Assembly: GCF_017854415.1 (NCBI RefSeq)
Contig: NZ_JAFMHR010000002.1
Location: forward strand, 1-62,587
Direction: 5' to 3'
DNA length: 62,587 nucleotides
From: Yoonia sp.
Lineage (GTDB): Bacteria > Pseudomonadota > Alphaproteobacteria > Rhodobacterales > Rhodobacteraceae
The notes under the pieces were generated by a model, which worked only from the letters and a program-made list of their open reading frames with translations, was not told the DNA's origin and did not search any database. Of this stretch, positions 1 through 62,587 are shown piece after piece. Position 1 is the stretch's first letter. Each line of letters opens with the position of its first letter. The translations under genes and the position numbers were made by a program.

Positions 1-168
1 CTCGAGAATGACAGCTTGTCCGAAGATGAAATCCTGCAGATCGAAGAAGATCGCGTGCGCGCCCAAGCGGCCGCAGATTTGCGCGAGGATGACTATCAAT
101 TGGCCTATGCGATTGATATTCTCAAGGGTCTGAATGCGCTTGGTCCGACAACCGTTGCTGATCGCTGA
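1..168 (+). CDS. C-terminal fragment, possibly S41 C-terminal processing peptidase
   Basis: The first 56 codons are open in frame 1 and end in TGA. The 55 residues are acidic and helical, ending with a stretch containing DDYQLAYAIDILKGLNALG. The gene begins before the window, so no catalytic residues are visible. From memory, the tail of rhodobacterial CtpA-type (S41) periplasmic proteases ends in a similar 'QLAYAID.LKGL' sequence, and that is the only basis for the name. If correct, the protein would process or degrade envelope proteins. A strong hairpin follows 14 bases after the stop, consistent with a real gene end. Other helical C-termini are possible. Confidence 0.5.
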   Translation, partial: LENDSLSEDEILQIEEDRVRAQAAADLREDDYQLAYAIDILKGLNALGPTTVADR

Positions 169-182
169 ACGTAAACTGATGT

Positions 183-204
183 AAGGTGGGTCTCGACCCA
201 CCTT
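183..204. terminator. Hairpin terminator between convergent genes
   Basis: AAGGTGGGTC and GACCCACCTT form a perfect 10-bp inverted repeat around a 2-base spacer (in practice a 9-bp stem with a 4-base loop). It lies between the end of the first gene (+) and the end of the DUF1203-type gene (-). There is no long T run, so factor-independent termination is inferred from position and stem strength. Confidence 0.6.
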
Positions 205-212
205 GCATCAGG

Positions 213-668
213 CTAGTCGCGCGTGATCCTGACCTGCCAGCAATTGTTTTTGGCTGACCTTATATCAACGAATGCTACGTCATCGCGGGCAAGCAGCGAT
301 CTTGCATAGCCTTCAATGTCGCTCCGCGGGGTGATCTGGCCCGTGCCATAGATGATCCGTTCATCGGCCGAATACGCCTTGAGCAAATAGTCCGGTGACG
401 CGACAACCTCTGGCAGGGCAGTGCCGGCTGGCGCACAGTGATCCGCGCATAAGAAAACCGGGCCGGTTTCGGCGTAAGCATGGACAGCTTCAAACGGGCG
501 GTACGCCAGCACAAGCATCGGCTTGCCCTGCGCAATCATCCGCAAGCAACAGCGGCACGGTGCGTCACCATCACTGATCTGTTGCTCTGGCGGGTTGCCA
601 TAAACATCAGCCATTCCCGCGCGGTATTGATCGGCTGTGGCCGCAGGCATTCCTGTGAAATTGGGCAT
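213..668 (-). CDS. DUF1203 family protein
   Basis: A protein of about 151 residues resembling the DUF1203 family. It has an N-terminal segment with CRCCLR, a central VLAYRPF and the pair PVFLCADHC, which suggest a small Cys/His-bearing fold. The ORF track starts 11 codons earlier, but AAGGAG lies seven bases before the internal ATG that gives MPNFTGMP, so the shorter start is chosen. No biochemical function is established for the family to my knowledge. The gene stands alone between a convergent terminator and the downstream end of the betaine operon. It could be cotranscribed with that operon, since its start lies only about 78 bases beyond the operon's last stop on the same strand. Confidence 0.7.
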   Translation of the reverse strand: MPNFTGMPAATADQYRAGMADVYGNPPEQQISDGDAPCRCCLRMIAQGKPMLVLAYRPFEAVHAYAETGPVFLCADHCAPAGTALPEVVASPDYLLKAYSADERIIYGTGQITPRSDIEGYARSLLARDDVAFVDIRSAKNNCWQVRITRD

Positions 669-746
669 TCTAGTCTCCTTTTCAGAGACAAGATCTCGCA
701 TGCAACTAGATCAAAGCCGACCCGAAACATGCGCCAAACATGCGCG

Positions 747-3191
747 TTAGACCTTCACGCGTTCACTTTTGGGGTCATAAAACGGCTCTAGCTGCGCTTC
801 GGCCTTGACCCACGTACCCATCACGTCGATCTCAAAACTGCTACCTAGCAGATCAGCGACGCTTTCGCCCTTACACGGCACGTAACCCATGCCAATCGCG
901 GCACCAAGGTGATGACCGTAGCCGCCGGATGTCAGAAACCCGACAGTCTTACCATCACGCACAATCGGCTCGTTGTGATAAAGCAGCGGTTCTGGATCGG
1001 TCAGCTTGAATTGGACCAACCGTTGCGCCAACCCGTCTTCGCGCTTGCGCAGAACCGCGTCGCGACCAATGAAATCAGGTTTGTCCGTTTTGACGGCAAA
1101 GCCCAAACCCGCCTCTAGGACATGATCCTCTGACGTGATGTCATGGCCGAAATGCCGGAAGCCTTTTTCCATCCGCGCGGCATCCATCATATGCATGCCA
1201 CACAGCTTCGCGCCGATTTCCTGACCTGCGCCGTGCAGAGTTTCAAACACATGTCCCGCCATGTCAGAGGACATGTAGACCTCCCACCCTAACTCGCCCA
1301 CATAGGTCACGCGGTGCACACGAGCGAGGCCCATGCCGATTTCAATCTCTTGGGCAGTGCCAAATGGATTGATGTCATTGCTGAAATCAGCAGGCGATAC
1401 CATTTCCAACAGCTTGCGGCTGTTCGGTCCCATGACAGCCAACACACCTTCGCCAGCGGTCACATCTGTGATGACAACATTGAAATCACCCTGATTGCGT
1501 TGCATCCAAACTTGATCGGCCTGACGTGTCGCGGCGGGGGTTACGACCAAATAACAGGTTTCAGAGATGCGGGTGACGGTTACGTCCGCTTCGATCCCGG
1601 CTTTGCTATTCAAAAACTGCGTGTAGACGATTTTGCCAACAGGCACGTCGTAATCGCCGCCGCCAACATAGTTCATAAAGGCCATTGCATCGCGGCCTTC
1701 GACACGGATTTTGCCGAACGACGACATGTCATACATGCCAACATTGGTGCGCACTGCCTCGACCTCACGCGCGACATTGCCAAAGAAGTTCTGACGCTTC
1801 CAAGAGTATTCGTATGCGGGTGTCTGGCCTTCGTCGGCAAACCAGTTGGCACGTTCCCAGCCCGCTAATTCACCCATAACAGCGCCTTGGTCTAAAAGCT
1901 GTTGATGAAACGGCGTGCGGCGGATACCGCGCGCTGTCGCCTTTTGGCGGAAGGGGTAGTGGTCGGCGTAAAGCAGGCCAAGCGTTTCCTTGGACCGCTC
2001 GAACAGATACGTCTTGTTACCCTGAAACGGTTGCATCCGGCTAATATCGACATCGCCCAAATCAAACGGCTTTTCGCCTGCATCCATCCATTGCGACAGC
2101 GCCATGCCAGCGCCACCAGCGGATTGGATACCGATCGAGTTAAAGCCAGCAGCGACCCATACGTTGTCCATCTCTGGCGCAAGGCCAAGGTGGTAGGCGT
2201 CGTCGGGCGTAAAGCTTTCGGGGCCGTTAAAGAACGTGTGGATGCCCGCTTCGGCGAGCATTGGCATGCGTTCAACAGCGGCCTCCAGAATGGGTTCAAA
2301 GTGATCGAAATCCTCTGGCAGTTGGTCAAATTCGAAATCGTCGGGAATTCCCTTCATCGCCCAAGGTTTGGCGTTTGGTTCAAACGCGCCCAGCAGCATT
2401 TTTCCTGCATCTTCTTTGTAGTAGGCGCATTCATCTGGCACGCGCAGAACCGGCATTTGGGTCAAGCCTTTGATCGCTTCGGTCACAATGTAAAAGTGTT
2501 CGCAGGCGTGTAGCGGCACATTCACGCCCGCCATGCGGCCAACCTCGTGGCCCCACATGCCCGCACAGTTCACGATCATGTCGCAGGTCATTGTGCCAGC
2601 CTCGCCGCCTGCTTCCCACTCTACGGACTGTACGCGGCGGCCGGACTTATTGATCTTGGTGACCTTCGTCCGCTCAGCGACAACAGCGCCATTCATGCGC
2701 GCACCTTTGGCCAGCGCGAGTGCGATATTCGCCGGATCACCCTGACCGTCCAGCGGCAGGTAAACACCAGCTTTGACGCCTTCGATGTTTAGATGCTCGT
2801 AACGGGCTTTGACTTCGTCGGGTGTAATTTCTTCGACGCCGACACCAAATGCGCGGGCCATACCCGCTTGGCGAAAAATCTCTTCTTTGCGCTCTTCAGT
2901 GAGGGCGACAGTGATTGATCCCACACGCTTAAACCCGGTCGCGACCCCTGTTTCTTGTTCCAGACTGCCATAAAGTTCCTGGCTGTATTTCGCGAGTTTG
3001 GTCATGTTTGCCGTCGCACGCAGTTGCGCGATCAGGCCTGCCGCATGCCATGTGGTGCCTGACGTCAGCTGCTTGCGTTCCAGCAACACGACATCTTTCC
3101 AGCCAAGTTTGGCCAAGTGGTAAGCAACGGAACAACCGATAACACCACCGCCAATAATGACAACGCGTGCGTGATGAGGAAGTGTGGCCAT
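747..3191 (-). CDS. Sarcosine dehydrogenase-like FAD/GcvT-domain oxidoreductase
   Basis: An 814-residue flavoprotein. The N-terminal half has a Rossmann FAD motif (VVIIGGGVIG, residues 10-19) and GTTWHAAG around residue 49, the position of the histidine that binds FAD covalently in dimethylglycine and sarcosine dehydrogenases. The C-terminal half, from about residue 430, is a GcvT-type aminomethyl/folate-binding domain ending in the usual barrel. GPESFTPD and the ATGF/GSITVA region resemble mammalian sarcosine dehydrogenase more than its paralog at 5557-8010. The expected reaction is oxidative demethylation of sarcosine to glycine, passing C1 to tetrahydrofolate or releasing formaldehyde. It is last in the betaine operon, 94 bases after the GlxA-type regulator. 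AAAGGA lies upstream of the ATG. Dimethylglycine as substrate cannot be excluded. Confidence 0.8.
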   Translation of the reverse strand: MATLPHHARVVIIGGGVIGCSVAYHLAKLGWKDVVLLERKQLTSGTTWHAAGLIAQLRATANMTKLAKYSQELYGSLEQETGVATGFKRVGSITVALTEERKEEIFRQAGMARAFGVGVEEITPDEVKARYEHLNIEGVKAGVYLPLDGQGDPANIALALAKGARMNGAVVAERTKVTKINKSGRRVQSVEWEAGGEAGTMTCDMIVNCAGMWGHEVGRMAGVNVPLHACEHFYIVTEAIKGLTQMPVLRVPDECAYYKEDAGKMLLGAFEPNAKPWAMKGIPDDFEFDQLPEDFDHFEPILEAAVERMPMLAEAGIHTFFNGPESFTPDDAYHLGLAPEMDNVWVAAGFNSIGIQSAGGAGMALSQWMDAGEKPFDLGDVDISRMQPFQGNKTYLFERSKETLGLLYADHYPFRQKATARGIRRTPFHQQLLDQGAVMGELAGWERANWFADEGQTPAYEYSWKRQNFFGNVAREVEAVRTNVGMYDMSSFGKIRVEGRDAMAFMNYVGGGDYDVPVGKIVYTQFLNSKAGIEADVTVTRISETCYLVVTPAATRQADQVWMQRNQGDFNVVITDVTAGEGVLAVMGPNSRKLLEMVSPADFSNDINPFGTAQEIEIGMGLARVHRVTYVGELGWEVYMSSDMAGHVFETLHGAGQEIGAKLCGMHMMDAARMEKGFRHFGHDITSEDHVLEAGLGFAVKTDKPDFIGRDAVLRKREDGLAQRLVQFKLTDPEPLLYHNEPIVRDGKTVGFLTSGGYGHHLGAAIGMGYVPCKGESVADLLGSSFEIDVMGTWVKAEAQLEPFYDPKSERVKV

Positions 3192-3285
3192 GACGGGAGA
3201 GTCCTTTAAGCGAGTACTAAGCGTAATATGCCAGAAGCGTTGCTAATATAGTGCGTAAAATGCGTCACTTTTGGCGCAAAAAGTA

Positions 3286-4230
3286 CTATTTTGGACGACC
3301 TTTCTTGCGGGCAGCATTTGGCGTCATGCCAAAGGCTTGGCGGTAGATTGTGGTAAAGCCGCTCGGAAATCCACAGGCCAATCCGATTTCGTTAATCCGC
3401 ATATCGGTATTGAGCAGGAGATTGTTCGCCTTGTTCAAGCGCAGCCCGCGATAATAGCCGTTTGGCGTGGTATTCATCATCCCGTTGAATTTACGCTCTA
3501 GCGAACGTTTGGAAAGCTGCGCTTGGGCGGCAATTTCGCTGATGGGCAGCGGGAACTCCAGATTATCTTGCATCAATGCAACGGCCGCATCTAACCCCGG
3601 ATCACCTGTCACGGTCACAGCCTGCCCCGAAAAAGGCTGAAGGGTATTGAAATGCCGGATACGCTCGTGCAGCAAAATAGCGGTCACCGTTGTCATGGTG
3701 CTGGCAGAAGCGTGCTGGCTGGCAATCGCAAGGACAATATCGAACGTTGCCCCCATACCCGCGCAAGTGATGATTGCTCCGCGATCAACGGCAAGCGTGG
3801 CTTTGGTATCAAATAGGCCCAAACGCTCCATCAATACGGTCCGGTTTTCCCAATGGGTTGTATGTCCATCAAGGGCATTTTCGTGCTCGGAAATATAGCG
3901 CGCCGCAGCCTCTGACAGCAGTACAACACGGGCCTGCCTGCTTGTGTAATTCCCAATTGCGCTGCCAAGCGATAATGCCGGAAGGGCCGGATCGGCATTA
4001 CCTAAAACAAACAGGTAATCTGCATCTGGACGAAGCGGCAAGGGCGTCGTTTCAACGTGAACGGCGCTGCTTGCGCTAATCATCCCCCCATGTGCCGACC
4101 GCACGGACCACGTGAAAACCGGGGTGGTGTTGATCCGGTTGGCAAGGCGTAGAACTTCGACAATTCCTGCGAATTCGGTGAGGATAAAATCCTCAGCGAC
4201 GTAGATGTCAAAGTTCCAGACTGTTTTCAT
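3286..4230 (-). CDS. GlxA-family transcriptional regulator (DJ-1/PfpI plus AraC HTH)
   Basis: A 314-residue protein with an N-terminal DJ-1/PfpI-like domain (about 1-180) and a C-terminal AraC-type double helix-turn-helix (about 215-310; PISEIAAQAQLSKRSLERKF and NEIGLACGFPSG). This architecture is shared with GbdR and CdhR, activators of betaine and carnitine catabolism in pseudomonads. Its ATG overlaps the stop of the homocysteine methyltransferase gene by four bases (ATGA), so it is translationally coupled inside the betaine operon. The likely role is sensing betaine, dimethylglycine or another intermediate and activating the operon, or only the downstream sarcosine dehydrogenase gene, which sits after a 94-base gap. 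The ligand is inferred from context only. Confidence 0.82.
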   Translation of the reverse strand: MKTVWNFDIYVAEDFILTEFAGIVEVLRLANRINTTPVFTWSVRSAHGGMISASSAVHVETTPLPLRPDADYLFVLGNADPALPALSLGSAIGNYTSRQARVVLLSEAAARYISEHENALDGHTTHWENRTVLMERLGLFDTKATLAVDRGAIITCAGMGATFDIVLAIASQHASASTMTTVTAILLHERIRHFNTLQPFSGQAVTVTGDPGLDAAVALMQDNLEFPLPISEIAAQAQLSKRSLERKFNGMMNTTPNGYYRGLRLNKANNLLLNTDMRINEIGLACGFPSGFTTIYRQAFGMTPNAARKKGRPK

Positions 4231-5105
4231 GGCGCTACAATGCGGTGTCCAGCAGAGGTGATCGTTTCGGCCATTCTAGCAATATGTGCGGGGCCAACTT
4301 CACAGCACCCACCAACGATGGTTGCACCTTGGTCGATCCACTTCATCGCAAACGCGGCATATGCATCCGGACCAAGGTCTTGGCGTGCACTCAGCGCATC
4401 AACAGTTGGTTTGTCTTCCAGAAACGCGTCAGTAATCTTGGTAAAGCCATTCGCATAGGCGCCAAACGGCAAGTTCCCCTTTGCCAGCACATCCATCGAC
4501 GCGGTTATCGCCTCGGGCAATGCGCAATTTATCAAGATCGCAGTGGCCTTTTGTGCAATTGGCAACACGTCCGTCAACAACTCGCCGGATCGCAGGCGCG
4601 TGCCATCGACGTCATCGACCGTCAGCGATAGCCAAACTGGTTTGCCTGTCGCCGTCGCCGCATCAAGGACGGCTTTGGCGTGGTCGATGGAGGCCACAGT
4701 TTCACACAGGATCAAGTCGACATGCGGTGCAATGATCGATGCAATTTCGGCATAAAGAGGCAGTGCGGTTTCATAGGGCGGGTGAATGTCGGGCCGGAAA
4801 GACGCAATCAAGGGACCGATGGACCCTGCAAGAACGCCCATGCCTTCGGCCTCTTTCAAAGCGGCCATATGCAGTTCCAAGAACTGACCTTCGAGGCCAG
4901 TACCTTCCAACCGGTCGTGATGAATTGTGTAAGTGTTGGTCGTGTGGACGGTCGCGCCCGCTTTGCGGTAATCAGCATGTACAGAAGCCACCATGCCGGG
5001 GTGATCAATCATCACTTGTGTGGACCACAGCGGTGTTGGGCTATCGCCTGCACGGCGAACCAATTCTTGGCCCATGCTGCCGTCTAAAAGGATGATATCA
5101 GTCAT
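4227..5105 (-). CDS. Homocysteine S-methyltransferase family protein (probable betaine-homocysteine methyltransferase)
   Basis: A 292-residue Pfam homocysteine S-methyltransferase barrel. It opens with LLDGSMGQEL, and the zinc ligands are visible as Cys in INCALPE (about residue 194) and the pair in GGCCEVGP (near residue 268). The family moves a methyl group from betaine, S-methylmethionine or cobalamin to homocysteine. Two FAD-GcvT demethylases in the same operon favour glycine betaine as donor, giving methionine and dimethylglycine. The start overlaps the stop of the PNPOx-fold gene (ATGA), and the stop overlaps the regulator start in the same way. The usual cobalamin-binding domain of MetH is absent. 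Donor specificity is inference; S-methylmethionine is the main alternative. Confidence 0.78.
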   Translation of the reverse strand: MTDIILLDGSMGQELVRRAGDSPTPLWSTQVMIDHPGMVASVHADYRKAGATVHTTNTYTIHHDRLEGTGLEGQFLELHMAALKEAEGMGVLAGSIGPLIASFRPDIHPPYETALPLYAEIASIIAPHVDLILCETVASIDHAKAVLDAATATGKPVWLSLTVDDVDGTRLRSGELLTDVLPIAQKATAILINCALPEAITASMDVLAKGNLPFGAYANGFTKITDAFLEDKPTVDALSARQDLGPDAYAAFAMKWIDQGATIVGGCCEVGPAHIARMAETITSAGHRIVAP

Positions 5106-5557
5106 GGGTAGATCGCTCCGAATTTGGCTTTGTAGGTCGCGATCATCTCGGCCTCGGTTGCGCCGTCGTCGTAGGGCGGTGTCCAGATTTCGCTGGCCGA
5201 ATGGATGTTAATCTCGACAAAGGATTGGATGCGTTTAGCCAAACCGCCAAATACATCAAGCCAAATCGGATGTTGGGCTTTGAACCAGTCCGACCCTTTG
5301 GGGTGCAAAACGGAGGTTCCTGCAACGCGGACTGCTTTGCGTTTGAAAGGATCGATAAAGTTTACCTCGACAGCGGGGTTCGCCATCAGATTGCGGCGCG
5401 TACCCGGTGAGCGGATATCGCTATACGCAATCCGGTGATCGTCCAGCACTAAGAAGGTCCCTTTGGGCGACACTGCAGGCGCACCATCCGAAGTCACCGA
5501 CGCCACGAACCCCAAGGGGAACGCAGCGATCAGGTCTTTCATCGGTGCCGTTAGCAT
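5102..5557 (-). CDS. Pyridoxamine 5'-phosphate oxidase-fold flavoprotein
   Basis: A protein of about 151 residues with the split-barrel signature of PNPOx-like flavin proteins: FPLGFVASVTSDGAPAVSPK near the N-terminus, then an RRNL segment and a paired-strand core. The ORF track begins 11 codons earlier, inside the dehydrogenase gene. The ATG chosen here overlaps that gene's stop as TGATG, fitting the coupled style of the operon. Members bind FMN or F420 or act as general oxidoreductases or FMN-binding proteins, and the substrate here is unknown. Its fixed position between the dimethylglycine dehydrogenase and the methyltransferase suggests a link to one-carbon or flavin chemistry in betaine breakdown. 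True pyridoxine phosphate oxidase activity is unlikely, since the protein is short. Confidence 0.75.
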   Translation of the reverse strand: MLTAPMKDLIAAFPLGFVASVTSDGAPAVSPKGTFLVLDDHRIAYSDIRSPGTRRNLMANPAVEVNFIDPFKRKAVRVAGTSVLHPKGSDWFKAQHPIWLDVFGGLAKRIQSFVEINIHSASEIWTPPYDDGATEAEMIATYKAKFGAIYP

Positions 5558-8010
5558 CACGCACGGATGCGTTCGTTTGTTGGATCCCAAAGCGGTTGTT
5601 CCTCTTGCACCGTTGCGGGATAGCGTATCCCGTAGATATCAATCGCAACTTTGGTGCCGGGCACAGCAAGATCTGCGCGCAGCATGCCCAATGCGATGGA
5701 TTTATCAACGCGGTAGCCCCATCCGCCGGATGTGGTTTCGCCCGCAACTGTGTCACCTGCCCAGATCGTTGACATATAAGGTGCGTCCGAAGGGCCATGT
5801 TCGTCCAGTGTCAGTGTAACAAAACGCTTGGCCACACCTGCCTGCTTTTCAGATAGCAATGCGGCCTTGCCCGGGAAGTCCTGCGGTTTGTCGAGCTTGA
5901 TAAACCGCTCTAGTCCGCCTTCAAGCATGGAATAATCCGTGCTCAGATCGCCTTTCCAAGCGCGGTAGCCCTTTTCAATGCGCAGCGCGTTTAGGGCAAA
6001 CATACCAAACGGCACAGCCCCTGCACCAAGGACCGCATCATAAAGCGCAGGCATATTGGCATTGGCCGCATGAATTTCCCAACCCAGTTCGCCTGCAAAG
6101 CTGACACGGGCCAAGGCGCAATCAACGCCTGCAACTTTTGCTGGTTGATGGCTAAGCCAACCAGTTGAAAGGTCCGCCTCAGTTCCAAGTGCTTCAAACA
6201 GGTCGCGCGACTTAGGGCCAGTCACAATTAGAGTTGAATACTCTGTGGTGTGGTCAGTCAGCGTCAGCCCCACTGGCAGCGCGTCATTCAGCACTTCAAA
6301 ATCATGCCATTGCGCAGAGGCGGCTGTGATCAGCGTAAAGAAGTCGTCAGCATGCCGCATCACGGACATCTCTGTCAGAATACGCCCACGGTCGTCTGCG
6401 AAATAAGCCAGGTTCATGCGGCCAATTTTCGGCAAAGCGCCAGTGATCCGGCCACGCAAGAATTCAGCGGCGCCATCGCCAGACAGATTGAAACGTGAAA
6501 AGCCGGGCAGGTCCAAAACGCCGACACCATCGCGGACAGCTTCGCACTCTTCTTTGACGCGTGGTTGCCATGGCCCTGCGCGATCCCAAGTCTCTGTCGC
6601 TTCAAGTGAGGTGTCATCGCCGTGTTTTGCAAACCAGTTTGCACGTTCCCAACCGTTATAAGCACCCATCTGACCGCCGAGTTCGCGGACTTTGGCGTGA
6701 ACAGGTGACAGTTTTTTGTCACGTCCTGCGGGCCATGCTTTGTGCGGGAAATGCATGCCGTATTCGTGGCCGTAGGTTTCCAACGCCTTTGACAGGCAAT
6801 GGTCATGATCGGTGTAGTCGGTATAGCGGCGTGGATCGACAGCCCACATGTCCCACTCGGTTTGGCCGTCCACGATCCACTCGGCTGCGACTTTGCCCGC
6901 GCCACCGCCTTGGGTGATGCCAAAGGTAAAGACGCACGCCTCGAACGCGTTTTTCACACCGGGCATCGGGCCAACCAGGGGCAGGCCGTCAGGCGCATAA
7001 GGGATCGGGCCGTTGATAATTCGGCCAACGCCAGCAGTGCCAAGGATAGGCACACGTGCCATCGCATCCTCAATATACCACTCCAACCGTTCCAGGTCGT
7101 CAGGGTAAAGCTGAAAGCTGAAATCATCCGGCTGGGGGTCGTCGGGAGTGACCCAATGGGCCTTGCAGTTCCGCTCGTAGGGGCCAAGGTTCAGGCCGTT
7201 TTTGTCTTGCCGCAGGTAATAGGACGAATCTACATCGCGCAGCAGTGGAACTTTGCTGCCGTTCTTGTCCGTCCACGCCTTCAGTTCTGGAATCTCATCG
7301 GTCAGGAAATACTGGTGTGACATCGTAACCATCGGCACGGTGCGCCCACCATATGGTTTAAACCACTCGCCCACGCGCTGGGCGCAATAGCCTGCAGCAT
7401 TCACAACCTTTTCGCAGTCAATATCACCCTTTTCGGTATGCACTGTCCACGTACCGTTCGGATGCTGGGTCACACCCGTCGCGCCGCAGAAACGTTCGAT
7501 CTTGGCACCCATTTGGCGCGCACCTTTGGCAAGCGCTTGTGTCAACTGAGCGGGATCAATATCGCCGTCATCGGGGTCGTAGAGCGTACCTTCTAGGTCG
7601 TGGGTTTCAAGGAACGGATACATTTCCTGCGCTTCGTCCGGCGTCATCATTTTCAGGTTCAGGCCCTGATAATTCGCCATGCTCATCGCGCGAGAAAATT
7701 CTTGGACACGTTCTTTGGAATGCGCCAGCCGGATCGATCCGGTGACGTGATAGTTCATTGGATAATCGACCTCTTCTGCCAACCCTTTGTAAAGGCCAAG
7801 CGAATAACGCTGCATGTTCATTATGGCCCAAGAGGTGCTGAATGACGGGCAGTTTCCGGCGGCATGCCACGTCGATCCGGCGGTCAATTCGTTCTTTTCT
7901 AGCAGAACGCAATCGGTCCAGCCCTTTTTGGCGAGGTGATAGAGGGTTGATACCCCCACAACACCGCCACCAATAATCACAACCCGTGCAGTCTTTGGGA
8001 AATCAGCCAT
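5557..8010 (-). CDS. Dimethylglycine dehydrogenase-like FAD/GcvT-domain oxidoreductase
   Basis: An 817-residue flavoprotein with an FAD Rossmann motif (VVIIGGGVVGV, residues 10-20) and GSTWHAAG holding His49, the covalent FAD site in DMGDH. Motifs parallel mammalian DMGDH closely: GSIRLA, DGDIDPAQLT, SSYYLRQ, NGPIPYAPDGLP and NALRIEKGYRAW. The C-terminal GcvT-like domain begins near residue 440. The expected reaction is dimethylglycine to sarcosine, with C1 passed to tetrahydrofolate or lost as formaldehyde. It follows the Gfa-type gene by 11 bases and is coupled by TGATG to the next gene. It is a paralog of 747-3191, and the different motif sets suggest the two handle successive demethylation steps. 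Confidence 0.83.
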   Translation of the reverse strand: MADFPKTARVVIIGGGVVGVSTLYHLAKKGWTDCVLLEKNELTAGSTWHAAGNCPSFSTSWAIMNMQRYSLGLYKGLAEEVDYPMNYHVTGSIRLAHSKERVQEFSRAMSMANYQGLNLKMMTPDEAQEMYPFLETHDLEGTLYDPDDGDIDPAQLTQALAKGARQMGAKIERFCGATGVTQHPNGTWTVHTEKGDIDCEKVVNAAGYCAQRVGEWFKPYGGRTVPMVTMSHQYFLTDEIPELKAWTDKNGSKVPLLRDVDSSYYLRQDKNGLNLGPYERNCKAHWVTPDDPQPDDFSFQLYPDDLERLEWYIEDAMARVPILGTAGVGRIINGPIPYAPDGLPLVGPMPGVKNAFEACVFTFGITQGGGAGKVAAEWIVDGQTEWDMWAVDPRRYTDYTDHDHCLSKALETYGHEYGMHFPHKAWPAGRDKKLSPVHAKVRELGGQMGAYNGWERANWFAKHGDDTSLEATETWDRAGPWQPRVKEECEAVRDGVGVLDLPGFSRFNLSGDGAAEFLRGRITGALPKIGRMNLAYFADDRGRILTEMSVMRHADDFFTLITAASAQWHDFEVLNDALPVGLTLTDHTTEYSTLIVTGPKSRDLFEALGTEADLSTGWLSHQPAKVAGVDCALARVSFAGELGWEIHAANANMPALYDAVLGAGAVPFGMFALNALRIEKGYRAWKGDLSTDYSMLEGGLERFIKLDKPQDFPGKAALLSEKQAGVAKRFVTLTLDEHGPSDAPYMSTIWAGDTVAGETTSGGWGYRVDKSIALGMLRADLAVPGTKVAIDIYGIRYPATVQEEQPLWDPTNERIRA

Positions 8011-8021
8011 GTCTTCGCCTT

Positions 8022-8408
8022 CTAGTCTGGGATGTGCGGGGCATCATCCGGAATGGTGTAATAATCGCCGCAATCGGCGGTATAGATATGCTTACCAGCC
8101 CGCATCTGCGTCGGCAGGTCAAGGCAACCTGCGGCAATGGCTATGTGATTTGCGCCATTCGGCTGATAAAAAAGGCTTGATCCGCAAAGTTTGCAGAATC
8201 CACGTCTGCTGGTTGGGGATGACCGATACCACGCCAACCCGATGTCTTTGGTGAATATCACATCCGAAAAATCGGCGCGGGTTGCAGCCCAGTAATGCCC
8301 GCTGGTGCGGCGGCATTGGCTGCAATGGCAAAAGGTGACTGTATCGCGGATGTGTGCCACCTCAAAAGCGACCGCTGCGCATTCGCATCGTCCCTGTATG
8401 GTTTGCAT
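8022..8408 (-). CDS. GFA-family (glutathione-dependent formaldehyde-activating-like) zinc protein
   Basis: A 128-residue protein with the Cys pattern of the Gfa/CENP-V fold: GRCECAAV at the N-terminus, CHCSQCRRTSG near residue 30 and FCKLCGSS near residue 72, ligands for two structural zinc ions. Gfa was proposed to help glutathione trap formaldehyde, although activity of many members is unproven. Its place directly before the dimethylglycine dehydrogenase gene, whose chemistry can release formaldehyde, makes a formaldehyde-handling role attractive. It lies nine bases after the XRE-cupin regulator gene. A plain zinc-binding protein of unknown role remains possible. Confidence 0.78.
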   Translation of the reverse strand: MQTIQGRCECAAVAFEVAHIRDTVTFCHCSQCRRTSGHYWAATRADFSDVIFTKDIGLAWYRSSPTSRRGFCKLCGSSLFYQPNGANHIAIAAGCLDLPTQMRAGKHIYTADCGDYYTIPDDAPHIPD

Positions 8409-8417
8409 GAATTCGCC

Positions 8418-8984
8418 TTAGTAAACCGGGGGCGAAATAACCCAGATAATTTCACAAGGTTCATCGTAGGGGTTCGCCCATTGAAATTGCTGCCCGCGCA
8501 AGCGAAAGCTATCGCCGGCCGCAAGAACAAACTTATCGCCATCAACGCTGATGTGGAAGCGACCTTTAGTGAGATAGCAAACCTCTTGGGTTGGGCGCGT
8601 CAGCGGTTCGGTAAGCCGTGAGTGTGGGGCGAAAGTCGAAATTAGAACTTCGAAATCATCTGTCAGGTCGGGCGACAAAAGTTCCTCGAACATACCGTCA
8701 GTACGACTCCCGATTGGGCGGCGCTTACCGGCGCGCACGACTGTGCCCTCTTCACCGTCCTGCGCGATGGGACGCAAAAAGCTGGTCAACGACACGTCCA
8801 ACACTGTGGCTATGCGTCCGAGATCATTGATGCTGGGTTGAGACTTGTTACGTTCTACTTGGCTGAGCCATCCGACAGAGCGGCCCAATGCGCCAGCAAG
8901 CTGTACCAGCGTCATTTTGCGGGATTTGCGCAATGACCTGATATCCACCCCAAGTGATGGCACGATGCGGATGCTATCGGGCAT
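8418..8984 (-). CDS. XRE-family regulator with C-terminal cupin domain
   Basis: A 188-residue protein with an N-terminal lambda-repressor-type HTH (about 15-70; MTLVQLAGALGRSVGWLSQV) and a C-terminal cupin (about 110-185; LTKGRFHISVDGD, then DSFRLRGQQFQWANP). HTH-cupin proteins such as PuuR sense small amine or acid ligands. It is the first gene of the minus-strand betaine operon, preceded by an AT-rich intergenic region of about 96 bases, so autoregulation of the operon is likely. The ligand is unknown; betaine, dimethylglycine or sarcosine are guesses from context. The operon holds a second regulator, the GlxA-type protein. Confidence 0.82.
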   Translation of the reverse strand: MPDSIRIVPSLGVDIRSLRKSRKMTLVQLAGALGRSVGWLSQVERNKSQPSINDLGRIATVLDVSLTSFLRPIAQDGEEGTVVRAGKRRPIGSRTDGMFEELLSPDLTDDFEVLISTFAPHSRLTEPLTRPTQEVCYLTKGRFHISVDGDKFVLAAGDSFRLRGQQFQWANPYDEPCEIIWVISPPVY

Positions 8985-9080
8985 AATTAACCCGTGAATA
9001 ATTTATTGCACATTTCATAAATACCAACCTTTTCATATACTAATCCATCAATAAAATCCGTGGCTTCCATTGTTGACACC

Positions 9081-9539
9081 TTACGGTTGTCTTTCAAAGA
9101 CGTTTTCCAAAATAATCCCAAGACGGTCTGCATCTTCTTGCGTAAAGATATCGGGCTGATCGCTGTCGATATCAAAAACTGCAATCAAATTACCGTCCGA
9201 ATTGAACACGGGCAAGACCAGCTCCGATTGGGTGCTGCTTGCGCAAGCGATATGGCCAGTGAACGCATTGACGTCAGGCACCAGCTGCACTTTTTGCGTG
9301 CGCGCCGCTGCGCCGCAAACCCCGCGTTCAAATGGAATGACAAGGCAGCCATGCCCGCCTTGGTATGGTCCGATCTTTAACGTTTCCGGCGCGGTCACGC
9401 GGTAAAATCCGGTCCAGTCAAAACGGCTATCTGCGTGATGCACTTCGCAAGCGACGGTTGCCATCAGGGCCACCTGATCATCTTCGCCCTCAGTCAGGGC
9501 GGTAATCGACTTGGCTAGGTCATCGTAGTTTACGTGCAT
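9081..9539 (-). CDS. msrC: GAF-domain free methionine-(R)-sulfoxide reductase
   Basis: A 152-residue single GAF domain. It carries the fRMsr hallmarks: DWTGFYRV, GPYQGGHGCLVIPFERGVCG with two of the redox cysteines, and DVNAFTGHIACAS with the third, followed by SELVLPVF. The family reduces free (not protein-bound) methionine-(R)-sulfoxide in the cytoplasm using three cysteines. The stop lies nine bases after an MDR dehydrogenase gene's region on the same strand, so the two may be cotranscribed. Its place next to a methionine-forming operon fits methionine economy, but it is upstream of that operon's own promoter region. Confidence 0.82.
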   Translation of the reverse strand: MHVNYDDLAKSITALTEGEDDQVALMATVACEVHHADSRFDWTGFYRVTAPETLKIGPYQGGHGCLVIPFERGVCGAAARTQKVQLVPDVNAFTGHIACASSTQSELVLPVFNSDGNLIAVFDIDSDQPDIFTQEDADRLGIILENVFERQP

Positions 9540-9548
9540 CTTGGATCC

Positions 9549-10628
9549 TTATTCTGGGGTGCCGACAGTCAGTACGATTTTACCTGTATAGGCTTTATCT
9601 GCGAATGCGGATTGCGCTTTCGCAATGTCGCGCAGGGGAAACTGTGCTGCCACAAGTGGCACAACATCGCCGTTCTCTATTCGTTTGACCAGATTGCCAA
9701 ACACTTCGGGTTCAAGTGCTGTGCATCCAAAAAACTGCAGGTCTTTGAGGTAAAGCGTGCGTACATCCAATTCAACGACTGGACCGCCAACAGCCCCCGC
9801 GACTGCATAGCGTCCCTTTGGGCGCAGCAGATCCAGCAAGCTTGGGAATTTATCGCCTGCGACCAGATCTATCACGACGTCGACGCTGCTATGACCCAGC
9901 AAGGCCACATAATCGGCTGTGCGATCAACAATTGTCTTCGCGCCGATGTCGCGCAACGACAGGGCCTTGGCGGGACTAGTCACCGCAATAACATGTGCGC
10001 CGCGCGCTTTGGCAAGCTGCACCGCCGCTGACCCCACCCCGCCCGAAGCACCGGTGATCAAGACAGTTTCACCCGATTGTAACGCCGTCCGCGCCAGCAT
10101 GTTTTCAGCGGTAGAATAGGAACAGGGAAACGACGCAAGCGCCACATCACTTAAAGGACTGTTCACCGCGTAGGCATGCCGCGCGGCCACGACACAGAAC
10201 TGTGCAAACCCTCCATCGCATTCAGAGCCCAGAAACCAGGGCTGATCGCGCATTTCCCCACCCGCTTCGACCAGACAAGGCTCTACGATCACGCGCTCGC
10301 CGATGCGCGCGACATCAACCCCTGCGCCTACCGCTACGATCCGTCCGCAAACATCGATCCCTTGGATGCGCGGGAACTGCAACGCCTCACCAGCCCAACT
10401 TGCATCGTCTGCGTCATTGTCCCCTTTGGAATACCAGCCAACGCGCGTGTTGATATCCGTGTTGTTCACGCCAGCGGCAGCGACTGCTATCAAAACTTCG
10501 CCAGTTTTCGGGGCAGGTCGTGGCAGATCGTCACGCCAGATCAGGCACTCCGGGCCTCCATGTCCTGTCAGGGCCACGCCATACATCGTTGCATCATCCG
10601 TCATCAGAACTGTCCCACTTGTTTGCAT
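9549..10628 (-). CDS. MDR-family zinc-binding alcohol dehydrogenase-like / quinone oxidoreductase-like protein
   Basis: A 359-residue medium-chain dehydrogenase/reductase. GroES-like N-terminal half (EVLIAVAAAGVNNTDINTR) and Rossmann half with GASGGVGSAAVQLAKARGA around residue 190. The usual catalytic-zinc Cys is replaced by Asn-Asn-Thr in NNTDINTR, as in zinc-independent quinone oxidoreductases, so an NADPH-dependent reductase is more likely than a true alcohol dehydrogenase. The substrate is unknown. The track start is kept, but the ATG giving MYGVALTG is also plausible, because no strong ribosome-binding site precedes either. The msrC-like gene follows nine bases later. A divergent gamma-glutamyltransferase-family gene begins 106 bases away. 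Confidence 0.78.
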   Translation of the reverse strand: MQTSGTVLMTDDATMYGVALTGHGGPECLIWRDDLPRPAPKTGEVLIAVAAAGVNNTDINTRVGWYSKGDNDADDASWAGEALQFPRIQGIDVCGRIVAVGAGVDVARIGERVIVEPCLVEAGGEMRDQPWFLGSECDGGFAQFCVVAARHAYAVNSPLSDVALASFPCSYSTAENMLARTALQSGETVLITGASGGVGSAAVQLAKARGAHVIAVTSPAKALSLRDIGAKTIVDRTADYVALLGHSSVDVVIDLVAGDKFPSLLDLLRPKGRYAVAGAVGGPVVELDVRTLYLKDLQFFGCTALEPEVFGNLVKRIENGDVVPLVAAQFPLRDIAKAQSAFADKAYTGKIVLTVGTPE

Positions 10629-10734
10629 GTCACGCTACGCCTGCGTTCGCACAAGGAAAAGCCCCGACCGCAGATTGGCATTGCACCCGCGCATAAGCAG
10701 CTTAAGTTCTGGCTTCAAATAAGAGGAATGGATC

Positions 10735-12309
10735 ATGCGCGACTTTCACCAACCCGGACGCTCGGCTGTTTATGCAACCAACGGCATGTGCGCCACATCG
10801 CACCCTTTGGCCGCCAAAGTGGCCGTGCAAATGATGGAAGCGGGCGGTAACGCCATGGACGCCGCCATTGCAGGCGCGGTGTTGTTGGGCTTTTGCGAAC
10901 CACAAATGACCGGGCTTGGCGGCGATTGCTTTGTGTTGATGACACCGCCTGGTGAAGACCGCGTTGTTGCATTGAACGGATCAGGCCGTGCGCCTGCGGG
11001 CATTGATGCAGATAAACTGCGCGCCAAGGGCGACGCGATCGCGCTTTTCTCTGCCGATGCGGTATCCGTACCGGGGGCCGTTGACGCGTTTTGCCAGTTG
11101 TCCAAAGACTGGGGCAACTTGGGGCTAAAGGCCGTGCTCGCGCCGTCTATTCATTACGCTGAAAACGGTATCCCTGTTGCGGAACGTGTGGCCTCTGACT
11201 GGGTCGGCGGTATGGGCAACTTGTCTGGCGTCGCGCGTGATATGTTCTTGCTGGACGGTAAGGCCCCTCAGCCGGGACAAATGTTTACCGCACCCAAACA
11301 GGCCGAAGTCTTGCGACGCATCGCCATGGAAGGGCGCGCAGGTTTTTACGAAGGCGAGGTTGCCGAAGACATGGTCGCCAGCCTGAACGCCTTGGGTGGC
11401 ACACATACCTTGGACGATTTCGCGAACACGGCTTGCGAATACACTGCACCGATCACAGGTAATTACGCTGGACTTGATCTGTTCGAGCATCCACCAAACG
11501 GGCAAGGTGCCACTGCGATCTTGTTGCTGAATATGCTCAAGCACTTCGACATCGCGGGCATGGACCCGTGGGGATCAGAGCGTGCGCATATCGAGGCAGA
11601 AGCAACCAAACTTGCCTATGACGTACGCAACAAATTCATGGCCGATCCCGACTATATGGATAGGCTAGACTACATGACTTCGCCTGAAACTGCCGAAAAG
11701 TTCGCTGCTATGATTGACCCCAAGCGCGTGCTGCCTGCTGGTTTTTCCGGAGTAGAGGCGACACATAAAGATACGATTTACATCACCGTGGTCGACAAAG
11801 ACCGCATGTGTGTTTCATTAATTTTTTCGATCTTCAAAGACTTCGGGTCAGGCATCGCATCCGACAAGTTCGGTGTGCTTTTCCAAAACCGGGGCGCAGG
11901 TTTCACCCTCGAGAAAGGTCACCCGAACGAGGTAGGACCGGGCAAGCGCCCGATGCACACGATCATTCCAGCGATCCTTAAGAAGGATAACAAAGTTTAC
12001 ATGCCATTCGGGGTGATGGGCGGGCAGTACCAGTCTACGGGTCACGCGCGCTTTGTGACCAACGTCACTGATTTCGGACTTTCACCGCAGGCCGCAATCA
12101 ACGGCCCGCGCTGCTTTGCCGAACTGAATAAACTAAACGTCGAGGACGGCTATAGCGACACCGTAAAAGCAGAGCTTTCGGCGATTGGTCACGATGTGCA
12201 AAAACCCGTAACAGCCATTGGCGGCGCGCAGGCAATCTTGTTGCATGAAAATGGCGTGCTTGAAGGCGGCAGTGATCCACGCAAAGACGGGTGCGCATTA
12301 GGATACTAA
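10735..12309 (+). CDS. Gamma-glutamyltransferase family protein (Ntn hydrolase)
   Basis: A 524-residue protein with the whole GGT fold: MCATSHPLAAKVAVQMMEAG and GGNAMDAAIAGA near the N-terminus, GLGGDCF, and the autocleavage region KDTIYITVVDKD near residue 350, where the Thr would become the N-terminal nucleophile of the small subunit. There is no signal peptide, unlike periplasmic Ggt, so it is predicted cytoplasmic. The C-terminal part has MGGQYQSTGHARFVTN, common to GGT-like proteins of unknown substrate. GAGGA precedes the ATG. It could cleave a gamma-glutamyl amide, or act like the related acylases. A terminator hairpin follows just after the stop. Confidence 0.82.
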   Translation: MRDFHQPGRSAVYATNGMCATSHPLAAKVAVQMMEAGGNAMDAAIAGAVLLGFCEPQMTGLGGDCFVLMTPPGEDRVVALNGSGRAPAGIDADKLRAKGDAIALFSADAVSVPGAVDAFCQLSKDWGNLGLKAVLAPSIHYAENGIPVAERVASDWVGGMGNLSGVARDMFLLDGKAPQPGQMFTAPKQAEVLRRIAMEGRAGFYEGEVAEDMVASLNALGGTHTLDDFANTACEYTAPITGNYAGLDLFEHPPNGQGATAILLLNMLKHFDIAGMDPWGSERAHIEAEATKLAYDVRNKFMADPDYMDRLDYMTSPETAEKFAAMIDPKRVLPAGFSGVEATHKDTIYITVVDKDRMCVSLIFSIFKDFGSGIASDKFGVLFQNRGAGFTLEKGHPNEVGPGKRPMHTIIPAILKKDNKVYMPFGVMGGQYQSTGHARFVTNVTDFGLSPQAAINGPRCFAELNKLNVEDGYSDTVKAELSAIGHDVQKPVTAIGGAQAILLHENGVLEGGSDPRKDGCALGY

Positions 12310-12315
12310 AAAGTA

Positions 12316-12335
12316 GGGCGGGGGTTTCCCCGCCC
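12316..12335. terminator. Terminator hairpin between convergent genes
   Basis: GGGCGGGG and CCCCGCCC pair around a GTTT loop, seven bases after the gamma-glutamyltransferase-family stop and just before the end of the opposing membrane-protein gene. The perfect eight-pair GC stem suits a bidirectional terminator, although there is no long T run. Confidence 0.7.
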
Positions 12336-12341
12336 GACCGT

Positions 12342-12734
12342 TCAGCCCGCGCGCAATGACCGTAAAAACAGCCCGATCCCGCCAACGAGCAAAACAAGAA
12401 TAACGATCAAATCAAACGCGCTCATCCGTGCAAGTTGCAGCGTCATATTTGCGATTACACCAAAGATCAGCGCGACCATTGATCCACCGGCAAGCAGCCA
12501 GCCAATCCAGTTCTTGGAACTGTAAAAGATCATCCCGACGCCGAACATAAACGGAATGAGCACCATGCCCGACGTGATCGGCACGCCACCAATGCCGAAC
12601 ACCCGCGATCCAAAGCCGAAATTGGGCCGCACGATGATCCCGTTCAGCAGCATATAGCCGCCACCGATCATCATAATCAGACCGATGAGGAACGTTCCCG
12701 TTCCGCCGTTGCTGCCGCCTGCGCCTCGTGCCAT
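12342..12734 (-). CDS. Small membrane protein of unknown function (four predicted helices)
   Basis: About 130 residues. After a Gly-rich start (MARGAGGSNGGTG) there are hydrophobic stretches at roughly 14-30, 45-65, 72-95 and 105-125, with an Arg-rich tail, so an inner-membrane protein is predicted. The track start lies 16 codons upstream, but GGAG six bases before the internal ATG makes that the better start. I do not recognise a family. It lies 62 bases downstream of the FMN-reductase gene on the same strand and converges with the GGT-family gene. Confidence 0.65.
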   Translation of the reverse strand: MARGAGGSNGGTGTFLIGLIMMIGGGYMLLNGIIVRPNFGFGSRVFGIGGVPITSGMVLIPFMFGVGMIFYSSKNWIGWLLAGGSMVALIFGVIANMTLQLARMSAFDLIVILVLLVGGIGLFLRSLRAG

Positions 12735-12796
12735 GAAAGTCTCCGCTTTGTGGGTCCTGGTTTTTGTATCCCAGTCATTCAAGCTTTGCTAGCTGA

Positions 12797-13327
12797 TCAA
12801 ATCCGTGCCTTCAATGCGTCCATCAACGCGGTCAGGTTCTTAATGTAAACCTCGCCGGTCAGTTTGCCGTTATCGTCGAATTCATTGCTGGAATTCGCCA
12901 ACATGATCTCTGGTCCTTGTAAGATGTCGGGACGAAACGCCGTCATCGCATGGCGCAACGAATACTGTGACCGCTCACCGCCTGCACGCCCCGCAGCGGC
13001 GGACATGATGGCGACCGGTTTCCCGCTCCATGGTGCGCCTTTGGTACGGCTGACCCAATCCAACGCGTTCTTGAGCGACCCTGACAGTGCTTTGTTGTAT
13101 TCGGGCGTTGCGATGATCACCGCGTCCGCAGCCGCGATCTGATCGGCCAGCGTCTGCACTGATGCGGGAACGCCTTCGGCGGCCTCTAGGTCACCATTAT
13201 AGAGCGGCAAATTGATGTCGCCTTCGATGAATGTATCCGCGTTGAAAATCGCGGCCGCATTGCGCATCAAAAGTGTATTTGTGGACGCCTTGCGCAGCGA
13301 TCCAGAGATACCAAGTAGGGTGGTCAT
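12797..13327 (-). CDS. NADPH-dependent FMN reductase family protein
   Basis: About 176 residues with a flavodoxin-like fold. The FMN phosphate loop GISGSLRKASTN is near the start, then TPEYNKALSGSLKNALDW near residue 80 and AGRAGG, typical of the chromate/quinone reductases ChrR and YieF. It should reduce FMN, quinones or metals with NAD(P)H in the cytosol. The track start is 14 codons too early; GGAG precedes the internal ATG (MTTLLGISG). It is divergent from a ThDP-enzyme gene across about 118 bases. Confidence 0.8.
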   Translation of the reverse strand: MTTLLGISGSLRKASTNTLLMRNAAAIFNADTFIEGDINLPLYNGDLEAAEGVPASVQTLADQIAAADAVIIATPEYNKALSGSLKNALDWVSRTKGAPWSGKPVAIMSAAAGRAGGERSQYSLRHAMTAFRPDILQGPEIMLANSSNEFDDNGKLTGEVYIKNLTALMDALKARI

Positions 13328-13445
13328 TGTGGGCTCCTGTCCATTGTTACCTGTCCAACTAGAGCCCAATCAGAAATTAGCCATAGCAACGGTTGCACAG
13401 GCGCTGTGCGTGTCCCATTCTAGATCCACAAAGCGGGAGGTGGCG

Positions 13446-15098
13446 ATGATCCGACACGGTGGAAAAATACTTAGCGACCAGTTGTTAAAGCTTGGCGTGC
13501 GTCGTGTCTTTTCGGTGCCCGGCGAAAGCTTTCTAGCGGCCCTTGATGGGCTTTATGACAGCGGTATTCCCAACATCGTGTGCCGCCAAGAAGGCGGTGC
13601 CGCGATGATGGCCGAAGCTTACGGCAAAATGACTGGCAAGCCCGGAGTCTGTTTTGTCACGCGCGGTCCGGGTGCTGCAAACGCGTCGGCGGGCATTCAT
13701 ATTGCGATGCAAGATAGCACGCCAATGGTGCTATTTGTGGGCCAGATCGACAACCGCCACACTGATCGCGAAACCTTTCAAGAAGTTGACTATAAAGCCA
13801 TGTTTGGCGGGTTGGCCAAATGGGTCGCCCAAGTGAACGACACTGACCGTTTGCCCGAATACATCGGGCGCGCCTTTGCTGTGGCGATGTCGGGCAGACC
13901 CGGACCGGTGGTTCTTGCGTTGCCGGAAAACATGCTAAGTGCTGCAGCCGATGTGCCTGATCTGCGCTTGACCAAGCGTCTGAAAACAGTGCTGAGCGCT
14001 GACACACTGCAAGCCATCATGCATGCTTTGGCTGAGTCTGAACGCCCGTTGATTGTGGCTGGCGGCCCGCATTGGAACGCTGAGGCGCGCACCGATTTGC
14101 AAGCTTTCGCCGAACGGCAGCAAGTGCCAGTAGCCCTAGGCTTTCGCAGGCAAGACTACATGGACAATCACCACGCCAATTATGCCGGAGATCTGAACGT
14201 CGGCATCAATCCAAGACTGGCCGCGCGCGTGCGTGATGCGGATTTCTTGCTGCTTCTCGGCACGCGATTGGGTGACATTGAAACCCAAGGTTACACGCTG
14301 ATCGACCCTGCTGATCCGCAAAAAACGATCATTCATATCCATGCCGACGCCGATGAAATCGGGCGGGTTTATACTCCTGATATCGGCATATCCGCCACAG
14401 CGCCCGCCGCATTGCGGCAACTGGCAAATGCCAGCCCCGCCGGTGATTGGTTCACGTGGACTGCCGCCGCCCGCAACGATTACGAAGCATGGCTGGCCCC
14501 ACAGGAAAGCCCCGGCGCGCTTAAGCAAGAAGACGTCATCAAATGGCTGTCTGACAATTTGCCGGATGATGCGGTTTTGACTAACGGGGCAGGCAACTAT
14601 GCAGCATGGTTGCATCGATATTTCGTGTACAAACAACACGGAACCCAGCTTGCGCCGACGTCCGGTTCGATGGGCTACGGGTTTCCCGCTGCGATCTCTG
14701 CATCGTTGGAATACCCTGACCGCACAGTCGTTTGCTTGGCAGGTGACGGCTGTTTCCAGATGACCTGCAACGAGATGTCGACCGCCGTGCAACACGGGGC
14801 CAAGCCCATCGTGATCGTGATGAACAATGGCCGCTATGGCACCATTCGCATGCATCAGGAAAAACACTATCCGGGCCGTGTTTCAGGGACCGCCTTGACC
14901 AATCCCGACTTTGCCGCACTTGCGCGTGCCTACGGCGGGCATGGCGAAGTTGTCGAAACCTCTGCCGATTTTCCGGCGGCATTCAAACGTGCCAAGGCTG
15001 CGGGCACAATCGCGATCATAGAATGCAAAGTGGATGAAGAAGCGCTGTCAACGGGGGCGACCCTTAGCGCCGTGCGCGCGGCGGCAATGAAAAGTTAA
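13446..15098 (+). CDS. ThDP-dependent enzyme, acetolactate synthase-like family
   Basis: About 550 residues with the three-domain layout of POX/ALS enzymes: an N-terminal PYR domain with the activating glutamate in RQEGGAAMMAEAY (Glu49), a middle domain (about 190-330) and a C-terminal PP domain with the thiamine diphosphate motif GDGCFQMTCNEM near residue 432 ending at MNN. It is not linked to ilvH, so it is probably not the biosynthetic acetolactate synthase; a decarboxylase or carboligase with unknown 2-oxo-acid substrate is more likely. The track start extends 78 codons into the divergent gene; GGGAGG before the ATG at 13446 decides the start. Its stop overlaps bluB's stop at the shared TTAA. 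Confidence 0.8.
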   Translation: MIRHGGKILSDQLLKLGVRRVFSVPGESFLAALDGLYDSGIPNIVCRQEGGAAMMAEAYGKMTGKPGVCFVTRGPGAANASAGIHIAMQDSTPMVLFVGQIDNRHTDRETFQEVDYKAMFGGLAKWVAQVNDTDRLPEYIGRAFAVAMSGRPGPVVLALPENMLSAAADVPDLRLTKRLKTVLSADTLQAIMHALAESERPLIVAGGPHWNAEARTDLQAFAERQQVPVALGFRRQDYMDNHHANYAGDLNVGINPRLAARVRDADFLLLLGTRLGDIETQGYTLIDPADPQKTIIHIHADADEIGRVYTPDIGISATAPAALRQLANASPAGDWFTWTAAARNDYEAWLAPQESPGALKQEDVIKWLSDNLPDDAVLTNGAGNYAAWLHRYFVYKQHGTQLAPTSGSMGYGFPAAISASLEYPDRTVVCLAGDGCFQMTCNEMSTAVQHGAKPIVIVMNNGRYGTIRMHQEKHYPGRVSGTALTNPDFAALARAYGGHGEVVETSADFPAAFKRAKAAGTIAIIECKVDEEALSTGATLSAVRAAAMKS

Positions 15099-15718
15099 AC
15101 TTCTTGCCAGATAGTCTGGGTATTCTCTTGCCAATCACTGCGATGCAGTAGGGGGGTATCATCGCTTTGCGCGGCTTTGCCGATGCAAAGATAGCCCGTT
15201 AAACGCCAATCTTCGGGGACATCCAGCGTCTTTGCGATGGCTTCAGGATCAAGGATCGAAACCCACCCAAGCCCAAGATTTTCAGCGCGTGCTGCCAACC
15301 AAAGCGTATGGATTGCCGCGACTGTCGAATAGCTGAGCATTTCTGGCATCGTTTGCCGCCCCAACCCATGACCTGCCTTTGGCTTGGCTTTGGTAAACAC
15401 AGCAAGGTGCACAGGTGCGACGCGCAAACCTGCGAGCTTTAGCTTGTTGTAACTCGCTCGCTTAGCGTCGGCATAAATCGCAGCTGCTTTGGTGTTCTCC
15501 GCTTCAAAATTCGCAATCACAGCCTCACGCAAGGCAGGCGTCGTGATTTGCAAAACGCGCCAAGGTCGCGCGTTTCCGACGGACGGGGCCAGATCCATCG
15601 CTTCGCGCAAACGCTCTAGGACGTCGGGTGCAACGGGATCGGGCAGAAAGTGACGCACATCGCGACGCCAACGCAAAACATCGCGCAAAGCGTCTCGATG
15701 GTTTTGCGTCAACTCCAT
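15095..15718 (-). CDS. bluB: 5,6-dimethylbenzimidazole synthase BluB
   Basis: 207 residues of the nitroreductase-like BluB family, which fragments FMNH2 with oxygen to give dimethylbenzimidazole, the lower ligand of vitamin B12. The N-terminal RWRRDVRHFLPDPV, the helix APSVGNARPWRVLQI and the C-terminal ENLGLGWVSILDPE are characteristic. It is the last gene of a short minus-strand run (cobO, two Lin0512 genes, bluB), whose start abuts the stop of the preceding Lin0512 gene. The length is near the usual 200-230. Confidence 0.9.
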   Translation of the reverse strand: MELTQNHRDALRDVLRWRRDVRHFLPDPVAPDVLERLREAMDLAPSVGNARPWRVLQITTPALREAVIANFEAENTKAAAIYADAKRASYNKLKLAGLRVAPVHLAVFTKAKPKAGHGLGRQTMPEMLSYSTVAAIHTLWLAARAENLGLGWVSILDPEAIAKTLDVPEDWRLTGYLCIGKAAQSDDTPLLHRSDWQENTQTIWQEV

Positions 15719-16078
15719 TTAGGTCTGCGCCCATTTCCCCACTTGGCTGGGCAGAAACGCCTCAACCGATGCGGTGGCCACGACGGCCGTATCACCCGTT
15801 TCATCATTGGGAATATTCAGCCCGCCTTGGACGACATTCACCGTCGCACGGCCACGCGGTAGACCGGATTTCAACGCCTCGGCGTCGATCTTGTCCGGTT
15901 CTTGCACGGCCACTGTGACCTCCACGCGCATTTCGGTGTGCGACAAGTCGATGCTTTGAAAGATGGGCAGGGTAGAATGGCGGATCGCATCTTCGATCGC
16001 GCGGCGGGCGGCCTTTTGATAGTCCATCCCGTGCAGATCGTTGCCCATGCCCATTTCGATAATCACGCGTTGGTCCAT
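15719..16078 (-). CDS. Lin0512 family protein (copy 2)
   Basis: 119 residues with IIEMGMGNDLHGMDYQKAARRA at the start and VVQGGLNIP near the C-terminus, the pattern of the Lin0512 family (Pfam PF09585), whose function I do not know. It is clearly paralogous to the preceding gene: both have (E/G)MG(M/T), DY-QAARR, and V(T)V--GGL--P. Its start shares one base with the previous stop and its end abuts bluB, so both copies are embedded in the cobO-bluB operon. A role in adenosylcobalamin or lower-ligand metabolism is inference from context. The two might form a hetero-oligomer. Confidence 0.72.
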   Translation of the reverse strand: MDQRVIIEMGMGNDLHGMDYQKAARRAIEDAIRHSTLPIFQSIDLSHTEMRVEVTVAVQEPDKIDAEALKSGLPRGRATVNVVQGGLNIPNDETGDTAVVATASVEAFLPSQVGKWAQT

Positions 16079-16422
16079 TATGTGCGCTCCATCTCGAATG
16101 ATACGTTAATCGCTACATTGGCGATTACGGTCGGTTTGCCGTCAGGACGCGGCACATCAAGGCCGCCGTGATGGACGGTGATGGTGGGCTGACCATAAGG
16201 GAAAATATCCATCAAACTTGCGGTATCGACCTGATCAGGTTGCTGCACGCCGACTTGGACGTCGATCAGCATCGCCTCTTTGGGAAAACCAAACAGCTCT
16301 GCCATATTGATTGAGTTATGCCAAAGCGCATCTTGCAAACCACGCCGTGCGGCTTGGGTATAGTCTTGGCGGCGCAGGCTGGTGCCCATGCCGAATTCAG
16401 TAAGAACGCGGTGCTTGGCCAT
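16078..16422 (-). CDS. Lin0512 family protein (copy 1)
   Basis: 114 residues, paralogous to the next gene: VLTEFGMGTSLRRQDYTQAARRG then QPTITVHHGGLDVPR and a C-terminal IANVAINVSF. It belongs to the uncharacterised Lin0512 family. The start and stop each overlap a neighbour by one base, so its translation is tied to cobO. The two copies differ across most positions, suggesting an old duplication with separate roles rather than a recent copy. Confidence 0.72.
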   Translation of the reverse strand: MAKHRVLTEFGMGTSLRRQDYTQAARRGLQDALWHNSINMAELFGFPKEAMLIDVQVGVQQPDQVDTASLMDIFPYGQPTITVHHGGLDVPRPDGKPTVIANVAINVSFEMERT

Positions 16423-17030
16423 TAAAATTCAACCCCGATTTGCGCTTTGATGCCGGACCGGAACGGGTGTTTGATCAGTTCCATTTCGGTCACCAGATCG
16501 GCTAGTTCAATCAGGTCTTCATGCGCGTTGCGCCCTGTTAGAACGACGTGGGTCATTTCTGGCTTATGGTCACGCAAGAACTCCACGACTTCGGCAGCAC
16601 TGACGTAATCATAGCGGATTGCGATGTTGATTTCGTCCAGCAGCACCATGTGGTTGGTTTCATCAAGGATTAACTCCTTGGCCTTGCCCCATGCGGCTTG
16701 GGCCATTTCGATATCGCGGGACTTGTCTTGGGTTTCCCAGGTAAAGCCTTCGCCCATCGTGTGAAACGCGCAAGTATCCGTGAATTTTGCAAGGATCAGA
16801 TCACGCTCGCCGGTAGACATCCCGCCTTTGATAAACTGCACGACAGCGCATTTCATGTCATGCGCGATGCAGCGAAAAATCATCCCGAAAGCGGCCGAGG
16901 ATTTACCTTTGCCTTTGCCCGTATGGACGATCACCAGACCTTTCTTGTCGGTCTTGGTCGCCATGATCTTGTCACGCGCGGCTTTCTTTTTGGCCATCTT
17001 CATCGCGTGGCGGTCTGTATCTTCGGTCAT
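16422..17030 (-). CDS. cobO: Cob(I)yrinic acid a,c-diamide adenosyltransferase CobO
   Basis: 202 residues of the CobA/CobO/BtuR ATP:corrinoid adenosyltransferase family. The P-loop TGKGKGKSSAAFG is at residues 37-49, followed by QFIKGGMSTGERDL and the late motif HMVLLDEINIAIRYDYV. The enzyme attaches the adenosyl ligand to the cobalt of cobyrinate diamide after CobNST insertion. GGAGG five bases before the ATG supports the start. It heads the minus-strand run with two Lin0512 genes and bluB, divergent from a small lipoprotein gene. The length fits the family. Confidence 0.9.
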   Translation of the reverse strand: MTEDTDRHAMKMAKKKAARDKIMATKTDKKGLVIVHTGKGKGKSSAAFGMIFRCIAHDMKCAVVQFIKGGMSTGERDLILAKFTDTCAFHTMGEGFTWETQDKSRDIEMAQAAWGKAKELILDETNHMVLLDEINIAIRYDYVSAAEVVEFLRDHKPEMTHVVLTGRNAHEDLIELADLVTEMELIKHPFRSGIKAQIGVEF

Positions 17031-17109
17031 GGTATCCTCCGGTCATGCATAAAGGTTTTGTTAACCTCAAACGGGCACAACTGAACGCTAACGAAAATGG
17101 GGTAGTGCG

Positions 17110-17412
17110 ATGCGATATCAGTTGGCTGGGACCATACTTGTGGCAGCGTCATTGGCTGCATGCAATACCGCATCGCCGGGGTTTATGGGGGCGGATGTGC
17201 AAACAGTGACTGTTGATGGCAGCACATTTGATGTCCGCCGCAAAGGTGATCGCGTCGAGTTAATCCGCACTAACCGCGAGGCGGTTTTTTCTTTGCGCAG
17301 CATTGTTCCGCGCGCGGCTGAGGCAGTTGTCGCGGCAACAGGCTGCGCCCCAAAAGACGGAACTTGGACTGGTGATCAAGCCGTCATGCGGGTGCGGGTG
17401 GACTGCCCCTAG
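17110..17412 (+). CDS. Small predicted lipoprotein
   Basis: 100 residues with a signal sequence and a lipobox (LAAC, Cys18), so an envelope lipoprotein is predicted. The mature part has paired beta-like stretches (VQTVTVDGSTFDVRRKGDRVELIRTN) and two later cysteines (GCAPKDG and VDCP) that could form a disulfide. I do not recognise a family. Its last codons and cobN's stop share CTAG. It sits alone on the plus strand inside the cobalamin region, without visible metabolic connection. Confidence 0.65.
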   Translation: MRYQLAGTILVAASLAACNTASPGFMGADVQTVTVDGSTFDVRRKGDRVELIRTNREAVFSLRSIVPRAAEAVVAATGCAPKDGTWTGDQAVMRVRVDCP

Positions 17413-20400
17413 GTCAGTAATCCGGCAATCCGCGCACGGGCCGAATTGGATTTGGGCTGCCAGAGATTGCGATCAATCGCTTCTTGCAGGCGCTGGGCGA
17501 TCTCTTTGAGGGCAGGCGCATTTGCATCGGCGATAAACGCGCGGGTATCGTCGTCTTTGATGAATGCTTCTTCAACCAAATCGAAATGGTGGTTGCGCAC
17601 GGCACCTGTCGTAGCCGCAAAGGCAAAGAGATAGTCCACTGTTGCGGCAATTTCGAAGGCGCCTTTGTAGCCGTGCCTTTTAACGCCATCGATCCACTTT
17701 GGGTTCACTACGCGCGAGCGGACAACCCGTCCGATTTCATCATCCAAAGTGCGGATCACCGGTCGTTCGGGGCGTGAATGGTCGTTGTGATAGATGGGCC
17801 TGTCTTGACCTTGCAGTGTGCTGATCGCCGCCGCAGCACCGCCTTCAAATTGGTAGTAGTCGTCGCTGTCTAGAATGTCGTGTTCGCGGTTATCTTGGTT
17901 TTGCACGATGGCTTCGGTTTGCGAAAGGCGTGCCTCAAAAGCGTTGCGGGCTTTGTGGCCTTGCGCGCCTTTGCCGTAGGCGTAGCTGCCCCATTCCAGA
18001 TAGGCCTCTGCAAAGTCGGATTTATCCGCCCAGATGCGTTCGTCAATTAATGCCTGCAGGCCTGCGCCGTAAGCACCGGGTTTGGAACCAAAGACGCGGG
18101 TTTGGTCTTCGCCTGCCTGGGTACGTGCCGCGGCAGGGTTTAGATCGGCGGGCTCGTCAAGGTCTTGGACTGCGCGGGATGCTGAATCGACTAGGGCAAT
18201 CAACTGTGGGAATGCGTCACGGAAAAAGCCCGAGATGCGCAAGGTGACATCAACTCGAGGCCGTCCAAGAACCGATTGCGGCAAGATTTCAAATCCAGTG
18301 ACACGCCGGTTGGCGCTGTCCCATGTTGGTTTGACGCCCATCAGCGCGAGTGCCTGCGCGATGTCATCGCCGCCCGTGCGCATGTTGGCGGTCCCCCATG
18401 CTGTGATCAGCATGCTGCGCGGCCAGTCACCATGGTCTTGAAGGTGCTTTTCGATCAATAGGTTCGCCGATTTCCATCCTAGCGCCCAAGCCGTTGGGGT
18501 CGGGACCGCGCGGCTGTCGACCGAGAAAAAGTTGCGGCCAGTTGGCAACACGTCCAAACGCCCACGAGTTGGTGCACCTGATGGGCCGGGATGGACGAAC
18601 TTTCCGGCCAATCCAGTCAGCAAGGCGGTCCCTTCGGCAGAGCCACAAGTTTGGATTGTCGGCAAGATACGTTCGGCGATCTCTGCTGCAACCAGCGCGC
18701 TTTGCGGACCTATTGCAGGTGTTTCCCCGCTCACGATCCGCTGGCTGAGCGCTTCGAGTTTTTCAACGGTGTCGCCATTGCTGCGCCAATGGGTTTCATC
18801 CAGCAATGCATCCGGTTTTTCTGGTGCAGGTGCCGCGAGATCGCAATCAAGCGGGTCGATTGAAAGGCCAAGGTCTTTCGCCAAAGCACGCAACAAAGAG
18901 GCGTCTCGGCCTTTGCCTGCACCGCGTGGCACGCGCGCCAGAGCAATCGCCAGATCGCGTTCTTGTTCACCTGTCGGGGACTGCCCGAAAATGTGCAGAC
19001 CGTCGCGGATTTGCGCTTCTTTGAGCTCGCAAAGATACGCATCAAGTTTGCCCAGATCACCGTCGCTATCGCCCGTGAAGCCGGCGTCTTTGCCAAGGCC
19101 CGTCACATCCGAAAGCGACAAAATCTCTTTGCGTAAATGCGCGATGCGGCGTGGATCGACGCCTGCTGCCTCGTAATACTCATCAACCAATGCCTCGAGA
19201 TCGCGAAGCGGTCCGTAGCTTTCGGCGCGTGTTAGCGGCGGGGTGAGGTGGTCGATTATCACCGCGGATGCGCGCCGTTTGGCCTGCGTGCCTTCGCCGG
19301 GATCGTTCACGATGAAGGGGTAAAGATGTGGTGTGGGGCCAAAGACGGCCTCGGGCCAGCAGGTTTCTGACAATGCCACCGCTTTACCCGGTAACCATTC
19401 AAGGTTGCCGTGTTTGCCCATATGCACGATCGCGTCGGCACCCCAGTGGTGCCGCAGCCAGAAATAGAATGCCAGATAGTTGTGGGGCGGGACCAGATCG
19501 GGGGAATGGTAGGTTTCGGTTGGATCAACATTGTAGCCACGTGCAGGCTGTAGCCCGACGACCGCATTGCCGAAACGGTGGATGCTCAAGGCGAAACCTG
19601 TCCGTGGGGTGTCTGTCGGAGCCTCCGGCGGAGGTATTTTTGAACAGAAGAAGACGTCGTCTTCGGGTGCGCCCCAGCGCGATGTGATTTGTTCTTTGAC
19701 GTCCCAAGGCAGTGCGTCGAAGTGCTGTTTGTAGGCGTCTAAAGCGAAAAATTCGCCGCCCTCTTTTTCGGCGCGATCGGTGAGCCAGTTTGTTGGACCT
19801 GCCATCATTTGCGCCATCAAGGTGGCACTGTCGACTGGGGGTGTCACCGCATGGCCGCTGGATTTCAGCAAGTTGAGAACATGTACCGTTGCTGCAGGGG
19901 TGTCGAGGCCGACACCATTGGCCAGCCGCCCGTCTTTGTTGGGGTAGTTGGCAAGGATCAGGGCCGTCTTTTTGTCAGCAGCGGCAGTGTTGCGTAGATT
20001 AGCCCAGCCTTTGACCAACTGCGTCACAAAATCAACGCGGTCGCCGCGTGCTTGATATGTGGCGATGGGGCATTCGGTGGCTTCGTCAAAGAACGCTTCG
20101 CCTTTGAAGCTGACTGCACGGGACAGGATGCGCCCGTCGACCTCTGGCAAGGCCACATTCATGGCGATATCGCGCGCGGTCAGGCCGTGTAATCCATCGG
20201 CCCATGATGCTTCTGATGCGCCTGAAAGGATGACTTGAAAGATGGGGGCGTCGTTGCTGAGCAGCGGATTGGTTGGGCTGTCGTCGCCATCATGTGGGCT
20301 GCCCACTGCGAATGCGGTGCAGTTGAGGATTACATCGGGCGGTGCGGACGCGAAGATTTGATCAAGTGTGGCGGTGCTGACAGGGTCTTTGAGGCTGGCC

Positions 20401-21110
20401 ACGAAAATCGGCAAAGGGTTCAGGCCTGCGCGTGATAGACTGCGCACCATGCGGTTGATGGGGTTAAGACCGCCGCCTTGGACCAGTGCGCGGTAGAAAA
20501 CGATTGGCACGATTGGTGCGCCATCCGTCCAGCCCGCTTTGGCCGCGGACAGATCAGCGATGCCTGCGCCGGGCCAATAGACGCCTGCACGTAACAACGG
20601 GCTTGGTGCGCTTGGCTTTTCGCCACCATCAAGCATGGCCTTCGCGTAGGCCAGCATATTAGCGCTATTCTGCGGGCCGCCTTCGACCAGATAAGACCAC
20701 AGCGTGTCGTAGTCTTCGCCGCTGACGGTCGAGAGTTCGCGCAGTTCTTGATCGGGTTTGTCGTCGCCGGGCAATGCCGCAAAGGGGATGCCAGCCTCGC
20801 GCAAACGCGCTGCATATTGGACCAGTCCATATTTCCAATAGCCCGCGCCGCCCAATATGCGGGCAATCACCAACCGTGATTTTGTGGCGCAATCATCCAG
20901 ATGCAGATCAACCGACATCGGGTGGATCAAATGCATCATGTTTGCCAAGCGCAGGCTGGGTGGGGCCGTCATTTCTGATCGCGCCTCTGACAATGCTGCC
21001 AACTCGGTATCGGCCGCCGAGATAATCACAACATCGGCGGGGGTTTGCCCCAGATCGACCGGTTCGGTGCCGTCAGAAATCGCACCGGGTGTTGCGGCTA
21101 GCAGGTGCAT
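17409..21110 (-). CDS. cobN: Aerobic cobaltochelatase subunit CobN
   Basis: 1233 residues, the size of CobN, the large subunit of the CobNST complex that inserts cobalt into hydrogenobyrinic acid a,c-diamide using ATP. Recognisable blocks are FYRALVQGGGLNP, IHRFGNAVVGLQPARGYNVDP, HMGKHGNLEWLPGK and NLLIEKH. A short Pro-rich stretch (FFCSKIPPPEAP) just before the RFGN block is encoded by a copy of a dispersed intergenic repeat and looks like an insertion relative to the family pattern. CobS and CobT are not in the window. The gene stands alone on the minus strand, divergent from a 54-residue ORF, with its stop overlapping the opposing lipoprotein gene. Confidence 0.93.
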   Translation of the reverse strand: MHLLAATPGAISDGTEPVDLGQTPADVVIISAADTELAALSEARSEMTAPPSLRLANMMHLIHPMSVDLHLDDCATKSRLVIARILGGAGYWKYGLVQYAARLREAGIPFAALPGDDKPDQELRELSTVSGEDYDTLWSYLVEGGPQNSANMLAYAKAMLDGGEKPSAPSPLLRAGVYWPGAGIADLSAAKAGWTDGAPIVPIVFYRALVQGGGLNPINRMVRSLSRAGLNPLPIFVASLKDPVSTATLDQIFASAPPDVILNCTAFAVGSPHDGDDSPTNPLLSNDAPIFQVILSGASEASWADGLHGLTARDIAMNVALPEVDGRILSRAVSFKGEAFFDEATECPIATYQARGDRVDFVTQLVKGWANLRNTAAADKKTALILANYPNKDGRLANGVGLDTPAATVHVLNLLKSSGHAVTPPVDSATLMAQMMAGPTNWLTDRAEKEGGEFFALDAYKQHFDALPWDVKEQITSRWGAPEDDVFFCSKIPPPEAPTDTPRTGFALSIHRFGNAVVGLQPARGYNVDPTETYHSPDLVPPHNYLAFYFWLRHHWGADAIVHMGKHGNLEWLPGKAVALSETCWPEAVFGPTPHLYPFIVNDPGEGTQAKRRASAVIIDHLTPPLTRAESYGPLRDLEALVDEYYEAAGVDPRRIAHLRKEILSLSDVTGLGKDAGFTGDSDGDLGKLDAYLCELKEAQIRDGLHIFGQSPTGEQERDLAIALARVPRGAGKGRDASLLRALAKDLGLSIDPLDCDLAAPAPEKPDALLDETHWRSNGDTVEKLEALSQRIVSGETPAIGPQSALVAAEIAERILPTIQTCGSAEGTALLTGLAGKFVHPGPSGAPTRGRLDVLPTGRNFFSVDSRAVPTPTAWALGWKSANLLIEKHLQDHGDWPRSMLITAWGTANMRTGGDDIAQALALMGVKPTWDSANRRVTGFEILPQSVLGRPRVDVTLRISGFFRDAFPQLIALVDSASRAVQDLDEPADLNPAAARTQAGEDQTRVFGSKPGAYGAGLQALIDERIWADKSDFAEAYLEWGSYAYGKGAQGHKARNAFEARLSQTEAIVQNQDNREHDILDSDDYYQFEGGAAAAISTLQGQDRPIYHNDHSRPERPVIRTLDDEIGRVVRSRVVNPKWIDGVKRHGYKGAFEIAATVDYLFAFAATTGAVRNHHFDLVEEAFIKDDDTRAFIADANAPALKEIAQRLQEAIDRNLWQPKSNSARARIAGLLT
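19617..19653 (+). repeat. Dispersed GC hairpin/AAGAAG repeat inside cobN
   Basis: CCTCC-GGC-GGAGG stem, then TATTTTTG and AGAAGAAG, the same order as the intergenic copies at 26571, 42536 and 45879. It lies antisense to cobN and is read through as codons for FFCSKIPPPEAP. It is the only copy within a coding region that I found. Confidence 0.7.
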
Positions 21111-21157
21111 TGGCGAAACCCTCGTGCTAAAGAGCGGCCAAACATAAGGTTACGACC

Positions 21158-21322
21158 ATGGATTATAAAGCTACAGGAGCGGCGACATTGGGTAAGAATG
21201 CACCGAGACATAACGAACACAATGCCCACGGCAGCACCAAAAAACCATTTGGTCAGCGCCCCAGCAAAGAAGAATTGTTGGCGCGGATGAAAGCGGCGGC
21301 TGAGGCCAAAAAGGAAGAGTAA
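21158..21322 (+). CDS. Small conserved-looking hypothetical protein (54 residues)
   Basis: Too short for the ORF track. ATG with AAGG eight bases upstream, 54 codons, then TAA. The product is charged, low in hydrophobic residues and carries MDYKATGAATLGKNAP near the start and RPSKEELLARMKAAAEAK at the end, the latter a likely amphipathic helix. I recall similar short proteins annotated as hypothetical in rhodobacteria but cannot confirm it. It runs opposite to cobN and ends three bases from the end of the opposing acetyltransferase gene, filling the gap neatly, which supports a real gene. Confidence 0.55.
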   Translation: MDYKATGAATLGKNAPRHNEHNAHGSTKKPFGQRPSKEELLARMKAAAEAKKEE

Positions 21323-21324
21323 GT

Positions 21325-21774
21325 TCACAGCTTCTTTTCCATGAAAAGAGAGCTGTTTGCTTCTGCGTAGTCGCCAAAGACACCGCAGTCTTCAAATCCA
21401 AATCTGCGATAAAGCCTATGGGCTGCATGCAGTACATTGCCTGTTTCAAGCTTGATCACGGTCAAACCATCTGCGCGCGCTTGATCTTCGATCTGGCGCA
21501 GGATGGCGTCGGCGACACCTTTGCCGCGGGCGTTCTCTGCGACGAACATTGATTTCACTTCACCGTAGCCGTTATTGATCTTCAGCGCGCCAGTGCCGCA
21601 AAGGTCCTTGCCGATCCTTGCGGCAAAGAAATGAATGCTGGGGTCAACCAGATCAGCGATGTCGAGATAGAAGTTATCCTCCGGCGCAAACTGGCTTTCC
21701 ATCAAAGCATGACTTTGCTTTAGCAGCGCCGTGGCCTGCGGGTGGTGAGGATCTGTTTTCTCGACGATGATCAT
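21325..21774 (-). CDS. GNAT family N-acetyltransferase
   Basis: 149 residues. The acetyl-CoA motif A is VKSMFVAENARGKGVADAIL (residues about 73-92), followed by ARADGLTVIKLETG and a C-terminal YRRFGFEDCG, standard for GNAT enzymes. The acceptor is unknown; small-molecule or peptide amines are typical. It lies seven bases downstream of the cobW stop, so it is probably cotranscribed with cobW, although a functional tie to cobalamin is not evident. Confidence 0.8.
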   Translation of the reverse strand: MIIVEKTDPHHPQATALLKQSHALMESQFAPEDNFYLDIADLVDPSIHFFAARIGKDLCGTGALKINNGYGEVKSMFVAENARGKGVADAILRQIEDQARADGLTVIKLETGNVLHAAHRLYRRFGFEDCGVFGDYAEANSSLFMEKKL

Positions 21775-21781
21775 CTTGCAA

Positions 21782-22846
21782 TTAGGCTTGCAGGGCGGCG
21801 GTGATTGCGGCGTGATCCAGTCCGGCTTCGCCGATCACAACGAGCCGCGTTGTGCGCGGCGCATCGCCAAAGGGCTGGTCGAAATAGGTGTCAACGCGTG
21901 GGCCCACGGCCTGTAGGGTCAAACGCATCGGCTTGCCTTCGATTGCGACAAATCCTTTGAGCCGCAGAATGTTGTTGGCGCGGATCACGTCTGCGACTTG
22001 CGCGGCGAAGGCCGCCGCATCCGCGATTTCGCCGCGATTGACGATGAAGCTCTCGAACTCGTCATGACCATGCTCGTGGGCGTGATCATGGTGATCGTCT
22101 TCGTCGTCATCATGGTGATGGTGGTGATGCACCTCGTGGCGGGCCTCAAGATCGCTTTCGGCACCGATGCCTTGGCCCAGTAAAATATCAATAGGCAGCG
22201 CACCCATAGAGGTTTTGACGACTTGTACGCCAGCGCGCGATTCCGATTTAAGACGGGTGGTCAACGCGTCAGCCTCTGCCGGATCAAGTAGGTCGATTTT
22301 ATTCACAACGATCATATCGGCGCAGGCGATCTGGTCCTCGAACAACTCTGACAATGGCGTCTCGTGGTCCAGATTTTCGTCCTGCGCGCGCTGGGCGTCG
22401 ACCGCCGCAACGTTATGCGCAAACTGCCCATCATGAACGGCGCGGCCATCCACAACGGTCACAACACCGTCGACAGTCACTTTGGTCGAAATGCCTGGCC
22501 AGTTGAACGCGCGCACAAGTGGTTGCGGGAGGGCCAAACCGGATGTTTCGATCACAATGTGATCTGGTTTTGGGTCGCGCGCCAGCAAGGCTTCCATCGT
22601 AGGAATGAAATCATCGGCAACGGTGCAGCAAATGCAGCCGTTGGACAGCTCGACGATATCGTCTTCTGTGCAAACCTCTGCGCCGCAACCCTTCAGGATA
22701 TCCCCGTCCACGCCCAGATCGCCGAATTCGTTGATGATCAGCGCGATCTTCTTGCCCTGTGCGTTTTGTAGCATGTGGCGGATCAGCGTCGTTTTACCAG
22801 CGCCAAGAAAGCCGGTGACAACGGTAGCGGGGATTTTAGCGGCCAT
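21782..22846 (-). CDS. cobW: CobW-type G3E GTPase
   Basis: About 354 residues. P-loop GFLGAGKTT at 12-20, the zinc/metal site GCICC at 70-74 and the NKIDL guanine-binding motif. A His/Asp-rich linker with a run of six histidines precedes the C-terminal CobW domain. G3E GTPases deliver metals; CobW is proposed to supply cobalt to CobNST. The ORF track starts 22 codons early; the ATG giving MAAKIPATVV is preferred because family members begin shortly before the P-loop. A zinc chaperone is the main alternative, but the cobalamin neighbourhood favours cobalt. It is divergent from smc across about 267 bases. Confidence 0.85.
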   Translation of the reverse strand: MAAKIPATVVTGFLGAGKTTLIRHMLQNAQGKKIALIINEFGDLGVDGDILKGCGAEVCTEDDIVELSNGCICCTVADDFIPTMEALLARDPKPDHIVIETSGLALPQPLVRAFNWPGISTKVTVDGVVTVVDGRAVHDGQFAHNVAAVDAQRAQDENLDHETPLSELFEDQIACADMIVVNKIDLLDPAEADALTTRLKSESRAGVQVVKTSMGALPIDILLGQGIGAESDLEARHEVHHHHHHDDDEDDHHDHAHEHGHDEFESFIVNRGEIADAAAFAAQVADVIRANNILRLKGFVAIEGKPMRLTLQAVGPRVDTYFDQPFGDAPRTTRLVVIGEAGLDHAAITAALQA

Positions 22847-23113
22847 GAAGAGTGTCCAGTTCAAAAAGGTTAGAATCGTGGGATAAGCAGGTTTGCGCAG
22901 AGACCTATTCAATCAAGCGCCCAGCTTCAATAACCCGTCATGCTGCAGTCGCCGCAGCGTCCAGCGGCAATTCCCCGCACGAAACCGCCCTAAACCGCAA
23001 TATCTTGTGGATAACTAGCCCAATTCCGCCACATACGGGGGCTGCCCGTTGACAGCTACCGTGACGCAGGGCGATGCTTTTGAACCTTTAGGAATCACTT
23101 GGGACAATTGTAG

Positions 23114-26100
23114 GTGCGCTTTAGCAAACTGCGACTGAACGGCTTCAAAAGCTTTGTGGACCCCACCGATCTGATCATCACCGATGGTTTGACGGGCGTT
23201 GTGGGCCCAAACGGCTGTGGAAAATCCAATCTGCTAGAGGCGCTGCGCTGGGTCATGGGCGAAAACCGTCCGACGGCAATGCGCGGCGGCGGCATGGAGG
23301 ACGTGATTTTTGCCGGAACGGCCACGCGGCCTGCGCGCAACTTTGCCGAAGTGTCACTGGTCATCGACAATGGTGAGCGGCTCGCCCCTGCCGCGTTCAA
23401 CGACAATGATAACCTTGAGATCACGCGCCGGATCACGCGTGATGCGGGGTCTGCCTTTAAAGTAGGGACCAAGGACGTCCGTGCCCGCGACGTCCAGATG
23501 TTGTTCGCCGATGCATCAACCGGTGCGCATTCACCTGCGCTGGTCCGGCAAGGCCAGATTTCTGAATTGATCAACGCAAAGCCAAAATCGCGCCGCCGGA
23601 TTTTGGAAGAAGCTGCGGGAATTTCAGGTCTGTATCAACGCCGCCATGAGGCCGAGTTGAAGCTGAAGGGTGCGGAATCAAACCTCACGCGCGTTGATGA
23701 TGTGATTGAGCAATTGGCAGCGCAACTGGCGCAGTTGGCGAGGCAGGCAAAGCAAGCAGCACGCTACCGTGAAATCGGTGAAAAGCTACGCAAGGCCGAA
23801 GGATTGCTGTTGTTTCGCCGCTGGAAAGAGGCGGACGAGGCTTTGTTGGCTGCTGCTAACCAGTTACGCGAACGCACGACAGCGGCTGGTGCGGCCGAAA
23901 AGGCGGCCCGTGAAGCCGCCAAAGCGCGGGCTGTGGCTGAGGACGCATTGCCAGCTTTGCGCGAGGAAGAAGCGATTGCTGCCGCTGTCTTGCAGCGTCT
24001 GCAGGTCCAGCGCGATACGTTGAAAGATCAAGAAATTCGCGCCCGCGAGATGATTGAAACATTGCGCGCTCGCATTGATCAACTGACCCGCGATATGGAC
24101 CGTGAAAGTGGTTTGAACAAAGACGCGCACGAAACAATTGAGCGTCTAGAATGGGAAGCCCGCGAAATCGGGAAAGCCGGCGCAGGCCATGACGGCCGAC
24201 TGGAAGAGGCCCAAGTTGGCGCACGTGAAGCTGCTGGCGTTTTGCAACAACGCGAAGCGGATTTGGCACAACTAACAGAAGACGTCGCCCGACTGGCCGC
24301 GCGCCACCAATCTGCGCAGCGTTTGCTTGAAGATAACCGTACGACAATGACGAAAAGTGAAGCAGAAGCTGTGCGCGCTAAGGCTGCGATGGCTGATGCT
24401 GCTGCAGCGCTTGCCAAAGCCGAAGCTGATTTTGTAACGGCAGGTGAGGCTGAAACAGCGGCCGTCGCCGCTGCCGAGGCCGCAGATGCGGCACTGATTG
24501 CGGCAGAAACGAAACGCGCCGATACCCAGTCACGCGAAAGCGATGCCCGCGCTTTGCGGTCGGCTGCCGAAGGCGAAGCCAATGCGCTGCGTGCCGAAGT
24601 GTCTGCCTTGGCTAAACTGGTTGAACGCGACACGGCCGAAGGCGGGCAGGTTCTTGATCTGCTGCGTGTGCAGGGTGGTTATGAAAAGGCGCTAGGTGCT
24701 GCGTTGGCCGATGATCTGCGCGCGCCAGCTGTTGACGCAAGTGCGAAATCAGGCTGGGCGATGCTGCCCGGATATAAAGCTGCGCAAACCTTGCCCGAAG
24801 GGGTGAAGGCGTTAACAAACTACGTGACAGTGCCGGAAGTGTTGGCGCGCCGGATGAGCCAAGTTGGCCTTGTGGATGCCGAGGACGGCCCGCGCCTTCA
24901 AGCTGACCTTAAGCCCGGACAGCGGCTTGTCTCTGTTGACGGTGATTTGTGGCGTTGGGACGGGTTCCGTGCGGGTGCCGAAGATGCGCCCTCTGCAGCG
25001 GCATTGCGGTTGCAGCAGCTGAACCGCTTGACCGAACTCAAGCGTGACTTGGAAGAGATTTCAGCGACGGCCCAAGGTGCTGCTCAAGCGCACGAGACGC
25101 TGACTGCGATGCTCAAAACGCAATCCGAAGCGGATCATGCCGCCCGTCAGGCCCGCCGGAATGCCGATGGTGCAGTGGCAGATGCCAACCGTGCGGCGAG
25201 CCGCGCAGAGGCAGATCGTAACCTTTCGGAAGGCAAATTGGAAAGCTTTGGCTTGGCGGTGAAACGCCATGAGGAAGAAGCGTTGGGTGCACGCCGCGCT
25301 TTGGTTGAGGCTGAAAAAGCGGTTGCGGCGCTGGGCGATCTTGGGACGGCCCGTGCCGCTGTTGAAGATGTAAAAATGACCGTAGAGGCCGCGCGCATCA
25401 CGATGATGTCGCGAAGGTCAGCGCATGATGAAGTGCGCCGCGAAGGCGAAGCACGGCTAAAGCGTAGCCAAGAAATCACGAAAGAAGTCAGCGGCTGGAA
25501 GCACCGCCTTGAGACGGCCAGCAAGCGCACCGCTGAATTGGCCGAACGCAAAGATGCTTCGCAGGCCGAACTGACAGAGGCGTCAGCCGCGCCAGAGGAA
25601 ATTGCCGCCAAGCGCGCCGAACTCGCAGATGCAATTGACGAGGCTGAAATCAGACGACAGGCATCGTCCGATAAACTAGTGGTGGCGGATACTGCTTTGC
25701 GTGATGCAGGGCATTTAGAACGTGACGCAGAGCGGCTTGCCTCGGAAGCACGCGAAGCCCGTGCGCGGTCGGAGGCGCGTGCAGATGCTGCTCGCGAAAC
25801 TGTCGCTTATGCGGCAGAACGGATCATTGAAGCGCAAGAGGTAGCCCCTGAAAAACTGCTCGAGACGCTTGATATAGACGCTAGTCAAATGCCTGCCTCT
25901 GATATCGTTGAAGGGCAAGTCAACGCGCTGAAGCGGCAGCGCGACAGTCTGGGTGCCGTGAATTTACGTGCCGAAGAAGATGCCAAAGACGTGCAGGTCG
26001 AGCACGATGGATTGGTATCCGAAAAGATCGATCTTGAGGCGGCGATTGCTGCTTTGCGCTCTGGTATTGCTGGTTTGAACAAAGAAGGCCGTGAGCGGCT

Positions 26101-26569
26101 TTTGACTGCGTTTGAGCAGGTAAACGATAACTTTGGCCTGCTGTTTACACATTTGTTCGGTGGTGGTGAGGCCAAGCTGGTCTTGGTCGAATCCGATGAC
26201 CCGCTGGAAGCCGGACTTGAGATTATGTGCCAGCCGCCAGGTAAAAAGCTCAGCACGCTTTCGCTCTTGTCTGGTGGTGAGCAGACACTGACCGCCATGG
26301 CGCTGATCTTTGCGGTGTTCTTGGCAAACCCCGCGCCGATCTGTGTGTTGGACGAGGTTGACGCACCTTTGGACGACGCCAACGTCACCCGCTTTTGTGA
26401 TCTGCTGGACGAAATGACCCGCCGGACTGAAACGCGGTTCCTGATCATCACGCACCATGCCGTCACCATGAGCCGTATGGACCGGCTGTTTGGTGTCACG
26501 ATGGGCGAACAGGGCGTGTCGCAGTTGGTGTCGGTTGATCTGAAACGTGCGGCGGCGATGGTGGCCTAG
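23114..26569 (+). CDS. smc: Chromosome segregation ATPase SMC
   Basis: 1151 residues, usual for bacterial SMC. N-terminal Walker A GPNGCGKSNLL at 31-41, long Ala/Glu/Arg-rich coiled coils (about 170-490 and 640-960), a hinge near 500-620 with VLDLLRVQGGYEKALGAAL, and the C-terminal head with the ABC signature LLSGGEQTLTA and Walker B VLDEVDAPLDDAN. SMC dimers with ScpAB compact and align replicated chromosomes; scpA and scpB are not nearby. It uses a GTG start with no strong Shine-Dalgarno sequence. The strong Ala bias of the coils produces long antisense open frames, which were ignored. Confidence 0.95.
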   Translation: MRFSKLRLNGFKSFVDPTDLIITDGLTGVVGPNGCGKSNLLEALRWVMGENRPTAMRGGGMEDVIFAGTATRPARNFAEVSLVIDNGERLAPAAFNDNDNLEITRRITRDAGSAFKVGTKDVRARDVQMLFADASTGAHSPALVRQGQISELINAKPKSRRRILEEAAGISGLYQRRHEAELKLKGAESNLTRVDDVIEQLAAQLAQLARQAKQAARYREIGEKLRKAEGLLLFRRWKEADEALLAAANQLRERTTAAGAAEKAAREAAKARAVAEDALPALREEEAIAAAVLQRLQVQRDTLKDQEIRAREMIETLRARIDQLTRDMDRESGLNKDAHETIERLEWEAREIGKAGAGHDGRLEEAQVGAREAAGVLQQREADLAQLTEDVARLAARHQSAQRLLEDNRTTMTKSEAEAVRAKAAMADAAAALAKAEADFVTAGEAETAAVAAAEAADAALIAAETKRADTQSRESDARALRSAAEGEANALRAEVSALAKLVERDTAEGGQVLDLLRVQGGYEKALGAALADDLRAPAVDASAKSGWAMLPGYKAAQTLPEGVKALTNYVTVPEVLARRMSQVGLVDAEDGPRLQADLKPGQRLVSVDGDLWRWDGFRAGAEDAPSAAALRLQQLNRLTELKRDLEEISATAQGAAQAHETLTAMLKTQSEADHAARQARRNADGAVADANRAASRAEADRNLSEGKLESFGLAVKRHEEEALGARRALVEAEKAVAALGDLGTARAAVEDVKMTVEAARITMMSRRSAHDEVRREGEARLKRSQEITKEVSGWKHRLETASKRTAELAERKDASQAELTEASAAPEEIAAKRAELADAIDEAEIRRQASSDKLVVADTALRDAGHLERDAERLASEAREARARSEARADAARETVAYAAERIIEAQEVAPEKLLETLDIDASQMPASDIVEGQVNALKRQRDSLGAVNLRAEEDAKDVQVEHDGLVSEKIDLEAAIAALRSGIAGLNKEGRERLLTAFEQVNDNFGLLFTHLFGGGEAKLVLVESDDPLEAGLEIMCQPPGKKLSTLSLLSGGEQTLTAMALIFAVFLANPAPICVLDEVDAPLDDANVTRFCDLLDEMTRRTETRFLIITHHAVTMSRMDRLFGVTMGEQGVSQLVSVDLKRAAAMVA

Positions 26570-26570
26570 G

Positions 26571-26609
26571 GCCGGAGCCTCCGGCGGGGATATTTAGGCT
26601 CTGAAGAAC
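26571..26609 (+). repeat. Dispersed GC hairpin/AAGAAC repeat after smc
   Basis: GGAGCCTCCGGCGGGGATATTT then CTGAAGAAC, starting one base after the smc stop codon. CCTCC/GGGG can pair and is followed by a short T-rich stretch, so it may act as the smc terminator and also separate it from the opposing dipeptidase gene. Confidence 0.6.
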
Positions 26610-26612
26610 AGT

Positions 26613-27776
26613 TTAGCGTAGGCGTGCGCGTAGGACTCTGATCATATTGCCGCCCATGATTTTCGTGATTTGTGCTTCGGTGAGGCCGGTTTCGAGTAGG
26701 GCATGGGTGAGGCTGGCGAGTTGTGATACGTCAAAACCGGTTGTCACTGCACCGTCAAAGTCTGACCCAAGCGAAACGTGATCTTCGCCCAGCAAATCGA
26801 CCGCTGCTTTGATTGTTGCGGCCACCCCTGATGGACTGTCGTCGCAGATGACATCGGCCCAATAGCCGATCGCGATGACCCCGCCTTTTGCAGCGATTGC
26901 TTGCATCAGGTGATCGGGAAAGTTGCGTTTGACGGGGCAGACGCTGAAAATACCTGTGTGACTGACGACGATGGGCATGTCAGTTATTTCCAGCACATCA
27001 CGCGCCACTTGCTGCGACGAGTGCGCAAGGTCCAGGATCAGCCCGCGTGCTTCGACGTCTGCCACAACTTGCCGTCCGAAATCGGTCAGGCCGTGGTCAC
27101 CCTCGCCATGCAAAGACCCACCCAAGACGTTATCAAAAAAGTGTTGCAGCGCGATCATGCGGTGCCCTGCTGCCATCAGTTTATCAAGGTTTGCGATGTC
27201 CCCTTCGAGCGCATGTGCCCCTTCGATACCCAACAAGCCGCCAACCACGATTTGCCCCGCAGCGCGGTCTGAAAGCAGTGTTTCAAGGTCGGCACGGGTT
27301 TTGATGACCCGCAGTTGCCCATTCGATGCATCCGCATAATCATGCAGTCGCTTTGCTTGGTGCATTGCGCGCTCCAGCAGGCTGTTCCATGTGCGCGGCG
27401 GCCAGAGTTGTGCGACAACCAGCGTTGTAATGCTGTCTGAAGCATCGGCTGAATTGCCATCATAATTTTGCCCTGCCGGGCTTTTTGTGACCGCAGTGAA
27501 CATTTGCAAGGCGACATTGCCTGCGATCAAACGTGGCAAATCCACATGCCCGCGATCGGAGTGATCCAGCAAGCTGCGTCGCCACATAAGAGTGTCAGCA
27601 TGCCAATCGCCGATGATCAGTTCATCGTGCAGGGCTTGCGCCTGCGCCGATACGGGAAATGGGACATGCGGTGTGACGGCGTTGCGGTTGTCTTCGACGA
27701 TGCCGGGGACAAATATCAAAAACCCCGCGACGGCCGCACAGAGGGCAAGGCCCAGAATTTTAACGAACAACTTCAT
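26613..27776 (-). CDS. M19 family membrane dipeptidase
   Basis: 387 residues with an N-terminal membrane anchor or signal helix (about 5-25). The zinc peptidase pattern is visible: HAD at 59-61 in IIGDWHADTLMW, the bridging Glu in GIEGAHAL, His in DLAHSSQQ and VVSHTG, and the late Asp in GSDFDGAV. Renal dipeptidase-like enzymes cleave dipeptides, often with D-residues or beta-lactam-like bonds. A periplasmic location is inferred from the leader. It lies downstream of the lytic transglycosylase gene by 14 bases, so the pair may recycle cell-wall peptides. Confidence 0.88.
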   Translation of the reverse strand: MKLFVKILGLALCAAVAGFLIFVPGIVEDNRNAVTPHVPFPVSAQAQALHDELIIGDWHADTLMWRRSLLDHSDRGHVDLPRLIAGNVALQMFTAVTKSPAGQNYDGNSADASDSITTLVVAQLWPPRTWNSLLERAMHQAKRLHDYADASNGQLRVIKTRADLETLLSDRAAGQIVVGGLLGIEGAHALEGDIANLDKLMAAGHRMIALQHFFDNVLGGSLHGEGDHGLTDFGRQVVADVEARGLILDLAHSSQQVARDVLEITDMPIVVSHTGIFSVCPVKRNFPDHLMQAIAAKGGVIAIGYWADVICDDSPSGVAATIKAAVDLLGEDHVSLGSDFDGAVTTGFDVSQLASLTHALLETGLTEAQITKIMGGNMIRVLRARLR

Positions 27777-27790
27777 TGGTTGCGGTCTAT

Positions 27791-28957
27791 CTAGAGCCGA
27801 CCTAACAGATCACGCGTAGGCCATGCATCGGCTGGCAACCCGAGGCGTCCCTGTTCAGCCTGTACCGCTGCCCGTGTCATCGCGCCCAGGATTCCGTCTA
27901 TGCCACCCACATCATGCCCGCGTGCGGTCAGTTTGCTTTGCAGTTGCTGCATTTCTTGACCGCTAAGTGCAGGCGTCGGATTGCCCGCATCATAGACGGG
28001 TGCGCCGCCCAAACGTGTCGCGAAATAGGCAGCAGTTGTGACGTAAACAAAGCTTTTGTTCCACTCAAAGTAGACCTCGAAATTCGGATAGGCCAAGAAC
28101 GCTGGGCCGTCGCGTCCCATTGGCAGCAGGACCGATGCTTCGAGGTTGGAGGGCCCCAGCGATCCAGTGCGCGCAGTGACCCCGCGACTGGCCCATTCAC
28201 GCACACTGGCTTTGTGGTTCAGGCCGGTTTGTGACCAGTCCAGATTGGAGGGCAAAGCGATCTCTTGCAGCCACGGTTCATTCGCCCGCCAGCCTAGTGA
28301 CGACAGAACATTCGCGCCCGTCATCAATGCGTCGGGTGACGAGTTTTTGAGGTCCACGACCCCGTCGCCATCCCCGTCCATGCCTTGGCGCACGATTTCA
28401 CGGGGCAGTTTTTGCAATTGCCCGATTTCGCCTGCCCATGCCCCAGTTGTTGTAGCCGGGTTCATGCCGCCGCGGCGGTAAAGTTCGATTGCGGCAATCA
28501 GTTGAGGGCGGAACAGCTCTGGCCTGCGGCAATCGTGGGCAAGTGTGAGCAGTGCGTTGCGTGTGTTAAAGTTACCTTGGACTTGACCAAAATCGGTTTC
28601 AAACGCCCAAAATGCCAAAAGGACGCCGCGCGGGATGCCAAAACGGGCTTCGATCGTGTCAAAGGTGCTGTCAAAGCGGCTTCCATAGGTTGCCCCGTTG
28701 TTGATGCGGTTTTGGCTGATTAAGGCACGCGAGAAACTTACAAAGTCTTTCTGGAAAACGCCTTGTGACCGATCTGCATTGATGACCGATTGTTCGATCT
28801 GCGCGCCTTGGAAAAAGGCATCTGTGACGGATGCGGGAATGCCCGTTGCTTGCGCTTCGGCTTTGACGTCGTTGATGAATGCGCCAACTGGCCCGCCGCA
28901 GGTTTGGGCATTGGCCGCATTTGCGAAAAGAATGAGGGCGAGGGCTGCTGCGCGCAT
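27791..28957 (-). CDS. Lytic murein transglycosylase with C-terminal peptidoglycan-binding domain
   Basis: About 388 residues. A signal peptide (MRAAALALILFANAANAQ) is followed by an MltB-type lytic transglycosylase domain with the catalytic Glu in LAFWAFETDFG (about residue 96) and QLQKLPREI, then a peptidoglycan_binding_1 domain at the end (LTARGHDVGGIDGILGAMTRAA). It cleaves the glycan strand in the periplasm to make anhydromuropeptides. The track start is 24 codons early; GGAG six bases upstream and the signal peptide fix the internal ATG. It precedes the M19 dipeptidase gene. Confidence 0.9.
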   Translation of the reverse strand: MRAAALALILFANAANAQTCGGPVGAFINDVKAEAQATGIPASVTDAFFQGAQIEQSVINADRSQGVFQKDFVSFSRALISQNRINNGATYGSRFDSTFDTIEARFGIPRGVLLAFWAFETDFGQVQGNFNTRNALLTLAHDCRRPELFRPQLIAAIELYRRGGMNPATTTGAWAGEIGQLQKLPREIVRQGMDGDGDGVVDLKNSSPDALMTGANVLSSLGWRANEPWLQEIALPSNLDWSQTGLNHKASVREWASRGVTARTGSLGPSNLEASVLLPMGRDGPAFLAYPNFEVYFEWNKSFVYVTTAAYFATRLGGAPVYDAGNPTPALSGQEMQQLQSKLTARGHDVGGIDGILGAMTRAAVQAEQGRLGLPADAWPTRDLLGRL

Positions 28958-29051
28958 TGTGATCTCCGGCTTGGTTGATTGCGTTGAGCGTAGCAGTGCA
29001 GGGCAGGCGCGCAAGTGGTCATGCAACACAGCGGGGCAATACGCCGACTGG

Positions 29052-29948
29052 TTAGAGCAGAGCCAAAAGCAGGGCCATCACGAGCGACGCACCCCAGGTT
29101 TTCCAAAGCACGCCTATTGTCCGGTCGATATCGTCCGCACCCAGATCGCGCTCTCCATCGCCATTCACAAACGGGAAATCCTGCATTTGCCCATCATAGC
29201 TGCGCGGTCCACTGAGGGCGATGTCCAGACCATGCGCCATCGCGGCCTCTGGCCAGCCGGCATTTGGAGAGCGGTGCAGCGGGGCTTCGTGCAGGATTGG
29301 ACGCGGGTTCGGGCGCGTTGTCACAGCCCAAATCAACACTGCGGTCAAGCGCGCAGGGATCAGGTTCAGCAGGTCATCAAACCGTGCCGCTGCCCATCCG
29401 AATTGTTCATGTTTTGGTGTGCGGTAGCCGATCATACTGTCGGCAGTATTGGTAATCTTGTAGATTAAAAGCCCCGGCAGTCCTGCGATTGCGAACCAAA
29501 AGATTGGCGCGATTACGCCGTCTGACAGATTTTCAGCGGCACTTTCGATAGCAGAACGCGCAACTGAAGGTCTGTCCATCGTGCGCGTGTCGCGTCCCAC
29601 GATCATCGCCACGCTTTTTCGTGCATCGCCGAGTGAGAGGCGCAACGCGTTGCCCACGGCCTGCACATGTTCGACAAGAGATTTTTGTGCCAGCAGAATG
29701 GCGAGGATCACGATGTCTAGGAGGTTTGTCGGCAAAAGCTGGATCAGCCAGCCTGACAATCCCGCACTCACGCACAATCCAATCAACGTCATTACGCCCA
29801 TGAGCTGCTTGTTGTCGCCGCGATTGAACCGCGCGTCGCACCACCCGATGAGCCGTCCCATTAGCACGGCTGGATGTGGGACGCGGTTCCATAGCCAGCG
29901 CGGTTCGCCCAAAGCAGCATCCAGAAGCATCGCTATGACTAGCGTCAC
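29052..29948 (-). CDS. cbiB: Adenosylcobinamide-phosphate synthase CbiB/CobD
   Basis: About 298 residues of a polytopic membrane protein. It has the family blocks LDAALGEPRWLWNRVPHP, GRLIGWCD near the start and MIGYRTPKHEQFGWAAARFDD in the middle, with several hydrophobic helices. It joins adenosylcobyric acid to aminopropanol phosphate at the inner membrane. The track start is eight codons earlier; the GTG at 29948 overlaps the cobC stop by four bases (GTGA) with GGAAG upstream, matching the style of this operon, so it is preferred. Order DUF1636-cobC-cbiB in one minus-strand operon. Confidence 0.9.
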   Translation of the reverse strand: MTLVIAMLLDAALGEPRWLWNRVPHPAVLMGRLIGWCDARFNRGDNKQLMGVMTLIGLCVSAGLSGWLIQLLPTNLLDIVILAILLAQKSLVEHVQAVGNALRLSLGDARKSVAMIVGRDTRTMDRPSVARSAIESAAENLSDGVIAPIFWFAIAGLPGLLIYKITNTADSMIGYRTPKHEQFGWAAARFDDLLNLIPARLTAVLIWAVTTRPNPRPILHEAPLHRSPNAGWPEAAMAHGLDIALSGPRSYDGQMQDFPFVNGDGERDLGADDIDRTIGVLWKTWGASLVMALLLALL

Positions 29949-30880
29949 AACGCGGCTTCCAACTGGTCCCACCGATCAGCAGCAGGCAGGCCAAGGCGCA
30001 GCCAATTGTCTGCATAGGGAAATGTGCGCGACCATATGTGATGACGCGCTAGGCGGTCTTGCATGGCCGCAGCGTCCCCAACATCATAAAGCCGGAAAAG
30101 CGTTGTGCCGCCGACCAGTTTTGCTCCTGTCGCTGTGACCAAACGGTCAATGCGTTTGGTGTCACCTGTCAGACACATGCGGGTTTCATTGGCCCATTGC
30201 GGATCAGACAATGCCTTTGCCCCGATGGACAGGGCGGGGCCAGATATCTGCCAAGGGCCAAGTGTGTCCGTCAGATTGGCGATGATCGCAGGGTCGCCGA
30301 TTGCGAAACCAAGACGCAAGCCTGCCAACCCCCAGAATTTACCGAAGCTTTTCAAAACGACTGTGCCGGGGCGTTTGGCCAATGCGATCAGCGAAGCATT
30401 GGGCATTACATCGCAAAAGCTTTCGTCGATGATGACATAGGGGGCTGTCAGATTGTCAGCCTGCCACAAATGCCCGTCTGGATTGTTAGGATGCACCGCG
30501 ACGATCGCGTGGCTTGGTTCTTGACCCAAGATCCATCCGGATGCAGCAAACGCTGCCGCATGTTCATTGTAGGTCGGGCCGGGGATAGAAACTGTGCCCG
30601 TGGGAAGGACGCGCGGCATTGCTGCAATGATCGCCGACGCACCAGTGGCCCCAATGATAGCAGCCTCATCAGGGATGTTCCAAAAGCTCCGCGCTAAATC
30701 ATAAAGCCGCGTGAATGCTGCCTGATCCGGCAAGGCCGTCCAAGCGTCATGCGGAAGTGTCGGCATGGGGTAAGGTGTTGGATTAATTCCAGTCGACAGG
30801 TCCAGCCAGCTTTCACGCGTCCCACCGTATTGGGCAATCGCGGCATCAATACCGCCGCCATGATCGCGCTTTTGGGTCAT
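29945..30880 (-). CDS. cobC: Threonine-phosphate decarboxylase-like aminotransferase CobC
   Basis: About 311 residues of a fold-type I PLP enzyme. It has WLDLSTGINPTPYP near the start, HPNNPDGH, and the PLP lysine in VVLKSFGKFWGLAGLRLGF. It makes the (R)-1-amino-2-propanol phosphate linker from threonine phosphate for the next enzyme, CbiB. The chosen ATG overlaps the DUF1636 stop by four bases (ATGA), 20 codons inside the track ORF. The start MTQKRDHGGGID fits the family, which begins HGG--. Confidence 0.88.
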   Translation of the reverse strand: MTQKRDHGGGIDAAIAQYGGTRESWLDLSTGINPTPYPMPTLPHDAWTALPDQAAFTRLYDLARSFWNIPDEAAIIGATGASAIIAAMPRVLPTGTVSIPGPTYNEHAAAFAASGWILGQEPSHAIVAVHPNNPDGHLWQADNLTAPYVIIDESFCDVMPNASLIALAKRPGTVVLKSFGKFWGLAGLRLGFAIGDPAIIANLTDTLGPWQISGPALSIGAKALSDPQWANETRMCLTGDTKRIDRLVTATGAKLVGGTTLFRLYDVGDAAAMQDRLARHHIWSRTFPYADNWLRLGLPAADRWDQLEAAL

Positions 30881-31251
30881 TCGTCTGTCGGCAATGGCGG
30901 GTGACGGGTCACAAAGTGGCCCTTGATCGCGACCGGCCATTCACGAAACGGAACGCGGCCTGTTTCGGACTGGGCATGCTGCATGGCGTAAGCCACGATT
31001 CCAGCTGCGGCATCCGCGTCAGGATCAAACGCACCAAGGGTATAGTTCAGCTTTCCGGCGCCCTGAATTGCGACATTGCATGCGCCTTTGCAGCCCATCA
31101 GGCACGACACACGACGCGTTTTGACGCCGGACAAGCCCGTAGCTGCCGCTTCGATCAGTTCGGCAAGCGCCTCACCGTCGGTCTTTTCCATCGCACCCGC
31201 GTCCCAGCCTTCGCGCTTGCAGGTGTCGCAGGTCGTAATCCAAGTCGTCAT
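30877..31251 (-). CDS. DUF1636 family predicted metal-binding protein
   Basis: 124 residues with CDTCKREGW near the N-terminus and VSCLMGCKGACNVAIQ in the middle. The four-Cys pattern resembles thioredoxin-like [2Fe-2S] ferredoxins, and the family is often called a metal-binding protein of unknown function. It is the first gene of an operon with cobC and cbiB, linked by a four-base overlap. A redox or cobalt-handling role in cobalamin synthesis is inference from this position. The family is not experimentally assigned to my knowledge. Confidence 0.72.
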   Translation of the reverse strand: MTTWITTCDTCKREGWDAGAMEKTDGEALAELIEAAATGLSGVKTRRVSCLMGCKGACNVAIQGAGKLNYTLGAFDPDADAAAGIVAYAMQHAQSETGRVPFREWPVAIKGHFVTRHPPLPTDE

Positions 31252-31315
31252 CGCTCACCGCCCAATCTGTGTTGCCGCGTTTCAAACGGATTCTTGCTCT
31301 GTGCACAAGGTATCA

Positions 31316-31357
31316 AGCGCCAAACTGCCGATTGGAACAGTTTGGCGCTGCGTTTTT
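31316..31357. terminator. Perfect 12-bp inverted repeat with T run
   Basis: AGCGCCAAACTG and CAGTTTGGCGCT pair perfectly around a 10-base loop, followed on the plus strand by GCGTTTTT. It lies between the end of the glutathionyl-hydroquinone reductase gene (-) and the start of the DUF1636 operon (-). For the minus-strand gene the T run is on the wrong side, so it could be a weak reverse terminator, or a block on plus-strand antisense transcripts, or a regulatory hairpin in the leader of the downstream operon. Confidence 0.65.
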
Positions 31358-31378
31358 GGGCTGAATGATGCTTGGCGC

Positions 31379-32353
31379 CTATGACCGCCCGTGTGGTGCA
31401 TCCAAATGCAGTTCCGGATTGATCGGGATAATCCGGTTTGGGTTAATCGTGTCATGGCTATAGTGATAGTGGCGCACGATATGCTCCATATTCACCGTCG
31501 CTGCGACCCCTGGGATTTGATAAAGTTCACGCATGTACCCTGTCAGGTTTGGGTAATCAGCAATGCGCTTGCGGTTACACTTAAAGTGCAGGTGATAAAC
31601 AGGATCAAAACGGACCAGTGTGGTCCAAAGCCGCCAATCGGCCTCGGTCAACTTGTCGCCCATCAGATAGCGGTTTTCAGCCAAACGTGCCTCTAGCCAA
31701 TCCAGAGTGTCAAATAGCGGGTGAATAGCCTTGTCGTAGGCCGCTTGAGTTGTCGCAAAACCGGATTTGTAGACGCCATTGTTCAGCGTGTCATAGATCC
31801 GGTCGTTCACAGGCGCGATGGCATCACGCAATTCTTCCGGCCAGTAATCGTCGTTGTTGCCGGTCACGTCATTGAACGCGCTGTTGAACATGCGAATGAT
31901 CTCGGACGATTCGTTCGAGACGATTTTGTTCGTCTGTTTGTCCCACAAGATCGGCACGGTTACGCGGCCGCTCACGTCTGGTACGGCTTTGATGTAAATA
32001 TCGCGTGCAAACTGCAGACCGAACAGCGTGTCACCTGTGGCGCCGTGTTCATCTGCCTCGAAGGTCCAGCCCTCGGACAACATATCGGGATGAACTGCAG
32101 AGATGCTAATATGATCGGTTAGGCCCTTAAGTTGGCGAAAGATCAATGTGCGGTGCGCCCATGGGCAAGCGTATGAAACATAAAGGTGGTAACGTCCTGA
32201 TTCCGCTTTGAAACCAGCCTCACCAGATGGGCCAGCAGACCCGTCCGCTGTGACCCAATCGCGAAAGCTTGCGTCTTTGCGCACGAATGCGCCGCCGGAT
32301 TTCTTTGTATCGTACCAAACGTCGTGCCAGACACCGTCAACAAGTTGGCCCAT
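31379..32353 (-). CDS. Glutathionyl-hydroquinone reductase-like glutathione transferase
   Basis: 324 residues of the Xi-class/GHR family (YqjG, PcpF). The catalytic Cys is in the characteristic YACPWAHRTL block near residue 64, followed by HPDMLSEGW and a thioredoxin-fold to helical-domain layout, with the C-terminal tail YYYSHDT-NPNRIIP of this family. It reduces glutathionyl-hydroquinones to hydroquinones using glutathione. AAGGAG before the ATG supports the start. It is a single gene divergent from the DUF6732-cbiX-cob operon. Confidence 0.88.
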   Translation of the reverse strand: MGQLVDGVWHDVWYDTKKSGGAFVRKDASFRDWVTADGSAGPSGEAGFKAESGRYHLYVSYACPWAHRTLIFRQLKGLTDHISISAVHPDMLSEGWTFEADEHGATGDTLFGLQFARDIYIKAVPDVSGRVTVPILWDKQTNKIVSNESSEIIRMFNSAFNDVTGNNDDYWPEELRDAIAPVNDRIYDTLNNGVYKSGFATTQAAYDKAIHPLFDTLDWLEARLAENRYLMGDKLTEADWRLWTTLVRFDPVYHLHFKCNRKRIADYPNLTGYMRELYQIPGVAATVNMEHIVRHYHYSHDTINPNRIIPINPELHLDAPHGRS

Positions 32354-32654
32354 GTGTATTCTCCTTCAATGCGTTGATCCGTACTTAGCGCAACTGCAAC
32401 CTCGAACATAGGGCATTGAATGCGCAAAGAGCGTGCGATGATGCACACCAGAGGATCTTGCCGCGGCGCAGGTCCAAATTGTCGCTTATGCGTTTGCCCT
32501 GCACCTCACTGGCCACTATACGGACCACCAGACGAAGCCCACGCAGGGCCAGAACGGTTGGGGGCAGATCGGTCGACCCACTAAGGGGACCAGATGCCGC
32601 ATCGTCGATATCCGCAGTGCGGGTTTCTGGTCATGTCGTGAAACGGAGGGTCCC
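32354..32654. other. 301-base intergenic region, divergent promoters
   Basis: It separates the glutathione transferase gene (-) from the DUF6732/cbiX/cob gene run (+) and must hold promoters for both. The ORF at 32416-32670 is Arg-rich and unlike a real protein. I looked for the cobalamin riboswitch core (GCCACTG and the AGCCAGGAGACC box), given the downstream genes, and did not find it. No other element is clear. Confidence 0.5.
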
Positions 32655-32867
32655 ATGCGCGGATTGCTAACACTGACGTTGATTTTTGCTGGAACTGCTG
32701 CGGCAGCACATCCCGGCCATTGGGCGGATATTGCAGGCCACGACCATTGGGTCGCAGGTGCGGCAATCGGTCTGGCGGGATTAGCCGCGATATGGGGTGC
32801 TCTTAAAGGCAAAAAAGCCCAAGAAGACGCAGAACCCGAAGAAGAAATGGAAGAGGAAGCAGCATGA
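32655..32867 (+). CDS. DUF6732-like small membrane protein
   Basis: 70 residues: a signal/anchor (MRGLLTLTLIFAGTAAAA), a His-containing segment (HPGHWADIAGHDHW), a second hydrophobic helix (AGAAIGLAGLAAIWGALKG) and a tail of acidic residues (EEEMEEEAA). GGAGGGTCCC before the ATG supports the start. It overlaps cbiX by four bases (ATGA), so the two are coupled. Histidines and glutamates suggest metal binding at or outside the membrane, and with cbiX a role in cobalt supply or sensing is plausible but unproven. The family name is from memory. Confidence 0.6.
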   Translation: MRGLLTLTLIFAGTAAAAHPGHWADIAGHDHWVAGAAIGLAGLAAIWGALKGKKAQEDAEPEEEMEEEAA

Positions 32868-34063
32868 AAACCGGTGTTATGATTTGCGGTCACGGTTCGC
32901 GCAGCCAATCGGCCGTGGACGAATTTGCAACGCTTGCTGACAAGTTGCCCGCCTACTTGCCCAAAGACTGGATGACTGACTACGGCTATCTGGAATTCGC
33001 CAATCCGGTCATCCGTGACGGCCTTGATAAACTACGCGAGGCAGGCTGCGAACGCATCCTTGCGGTGCCCGGCATGTTGTTCGCCGCGATGCACGCCAAG
33101 AACGATATTCCTACGGTTTTGAACACCTACGCTGCAAAACACGGCATGACCGTATCTTACGGCCGCGAATTGGGCGTTGATCCAAAGATGATCGCCGCCG
33201 CCGCTGGACGTATTCAGGCTGCGGTTGATGCGGCCAATGCAGAACATGGCGAAATGCCTCTGACAGAAACGTGCCTTGTGGTTATCGGACGCGGTGCATC
33301 TGACCCTGACGCCAACGGCAACGTCGCCAAGATCGCGCGCATGCTACAAGAAGGCATGGGCTTTGGCTGGGCAGAAGTTGGTTATTCCGGTGTCACTTTC
33401 CCACTTGTCGAACCCTGCCTGCAACACGTGGCAATGCTGCCTTACAAGCGCATTATAGTGTTCCCGTATTTCCTATTTTCCGGCATCCTGATCGACCGTA
33501 TTTACGGCTTCACCGATCAAGTCGCTGCCGAACACCCCGATCTTCAGTTCATTAAGGCTGGCTACTTGGGCGACCACCCCAAAGTCCTCGAGACCTTTGC
33601 CGAACGCATTATGGAACAAGACAGCGACACCCCGCCGCCCAACTGTGGCATCTGTGGATATCGCAGTCAGGTACTGGCGCTCGAGGACGGCAAATCACAC
33701 AAAATCAGCGTCGAAGACCGGAGCCATCCGGCCTTTGGCTCCGTCCCGCCGCCGACCTGCGTTCTGTGCAAGTACCGTACGCAAGTGTTGGGCTTTGAAG
33801 GCGAAGTGGGGGCCGTACAAGAAAGCCACCATCACCACGTCGAAGGCCAAGGCGCAAACGCACCCGGCTCTAACGTTGCTGATTGCGCGCTGTGCGACAC
33901 ATTCTGTACCGGCATGTGCCGGCTCGCGGCGCAGGACAAGCACGACCATGATCACCACCACGGTCACGACCATCACCACCATGATCACGACCACCAGCAC
34001 GCAACGTACCCACATGCTAAACACCCGCATGGCCCCGAAAGCGCGCGCAAGCCAAAGCCCTGA
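32864..34063 (+). CDS. cbiX: Sirohydrochlorin cobaltochelatase CbiX, long form with Cys and His-rich tail
   Basis: 399 residues. The first 245 make two chelatase half-domains: CGHGSRSQSAVDEF at 8-21 with catalytic His10, and a second with VVIGRGASDPDANGN where Arg replaces the expected His; FPYFLFSGILIDRI follows. From 260 on there is a unique tail: two CxxCxYRxQVL repeats (261-271, 299-309), a CALCDTFCTGMC cluster (341-352) and a run of His/Asp to about 390. It inserts cobalt (or another metal) into sirohydrochlorin. The tail could store metal or hold an iron-sulfur cluster, as in other long CbiX forms. It is coupled to a small membrane protein gene. Confidence 0.85.
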   Translation: MKTGVMICGHGSRSQSAVDEFATLADKLPAYLPKDWMTDYGYLEFANPVIRDGLDKLREAGCERILAVPGMLFAAMHAKNDIPTVLNTYAAKHGMTVSYGRELGVDPKMIAAAAGRIQAAVDAANAEHGEMPLTETCLVVIGRGASDPDANGNVAKIARMLQEGMGFGWAEVGYSGVTFPLVEPCLQHVAMLPYKRIIVFPYFLFSGILIDRIYGFTDQVAAEHPDLQFIKAGYLGDHPKVLETFAERIMEQDSDTPPPNCGICGYRSQVLALEDGKSHKISVEDRSHPAFGSVPPPTCVLCKYRTQVLGFEGEVGAVQESHHHHVEGQGANAPGSNVADCALCDTFCTGMCRLAAQDKHDHDHHHGHDHHHHDHDHQHATYPHAKHPHGPESARKPKP

Positions 34064-34065
34064 TC

Positions 34066-34101
34066 ATCATCTTGCCCTGAAAACTCCCGCCGGAGGCTCC
34101 G
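34066..34101 (-). repeat. Dispersed repeat, reverse orientation
   Basis: The minus strand reads CGGAGCCTCCGGCGGGAGTTTTCAGGGCAAGATGATG, nearly the same as the copy at 45879 (GCCTCCGGCGGGAGTTTAAGAGGCAAGATGATAAGG). It lies between the cbiX stop and the cobH start, opposite in direction to both. Confidence 0.65.
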
Positions 34102-34131
34102 ACCTTCGCCTCCCGACACAAAGGCCAGCCA

Positions 34132-34767
34132 TTGCGCCCCTACGAAAAAGACCCAAAGGCGATCTACGCCCAAAGCTTCGCCACAGTGCGGGCAGAGGCG
34201 CGTCTGGACCGGTTTGCTCCGGCGATGCAGCCGTTGGTCACACGGTTGATTCATGCGTGTGGCATGATCGAAATCGCAGATCGCTTGGCGTTTTCCCCAG
34301 ATGCCGCAGTCGCCGGACATGCGGCACTTGCTGCCGGTGCTCCTGTCTTATGTGATTGTGAAATGGTCGGCGCGGGTATCATCCGGCGTTATTTGCCAGC
34401 CCAAAACGAGGTCATTGTGACTCTCAACAATCCGTCCGTGCCAGCGCATGCAGCAGAGATTGGCAATACGCGATCTGCCGCAGCGGTAGAGCTGTGGAAA
34501 GAACATATCGACGGCGCTGTTGTGGCGATTGGAAACGCGCCAACCGCACTATTCCACTTACTAGAGATGCTTGATGCTGGCTGGCCAAAACCTGCTGTGA
34601 TCTTGGGCTTTCCAGTCGGGTTTATCGGCGCCGCCGAAAGCAAGGCAGAACTTGCGTCGAACCCGCGCGGCAGCGAATTCGTCGCATTGCGCGGACGGCG
34701 TGGCGGGTCTGCAATGGCTTCGGCTGCGGTAAATGCGCTGGCTGCGGGATTACCCGAAGATGTCTGA
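34132..34767 (+). CDS. cobH: Precorrin-8X methylmutase CobH
   Basis: 211 residues. Starts YEKDPKAIYAQSFATVRAE, with the catalytic His in LIHACGMIEIADRL (about residue 42) and GFPVGFIGAAESK near the C-terminus, all diagnostic. It moves the C11 methyl to C12 to give hydrogenobyrinic acid. A TTG start is inferred with AAAGG upstream. Its end overlaps the cobL start by eight bases (ATGTCTGA). First of a plus-strand set cobH-cobL-cobI-cbiG/cobJ-cobM. Confidence 0.9.
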   Translation: MRPYEKDPKAIYAQSFATVRAEARLDRFAPAMQPLVTRLIHACGMIEIADRLAFSPDAAVAGHAALAAGAPVLCDCEMVGAGIIRRYLPAQNEVIVTLNNPSVPAHAAEIGNTRSAAAVELWKEHIDGAVVAIGNAPTALFHLLEMLDAGWPKPAVILGFPVGFIGAAESKAELASNPRGSEFVALRGRRGGSAMASAAVNALAAGLPEDV

Positions 34768-35962
34768 TCCTTGGCTGCATATCGTCGGGATTGGCGAGGA
34801 CGGAATGGAAGGGCTTGTGCCCGCGACCCGCGCCACTGTCGAAGCCGCAGAAATTATCATTGGTGGTGACCGCCATCATGCGCTGACAGATAATATCACC
34901 GCCGAGCGTCTCGCATGGCCCCACCCCTTTGATGCGCTAATTTCAATCATCGAAGGCTTGCGTGGACGGCGCGTCGTGATCCTTGCGACGGGCGACCCTT
35001 TGTGGTTTTCGGTCGGTGCGCGGATTGGACGGGCGCTTGACCCATCAGAGATCGTTTATCACCCGCAATTGTCAGCTTTCCAATTGGCTGCCGCCCGTAT
35101 GGGATGGTCGCTGCCCGACGTGGAAACACTGACCGTGCATGGGCGTCCTGTTGAACAGATGATCGCGTTTATCCAACCTGATGCGCGCTTGTTGGTGTTG
35201 ACGACGGGTGCTGAAACGCCAGCACAAATCGCAGCGTTCTTGACGCAACGGGGTTTTGGTGGCTCAAAAATGACCGTGCTTGCCGCGATGGGTGGCAAAG
35301 ATGAGGCCCGTTTTGACGGCATAGCGGAAAGCTGGAACCACGAGGTGCCGGCTTTCAACACACTTGCGGTTGAATGTATCGCCGCACCAGACGCCGCCCT
35401 TCTGCCGCGCGTCCCGGGTTTGGCGGATAACCTGTTCCAGTCAGACGGCACCATGACCAAGCAAGAGGTCCGCGCAGCAACTGTCGCCAAACTGATGCCG
35501 ATGCGAGGTGCGCTTTTGTGGGATATCGGCACAGGCTGCGGCTCTGTCGCAATCGAATGGATGCGCGCGGCACGCTATGCGCGCGCTATCGGGATTGAAC
35601 CGCGCGCTGACCGGCGCGCAATGGCAGCCGCAAACGCGCTGGCGTTGGGCGCACCCAAGCTTGAACTGATCGAAGGCACGGTGCCCGAGGCGCTGATTGG
35701 GCTGGACGCGCCGGATGCTATTTTTATTGGTGGCGGGCTTAGCCGTGCTACGTTTGATGCTGCTTGGGATGCCCTACGCCCCTTGGGTCGTTTGGTCGCC
35801 AATGCGGTCACCCTTGAAAGCGAAGCCGAATTGATTGCCCTGCATAAAATCTACGGCGGCGATCTGGTGAAAATATCGATCCACCGCGCAGAACCTGTGG
35901 GCCGTATGACGGGTTGGCGACCTTCAATGCCAGTCACACAGTGGAGCCTTGTGAAACGATGA
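34760..35962 (+). CDS. cobL: Precorrin-6Y C5,15-methyltransferase (decarboxylating) CobL
   Basis: About 400 residues made of CbiE (1-200; LHIVGIGEDGMEGLVPATR) fused to CbiT (200-400; LLWDIGTGCGSVAIEWMR, an SAM-binding motif). It methylates C5 and C15 and decarboxylates the acetate at C12. The ORF track begins nine codons earlier; the ATG giving MSDPWLHIVG overlaps the cobH stop and is chosen. The stop overlaps cobI by four bases. Confidence 0.92.
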   Translation: MSDPWLHIVGIGEDGMEGLVPATRATVEAAEIIIGGDRHHALTDNITAERLAWPHPFDALISIIEGLRGRRVVILATGDPLWFSVGARIGRALDPSEIVYHPQLSAFQLAAARMGWSLPDVETLTVHGRPVEQMIAFIQPDARLLVLTTGAETPAQIAAFLTQRGFGGSKMTVLAAMGGKDEARFDGIAESWNHEVPAFNTLAVECIAAPDAALLPRVPGLADNLFQSDGTMTKQEVRAATVAKLMPMRGALLWDIGTGCGSVAIEWMRAARYARAIGIEPRADRRAMAAANALALGAPKLELIEGTVPEALIGLDAPDAIFIGGGLSRATFDAAWDALRPLGRLVANAVTLESEAELIALHKIYGGDLVKISIHRAEPVGRMTGWRPSMPVTQWSLVKR

Positions 35963-36660
35963 CAGGAACACTTTATGGTGTCGGCCTTGGGCCGGGCGCG
36001 CCCGATTTAATGACTTTGCGCGCCGCCCGCTTGATAGAGGCAGCGCAGGTCATCGCCTATCCGACGCTTGCGGGTGCGGAAAGCTTTGCGCGTGCGATTG
36101 CAGCGGATTTAATCGCCAATGATGCCCGCGAAATTGTTATGGATGTCCCGATGTCCGTTGAACGCGCACCTGCACAGGCCGCCTATGATAAAGGCGCTGC
36201 CGAGATTGCGGCAGCGCTCGATGCGGGCGATGATGTTGTCTGCCTTTGCGAAGGCGATCCGTTCTTTTACGGGTCGTTTATGTATCTTTTTGCGCGCCTA
36301 TCTGATCGCTACCGCGTCGAGGTCGTGCCGGGCGTGACATCTATCACTGCATGCGCTGCACGTGCGGGCATGCCGCTTGCGGCTCGCAACGAACGCCTGA
36401 CCGTGCTGCCCGGCCCTTTGCCCGAAGCAGAATTGCGCGCGCGCATTGATGGCGCAGAAAGCGTCGTGATTATGAAGGTCGGCAGGCATCTGGCCAAGAT
36501 CCGTTCCGTGATCGCCGATCTTGGGCTGACTGCATCTGCGGTTTACGTCGAACGTGCGACCCTGCCACAAGAAGTTGTCTTGCCGCTGGCCGATGCCCCC
36601 GAGAAGGCACCATATTTTTCAATGATTTTGTTGACGAAAGGGGCCGATCCTTGGCTTTGA
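35959..36660 (+). CDS. cobI: Precorrin-2 C20-methyltransferase CobI
   Basis: About 233 residues of the SAM-dependent tetrapyrrole methylase fold. LYGVGLGPGAPDLMTLRAAR at the start and GDPFFYGSF near residue 95 are diagnostic, with VVPGVTSITACAARAG at 124. It methylates C20 of precorrin-2. The ATG overlaps the cobL stop (ATGA), 15 codons inside the track ORF. The end overlaps the next gene by four (or ten) bases. Confidence 0.92.
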   Translation: MTGTLYGVGLGPGAPDLMTLRAARLIEAAQVIAYPTLAGAESFARAIAADLIANDAREIVMDVPMSVERAPAQAAYDKGAAEIAAALDAGDDVVCLCEGDPFFYGSFMYLFARLSDRYRVEVVPGVTSITACAARAGMPLAARNERLTVLPGPLPEAELRARIDGAESVVIMKVGRHLAKIRSVIADLGLTASAVYVERATLPQEVVLPLADAPEKAPYFSMILLTKGADPWL

Positions 36661-38459
36661 AACCCGTTGTTTTGGCGCTGTCGCGCTCGGGTGAGGCGAC
36701 AGCCCACCGTGTCGCAGGCGTCCTTGGCGCACAAGTACATGGCCGCAAAGACCGTGTCACAAAGGCGGATGCATTCTTTGACAACGCGCTGGACCACGCG
36801 CGTGATCTGTTTGCGGCAGGTGTGCCTGTTGTTGGGGTCTGTGCGTCTGGCATTCTGATCCGCGCCGTGGCCCCCTTGTTGGCTGACAAGCGCACAGAGC
36901 CACCTGTGATTTCAGTCTCTGATGATGGTGCTGTTGTGGTGCCGCTGTTGGGTGGTCATCGCGGTGCAAATAAAATGTCTGCGCGGATCGCCGCCGCTTT
37001 GGGTGCGGTTTCGGCTGTTACTACGGCGGGCGATGTGGCCTTGGGGGTTGCCCTTGATGAACCGCCTGCTGGTTGGCGTTTGGTAAACCGCGATGATGCA
37101 AAGGGTGCCATGGCAGCGTTATTGTCTGGTGCCGGAGCCAATGTCGTTGGCGATGCACCTTGGTTGGCTGATTTGCCGAAAGGCGAGGGCGTAAAGTTAT
37201 CGGCTACAATGACGCGCCAGTCTGATTTGGGCGCGGCGCATTTGCAGTTTGCACCGTTGCGTCTGACACTGGGTGTTGGCTGTGCACGTAATTGCGATCC
37301 GGTAGAGCTGTCTGATCTTGTGGCCGAAGTCTTGGCCGAAGCTGACGTGGCACCTGAGGCAATTCATTCGGTTAATACGATTACCTTAAAAGCGGACGAA
37401 CCCGCGATTATTCAACTGGCAAATGCGCTTGATGCGCCGCTGTGTTTGTTCGAGGCCGAAGCACTTGAGGCGCAGACGCCACGTTTGGCAAACCCGTCCG
37501 ATGTTGTGTTCGCCGAAGTTGGCACACACGGCGTATCTGAGGCGGCGGCACTTGCCCAATCTGGTGCATCGGGTGAATTCCTAGTGACCAAGCGTAAGAC
37601 GGCAAATGCCACTTGCGCGTTGGTTTTATCCCCAACGCCGTTGACAGAGTTTGTTGGACGGTCACGTGGAAAGCTAAGTGTTGTTGGGATCGGCCCGGGT
37701 CAAGCTGCATGGCGGACACCCGAAGTATCTCGGCTTGTTTCCGAGGCGGAAGAGCTTGTTGGCTACGGCCTTTATATCGATCTGCTTGGCCCCTTGGCGA
37801 TTGGCAAGGACCGCTCTGATTTCCCGCTTGGCGGAGAAGAGGATCGTTGCCGCTATGCGCTGGAACAAGCGGGTAAGGGCAAGAACGTTGCACTGGTGTG
37901 TTCGGGTGATGCGGGTATTTATGCGATGGCGGCACTTGTGTTTGAATTGCTGGACCGTGGTCCTGAACAGATGGGTGTCACGGATGCTGCGCGGCGGGTT
38001 GAGGTTGTTTGCTCGCCGGGTGTCAGTGCGCTGCAAGGTGCCGCTGCAAGGGCTGGGGCCCCGCTGGGTCACGATTTCTGCGCGATCTCATTGTCTGATT
38101 TGCTTACCCCGCGCGAAGATATTGTGAAGCGTTTGAAGGCTGCAGCGGAGGGTGATTTTGTGATCGCCTTTTATAATCCGGTGTCGATGCGCAGGCGGAC
38201 GTTGCTGGCCGAAGCGCGGGATATCCTGCTGGAACATCGCCCTGCAGATACGCCCGTGATGTTGGCGTCATCGCTTGGCCGGCCAGAGGAATATGTCCGC
38301 TATCGTCGCTTGGATGAGTTACAGGTGGATGAGGTGGATATGTTGACTGTTGTTTTGATCGGGTCTTCGCATTCAAAGCTGGCCCAATTGGGCGAGGGGC
38401 CGCGGATGTATACCCCGCGCGGTTATGCCCGCAAGATTGACGGGGACTTGGCAGGATGA
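36657..38459 (+). CDS. cobJ: CbiG-CobJ fusion (cobalamin biosynthesis protein / precorrin-3B C17-methyltransferase)
   Basis: About 600 residues. The first 330 form CbiG (PVVLALSRSGEATAHRVA, GVCASGILIRAVAPLL, DGAVVVPLLGGHRGAN, then GVGCARNCDP, the CobE-like part); from about 340 CobJ begins (VVGIGPGQAAWRTPEV) with VVCSPGVSALQGAAARAG and AFYNPVSMRR. CobJ methylates C17 and contracts the ring; CbiG opens the ring-A lactone in the anaerobic route, so the fusion suggests a related or auxiliary step. TTG starts at 36651 and 36657 are both possible. The second gives a four-base overlap with cobI, matching its neighbours, and MKPVVLALS, and is preferred. It is followed by a 32-codon micro-ORF that also overlaps by four bases. 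Confidence 0.88.
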   Translation: MKPVVLALSRSGEATAHRVAGVLGAQVHGRKDRVTKADAFFDNALDHARDLFAAGVPVVGVCASGILIRAVAPLLADKRTEPPVISVSDDGAVVVPLLGGHRGANKMSARIAAALGAVSAVTTAGDVALGVALDEPPAGWRLVNRDDAKGAMAALLSGAGANVVGDAPWLADLPKGEGVKLSATMTRQSDLGAAHLQFAPLRLTLGVGCARNCDPVELSDLVAEVLAEADVAPEAIHSVNTITLKADEPAIIQLANALDAPLCLFEAEALEAQTPRLANPSDVVFAEVGTHGVSEAAALAQSGASGEFLVTKRKTANATCALVLSPTPLTEFVGRSRGKLSVVGIGPGQAAWRTPEVSRLVSEAEELVGYGLYIDLLGPLAIGKDRSDFPLGGEEDRCRYALEQAGKGKNVALVCSGDAGIYAMAALVFELLDRGPEQMGVTDAARRVEVVCSPGVSALQGAAARAGAPLGHDFCAISLSDLLTPREDIVKRLKAAAEGDFVIAFYNPVSMRRRTLLAEARDILLEHRPADTPVMLASSLGRPEEYVRYRRLDELQVDEVDMLTVVLIGSSHSKLAQLGEGPRMYTPRGYARKIDGDLAG

Positions 38460-38554
38460 CGCTGTTTCGCAAATGCGAAATGCGCCCCACCCTGCCTGCC
38501 CGTGGCCTCTGGCAGACGTTTATTTGGAATAAGAAGTATGAGGGTGCGCTATGA
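38456..38554 (+). CDS. Micro-ORF bridging cobJ and cobM (32 codons)
   Basis: ATG overlaps the cobJ stop (ATGA at 38456-38459) and its own TGA overlaps the cobM ATG (ATGA at 38551-38554). The product of 32 residues (MTLFRKCEM... WNKKYEGAL) is charged and not like a known family. A degenerate copy of the dispersed repeat lies inside it. It may exist only to keep ribosomes moving from cobJ to cobM across an inserted repeat. Whether it is translated or selected is unknown; chance is possible. Confidence 0.4.
   Translation: MTLFRKCEMRPTLPARGLWQTFIWNKKYEGAL
38498..38536 (+). repeat. Degenerate dispersed repeat between cobJ and cobM
   Basis: CGTGGCCTCTGGCAGACG then TTTATTTGGAATAAGAAG. The right end matches the copy at 42536 (TTTTTTAGGAATAAGAAGG), while the left GC hairpin is eroded. 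Confidence 0.5.
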
Positions 38555-39318
38555 CTGTTTACTTTATTGGCGCAGGGCCGGGCGATCCTGAATTGCTGAC
38601 GATCAAGGCGGCTCGTATCATCGGGGAATGTCCGGTGTGCCTTTATGCAGGGTCTTTGGTCCCTGTCGAAGTTGTCGCATGCGCGCCCGAAGGGGCGTCT
38701 GTGATGGACACGGCCCCCATGACTTTGGATGATACCCATGCCGCGATTTTGGCAGCTCATGCCAAGGGTCAGAATGTGGCCCGTGTCCATTCAGGTGATC
38801 CGTCGCTTTATGGTGCGATTGCCGAGCAAATTCGCCGGTTAAAGGCGGATGGTATCGACTATCAAATCATCCCGGGCGTGCCTGCCTATGCTGCCGCTGC
38901 CGCCGCGTTGGGCACTGAACTAACTGTGCCAGAGGTGGCCCAATCTATTATTCTGACCCGTATGTCGATGAAATCAACGGGCATGCCAGCAGGTGAAACG
39001 CTTGAGAATTTTGCGCGTACCGGTGCGACTTTGGCGATCCATCTTGGCATTCGTGCTTTGCGTGAAATCGAGCGCCAGTTGGCCCCGTTTTACGGCGAAG
39101 ATTGTCCGGTAGCGGTGATTTACCGCGTTGGCTGGCCGGATCAGTTGATCATTCGCGGGACGTTGATGGATGTGCGTGAAAAGGTGCGTGAGGCCAAGAT
39201 CACCCGCACGGCGCTGATCCTTGTTGGGCCTGCATTATCTGATTCGCATGGTTTTCCGGACTCGGCGCTTTATGATGCAGCCAAACCGCATGTGTTGCGC
39301 CCCCGCGTTAAGGCATAA
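38551..39318 (+). CDS. cobM: Precorrin-4 C11-methyltransferase CobM
   Basis: 255 residues of the tetrapyrrole methylase fold. YFIGAGPGDPELLTIKAARI at the start and VHSGDPSLYGAIAEQIRRL near residue 78, then IIPGVPAYAAAAAALG, are diagnostic. It methylates C11 of precorrin-4. GAGGG precedes the ATG. It is the last recognisable cobalamin gene of the plus-strand set, followed by a hairpin. Confidence 0.92.
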   Translation: MTVYFIGAGPGDPELLTIKAARIIGECPVCLYAGSLVPVEVVACAPEGASVMDTAPMTLDDTHAAILAAHAKGQNVARVHSGDPSLYGAIAEQIRRLKADGIDYQIIPGVPAYAAAAAALGTELTVPEVAQSIILTRMSMKSTGMPAGETLENFARTGATLAIHLGIRALREIERQLAPFYGEDCPVAVIYRVGWPDQLIIRGTLMDVREKVREAKITRTALILVGPALSDSHGFPDSALYDAAKPHVLRPRVKA

Positions 39319-39330
39319 GAATAAGGCATT

Positions 39331-39350
39331 GCCGCACTGCGGCGGATTTT
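39331..39350 (+). terminator. Hairpin after cobM
   Basis: GCCGC-ACT-GCGGC stem followed by GGATTTT, 12 bases after the cobM stop. It is a short stem, so a partial terminator at best, placed where the cobalamin operon should end. Confidence 0.45.
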
Positions 39351-39408
39351 GTCATTTGATCTTTACCTTTTCCGTAGCATCTTTGGTGCAGGTAAAAAGG
39401 GTGCCGTT

Positions 39409-39756
39409 ATGTATACGTTTATGTCAGATGCCGTGCGTCAGGGTTTGGAAGATGCGCGTAAGGCCGCGCTAAAACGCAAAGATCGCCTTTCAGTCCATGA
39501 TGGCGACGATACATACCGTGTTCGTAGGCTTTGGGATGGCGGATTTGCGCTTGATCTGGATGGATCAGATCGGTTGCGCGGACGCGTCGATATCTATGAT
39601 GGTCCCAAACATCTCTACCAATGCCTTGTTATGTCGTCGGTTGCTGACGACAATGAGCGGGTGTTCGAATTCAAATGGCTGACACCTGCAGCAACTGCAC
39701 CAGCTGCAGATTTTGTGAAACCAGACTTTGTACCAGCAGGGCTAATCAGTAGATAA
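39409..39756 (+). CDS. Conserved-looking hypothetical protein (115 residues)
   Basis: About 115 residues, soluble, beginning with a helix rich in basic and acidic residues (SDAVRQGLEDARKAALKRKDR) followed by beta-like stretches (TYRVRRLWDGGFALDL, LRGRVDIYDG, HLYQCLVMSS). AAGGG before the internal ATG decides the start, 20 codons into the track ORF. I do not recognise a domain. It lies 90 bases after cobM and is convergent with the PatB-type gene. Confidence 0.65.
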   Translation: MYTFMSDAVRQGLEDARKAALKRKDRLSVHDGDDTYRVRRLWDGGFALDLDGSDRLRGRVDIYDGPKHLYQCLVMSSVADDNERVFEFKWLTPAATAPAADFVKPDFVPAGLISR

Positions 39757-39765
39757 AGCCAAGCG

Positions 39766-40938
39766 TTATTGCAGGTCTGCAAAGGCAGCTTGCATGCGCT
39801 CGACCGCTTCTTCAACGTTGGCGCGCTGTGTCGCGAGGTTAAACCGCATGAACGTTTCGCCACCTGCGCCGAATGTCGGCCCCTGAGAGACAGCAATTTT
39901 TGCTGTTTCACGAATGCGCGTTGCAACTTCTTCATGCGACATGCCTGTATCGGCAAAATCAACCCACGCCAGATACGTTGACTGCAACGGAAGCGATTTG
40001 ACGCCGGGGATTGCGTTGATACCGGCATCAAAGATTTCGCGATTGGTCTGTAGGTGTGCGATCTGTGCATCGACCCAAGCCGCCCCTTGGGGAGAGTAAG
40101 CCGCGGTAATCATCGTGATCCCAAAACCAGTTGGCGCGTAATCCAACGACCTTAACCGCTGGCGCATCTCACCGCGCAATTTATCATCAGCAATGATCAT
40201 GTTGCCTGTGCGTTGACCTGCGATGTTGAATGTCTTGGACGCGGCGGTCAGGTAGATCGTGTTGTCGCTATCATCGGGGGCTGCCACCCCTGTGGGGACA
40301 AAGCTGTTGCCTGCGTAAACCAGGTCGTGGTGAATTTCATCGCTGACCAGCAGCATGCCGTTCTTGCGCGCAAATGCTGACACCGCACGCAGTTCATCTG
40401 CTGTCCAAACCCGTCCAGACGGGTTTTGGGGTGAACACCAAATGAGCATTTTCTCTTTGCCAGTCAGCCTGCTTTGCGCGTCGTCAAGATCAAGAGCGTA
40501 AGTGTCGCCTTCGCGTCTCAAAGGGCATTCGGTCACAACACGCCCCGCCTTTCCAATCTTAAGCGCGAATTCATGATACACGGGGGTAAATATCGCGACT
40601 GCATCATCAGGCGCGGTCCAGACATCAATACAAAGCGCGATCGCATTGCCAAGACCTTGGGTCGTCAGAATCCAGTCGGGTTTTATCTCCCAGTTGTGGC
40701 GCGTCTGCATCCACCAAGTGATCGCATTTAGGTAGGCCTCATGTTCAAAGCTATAGCCGAACACACCACGGTCGACTGCTTCTTGCAGCGCAGCGGTCAC
40801 GCAAGGTGCTGTCGCGTAATCGGAATCAGCCGTCCACATTGCCAGTCCGTCGTCAGGCGAGACGCCAAAGAGCTTTTCCATCAAATCCCACTTTGTACTT
40901 TGTGTATTCCGGCGGTCGATGGGGGTGTTGAACGACAT
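39766..40938 (-). CDS. patB: PatB/MalY-family PLP-dependent C-S lyase
   Basis: 390 residues of fold-type I aminotransferase shape. It starts with FNTPIDRRNTQSTKWD, has WCSPQNPSGRVWT, DEIHHDLVY and the PLP lysine in LTAASKTFNIAGQRTG. MalY/PatB enzymes cleave cystathionine and other S-conjugates to pyruvate, ammonia and a thiol. GGAGA precedes the ATG. It is a lone gene divergent from the deformylase operon. A role in sulfur metabolism beside methionine formylation is coincidental as far as I can see. Confidence 0.85.
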   Translation of the reverse strand: MSFNTPIDRRNTQSTKWDLMEKLFGVSPDDGLAMWTADSDYATAPCVTAALQEAVDRGVFGYSFEHEAYLNAITWWMQTRHNWEIKPDWILTTQGLGNAIALCIDVWTAPDDAVAIFTPVYHEFALKIGKAGRVVTECPLRREGDTYALDLDDAQSRLTGKEKMLIWCSPQNPSGRVWTADELRAVSAFARKNGMLLVSDEIHHDLVYAGNSFVPTGVAAPDDSDNTIYLTAASKTFNIAGQRTGNMIIADDKLRGEMRQRLRSLDYAPTGFGITMITAAYSPQGAAWVDAQIAHLQTNREIFDAGINAIPGVKSLPLQSTYLAWVDFADTGMSHEEVATRIRETAKIAVSQGPTFGAGGETFMRFNLATQRANVEEAVERMQAAFADLQ

Positions 40939-41047
40939 GCATTTTCTCCTGCGATTATGCGGCCAAACTGCGGCGCTGCGCCACGAGGTGCAAGTCGATT
41001 TTCGTCCACTGCTTGCGATGTGCGCGCGGACGGATTAAATCACCCGA

Positions 41048-41569
41048 ATGTCAGTTAGAAACATCCTTCTTCACCCCGACCCGCGCTTGAAAAAAGTGGC
41101 CACGCCTGTGACGTCCGTCTCGGATGAATTGCGCCAATTGGCTGATGATATGCTTGAGACAATGTATGACGCGCCCGGCATTGGGTTGGCAGCACCACAG
41201 GTGGCTGTGATGAACCGTATGATTGTGATGGATTGCGCCAAAGACGAAGACGCAACCCCAGAGCCGATGGTTTTGATCAATCCAGAAGTTGTTTGGACCT
41301 CGGACGAACAATCCGTCTATGACGAGGGCTGTTTGTCCATACCAGAGCATTATGCAGAAGTTGAACGCCCCGCGGAAGTTGAAGTGTCGTGGATGAACCT
41401 TAATGGTAAAATTCAACGCGAACACTTTGACGGGTTGTGGGCCACCTGCGTGCAGCATGAAATAGATCACCTGGACGGAAAGCTGTTCATTGATTACCTG
41501 CGCCCGCTGAAACGCCAGATGATCACCCGCAAGATGCAAAAGCTGAAACGCGAAATGGCGCGGGGCTAG
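41048..41569 (+). CDS. def: Peptide deformylase
   Basis: 173 residues with all three deformylase motifs intact: GIGLAAPQ (about 45-52), EGCLSIP (about 92-98) with the metal-binding Cys, and QHEIDHLDG (about 136-144) with the catalytic Glu and metal-binding His residues. It removes the formyl group from the N-terminus of nascent proteins. It is the first of three tandem deformylase genes followed by fmt, and probably supplies the housekeeping activity. Confidence 0.95.
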   Translation: MSVRNILLHPDPRLKKVATPVTSVSDELRQLADDMLETMYDAPGIGLAAPQVAVMNRMIVMDCAKDEDATPEPMVLINPEVVWTSDEQSVYDEGCLSIPEHYAEVERPAEVEVSWMNLNGKIQREHFDGLWATCVQHEIDHLDGKLFIDYLRPLKRQMITRKMQKLKREMARG

Positions 41570-41573
41570 GGTT

Positions 41574-42035
41574 TTGGCATTGCGCGAAATCTGTTATGAA
41601 GGCGCGCCGGTATTGTTAGCGACAGCAGCGCCAGTCTCCAAATTTGACGACGCGCTTGGCCATTTGATCCGTGATATGTTCGAGACGATGTATGCAGCCC
41701 CTGGGCGCGGATTAGCCGCCCCGCAGGTTGGCGTCAGCCAGCGGGTGTTTGTTGTCGATACGAAATGGAAAGAAGCAGATCCAGAATCGATGCTTTTTGT
41801 GAACCCGCGTATTGCAACGCAGGCGGATACGCAAATTGATGGCGAAGAGGCCTGCTTGTCGATCCCCGACAAACGCTTTCGCGTCAGCCGCCCCGCTTGG
41901 GTCGAACTGGTCTGGCAAGACCTTGACGGTGTCGTCCAGAAAGGCCGGTTTGAAGGCATGAAAGCCGTCTGCATTTGTCACGAACTGGATCATCTGAACG
42001 GTATCTTGATTACCAAAAGTGGAATGCAATTATGA
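41574..42035 (+). CDS. Peptide deformylase paralog, motif-variant
   Basis: 153 residues with near-canonical motifs: GRGLAAPQ, EACLSIP (Ala for the usual Gly) and CHELDHLNG with the HExxH-like core intact. It keeps the metal Cys and the catalytic Glu, so it may be active with altered substrate preference, and is shorter than def at the C-terminus. It starts at TTG four bases after the def stop. Its stop overlaps the next gene by four bases (ATGA). Confidence 0.85.
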   Translation: MALREICYEGAPVLLATAAPVSKFDDALGHLIRDMFETMYAAPGRGLAAPQVGVSQRVFVVDTKWKEADPESMLFVNPRIATQADTQIDGEEACLSIPDKRFRVSRPAWVELVWQDLDGVVQKGRFEGMKAVCICHELDHLNGILITKSGMQL

Positions 42036-42532
42036 CTCATCGCCCTTTTGTCATGTGGCCCCATACATCACTCAAGACGGTCGCCGCCCCTGTGAAAGAA
42101 ATCACGGATGACGTGCGTGCGATTTGGGACGAAATGATCAATGCGATGGATACCATGCCGGGCGTTGGTTTGGCTGCCCCGCAATTGGGGATTGATATGG
42201 CATTGGCCGTTGTCGATGCGTCGAGCGAGCGCGGCAAAGCAATTCGTATGGCCAACCCAGAGATTTTGCACAGCAGTATAGAGCCGCGCGATCATGAAGA
42301 AGGATCGCCCAATTTGCCGGGTGTTTGGGCTAAAATCACGCGACCTCGTGCTGTGACTGTGCGGTTTTTGAATGCCCAAGGCCAATGGGACCGCCATGAT
42401 TTTGTGGGTCTTTGGGCGACATCCGTGCAGCACCAGATTGATCATTTGAATGGCAAGATGTTCTTTGATCGCCTGACACGTATGAAGCGGGATATGTTGA
42501 TCAAGAAAGCGCGCAAGCTTAAGCGTGGCTGA
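42032..42532 (+). CDS. Peptide deformylase-like protein lacking catalytic residues
   Basis: About 166 residues. Motif 1 is intact (GVGLAAPQ), but motif 2 reads EGSPNLP, with Ser in place of the metal-binding Cys, and motif 3 reads QHQIDHLNG, with Gln for the catalytic Glu. It therefore should not hydrolyse formyl peptides in the usual way, although both His ligands remain. A basic C-terminal tail (KKARKLKRG) resembles that of def and may bind ribosomes. The start chosen overlaps the previous stop (ATGA). It could act as a regulatory or binding partner. Function unknown. Confidence 0.85.
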
Positions 42533-42535
42533 CCA

Positions 42536-42574
42536 CCGGATGCCTCCGGCGGAAGTTTTTTAGGAATAAGAAGG
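42536..42574 (+). repeat. Dispersed repeat between the deformylase genes and fmt
   Basis: CCGGATGCCTCCGGCGGAAGTTTTTTAGGAATAAGAAGG, beginning three bases after the last deformylase-like stop. CTCC/GGAG-type pairing is followed by six T residues, and AAGAAGGTGG at its right end provides the fmt ribosome-binding site. Confidence 0.7.
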
Positions 42575-42582
42575 TGGAACCA

Positions 42583-43482
42583 ATGCGTGTGATTTTCATG
42601 GGGACACCTGATTTTTCAGTGCCGGTTTTGCAAGCTCTTGTGGATGCAGGGCACGAGATTGCCGCAGTTTATTGTCAGCCGCCCCGTCCTGCAGGGCGTG
42701 GCAAGAAAGATCGCCCCTCGCCCGTTCAATTACGGGCAGAGGCATTGGGGCTAGATGTGCGCTATCCGGTAACGCTCAAGTCCGTTGATGCGCAGGCAGA
42801 GTTTGCGGCGTTCAATGCCGATGTTGCTGTTGTCGTTGCGTATGGCTTGATATTGCCGCAAGCGATTTTGGATGCGCCGCGTCTTGGGTGTTTGAATATT
42901 CATGCGTCGTTGCTGCCGCGCTGGCGTGGCGCTGCCCCGATCCACCGCGCGATTATGGCGGGTGATGCGCAAACTGGCGTTTGCATTATGCAAATGGACG
43001 CGGGCCTTGATACTGGACCCGTTTTGTTGCGCGAAGCGACGGATATCGCAGCGGATGAGACGACCGGCGGTCTGCATGATCGGTTGTCTGCAATGGGTGC
43101 GTCCCTTGTCGTGACTGCTTTAGATCAGTTGCAGAACCTGACCGCGACGGCCCAACCGCAAGGGGGCGTGACTTATGCTGCCAAGATCGACAAAGCAGAA
43201 GCGCGCGTGGATTGGACCCAATCCGCAGCCGTTGTCGATCAACTCATCCGTGGATTGTCACCGTTTCCAGGTGCGTGGTGCGAGGTGTCGGGCGAGCGTC
43301 TTAAGTTGCTTGGGTCGCGTGTCGTTGACGGCGTGGGACAACCCGGAGAAGTCTTGGACGGGTTTGTTATTGCTTGCGGGCAAGGCGCTGTCGAGGTGAC
43401 GCAGGCCCAACGGTCCGGTAAGAAAGCAATGGCCGCCGCGGACGTGTTGAAGGGGCTGACGCTGGGCGCACGCATCGGATAG
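42583..43482 (+). CDS. fmt: Methionyl-tRNA formyltransferase
   Basis: About 299 residues with [20 protein letters not shown] at the start, [11 protein letters not shown] near 35 and the formyl-folate site [16 protein letters not shown] near 105. It formylates initiator Met-tRNA, the step that deformylase later reverses, which explains the operon. The track gives a GTG three codons upstream; the ATG with AAGGTGG five bases before it is preferred. The last gene before the unknown cassette, with a 129-base gap after it. Confidence 0.95.
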
Positions 43483-43611
43483 CGGAATTGCTAAATCGCT
43501 TTTCATTGCGGCGATGTTGTTTAAGAATTGCGCCAAAGCGCACACCAGATTTGAAAAGCACGGCAATAGTGCTTACGTATATTTCGACAGAATAATAAAT
43601 AGGGACGGGAT
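43483..43611 (+). promoter_or_regulatory. Probable promoter region of the unknown cassette
   Basis: 129 bases between fmt and the coiled-coil gene. It includes TTGAAA at 43551, a hairpin AAGCAC/GTGCTT (43556-43574) just after it, and an AT-rich TACGTATATTTCG stretch that could hold a -10. The spacing is not ideal for a housekeeping promoter, so this is a suggestion. AGGGACGGGAT precedes the ATG. Confidence 0.35.
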
Positions 43612-44694
43612 ATGGCGAATTTTGAGACTCAGATAAAGCAATCACAAACGCAGGTCGCCGAAGCGCAGAGCAAGATTTCAGAGCTGACAAGCCGGATTGA
43701 AATGGCGCGTAGCAAGATGGCAGAAGGTACCGATATCGCGGTCGATATCGAGAACGCCAGCCTTGAGGACGTGCATGCCCATACTGAGTTGATGAACGCT
43801 AATATTGCAGAACTGATCATGGGCTTGGATGACGTCACAACGGCGTTTTCCAAAGACTTTGACGAGATGCGATCAAAGACTGGCATGGAAAGCCTGATTG
43901 GATTTTTCAGCAAAGGAAAGTCCGACAGCATGCGCCAAGAGCGGATGCGCACTGCGTCAGTTGATGACAAATTGCAGGATCTGATTAGTAAGTCTGATGT
44001 CATTATGAAGCTACTCGAAGGTCAACTGGGTGTCCTGAACGAGCAGAAGATCAGTGTTGAAACGAACCTGACGGGCACTTTGGAAGAACGTGAAATGACG
44101 GTCGGTTCGCTTGAGGCGATCCGTACCGATATCCTGGCGATGGATCCGAAAATGATCACGCTAGAGAATAAGATTTCTGTTGAGCAAGACGCCGCCGCCC
44201 GAACTAAGCTTGAGACAGAGCTTGCAGGGTTGAACGGCCAATATAACGAAATGGTTCAGAACGAGCAGGTTCAATTGGCCAAATCGCAGACTTTGGAACG
44301 CTATATCGAAAAGGGAAAGACCTGGATTGATAGTTTGCAAAATCAGGCGGCCACGCAAATGGTGCTGATCAACAAATTGCAGACAGATACCAAGCAACGT
44401 GTTGTCTTGTATGACGCCTTATCCAAGTCGCTGAAGACGGCTCAGCAGCAAGATGTGGCTCATAAGATCAACGAGATCGGTGTGAAGACAGACCAAGAGG
44501 CACAGACGGCGATGGCCGCCATTGGATCGGCCACAAATGCGCGGATGGCGGACATGTTGGAAGCTCACGAGGATCACATGGTCTTTGCACGCGAAATTCT
44601 GGAACAGAAAGCGAAAGCGGATGAACGCTTTGTGCGTCGGTTCCAGAAGATTGTCGAAAAGCACGACAGCAACCAGTATGGGGATCAAAGCTAG
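43612..44694 (+). CDS. Coiled-coil protein, faintly TelA/PspA-like, of unknown function
   Basis: 360 residues, almost all helical and highly charged, with heptad-like segments at about 5-60, 140-215 and 220-330 and no signal peptide or membrane helix. The stretch with ERYIEKGKTWIDSLQ, then TQMVLINKLQTDTKQ, is reminiscent of TelA-type (toxic anion resistance) helical proteins, but the match is weak and by eye only. It is the first gene of a seven-gene cassette with an AAA ATPase and membrane proteins. A role in membrane stress or as substrate of the ATPase is inference. Confidence 0.6.
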   Translation: MANFETQIKQSQTQVAEAQSKISELTSRIEMARSKMAEGTDIAVDIENASLEDVHAHTELMNANIAELIMGLDDVTTAFSKDFDEMRSKTGMESLIGFFSKGKSDSMRQERMRTASVDDKLQDLISKSDVIMKLLEGQLGVLNEQKISVETNLTGTLEEREMTVGSLEAIRTDILAMDPKMITLENKISVEQDAAARTKLETELAGLNGQYNEMVQNEQVQLAKSQTLERYIEKGKTWIDSLQNQAATQMVLINKLQTDTKQRVVLYDALSKSLKTAQQQDVAHKINEIGVKTDQEAQTAMAAIGSATNARMADMLEAHEDHMVFAREILEQKAKADERFVRRFQKIVEKHDSNQYGDQS

Positions 44695-44734
44695 GGGTGC
44701 GCATTTGTACTGTGGTCAAATTGAGGGCAAGTGA

Positions 44735-45856
44735 ATGAGTGGTTCCAGCCTTCATGCTGATCACATGAAGCTTGAAGATACCCGCGTGACCCGTCGGTAT
44801 TTTGACAAGTTCGCCAAAATCACCAGCTATCTCACCAAGGTTGCTGCTACGATGGAAACCGAGGGCCGCTTTGACCGTCATGATATTGATGTCATGGCAC
44901 GCTATCTTGTCGCGCTAAACTGGACGTTCACGGCACTGGCGCACAAGTATCATTTTGCTGGCCGTTTTGAACATGCGGGCAAGTTGACATTTGACCGCAG
45001 TGAAAGCGGGTTCCCGATCTACCAAGAGATTTTGGAGATGGCGAATGATGCGCTTCAGGCCAAGCGGCATTTGGCGTCGCAGCCTTCGGTTGATGCGCTC
45101 AAGGATCAAATGTTGCAGGTTATTTTGCGCGAGCAAGAGATCCCTTCAAAGCTGCAGTTTGCGCTGTCCCAGCGGCTTTATTATGAAGAACTGTCGCGTG
45201 GAGATCAGTTTTGGGCGCGCAATGATCCACAGACTGTTTGGCTGGGTAATGAGGGCGATCGCCGACATTTCTTGGTGCATTGGGCGGTCTATGACAGTCA
45301 GGTCAATTTGCCGACAATCTATTTGATGAACGTCGAAGACACGGGCCGCACCGGTTTGCCCAAAGACGAACAGCGCTGGCCCGAAGCGCAGGCGCATTTA
45401 ATGGCGCAGTCCTTGGCACATCTAAAATTGCTGACGATTGCCAAGGGGTTTGATACCGATTTCGACGATTTGCACCCGACCCGTTTGCGCAGGTTTCACA
45501 TCGGGCCAATGTATAGCAGTGCGTTCACTCGTCAGACTGGCCCGTTGCGCGAAGTACTGAAGGAAGCGAATGCGCCGGTTGGCGAAGACTGGGCCTTGGT
45601 TTGGACCGAAGAAGAGTTGATTTCGGAGCGGGTCGAGAACGTCAAATCAGGCTGGTTTGGGTCGGTGGAACGGCAGATTTTTGCGCTTGATCCGTTTGAG
45701 GGTGGAGGTGCTGAAATGGGAGCCAGCCGGATGGAACGGTCTTTGATTATGCCGCAACGTCCCTATCAGGCGCTAGCCGAACGCAACCCCGCAGGGTTTC
45801 GTGATGTGCGGAAATTTGTGGTCAGTGAAACTGGCCGTGTGTTGAGCTATCGCTAG
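44735..45856 (+). CDS. Uncharacterised soluble protein of the AAA-ATPase cassette
   Basis: 373 residues, no signal peptide or membrane segment. The N-terminal 130 residues are helical (RRYFDKFAKITSYLTKVAATME, then VALNWTFTALAHKYHF); the rest has mixed strands and Trp-rich blocks (WLGNEGDRRHFLVHWAVYDS, DWALVWTEEEL). I do not recognise a domain. It lies 40 bases after the coiled-coil gene, so cotranscription is likely. A repeat element follows the stop. Confidence 0.55.
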   Translation: MSGSSLHADHMKLEDTRVTRRYFDKFAKITSYLTKVAATMETEGRFDRHDIDVMARYLVALNWTFTALAHKYHFAGRFEHAGKLTFDRSESGFPIYQEILEMANDALQAKRHLASQPSVDALKDQMLQVILREQEIPSKLQFALSQRLYYEELSRGDQFWARNDPQTVWLGNEGDRRHFLVHWAVYDSQVNLPTIYLMNVEDTGRTGLPKDEQRWPEAQAHLMAQSLAHLKLLTIAKGFDTDFDDLHPTRLRRFHIGPMYSSAFTRQTGPLREVLKEANAPVGEDWALVWTEEELISERVENVKSGWFGSVERQIFALDPFEGGGAEMGASRMERSLIMPQRPYQALAERNPAGFRDVRKFVVSETGRVLSYR

Positions 45857-45878
45857 CGTCCAGAGTGATGCGAAGGGG

Positions 45879-45920
45879 CGGGATGCCTCCGGCGGGAGTT
45901 TAAGAGGCAAGATGATAAGG
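45879..45920 (+). repeat. Dispersed repeat inside the cassette
   Basis: GGGATGCCTCCGGCGGGAGTTTAAGAGGCAAGATGATAAGG, just after the stop of the preceding gene, with CTCC-GGC-GGGAG pairing. It matches the reversed copy at 34066 to its right end. If it ends transcripts, it would split the cassette; the next genes would then need read-through or their own promoter. Confidence 0.7.
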
Positions 45921-45928
45921 ATAAGACG

Positions 45929-47869
45929 ATGAGCCAGACAAGCGATCAGATGGAGTTGCGTGAGGAAGATATTCGCGCCCACTATGTGCCAGCAGCCGAG
46001 ATGTTGATGCATCTGGATCATGCACCGCGTTTGGCAAAGGCGCGACTATCGTTGCAAACAGCAGAGAAATCACCAGATGTTGCGGCTACCCGCAGGCGGT
46101 TTCGGTCGACCACACCCGGGATATTGTCGCGCACGTCGGCCCCATCGGGAGGTGTGCGTTTGTTGGACCGGATAGCAGAATCGGACGAGGATGATCCACT
46201 GACGTCGCCAGCGCAGGCCGCGACCGCGCATGCGCTGCGCCGTGCATTGTCGATTGCCTTTACCGTCGCGGATGCGTTTTCGGATCAGACCGCTTTGACG
46301 GAACTTAAGCGTATCAATCTGGAGGGGCGGTTGTCGCCGGAAAGATCGGCTGAATTCACCGAGTACTTGGCCGCGGAATCGCTGGTTGCGCTTTATACAT
46401 TTGCCAATGCCACGACGTTTTTTCTGGCGACGCGCGCTGGTGAGCAAACTGTGGACGTGGGCAACGTTGATGAGGTGCTAACAGATAACGCGCCTCTTGC
46501 ATTGCATGGCGCCCTTTGGGAATTGGACCAGAAGCTAGGCCAATTCGCCACGGACGAGCCAACATTGATTGCGACGCTGTTGGGTTATTGCGAGCAGTTG
46601 ATGGCCAAAGTAGAAATGCGGGCCGCGAATGCAGGCCGCTTGGCGTCTTTTCATGCCGCATCTTGGCGCGTTGAAGCGGATGATTTCACGGTTCAAGGTT
46701 TTACGCCTGCGCGCAAAGCCAAGGGCACGGCGCTGACGATGACCTTCAAAAAGCCCAATGAGGTCGTGGGCAATCACATCGCAAAGTATCAGGCGATGAA
46801 GCTGTCCAAGATGCTGATGGCCTATGATTTCGAGCGTAAACTGAACCCCTTTGCCGAACTTGGCGGGTTTATCTTTACATTCATGGGGGACGGTAAGCCG
46901 GGCACAGGTAAGACCACTTTGATCCAGATGATGGCAGGGCTGGTTCATGAGTATTGCCAAAATGCGGGCTACCCGTTCCGGTATCAAAACCTATCGACGG
47001 ACAATATTGACAGTTATCAGGGCAAGTCGGGCCAGAATGCGAAAGCCTTTATCAACAACGTGCTTGATCCCGGTGTCATTGGCTTTGGTACGATTGATGA
47101 TATCGACCAATTGGCGGGCAAGCGTGGAGATAGGCAGTCTTCTGCGGGGCAACTTGAAATCACTGCCGTGCTGATGGAAAGCTTTGCGGGGGCCAACACA
47201 GTTGTGCGTGGCAACTGCACCTTTGGCATGTTTTCGAATTATCCTGAAAACGTTGATGACGCGCTGCGCCAACGGGCCGGTGCGCGGTTCTTGGTGGATG
47301 GGCCGCAAACGCTCGATGACTATATTGATATTCTGTATCTGCTGATGGGTAAAAACCACGATATCCCCGTTGGCGCGCATGAGGTTTTCAGTGCGCAAGA
47401 GATCAAAAAGGCGGTTGCTGCATCCTTTGAAGGGCATTCGCGTCCTCATGAAGAAGGGCTTCAAAAGGTATTTGAACAGGTCCAAGCGCAGGTCGGTGAT
47501 CTGGACACAATTGCGAAGTTGGGAACTTACCTGAAGGGAATTCAAGAGGCTGATCCGCGTTTCACAGGCCGTGCAATCAAGAACATCACTGATGCCGTTA
47601 AGGTCCGCGCGATGGATTTTGAGCTGCCTGATGAGTGGATAGAAGAGCCTGATTTGTTCTTGTTCAAAGACTACGACACAAAGAAGGGTATGATTTCGGA
47701 GTTGCGCCAACCCATCACGGTCGAGATGCTGATTCAAGAGATCAACCGCTATGCCGACAGCGAATTCCGCTATGCTGATAAGTCCGATGAGGTAGCGATT
47801 GATGCGATGGTCCGCGATTTCGGCCGTCAGGAATTAGCGAAGAAGCGTTATCTAGATGGGAAAATCTAA
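45929..47869 (+). CDS. AAA-family ATPase of unknown role
   Basis: 646 residues. A helical N-terminal region (1-250) is followed by an AAA module: Walker A GDGKPGTGKTT at 320-330, Walker B FGTIDDID near 385-392, a sensor-1 Asn in FGMFSNYPE, and arginines in DALRQRAGARF that could be arginine fingers. The C-terminus has a helical lid with EINRYADSEFRYADKSDE. The N-terminal region is unusual and without a match I know. The next gene starts one base after its stop, so it is coupled to a membrane protein gene. It probably forms a ring that remodels a partner, perhaps the coiled-coil protein. Confidence 0.7.
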   Translation: MSQTSDQMELREEDIRAHYVPAAEMLMHLDHAPRLAKARLSLQTAEKSPDVAATRRRFRSTTPGILSRTSAPSGGVRLLDRIAESDEDDPLTSPAQAATAHALRRALSIAFTVADAFSDQTALTELKRINLEGRLSPERSAEFTEYLAAESLVALYTFANATTFFLATRAGEQTVDVGNVDEVLTDNAPLALHGALWELDQKLGQFATDEPTLIATLLGYCEQLMAKVEMRAANAGRLASFHAASWRVEADDFTVQGFTPARKAKGTALTMTFKKPNEVVGNHIAKYQAMKLSKMLMAYDFERKLNPFAELGGFIFTFMGDGKPGTGKTTLIQMMAGLVHEYCQNAGYPFRYQNLSTDNIDSYQGKSGQNAKAFINNVLDPGVIGFGTIDDIDQLAGKRGDRQSSAGQLEITAVLMESFAGANTVVRGNCTFGMFSNYPENVDDALRQRAGARFLVDGPQTLDDYIDILYLLMGKNHDIPVGAHEVFSAQEIKKAVAASFEGHSRPHEEGLQKVFEQVQAQVGDLDTIAKLGTYLKGIQEADPRFTGRAIKNITDAVKVRAMDFELPDEWIEEPDLFLFKDYDTKKGMISELRQPITVEMLIQEINRYADSEFRYADKSDEVAIDAMVRDFGRQELAKKRYLDGKI

Positions 47870-47870
47870 C

Positions 47871-48215
47871 ATGGCCGAGGTGCTGTCAGACGGGTTAATC
47901 CTGCCGGCGCTTGTGTTGGCAACAATGGCATTCTTTGTGCCCCGTTTGCTGGCCCTTGCATTGCCAGAAGGTGTCGCGCCTTTGTTGGCCAATGCCTTTT
48001 TGTCCACCGTGTTCCTAATCGTCCTATCGGGCATTTTCTTTTGGTGTCTTTATATCTGGCAAGGTTTGCAGGTGGCACAGTTGACCAACCAAGGCGTCGC
48101 TGTGAACGTCGTGTACTTTGGCCAATTGGGTTTGATATCCGCGATCATTTGGGCGCCGATCATGATCTTGTCGGTTGCCGGGCTACCGCGCAAATGGGTG
48201 CACAGGACATGGTAA
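47871..48215 (+). CDS. Small membrane protein of the cassette (three predicted helices)
   Basis: About 114 residues with hydrophobic segments at about 9-30, 40-65 and 85-108 and a basic end (RKWVHRTW). It starts one base after the AAA ATPase stop, and the 48229 gene follows 13 bases later. No family recognised. It may anchor the ATPase or its substrate in the inner membrane (inference from coupling). Confidence 0.6.
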   Translation: MAEVLSDGLILPALVLATMAFFVPRLLALALPEGVAPLLANAFLSTVFLIVLSGIFFWCLYIWQGLQVAQLTNQGVAVNVVYFGQLGLISAIIWAPIMILSVAGLPRKWVHRTW

Positions 48216-48228
48216 AAGGGGCGCCACT

Positions 48229-49593
48229 ATGCATCGTTTAATCGAGAAGGGCTTGATGTTCGGCAACCTTGTTCGGGTCGACTCGTCGATTCTGGTCGAT
48301 AGATATAATCGTGCGTTAAATCACCTAACTGGGCGAAAAACGGAACAAAAAGTATTCCATATTGATATATCAGGGTATTCACCAGAGATCGGCGAGGAGT
48401 TTGACGACCCGCTGTATCTGAACCATCAAGGCGTCAACCGGCAGTTTATTCTGGTGACTGTTGATCAAGTTACCGCACCGTTGCTGAACGCCAAGTTTTC
48501 GACGTCGCGGGGGACTTTGAAGCAGTTCATCGAAGACAACAGAGCAGAGCTATTTGCTTTAACCGCGCGCGATGCAGTTGCCGGAGAGTTGGTGAATTCA
48601 GTTTATAGTGCTCAGACGCCAGATAAATTGTTCGATATTCGTATGATAACGGTTGAGGCTGACACGACCAGCGGCACAGTTGCAGAGGCCAAGCAATTGG
48701 GCATCCTGATCGACCAGTTCAAAACAGAGCCGGATGGTTGGTACGATGACGTTCTAATCGCCAAAATGATTGGCATGGCCAAGCGCACGGGCGATGTGAT
48801 CCGAAATCCGGTTTCCCTCAAACAGATGTCGTTCGCCCAAGACAATTTCTGGACCAGTCACTTTGGCGGAATATATGTGTTTCGAGGGGTTGCGCATCCT
48901 GCTGCGATTACTGCGGCACCAAAGGAAGAGCTTGGCAAATTGCCGATCCCTTTTACGTTTGACTTCAACGACCGGTCCGCGATCGCGAAATTCCTATCTC
49001 TCAATAAGCTGGTAGAACCTATCATGGAGGCGCGCGGCGTCGATTCCGCCGCAATCATTCGTCAGAAAATGGACTTTATTGTCATGTCGGTTGCCACCGA
49101 GATGAAGGAAGAATTGACTGGTGCGACCCGCCGCGACTTGCGCCGGATGGGACGCCAATATGCCGACAAACTGCCAGAAGCGTGGCAGGGATTGGCAGAA
49201 TTGCTGCGCTGGGCCGAAGAAGACGGCCCTTGGCCTGTAATCACGTCAGAGCATCCAGCCTATTTCTATACTTTGCGCGCGCGTGCGCATGTAGATGCAG
49301 ACCTTGTGAATATGCTTTTGGCTGAACTGTCTCCGCTTGATATTCGCCAGCTCTTTATTTGCCACAAAGAGGCGTTTTATGCGGCCTACGCAAGCTGGCC
49401 GGATGAAAAGCGCGCCTATGTCGTTGATTTTCTTGACCGCGAGTACCAGGTCGATAAGGCAGGGACGCGCGAGGCGTTATTCGGACATGAGGGGTCTATG
49501 TTTGATATGCCTTCCGTGCCACATAGTGGATCGCAGCGCGATTTGATTGCGCGCGTTGGCCCTTGGGGCGCTGTTTCGCGAAGGAGTAACTGA
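48229..49593 (+). CDS. DUF6638-like protein of the cassette
   Basis: About 454 residues, no membrane helix. It starts MHRLIEKGLMFGNLVRVDS with AAGGGG upstream and has blocks NRQFILVTVDQVTAPLLN, KLPEAWQGLAELLRWAEE and RQLFICHKEAFYAAYASW. I recall this family as DUF6638 in rhodobacteria; the function is unknown. Its stop overlaps the next start as TGATG. The track start lies 18 codons upstream and inside the previous gene's end. Confidence 0.6.
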   Translation: MHRLIEKGLMFGNLVRVDSSILVDRYNRALNHLTGRKTEQKVFHIDISGYSPEIGEEFDDPLYLNHQGVNRQFILVTVDQVTAPLLNAKFSTSRGTLKQFIEDNRAELFALTARDAVAGELVNSVYSAQTPDKLFDIRMITVEADTTSGTVAEAKQLGILIDQFKTEPDGWYDDVLIAKMIGMAKRTGDVIRNPVSLKQMSFAQDNFWTSHFGGIYVFRGVAHPAAITAAPKEELGKLPIPFTFDFNDRSAIAKFLSLNKLVEPIMEARGVDSAAIIRQKMDFIVMSVATEMKEELTGATRRDLRRMGRQYADKLPEAWQGLAELLRWAEEDGPWPVITSEHPAYFYTLRARAHVDADLVNMLLAELSPLDIRQLFICHKEAFYAAYASWPDEKRAYVVDFLDREYQVDKAGTREALFGHEGSMFDMPSVPHSGSQRDLIARVGPWGAVSRRSN

Positions 49594-49868
49594 TGGGATT
49601 TATCAAACTTGTTGTGTTCGGCTTTATCGGACTTAGCATTATTTATCTGTCCGTTTCAGTCTATTCGCGGTCGGTCCGCAAGGAACGCCTTGAAGACAGG
49701 TTCGATACTGAAAATCCGGACGGTGGAACGCCCGGCGCACGTGAGACCTTTATTACCGAAGGTATGGTGGCCTATAATAGTTCTATCCGGCCAAAGCTGA
49801 TTGGGTTGGTCTATGTTGTGCCTACGGTTGTGATTGGCGCAATCATCTACACAATCAACGCAAACTAA
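49593..49868 (+). CDS. Small two-helix membrane protein of the cassette
   Basis: 91 residues with hydrophobic segments at about 4-24 and 70-88, separated by a charged loop (SRSVRKERLEDRFDTENPDGG). It is coupled by TGATG to the gene before and followed by a DUF1523 gene ten bases on. No domain recognised. Such a layout is typical of small inner-membrane accessory subunits. Confidence 0.6.
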   Translation: MGFIKLVVFGFIGLSIIYLSVSVYSRSVRKERLEDRFDTENPDGGTPGARETFITEGMVAYNSSIRPKLIGLVYVVPTVVIGAIIYTINAN

Positions 49869-49878
49869 GGACATCACT

Positions 49879-50550
49879 ATGCAGCGTTTCAAAACGATTC
49901 TTCGTGTCACTGCCTTTTTGGTGATTGGCAGCTTTTTCCACTACGTTTTGCCGCAGCATGACGTCGTAAAGGTCACTTCGACCGAGATCATTCGCACCGA
50001 TTTCAGCTCTTTGAACCGCATTTTTTATGCGCAGGCAGACTCGGGTGCTTCAGAGCAACCGACACGGGACTTGCGCCTGATCAATACACAAAAGCAAAAG
50101 ACGTTTTTGTTGGGCTTTTTGCCGCGCGACACGTCCGGCGTGATGGTTTACCGCAATGAGGACACAGGCTGGATCTGGCCGCCCTATTTCAAGTTCGATA
50201 GCTCTGATTTGCAGGCAGAGGCCGCGAACTTGGCGCGCGGTGACGAGTGGGCCGTCGTGACGCATTATGGCTGGCGGATCCGCTGGGCGAGCATCTATCC
50301 AAACGCTGTTGGCGTGAGGACGATCTCTGGACCTGAAGTCACGATTATTCCGTGGTTCAATATTTTCTTCTTCGTGTTTTTGATGGTCGCACTTGTTTTC
50401 ATCCGTGCCATGTGGCGCCAGTTCCGCGAGCGGTCCGTTGATCCGCTATTGGATGCGGCGGGGCATGAATTTGACGAGGTGCAGGCGAGTGTCGCCGCGC
50501 GCAAAGGTCGATTGTCGCGTTGGATTGATACTTGGCGTAGCAAAAAGTAG
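49879..50550 (+). CDS. DUF1523 family membrane protein
   Basis: About 223 residues. An N-terminal helix (RFKTILRVTAFLVIGSFFHYVLP) and a second near 160-182 (FFFVFLMVALVFIRAMW) flank a beta-rich periplasmic domain with VKVTSTEIIRTD, GFLPRDTSGVMVYRNEDTGWIWPPYFKFDSSDL and GWRIRWASIYPNAV. The pattern matches DUF1523 of rhodobacteria as I know it. The function is unknown. It ends the cassette at a terminator-like repeat. The ATG at 49879 is chosen because the track's extension overlaps the previous gene. Confidence 0.7.
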   Translation: MQRFKTILRVTAFLVIGSFFHYVLPQHDVVKVTSTEIIRTDFSSLNRIFYAQADSGASEQPTRDLRLINTQKQKTFLLGFLPRDTSGVMVYRNEDTGWIWPPYFKFDSSDLQAEAANLARGDEWAVVTHYGWRIRWASIYPNAVGVRTISGPEVTIIPWFNIFFFVFLMVALVFIRAMWRQFRERSVDPLLDAAGHEFDEVQASVAARKGRLSRWIDTWRSKK

Positions 50551-50607
50551 GGGCTTTGCCCCCGGCGCTGCGCACCTCCCCCAGGATATTTTTTCTCGGA
50601 AGAAGGC
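50551..50607 (+). repeat. Dispersed repeat/terminator at the end of the cassette
   Basis: GGGGCTTTGCCCC hairpin starting at the stop codon, then GGCGCTGCGCACCTCCCCCAGG and ATATTTTTTCTCGGAAGAAGG. This is the longest copy. It has both a stem and a T-rich segment and likely terminates transcription of the cassette. It also spaces it from the opposing ALDH gene. Confidence 0.7.
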
Positions 50608-52926
50608 CTATTCGCCGTAGGGAATCCAGATGTTTTTGACCTCTGTTGCGGCGGTAAGGTATTCCTTCGTGGTCGGGGATAATGCTTGACCGTTGTTGAC
50701 CCATGTCCGTTTGAGGTTGCCTGCGCTGGCTTTTTCAATTTGGGCTGAAAGGTCAGTGCTAGAGAAGGACCAGATGGCATCGATATCAAGGTGCTTGGCC
50801 AACGTTGGAGCGAGTTGCGCATGGCTGCCAGTGATGATGTTCACGACGCCCGCAGGCACGTCCGAGGTTTCGAGCACTTGATAGAAATCTGACGCGGCCA
50901 AGGGGAAGGGCTCGCTTGCGACAAGGACCACGCGGTTGCCCATCGCGATGGCAGGGGCCATTGCGTTGACCAGTCCAGCAAGGGGGGCTGCATCATCACA
51001 TAGCACGCCAATTGTGCCGACAGGTTCTTTCATTGCCAACGCGACCCCGCGAATGGGAACGCCGTGCGCTTGGCCGTCATATTTGTCTGCCCAAGCCGCA
51101 TAGGTGAACAATGTGCGGATCGCGGTTTCTACTTCGTCTGCACCGGATCGTTTGCCTGTCATGTTGTTGATGCGGGTCGCGAATTCGTCCGTCCGTGCTG
51201 ATAGGTTCTCGGCGATGTAGTAAAGGATTTGAGCGCGCAGATGCCCTGTGGTTTTGGACCAGCCCTTTGCCGCATTACATGCTTCAACCGCGTTGCGGAT
51301 GTCTTTGCGGTTGGCGACTGACGTATGCCCCAACAGTTTACCACGCGGGCTAAAGACCGGATTGGAGTAGCCTCCATCTGGGCGTGATTGTTTGCCGCCG
51401 ATATACAGTTTCGCGGTTCGGTCGAGTGGATCGGCAGGGTGGCCGTCTTGGGTCGTGAACGCTTCGATTTTCTCAAGCGGTTTATGCGTGCCTTTTGGTT
51501 TGGTGTAACCCGCAAGACCTTCCCAGCCGCCTTCGCGTCCAAAGCCGCTTTCGCGTACGCCGCCGAAACCGGCGGCCGCGTCCATCATGTTCGTGCCGTT
51601 GATCCAGACGATGCCCGCGACCAGTTTAGGCGCGATATCCAAAGCCAGATTAATGTTTTCCGACCAGACTGATGCCGCCAATCCATAGCGTGTATTATTG
51701 GCAATTTCGACCGCCTCGGACGGTGTCCGAAAGGTTGTCGCTACCAGTACTGGGCCAAAGATTTCTTCCTGCATCAGGGTCGATGCGGGTGACAAACCTG
51801 TGATTAATGTCGGCGGGTAGAAGCAGCCTTCGGGCGCTTTGGTCTGATAGATTTCGCCTTCGGTATTCGCGTCCACCATCTTGGTGATCTGCGCCAATTG
51901 GACAGGGTCCACGATCGCACCCACATCGATGCATTTGTCCAAAGGGTCGCCGATACGCAGCCCGTCCATGCGGGATTTCAGCTTGGTATAGAATTTATCT
52001 GCGATCCCTTCTTGGACCAGCAGGCGTGACCCTGCACAGCAAACCTGGCCTTGGTTGAACCAGATTGCATCCACTAGACCTTCGACGGCGGAATCGAGGT
52101 CTGCATCCTCAAACACGATGTAGGGGGATTTTCCGCCCAGTTCGAGGGACAGTGCCTTGCCGCTACCTGCGGTGGCTTCGCGGATTTTGCGGCCAACCTC
52201 TGTTGACCCCGTGAAGGCGATTTTGTCGACGTCAGATTCTACCAGTGCAGCCCCTGTTTCGCCGTCACCAGTGATGATGTTCACGACACCGGGCGGCACA
52301 CCTGCCTCTGTACAGATTTCGGCGAAAATCATCGCTGTGAGTGGCGTGTATTCTGCGGGTTTCAAGACAACGGTGTTGCCCATCGCCAAGGCAGGCGCGA
52401 TTTTCCATGCCAGCATCAGCAGTGGAAAATTCCATGGGATAATTTGACCGCAAACACCCAATGCTGCGCGGTCCGGCAGTTCGGCTTTCATTAGTTGGGC
52501 AAAGCCCGCGTGATGGTAGAAGTGCCGGATTGCCAATGGCACATCAATATCGCGGCTTTCGCGGATCGGTTTGCCGTTATCAAGCGTTTCCATGACTGCC
52601 AGCAAGCGGCTGTGTTTTTGCATCAACCGCGCGATGGCATAGAGAACACGCGCGCGTTTATGGCCGGACTTTGCCCAAGCTGGCTGCGCTTTGCGTGCGG
52701 CAGCGACGGCCAAAGCGACCTCGTCGGCTGTGCCTTTGGTCACGCCCGCCAGCTTGACGCCTGTAGCGGGATTGGTTGTCGCGAAATCATCGCGGAGCGC
52801 GCCCCATTTGCCGTTGATGTAGTGGCCAGCGATACCGCCGCGATCTGCAAGCCACGCCAGCGCTTCGGCGCTGCTTTCGGGGGCAGGGCCGTAGTCCATG
52901 GTGTCAAAAATCTCTTTAATGGTCAT
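50608..52926 (-). CDS. ALDH16-type fused aldehyde dehydrogenase
   Basis: 772 residues made of two ALDH modules. The first (about 1-480) is complete: GNTVVLKPAEYTP, FTGSTEVGRKI, the Glu in LELGGKSPYIVFEDAD and the nucleophile Cys in GQVCCAGSR. The second (about 510-772) keeps parts of the fold (GVLCDDAAPLAGLVNAMAPAIAMG, DVPAGVVNIITG) but lacks the Cys motif, as in ALDH16 enzymes, where the C-terminal domain is inactive and structural. It should oxidise aldehydes with NAD. It lies three bases after deoC, whose acetaldehyde product is a natural substrate. No strong ribosome-binding site was checked beyond the gene start. Confidence 0.88.
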   Translation of the reverse strand: MTIKEIFDTMDYGPAPESSAEALAWLADRGGIAGHYINGKWGALRDDFATTNPATGVKLAGVTKGTADEVALAVAAARKAQPAWAKSGHKRARVLYAIARLMQKHSRLLAVMETLDNGKPIRESRDIDVPLAIRHFYHHAGFAQLMKAELPDRAALGVCGQIIPWNFPLLMLAWKIAPALAMGNTVVLKPAEYTPLTAMIFAEICTEAGVPPGVVNIITGDGETGAALVESDVDKIAFTGSTEVGRKIREATAGSGKALSLELGGKSPYIVFEDADLDSAVEGLVDAIWFNQGQVCCAGSRLLVQEGIADKFYTKLKSRMDGLRIGDPLDKCIDVGAIVDPVQLAQITKMVDANTEGEIYQTKAPEGCFYPPTLITGLSPASTLMQEEIFGPVLVATTFRTPSEAVEIANNTRYGLAASVWSENINLALDIAPKLVAGIVWINGTNMMDAAAGFGGVRESGFGREGGWEGLAGYTKPKGTHKPLEKIEAFTTQDGHPADPLDRTAKLYIGGKQSRPDGGYSNPVFSPRGKLLGHTSVANRKDIRNAVEACNAAKGWSKTTGHLRAQILYYIAENLSARTDEFATRINNMTGKRSGADEVETAIRTLFTYAAWADKYDGQAHGVPIRGVALAMKEPVGTIGVLCDDAAPLAGLVNAMAPAIAMGNRVVLVASEPFPLAASDFYQVLETSDVPAGVVNIITGSHAQLAPTLAKHLDIDAIWSFSSTDLSAQIEKASAGNLKRTWVNNGQALSPTTKEYLTAATEVKNIWIPYGE

Positions 52927-52929
52927 GGC

Positions 52930-53925
52930 TTATCCAATCGCGTGCCGCCACTGGGCCGAATAGGCCCCCGTGACGTGATGTTCGAGTTGCCGTTCAATGT
53001 CGCCCAGCAAGCTGGATGCGCCAAAGCGGAAAAGGTCGGGTTGTAGCCAGCGGTCGCCCAGTTCGTCTTTGATCATGCTGAGGTAGACCAATGCGTCTTT
53101 GGCTTTTGAAATTCCGCCAGCGGGCTTGTAGCCAACTTTGATGCCTGTCCGGTCCTGGTAATCGCGGATTGCACGGATCATCGTTAGCGTGACTGGCAAG
53201 GTTGCGTTTACAGGCTCTTTCCCAGTCGATGTCTTGATGAAATCAGCACCAGCCATCATGCAGACCAATGATGCGCGGGCAACGTTGCGAAGGGTCCCAA
53301 GTTCGCCCGTCGCGAGGATCGCTTTTACGTGTGCATCACCGCAAGCGGCGCGCATTTCGCGCATTTCATCATAAAGTGCTTGCCAGTTGCCGGTCAGCAC
53401 ATGGCGGCGGCTGATCACGATGTCGATCTCTTGCGCGCCTGCGGCTACGCTGTCACCGATTTCGGCGATACGCAGGTGGAAAGGTGACAGGCCCGCGGGA
53501 AATCCGGTCGAAACCGCAGCCACAGGAATGTTCGTGCCTTGCAGTGCATCAACTGCCGTTGCGACCATATCGTGGTAAACGCAGATCGCACCTGTGGTCA
53601 GCCCCTCCATACCGAGGGCCTCCAGAATATGTTGCGAAACGGGTTGGCGTGCCTTGGCACATAAGCGCCGCACGCGCCCTTCGCTGTCGTCACCCGAGAG
53701 GGTAGTCAGGTCCATCAAACTAACGGCTTTGCAAAGCCATGCGGCCTGATAATCTTTTTTGACGCTGCGCCGTCCGGGTAAAGTTTGCGCCCGGCGTTCA
53801 ATTGCAGACGTGTTGGCTTGCACCGCCATGACCCAATCAAGGTCAAGCGGCATGCCTTCGTTGCGTGCTTCATGAAGCTGCGGCAGTTGCTGCGTCGTCA
53901 GCGTTGAGGATTGGGTGGTTTGCAA
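52930..53925 (-). CDS. deoC: Deoxyribose-phosphate aldolase DeoC
   Basis: About 331 residues of the class I aldolase family. The Schiff-base lysine is in FIKTSTGKE and the second Lys in VGYKPAGGISKAKDA. It splits 2-deoxyribose 5-phosphate to acetaldehyde and glyceraldehyde 3-phosphate. It carries an N-terminal extension of about 60 residues relative to E. coli DeoC. The track start is 24 codons early; GGAGG five bases before TTG at 53925 is the better start. Upstream is an AraC regulator gene; downstream, coupled, is the ALDH16-type gene. Confidence 0.88.
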   Translation of the reverse strand: MQTTQSSTLTTQQLPQLHEARNEGMPLDLDWVMAVQANTSAIERRAQTLPGRRSVKKDYQAAWLCKAVSLMDLTTLSGDDSEGRVRRLCAKARQPVSQHILEALGMEGLTTGAICVYHDMVATAVDALQGTNIPVAAVSTGFPAGLSPFHLRIAEIGDSVAAGAQEIDIVISRRHVLTGNWQALYDEMREMRAACGDAHVKAILATGELGTLRNVARASLVCMMAGADFIKTSTGKEPVNATLPVTLTMIRAIRDYQDRTGIKVGYKPAGGISKAKDALVYLSMIKDELGDRWLQPDLFRFGASSLLGDIERQLEHHVTGAYSAQWRHAIG

Positions 53926-54040
53926 GGGAGCCTCCTGCGGTACCGGATAAGGGTCGCACTTTGACTTTGTCTTGGCAAGTTTTGTCCAAATGGTCAAATT
54001 ATTTTAACGGGTCACGCGGCGCATTGCCTGCGACCTCGCG

Positions 54041-54874
54041 TCAGTTGGGCTGAACGACGTCGCGCTGCAACTTTTGACGGTATTGCAAGGGGGTGACGCC
54101 ATAAGCGGCCCGAAACAGCTTATGGAAATGCGACATGTTGGGAATACCGCATTCAGCGGCTATTTCACTGATCGCTTCGCTGTCAGTTGTTAGCGCACGG
54201 GCTGCATGGGTCATCCGAATGGTGTTCACGTAATCCGAAGGCGTCTGACCAAGGTATTTGCGCATCATCCGGCTGACATGCGGATGTGCTTTGCCTGCCT
54301 GTGCTACCAACCCAGCAGACCCTGCACGGAAAACTTCGGGATCATTTGCAGCAAGGCATGCTTGCGCAAGCCATGCCGGAACATCTGCTGCGAACGCTTC
54401 CGCAGTCAGGTCCGCGCAAAGTGGCAGCAGGAATGCTTCGGCGGCAAGAGTATCGCCCAAGCTACGTTCCAATTGAACGGCTGCATGGTTTAATGCCGCC
54501 AACTGCCGAATATCCCGATGGACTTGGACGGGGCCGGTTTTGGACCAAAACAGATGGCCGTTTACGCTGGGGTGCCGTTTGGCCAAAGACTTGATCGTCT
54601 GGGGATGAAAACAGATCGAGACTACTAGTGCATGTTCCCCACGCCCTTGCAGGGCATGTGTTTGACCGGGCTGGATGAAAACAACATCGCCTTCGGTCAG
54701 GGTCACGACTTTGCCCTCAAGATGATGACGTATCTTGCCGTTTTGCACCCAGACCAATTCAAAAAAGTCGTGGCCATGCAATGTCCGCGGGCGCGCAGTG
54801 GTTAGCGTTGCGCGCGTGAGGTGGGACTGGGCACCAGCTATTAGAATATCTTTGTGGCGAAGAATTTGCGTCAT
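54041..54874 (-). CDS. AraC-family transcriptional regulator with cupin sensor
   Basis: 277 residues. The N-terminal 100 residues are an AraC-type cupin ([30 protein letters not shown]); the C-terminal 100 hold the double HTH ([33 protein letters not shown]). The next gene on the same strand is deoC, 115 bases on, so it may control deoC-ALDH16 through an unknown sugar or aldehyde signal. It diverges from rpe across about 111 bases. Confidence 0.85.
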
Positions 54875-54985
54875 AAGTGCACTCTAGCACCGAATTTGCT
54901 GCACTGCAGCATGAAAATGTATCAGCTCGTGACAAACTGTACGTGTCAGGGTATCGCGTGGCCAACAAATCGCATGAGGTATGCC

Positions 54986-55666
54986 ATGACTTTTGACCGT
55001 TCCATCAAGATCGCCCCGTCGATCCTATCCGCTGACTTCGCCAATTTCGGGGCCGAGTGCGAAGCCATCGAAGCGCAAGGCGCCGATTGGGTGCATGTTG
55101 ACGTTATGGATGGGCATTTTGTCCCCAATATCACCTTTGGTCCAGCGATCTGCGCCGCGATCCGCCCGCATATCAAAGGCGTCATGGACGTGCATCTGAT
55201 GATTTCGCCTGTTGATCAGTACATTGAAGGCTTTGCCAACGCGGGTGCGGACATCATTACTGCCCACGTTGAGGCAGGCCCGCATATCCACCGCACACTG
55301 CAAGCAATCCGCGGTGCAGGTGCAAAGGCGGGTGTCGCGCTGAACCCCGGCACACCTGCGTCATCAATTGAGACATTGCTTGATATGGTAGATCTGGTTT
55401 GCGTGATGACAGTGAACCCCGGTTTTGGCGGGCAAAAGTTCATAAACAGCCAAGTCGAAAAGGTACGCGAGCTGCGCGCGATGATCGGTGATCGTCCAAT
55501 TCATATCGAGATTGACGGTGGTGTCGATCCGACCACTGCGCCCTTGGTTGCAGCGGCTGGTGCGGATGTACTGGTGGCAGGATCTGCGGTTTTCCGTGGC
55601 GGGTCTGTCAGCAACCCTGCGCCATACGGTGAGAATATTCGCGCAATCCGGGCTGCTGCGGAATAA
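54986..55666 (+). CDS. rpe: Ribulose-phosphate 3-epimerase
   Basis: About 226 residues, TIM barrel. [14 protein letters not shown] at the start, [17 protein letters not shown] near 33, and [16 protein letters not shown] near 135 are diagnostic, with metal-binding His/Asp residues in place. It interconverts ribulose 5-phosphate and xylulose 5-phosphate. GAGG precedes the ATG at 54986; the track start is 44 codons earlier. A strong hairpin follows the stop. Confidence 0.95.
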
Positions 55667-55680
55667 TCACGCAAAGAAAA

Positions 55681-55706
55681 GCCCCCTGAGCTTTGTGCTA
55701 GGGGGC
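55681..55706. terminator. Bidirectional terminator between rpe and bhcD
   Basis: GCCCCCT and AGGGGGC pair around a 12-base loop. On the minus strand the stem is followed by TTTTCTTT, a good intrinsic terminator for bhcD; for rpe the T run is weaker but the stem is strong. Confidence 0.8.
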
Positions 55707-55717
55707 TCAATTCCGTC

Positions 55718-56683
55718 TTAAAAGTCGACTTCGATCGCGATGCCTTGCGCAATCGCCAATTTCACGATGCTTGCTGCAACCGCAAGATCCTGCAGGCCGA
55801 CACCTGTGCCGTCAAACAAAGTGATTTCGTCGTCTGACGTGCGCCCCGGATGCGTGCCATTGATGACCGCACCCAATTCGTTCACGTCGCTTTGCTTGAT
55901 CAAACCTGCGGCAATGGCATGCTGCGCCTCGCCGATGCTGATGGATTGCGCGACTTCGTCGGTGAAAACGGTTGCTTGCGCAAGAAGTGCTGTTTCAAGC
56001 TCTTGCTTGCCCTTTGTGTCAGTCCCCATGCAGGCAACATGTGTGCCCGGGCTGATATGCTTGGCCATGACTGTGGGGGCAAAGGTCGACGTGATCGAAA
56101 TCACGACATCGGCTTCGACCATGCCCTCTAGCGCGACCGCTTCAAAAGGCACGCCAGCTTCATTTGCAATCTTTTCAATGTTGGGCAGCATTTCTGGATG
56201 ATAGTTCCAGCCGATGACTTTCTCGAACTCACGTTGCTCAAGGGCAGCACGCAACTGGAATGTCGCCTGATGACCTGCGCCAACCATACCCATGACTTTC
56301 GCGTCTTTACGGGCCAAATGCTTGATCGAAACAGAGGACGCCGCAGCCGTCCGCAACGCCGTCAGCAGATTACCACCGACCATTGCGCTGACCTTGCCGG
56401 TATCGGGATCAAACAGGAAAACCGTGGACTGGTGGTTGATCGCCCCATGCTTTTCCATGTTGTTTGGCCAGTATCCACCAGCTTTCAGACCAAGCGCCAT
56501 GCCCGCCTTGTCGAACCCGCCTTTGAAGCCATAAAGCGCGTTTTCATAGCCAATCGCTTCGCGGATAACCGGAAAGTTGTAGGCGTCGCCTTTGGACATT
56601 GCGGCGAACACATTTTCAACGGCTGTAAACGCATCGGCGCGTGTTAGCAGGGCTGCGATCTCTTTTTCAGGGACAATATACAT
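55718..56683 (-). CDS. bhcD: Iminosuccinate reductase BhcD
   Basis: 321 residues of the ornithine cyclodeaminase/mu-crystallin family (GGYWPNNMEKHG, MVGAGHQATFQLRAAL with the NAD-binding motif, DTGKVSAMVGGNLLTALRTAAAS). In the beta-hydroxyaspartate cycle it reduces iminosuccinate to L-aspartate with NADH. The bhcABCD gene order, with BhcC, BhcB and BhcA upstream, makes this assignment strong; an ornithine cyclodeaminase would be the alternative in isolation. It is separated from bhcC by 88 bases with a hairpin and a repeat, while the other genes are packed closely, so its expression may be set separately. Confidence 0.9.
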   Translation of the reverse strand: MYIVPEKEIAALLTRADAFTAVENVFAAMSKGDAYNFPVIREAIGYENALYGFKGGFDKAGMALGLKAGGYWPNNMEKHGAINHQSTVFLFDPDTGKVSAMVGGNLLTALRTAAASSVSIKHLARKDAKVMGMVGAGHQATFQLRAALEQREFEKVIGWNYHPEMLPNIEKIANEAGVPFEAVALEGMVEADVVISITSTFAPTVMAKHISPGTHVACMGTDTKGKQELETALLAQATVFTDEVAQSISIGEAQHAIAAGLIKQSDVNELGAVINGTHPGRTSDDEITLFDGTGVGLQDLAVAASIVKLAIAQGIAIEVDF

Positions 56684-56703
56684 CGTGGTTTTCCTTGCAA
56701 AAC

Positions 56704-56726
56704 GGGCCGGTCTGAACGACCGACCC
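56704..56726 (-). terminator. Hairpin between bhcC and bhcD
   Basis: On the minus strand GGGTCGGTC and GACCGGCCC pair with one G-T wobble around GTTCA, followed by CGTTTTG. It lies 20 bases upstream of the bhcD start, so it may be a partial terminator or a processing site that lowers or sets bhcD expression. Confidence 0.5.
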
Positions 56727-56768
56727 TGACTTCTTTTTTCCTAAGTAAACTTCCCCCGGAGGGTCCGA
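56727..56768 (-). repeat. Dispersed repeat after bhcC
   Basis: The minus strand reads GCATCGGACCCTCCGGGGGAAGTTTACTTAGGAAAAAAGAAGTCA, three bases after the bhcC stop. It has the CTCCGG hairpin, T-rich centre and AGAAG end of the family, in the same direction as bhcC. Confidence 0.6.
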
Positions 56769-56771
56769 TGC

Positions 56772-57935
56772 TTAGTATGCTTTACCGCGTGCAGATACGG
56801 GCCACAGCGTTTCGACCTTGCCGTTGCGCACACCGACGTACCAGTCATGCACGTTGCACGTCGGGTCACAGTGACCTGGAACCAGCTTGAGCTTGTCATT
56901 GACCTTCAACACACCGTCGGGGTCAGCAACAACGCCGTGCTCGTCCGAACATTTGACATATTCGACATCGGTGCGGCCATAGATCGTTGGCAAGCCACTA
57001 TCGACGGACTGCGCTTTGAGGCCCGCATCAACGATAGCTTTGTCGGCCTTTGCGTGGCTCATCACGGATGTCAGGATGAACAGCGCGTTCTCCCACTCGC
57101 CTTGGTCGATGCGGTTGCCGTCCTTATCAAGGATACGGCCATAGTCGGCGTCCATGAAGGCATATGACCCACACTGCAATTCGTTGAAAACGTTTGACTC
57201 ACTCTCAAAGTAATATGAACCAGTGCCGCCACCGCCAACGATGTCGCACTCAAGCCCAGCGGCTTTCAGCAGGTCGACGCTTTCACGTACTTGTTCAATC
57301 GCGATTGCGGTTTTGCCCTGACGGTCCTCATACGAGTCCATGTGCTGCATGGCACCTTGGTAGGCTTGGATGCCCGCAAACTTGAGGCCCTCTGCCGCGT
57401 CGATTGCAATCGCAAGATCAACAACCGGCTGACCAAATTGCACACCGCAACGGCCTGCGCCTACGTCGATTTCAACAAGACATTCGATCTGCGTGCCATG
57501 CTTCATTGCAGCAGCTGACAAGTCTGCCACGTTGTCGATATCGTCGACGCAGCAGATAGCGCGTGCGCCTAGCTTCGGCAGACGTGCCAAACGGTCAATT
57601 TTTTCCGGCTGGCGTACTTGGTTGGAAACCAGCACGTCCTTGATGCCACCACGTGCGAACACTTCGGCTTCGGATACTTTCTGGCAGCACACACCGACAG
57701 AACCACCCAGCTTTTCTTGCAGCAGCGCCACGTCGACAGATTTGTGCATCTTGCCGTGCACGCGGTGACGCATGCCGTGTGATTTTGCGAAATCACCCAT
57801 CTTTTTGATGTTCCGCTCTAGCGCGTCCAGATCAAGCACAAGGCAAGGTGTCGCAATATCGGCTTCGTCCATACCAGGCAGGGCAGGCACGTCGTAGCCG
57901 ACTTCGAGGTCTTTAAGATTGCTCATATCGTTCAT
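56772..57935 (-). CDS. bhcC: beta-Hydroxyaspartate aldolase BhcC
   Basis: About 387 residues of the D-threonine aldolase/alanine racemase-like fold III family. PLP-binding and catalytic features include a Lys in HGKMHKSVDVALL (about residue 53), VGGGGTGSYY and the late HCDPTCN metal or catalytic site. It joins glycine and glyoxylate to give (2R,3S)-beta-hydroxyaspartate. The chosen ATG (MNDMSN) has AAGGGAG upstream. It follows bhcB by 14 bases. The product length agrees with characterised BhcC. Confidence 0.9.
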   Translation of the reverse strand: MNDMSNLKDLEVGYDVPALPGMDEADIATPCLVLDLDALERNIKKMGDFAKSHGMRHRVHGKMHKSVDVALLQEKLGGSVGVCCQKVSEAEVFARGGIKDVLVSNQVRQPEKIDRLARLPKLGARAICCVDDIDNVADLSAAAMKHGTQIECLVEIDVGAGRCGVQFGQPVVDLAIAIDAAEGLKFAGIQAYQGAMQHMDSYEDRQGKTAIAIEQVRESVDLLKAAGLECDIVGGGGTGSYYFESESNVFNELQCGSYAFMDADYGRILDKDGNRIDQGEWENALFILTSVMSHAKADKAIVDAGLKAQSVDSGLPTIYGRTDVEYVKCSDEHGVVADPDGVLKVNDKLKLVPGHCDPTCNVHDWYVGVRNGKVETLWPVSARGKAY

Positions 57936-57949
57936 GGTCTTCTCTCCCT

Positions 57950-58918
57950 TTAACCTTGCATCCAAGGTAGTTTGTCGAGGTCTACGTTACCGCCAGTTAC
58001 GACGACGCCAACGCGTTTGCCTTTAAAAAATTCACGGTTCTTGATGATGGTGGCCAGCGGCACGGCACAGCTAGGTTCCATCACGATCTTCATGCGCTGC
58101 CACGTCAGTTTCATTGCGTCGATGATTTCCTGCTCGGAGGCAGTAAAGATTTCGGTCACATGGTTGCTGACAAAGTGCCACGTCAGGTCCTTCAAAGGAA
58201 CCTTAAGGCCGTCCGCAACCGTCACAGGCGCATCATCAGCGATGATGTGACCCGCTTTAAAGCTGCGGTATGCATCATCAGCCTGTTCCGGCTCTGACGC
58301 AATGATCTGCACTTCGGGCGCAATGTTAGACAATGTCAGGCAAGTACCTGAAATCATGCCGCCACCGCCGATGGGCGCCACAACCATATCAAGTCCGTGA
58401 CCGTGCTCTTCCTGCATTTGCTCCATCAGCTCTTTGCTGCAAGTTCCCTGACCCGCGATAACCCGAGGGTCATTATAAGGATGGACGAAATCCCCGCCTG
58501 TTTCAGCCTGAACACCAGCAAACACTGCTTCGCGCGAAGACGTCGACGGTTCGCATTCTGTGATGATTCCGCCATAACCTTTGACCGCATCTTTCTTTGC
58601 TTGCGGCGCAGTGCGCGGCATCACGACGTTACACGGAATGCCCCTGCGACCTGCTGCGTAAGACAGCGATAGCGCATGATTGCCGGATGAATGTGTGCAA
58701 ACACCTTTGGCAGCTGCTTCATCAGATAACCCAAAAACCGCATTGGAAGCGCCACGTACTTTGAACGCGCCGGCCTTTTGAAAGTTCTCGCATTTAAAGA
58801 ACAGTTCTGCGCCAGTCAGTTCGTTCAGGTACGTCGACGTCAGCACAGGCGTGCGGTGAATGTAGGGTTTGATACGTTCGTGGGCTTCGATCACGTCTTG
58901 GTAGGTCGGGATATACAT
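57950..58918 (-). CDS. bhcB: beta-Hydroxyaspartate dehydratase BhcB
   Basis: About 322 residues of fold-type II PLP enzyme (serine/threonine dehydratase family). The PLP lysine is in GAFKVRGASN, then THSSGNHALSLSYAAG and the phosphate-binding IGGGGMISG. It removes water from beta-hydroxyaspartate to give iminosuccinate. The track start is six codons earlier; AAGGA sits ten bases before the ATG giving MYIPTYQDV, which matches the family start, so that is used. Packed between bhcA and bhcC. Confidence 0.9.
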   Translation of the reverse strand: MYIPTYQDVIEAHERIKPYIHRTPVLTSTYLNELTGAELFFKCENFQKAGAFKVRGASNAVFGLSDEAAAKGVCTHSSGNHALSLSYAAGRRGIPCNVVMPRTAPQAKKDAVKGYGGIITECEPSTSSREAVFAGVQAETGGDFVHPYNDPRVIAGQGTCSKELMEQMQEEHGHGLDMVVAPIGGGGMISGTCLTLSNIAPEVQIIASEPEQADDAYRSFKAGHIIADDAPVTVADGLKVPLKDLTWHFVSNHVTEIFTASEQEIIDAMKLTWQRMKIVMEPSCAVPLATIIKNREFFKGKRVGVVVTGGNVDLDKLPWMQG

Positions 58919-58936
58919 TTCGTGGCTGTCCTTCAT

Positions 58937-60127
58937 TTACGCTACAACTTTGAGCGGAACAGAGATGCTGCCGCGGTAGTATTCCTGTGCTGCCGCAACA
59001 CCAGAGCCGAGTTTGATGTCGAGGCCCAAGTCAACCATACACATTTCTGCGGTGGCGATACCGGATAAAGCCATCACGTCTGTCATGCTGCCCAAGTGAC
59101 CGATGCGGAAGACCTTGCCTGCAACTTCTCCAAGGCCAGTGCCAAAGGCGACGCCGTATTTTTCTGCGGCAAGCGACACGATGTCAGTTGCGTTGAAACC
59201 TTCTGGTGTCTTGATTGCGCTGACTGTGTCTGAATACAGATCAGGCGAAGCTGCGCAAAGCTCAAGGTCCCAAGCGTGGATCGCTGCACGAATACCGGAT
59301 GCAATCCGTGTATGACGCGCAAAAACGTTATCAAGTCCCTCTTTCAGCAGAGTTTCGGTCGCCAAAAGCAATCCGTTCATCAAGCCAACAGGTGGTGTGT
59401 AAGGGAATGCGTTCGCGTTGTAGCCCTTCGTCATGTCGTTGATGTCAAAGAACGTGCGCGGCAGACCCGCAGTTTTGGTGGCATCAACAGCACGCTGGCT
59501 AAAGCCAACAATCGCCAGACCCGCAGGCAACATGAAACCCTTTTGCGATCCGGTTACGGCAACATCTACGCCCCATTCGTCAAAGCGAAAGTCCATCGAT
59601 CCGATCGAGCTTACGCCATCGACGAACAACATGGCAGGGTGCCCCGCCGCATCCATTGCGCGGCGCACGGCTGCGATGTCGGACTTTACACCAGTTGCAG
59701 TTTCATTGTGTGTGGCCAGAACTGCTTTGATCTTGTGACCTTTGTCAGCTGCCAAAATCTCTTCGTAGCGATCGGCAGGCAGGCCGTGGCCCCAGGGAGT
59801 TTCAACGATTTCGACGTTCAAACCGTGGCGCTGACACATGTCAATCCAGCGGTGGCTGAACATGCCGTTACGTGCGGCCAATACGGTGTCGCCAGCGGAC
59901 AATGTATTGGTCAGCGCTGTTTCCCAGCCGCCAGTTCCAGTCGATGGGAAGATGAACACTTCGGCAGTTTCGGACTTTAAGATTTCTTGAACGCCGGCGC
60001 GGGCTGGGTGTAGAATTTGACCAAACAAGGGTGAGCGATGGTCAATCGTTGGCATATCGCAGGCTTTGCGAATGGCCTCGGGCATATTCGTTGGGCCGGG
60101 TATAAATACTGGGTTCTGAAAACTCAT
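58937..60127 (-). CDS. bhcA: Aspartate-glyoxylate aminotransferase BhcA
   Basis: About 396 residues of the class V aminotransferase family. FIPGPTNMPEAIRKAC is near the start, FVDGVSSIGSMDFRFDEWGVDVAVTGSQKGFMLP holds the PLP lysine. It transfers the amino group of aspartate to glyoxylate, giving glycine and oxaloacetate, the first step of the cycle. GGAGG eight bases before the ATG at 60127 replaces the track start 26 codons up. It is the first gene of the bhcABCD operon, divergent from bhcR. Confidence 0.92.
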   Translation of the reverse strand: MSFQNPVFIPGPTNMPEAIRKACDMPTIDHRSPLFGQILHPARAGVQEILKSETAEVFIFPSTGTGGWETALTNTLSAGDTVLAARNGMFSHRWIDMCQRHGLNVEIVETPWGHGLPADRYEEILAADKGHKIKAVLATHNETATGVKSDIAAVRRAMDAAGHPAMLFVDGVSSIGSMDFRFDEWGVDVAVTGSQKGFMLPAGLAIVGFSQRAVDATKTAGLPRTFFDINDMTKGYNANAFPYTPPVGLMNGLLLATETLLKEGLDNVFARHTRIASGIRAAIHAWDLELCAASPDLYSDTVSAIKTPEGFNATDIVSLAAEKYGVAFGTGLGEVAGKVFRIGHLGSMTDVMALSGIATAEMCMVDLGLDIKLGSGVAAAQEYYRGSISVPLKVVA

Positions 60128-60186
60128 GGTCCGTTCCTCCATTGGATTGAGCCTGTTCTGGCAGAGGTCAGCGCGCCACTCAATTT

Positions 60187-60207
60187 TTTTGAAATTATTT
60201 TTCAAAA
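60187..60207. promoter_or_regulatory. Candidate BhcR operator 1
   Basis: TTTTGAAA and TTTCAAAA flank TTATT, an 8-5-8 palindrome in the bhcA-bhcR intergenic region, about 60 bases from the bhcA start. IclR-family regulators bind palindromes of this kind. Confidence 0.55.
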
Positions 60208-60260
60208 GGTGATTTAGGTATAAATTTGTTTGTTGTCAGGGGCTTGTATTTTTCATAAAG

Positions 60261-60275
60261 TGAAATCGAATTTCA
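60261..60275. promoter_or_regulatory. Candidate BhcR operator 2
   Basis: TGAAAT and ATTTCA flank CGA, a perfect 6-3-6 palindrome 15 bases upstream of the bhcR start. It shares the TGAAA half-site with operator 1 and is placed to allow autorepression. Confidence 0.55.
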
Positions 60276-60290
60276 AAATTGGAAATATTC

Positions 60291-61115
60291 ATGCAAGATG
60301 ACGTAAAGCGCGGTCGCGGCAGGCCCAAAGCGTGGGACGACAAGGGCACGCAGAATACCATCAAGTCCCTTGATCGGGCGCTAGAGGTCTTGGTGCAGTT
60401 AGGCGAGATGCAGGGAGGCACGTTATCGCAAGTCGCAGGCGCGCTTGATCAGTCACCTGCAACGGTTTACCGCGTTCTGACCACTTTTCAGGGGCGCGGC
60501 TTTGTAGACTTTGACGAGCAAACCCAAGTTTGGACCATTGGACCCGCTGCATTCTTAACGGGATCTCAATTCTTGCGGCGCACATCATTGGTGGAACGCG
60601 CTCGCCCGATTATGCGCGAACTGATGGAAGCGACAGGTGAAACGGCGAACCTAGGGATCGAGCGTGACGGGATGGTATTATTTTTGGGGCAAGTCGAAAC
60701 CCACGCAACAATTCGTGCCTTTTTTCCACCCGGAACTGCGTCAGCGATGCATGCGTCGGGCATAGGTAAAGCTTTGCTCTGCCGGATGGATGACAAACGC
60801 CAAAGACAGGTCTTGGCGGCCAGCCAGCTGGAACAATACACGCCCTTCACCCTGACTGATCCAGAAGCAATGATCGCCGATCTGCGCGCATCCAAGACGC
60901 GCGGATACGCCGTGGACGCAGAAGAGCGCAACATCGGAATGCGCTGTATCGCAGCACCCGTGTTCAACGTATTCGGAGAGGTCGTCGCCGGTATTTCAGT
61001 CTCTGGCCCAACAACGCGCATCACCGAAGACCGTATTGATGCGCTTGCTGCGCATGTGATGGACGCGGCCGCGCGTTTGACCCGTGCGATTGGCGGTAAC
61101 AACCGTCCCGCGTGA
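60291..61115 (+). CDS. bhcR: IclR-family regulator BhcR
   Basis: About 274 residues. An Arg/Lys-rich N-terminus (KRGRGRPKAWDD), a winged HTH (about 25-85; TLSQVAGALDQSPATVYRVL) and an effector domain (about 110-265; RAFFPPGTASAMHASGIGKALLC, NIGMRCIAAPVFN) of the IclR type. BhcR controls the cycle in response to glyoxylate in characterised strains. It is divergent from bhcA. The track's TTG start lies four codons earlier; the ATG at 60291 with GGAAA upstream is preferred. Confidence 0.88.
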   Translation: MQDDVKRGRGRPKAWDDKGTQNTIKSLDRALEVLVQLGEMQGGTLSQVAGALDQSPATVYRVLTTFQGRGFVDFDEQTQVWTIGPAAFLTGSQFLRRTSLVERARPIMRELMEATGETANLGIERDGMVLFLGQVETHATIRAFFPPGTASAMHASGIGKALLCRMDDKRQRQVLAASQLEQYTPFTLTDPEAMIADLRASKTRGYAVDAEERNIGMRCIAAPVFNVFGEVVAGISVSGPTTRITEDRIDALAAHVMDAAARLTRAIGGNNRPA

Positions 61116-61120
61116 TCGGC

Positions 61121-61324
61121 CTAACGTTTGGTCGAGCGAATAGCGCTGTTCTTATAGTTGGGATCATCCACAATCGGGTGATCGACAGTGCGGTCGTGCA
61201 GGTCTGTGAATGCAGGCCTTGGTTGCGAAATCCGTGCCCAAAGTCTGCGCGCAAAGAATTGCAAAATAACTACAATCAGAAAGAACGCGCCAAGTGCGGA
61301 CAAAATCGACCACATGTCCACCAT
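61121..61324 (-). CDS. Possible small membrane protein
   Basis: About 67 residues with one strong hydrophobic helix (ILSALGAFFLIVVILQFFARRLW) and a charged tail (TVDHPIVDDPNYKN). It ends six bases from the bhcR stop in convergent orientation. The longer track ORF starts at GTG without a clear ribosome-binding site; the ATG at 61324 is chosen only because it precedes the helix. No family recognised. It may be a real inner-membrane protein or a chance ORF. Confidence 0.4.
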   Translation of the reverse strand: MVDMWSILSALGAFFLIVVILQFFARRLWARISQPRPAFTDLHDRTVDHPIVDDPNYKNSAIRSTKR

Positions 61325-61550
61325 GATGCACGCGCCATCTGCACCAAAAACAATGGCGTAAAGGATGCTGACTGTCTGAGTGCATGCGTCGAACACGGTG
61401 TGTGCCTCGTTGATTTAGGGCATCTTAGCAGCGTCTGATTTCAAGAGCAAAGGTAGCGTCGCAGAAAGGCCGCGACAGTGCGTTATTCTGCATGACTTTC
61501 GCACAATCGGTTCTTAGGGTTTTGCTTGTAACACCTGACCGGAGATCGCG

Positions 61551-62587
61551 ATGCAGTTTGGCCTTACCGACGAGCAACAAATGATTGTGGATACCGTCCG
61601 TAGTTTTGTTGAGAACGAGATCTACCCTCACGAGGATGCGGTCGAACGCAGTGGCGAGGTGCCGCAGGAAATAGCGGACGAGATCAAGCGAAAGACAATC
61701 GAACTTGGCTTCTACGCCTGCAACTTTCCCGAAGACGTAGGCGGCGCTGGCCTGTCCCACGTTGATTTCGCGCTTGTCGAGCGTGAATTGGGCCGTGGTT
61801 CAATGGCGTTGAACCATTTCTTTGGCCGCCCCCAGAACATTCTGATGGCTTGCAAAGACGATCAGGTTGATCGCTATTTGCTGCCCGCCGTGCGCGGTGA
61901 ACGTATGGATGCGCTGGCGATGACCGAACCAGACGCCGGATCGGATGTGCGTGGCATGAAGTGTAGTGCCGTACGGGACGGGGGTGATTGGGTTTTGAAC
62001 GGGTCAAAACACTTTATCTCCGGTGCGGACCACGCGGATTTCTTCATTGTTTTTGTGGCGACAGGTGTTGATGACACGCCGCGCGGCCCCAAAAAACGGA
62101 TCACAACCTTTCTGGTCGATCGCGGCACGCCGGGCTTTGAGGTGCGCGATGGGTACGCTTCGGTCAGCCACCGGGGCTACAAAAACTGCATCCTTGATTT
62201 CGACAATTGCCGTCTGCCCGATGCCCAAGTGTTAGGCGAGGTCGATGGTGGTTTCGCTGTAATGAATGAATGGCTTTATGCCACACGCATCACGGTCGCG
62301 ACCATGTCCGTTGGGCGTGCGCGGCGTTGTTTTGACTATGCGCTGAATTATGCCGCCGAGCGAAAGCAATTTGGCCAACCGATTGGCAAATTTCAGGGCG
62401 TCAGTTTCCAGATTGCCGATATGATTACCGAAATTGATGCCGCTGATATGCTGACCCTCGCCGCTGCATGGCGTCTTGACGAAGGGCTGCCCGCGAACCG
62501 TGAAATTGCATCTGCCAAGGTGTACGCGACCGAAATGCTTGCCCGCGTCACTGATGCGACGCTGCAAATCTACGGTGGCATGGGCCT
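61551..62587 (+). CDS. Acyl-CoA dehydrogenase, 3'-truncated by the window edge
   Basis: 345 codons are visible and the frame runs off the end. ATG with GGAG six bases upstream. The start MQFGLTDEQQMIVDTVRSFV, the FAD/acyl site AMTEPDAGSDVRGMK, FISGADHADFF, and AERKQFGQPIGKFQGVSFQIADM are typical; the last visible residues TLQIYGGMG lie near the usual catalytic and FAD-binding region of the C-terminal domain. It oxidises an acyl-CoA and passes electrons to ETF. The acyl chain is unknown. It may head an operon beyond the window. Confidence 0.9.
   Translation, partial: MQFGLTDEQQMIVDTVRSFVENEIYPHEDAVERSGEVPQEIADEIKRKTIELGFYACNFPEDVGGAGLSHVDFALVERELGRGSMALNHFFGRPQNILMACKDDQVDRYLLPAVRGERMDALAMTEPDAGSDVRGMKCSAVRDGGDWVLNGSKHFISGADHADFFIVFVATGVDDTPRGPKKRITTFLVDRGTPGFEVRDGYASVSHRGYKNCILDFDNCRLPDAQVLGEVDGGFAVMNEWLYATRITVATMSVGRARRCFDYALNYAAERKQFGQPIGKFQGVSFQIADMITEIDAADMLTLAAAWRLDEGLPANREIASAKVYATEMLARVTDATLQIYGGMG

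Follow-up and report, generated by a model that had tools for sequence, protein, structure and literature searches.

The largest known set of clustered peptide deformylase (PDF) genes is that of the Rhodobacterales, published in 2025 as unexplained: such genes are clustered in 98.1% of the reference species of the order, with three together in most (62.5%) (Lamberioux et al. 2025, PMC12690207). The rationale of these clusters was called elusive, and PDFs with divergent motifs were treated generally as type 3, possibly active under stress (PMC12690207). Type 3 accessory PDFs, including DefA of Staphylococcus aureus and Streptococcus pneumoniae as well as archaeal and trypanosomatid members, carry substituted motifs, with low or no activity in those proteins (PMC5591237, PMC12690207). 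A non-enzymatic task has been described for Bacillus subtilis DefA, a minor PDF which, once inactive, binds and inhibits the kinase PtkA together with fMet peptides (PMC11194573).

We herein analyse a window (the whole stretch of DNA studied, 62,587 nucleotides; Yoonia sp., Rhodobacteraceae, assembly GCF_017854415.1, contig NZ_JAFMHR010000002.1) in which a third def gene, def3, lies between two other def genes and fmt. Its product resembles type 1B PDFs such as Escherichia coli Def (1BS4, 2W3T; PF01327, TIGR00079) in fold, length, C-terminal helix, motif I, Gln50, Glu88 and both His, as well as in belonging to a def-fmt operon. Unlike them, Def3 has Ser, Pro and Gln in place of the metal Cys, the oxyanion-hole Leu and the catalytic Glu in 195/195 proteins. 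It shares substituted motifs with the type 3 PDFs, but it appears distinct from them, being alphaproteobacterial and type 1B-like with an intact ribosome helix, confined to Rhodobacteraceae in the genomes searched, and marked by one fixed substitution set and a fixed operon position. B. subtilis DefA, for its part, is an enzyme that is active until oxidation and loss of iron inactivate it, whereas Def3 is permanently without the residues and has no known kinase partner. Lamberioux et al. (2025) dealt with the same clusters, and the accessible portion of their paper is silent on whether one member is a fixed clade of catalytically dead proteins and on which PDF stays in clusters of two (PMC12690207). 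A literature search covering few subscription journals returned no description of the Def3 clade, no biochemical data on it and no assay of a homologue with the same substitutions, and the literature on Rhodobacterales PDF function, essentiality, Glu133 mutants and PDF pseudoenzymes held nothing specific to Def3. Inactive accessory PDFs are already known in staphylococci and streptococci; what appears to be new here, judged from the sequences, is a fixed, type 1B-like pseudo-deformylase clade.

Operon and active site of Def3 in Yoonia

Four same-strand genes, def1, def2, def3 and fmt, occupy positions 41048-43482 of the window (Table 1). The earlier note had called this a def-def-def-fmt operon with a complete, in-frame and translationally coupled third paralogue, and both points hold: both paralogues upstream of it have canonical motifs (EGCLSIP/QHEIDH and EACLSIP/CHELDH), fmt lies downstream of def3, and the def3 frame, free of internal stops, runs intact from a start within the def2 stop. 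A terminator scan called none in the def3-fmt interval. The whole Yoonia genome (3.12 Mb, 92.6% complete) contains three PDF homologues, all in this operon, and the closest named relative of the window Def3 is a protein of Yoonia maricola (Rhodobacterales), at 84%.

Table 1. Features of the def1-def2-def3-fmt region, in window coordinates.
Feature	Position	Strand	Description
def1	41048..41569	+	Canonical PDF, 173 aa; GIGLAAPQ, EGCLSIP, QHEIDHLDG; C-terminal basic helix; TIGR00079 177.6 bits
def2	41574..42035	+	Second PDF, 153 aa, TTG start; GRGLAAPQ, EACLSIP, CHELDHLNG; catalytic residues intact; without C-terminal ribosome-binding helix
def3	42032..42532	+	Putative pseudo-deformylase, 166 aa, ATG start; 4-nt overlap with def2 stop (ATGA, 42032-42035)
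fmt	42583..43482	+	Methionyl-tRNA formyltransferase; alternative GTG start at 42574
def3 TCG CCC AAT (Ser92-Pro93-Asn94)	42305..42313	+	Motif II; replaces Cys90-Leu91-Ser92 (E. coli numbering)
def3 Ser131	42422..42424	+	Position of E. coli Cys129, S1' pocket
def3 motif III (H134-Q135-I-D-H138)	42431..42445	+	Both metal-site His kept; catalytic Glu133 to Gln (CAG)
def3 C-terminal helix (residues 150-165 in AlphaFold model)	42479..42526	+	Counterpart of E. coli PDF ribosome-binding helix

The window Def3 reads GVGLAAPQ in motif I and EEGSPNLPG in motif II, and against E. coli Def (NC_000913; E. coli numbering) it shows Cys90 to Ser, Leu91 to Pro, Ser92 to Asn, Cys129 to Ser and Glu133 to Gln. 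The earlier note had correctly placed and read the loss of the metal-binding Cys and the catalytic Glu beside a retained GVGLAAPQ; it overlooked the changes at Leu91, Ser92 and Cys129, their family-wide fixation, and the helix that is kept in def3 and lost in def2. Across all Def3 members motif II follows E[AGV]SP[NCH], with Ser at the Cys position in 195/195, and motif III follows HQxDH, with Gln at the catalytic Glu position again in 195/195. Motif I (GxGxAAxQ) is present, and G43, G45, Q50, E88, H132 and H136 (E. coli numbering) are 100% kept. Def3 differs from Def1 at the C90, L91, S92, C129 and E133 sites in a fixed or nearly fixed manner, Asn at 92 being found in most members only.

The codons behind these residues vary for serine and are uniform in kind for glutamine. 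Ser92 of Def3 is encoded by AGY in 116 and by TCN in 79 of the 195 distinct proteins, both serine codon families also occur at Ser131, and position 135 uses CAG or CAA exclusively. No revertant to Cys or Glu was present among these 195 proteins; GAR (Glu) is one base away from CAR, and TGY (Cys) is likewise one base away from AGY and TCY, which make up most of the serine codons observed. Chance or sequencing error was rejected as an explanation in view of the identical residues in 195 distinct proteins. In PDF structures the backbone NH of Leu91 helps to hold the formyl oxygen, and a proline at this position removes that NH, so that formyl-peptide binding by Def3 could be weak. As a separate observation, Trp32 (42125-42127) and Met42 (42155-42157) are invariant in Def3, while other alphaproteobacterial PDFs have Ala or Met at 32 and Ala at 42; Met42, immediately before motif I, might fill the Def3 cleft or alter its shape.

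Distribution, selection and phylogeny of the Def3 family

The Rhodobacteraceae are a large, predominantly marine group of bacteria, and a protein search of 121 of their genomes, one per genus, gave Def3-level matches in 98 genera. The 92 Def3 proteins extracted from the family loci all carry E-x-S-P and H-Q-x-D-H, and the motif II Cys and HExDH are kept in every Def1 (92-96 sequences) and in all 49 Def2 from the same loci. SP and HQxDH were likewise found without exception in 80 further loci from named genomes (Yoonia, Loktanella, Ruegeria, Roseovarius, Leisingera, Thioclava, Rhodobacter and others), and 206 loci gave 195 distinct Def3 proteins in all. At least 10 near-complete genomes of the family have Def1 only and no Def3, which so appears dispensable in some lineages; most Def1-only genomes branch early and a few are nested, in a tree whose branch support is too low for counting losses.

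Gene order is equally regular. The 80 named loci comprise 44 of def1-def3-fmt, 31 of def1-def2-def3-fmt, four of def1-def2-def3 with fmt outside the stretch seen, and one that is cut off. Two-PDF clusters are therefore nearly always Def1 plus a putatively dead Def3; a single locus (G119, L348/L351) has the order def1-def2-fmt without def3. The 4-nt overlap recurs at 34/35 Def2-Def3 junctions and at 16/44 Def1-Def3 junctions.

Beyond the family, no Def3 came to light when about 380 genomes of about 172 other alphaproteobacterial families were searched with a profile: nothing there exceeded 185 bits, compared with 264-298 for Def3, and the top 25 matches all read EGCLS and HExDH. The DNA pattern for QHQxDHLxG, scanned through 399 Pseudomonadota genomes, matched 25 of 27 Rhodobacteraceae and no PDF gene in the 372 genomes from outside the family; in the two Rhodobacteraceae that it missed, Def3 was recovered by protein or profile search. 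Two matches outside the family were rejected, one lying in a non-PDF ferredoxin-type membrane protein and the other having the same surrounding genes with no PDF among them. An assembly labelled as the actinobacterium Nocardioides marinus DP1N28-1 contains a Def3 67% identical to that of the window (L153, JAHVJD010000009.1), and this contig is probably Rhodobacteraceae contamination. Horizontal spread by phage was also rejected, as a QHQxDHLxG scan of viral contigs turned up nothing credible as a Def3 orthologue of full length; its full-length PDF hits were limited to one T4-like phage PDF, present in three copies and bearing different changes of its own (ETSFS/HQMDH).

Selection was estimated as NG86 medians of dN/dS in 30 same-genus genomes, from pairs with dS<2. 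The medians were 0.074 for Def1, 0.099 for Def3, 0.099 for Fmt and 0.208 for Def2, rough values in that most pairs were near synonymous saturation; the Def3 pairs with dS<1, only eight, had a median of 0.049. Def3 is under purifying selection, being constrained like Fmt and more than the catalytically intact Def2. The earlier note had proposed looking for purifying selection in homologues with the same changes, and this is what was found (dN/dS about 0.10, the same value as for fmt and one half of that for def2); relaxed selection, which it had named as the contrary result, was looked for as well, and no decay was seen.

In a maximum-likelihood phylogeny of 88 sequences, Def3 forms a single clade (support 100/100) on a stem of 0.89 substitutions per site with mostly short tips, and stands as a clade of its own beside other alphaproteobacterial PDFs in this tree, which holds no type 3 reference sequences. 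The Def2 sequences evolve fast and make up another clade (98/94), which groups with Def1. A long stem with slow evolution after it is the pattern expected of a change in function and subsequent constraint, and the best explanation is that Def3 arose once, early in Rhodobacteraceae.

Predicted fold and C-terminal helix

Def3 matches PF01327 over its full length (127.2 bits against a cut-off of 22.8; residues 5-153 on profile positions 3-155) and exceeds the curated deformylase cut-off of TIGR00079. Counts of "PDF genes" or of "accessory PDFs for inhibitor resistance" in the abundant marine Rhodobacterales would thus include a probable non-deformylase. Its AlphaFold model, built on a 44-sequence alignment, has a pLDDT of 94.5 and a pTM of 0.89, with a C-terminal helix at residues 150-165. 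In a Foldseek search of the PDB the best 50 matches listed were all PDFs (TM on the query 0.84-0.94), and the model superposes on E. coli PDF entries with a TM of 0.92-0.95 (about 0.93) and an rmsd of 1.4 Å.

The C-terminal tail has a median net charge of +7 in Def1, +7 in Def3 and -2 in Def2. Ribosome-contact positions of Def3 are kept to different degrees (K150 in 87%, K157 in 73%, K160 in 97%, R163 in only 29%), while Def3 shares Met with Def1 at position 153 and varies at position 149. The equivalent residues of the E. coli PDF helix contact uL22 and 23S rRNA (PMC12690207), and the C-terminal extension was reported to be necessary for E. coli PDF activity in vivo (PMC5591237). Def2 would appear to have kept the chemistry and lost the ribosome helix, and Def3 the reverse. 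In Def2 itself (the window copy and 49 sequences) motif I always has Arg at E. coli position 44 (GRGLA), the ribosome helix is missing, the tail is acidic and evolution is fast, features that suggest an oddly specialised paralogue, catalytically intact by its residues.

Candidate roles of Def3

With its intact reading frame, its purifying selection and the fixed loss of its catalytic residues, Def3 is by sequence criteria a conserved pseudoenzyme and not a pseudogene, and we infer that it lacks deformylase activity. The non-enzymatic role put forward in the earlier note is well supported by family-wide fixed substitutions, fmt-like purifying selection, an intact predicted fold and the lack of decay, and its suggestion of a formyl-peptide or ribosome-binding competitor would fit the cleft residues and the basic C-terminal helix that Def3 retains. 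We consider it somewhat short of an even chance (roughly 0.45) that Def3 is a ribosome-associated pseudo-deformylase that competes with Def1, or gates it, at nascent fMet chains.

The mechanism might run as follows. The chemistry would have been lost through replacement of the metal-ligand Cys by Ser, of the oxyanion-hole Leu by Pro, of the adjacent Ser by Asn in most members, and of the catalytic Glu by Gln, while the formyl-Met binding cleft would have been kept, as would the basic helix that places PDFs next to uL22 where the ribosomal tunnel opens. Because the cleft (G43, G45, Q50, E88, H132, H136) is invariant and the substitutions are fixed, the cleft would still have a role, probably in binding and not in cleaving; the retained helix in turn suggests ribosome docking. 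Presumably co-produced with Def1 and Fmt from one operon, Def3 would dock at or near the PDF site of translating ribosomes, where it may occupy that site or loosely hold the fMet N-terminus uncleaved, and would thereby tune the timing of access by Def1 and then by methionine aminopeptidase, trigger factor or SRP. The most specific version, a dedicated Rhodobacteraceae pseudo-deformylase that docks on the ribosome as a competitor or gate of the active PDF and leaves the formyl group on the fMet N-termini it recognises, is more doubtful. If true, such a pseudo-deformylase would add a level of regulation to N-terminal processing and account for the clustering of def genes in Rhodobacteraceae, the commonest two-gene state being one live and one dead copy. 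That the most conserved accessory PDF is a fixed, putatively dead clade makes the cluster puzzle testable, as the question of what a deformylase that bears the ribosome helix, and is putatively inactive for good, does beside fmt.

Def3 may instead serve Def1 or Def2 as a regulator or chaperone, a pseudo-subunit that binds the active PDF or its metal and stabilises or inhibits it. The pairing of an active enzyme with a pseudoenzyme paralogue is common, and Def3, encoded alongside Def1 and often translationally coupled, never occurred without Def1 in the 92 family loci. This reading is nevertheless unlikely, in that type 1B PDFs are generally monomeric, Def3 conservation centres on the catalytic cleft with no obvious new interface, and Def3 is found both with and without Def2.

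Two further possibilities have rather low and similar probability. One is that Def3 senses free N-formyl-Met peptides and signals to another protein; its conserved substrate cleft fits this, and B. subtilis DefA is a direct precedent for an inactivated PDF with a non-enzymatic regulatory role assisted by fMet peptides (PMC11194573), but the ribosome helix, with its charge of +7, has been kept although superfluous for sensing, and there is no known partner. The other is a hydrolase of altered chemistry, for example with an oxidation-insensitive metal site formed by two His together with Ser or water, performing slow deformylation or some other activity under stress. Both metal-site His and Gln50 are invariant, motif-divergent PDFs have been proposed to use other metals under oxidative stress, and Trypanosoma brucei type 3 PDFs are active despite changed motifs (PMC12690207); on the other hand, the metal Cys, the oxyanion-hole Leu and the general-base Glu are all lost together, and this Glu contacts the substrate directly in PDF structures (Glu175 of Streptococcus agalactiae PDF, PMC5071857).

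A decoy shielding Def1 from natural PDF inhibitors is very improbable: such inhibitors exist, and active accessory PDFs confer actinonin resistance (PMC12690207), but hydroxamates bind chiefly through the active-site metal and the catalytic Glu (PMC5071857), both compromised in Def3. Least credible of all is a functionless, decaying duplicate, for although the catalytic residues are gone and some genomes are without Def3, 195 intact distinct proteins with identical substitutions, a dN/dS of about 0.1 equal to that of fmt and a single slow-evolving clade after a long stem refute decay as a general statement, leaving it for individual genomes only.

Losses of PDF active-site residues were also observed among viruses. 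The T4-like phage PDF (IMG/VR contigs; L286:333-827, also L287 and L270) adjoins a gp46-like gene and reads EETSFSFPG and QHQMDH, with its own Cys to Ser and Glu to Gln changes. Its relatives are mostly canonical, with other losses in QQLDF (L313), ETSLT/HEMDY (L322) and HELDF (L316), which suggests that PDF activity may have been lost repeatedly in phages.
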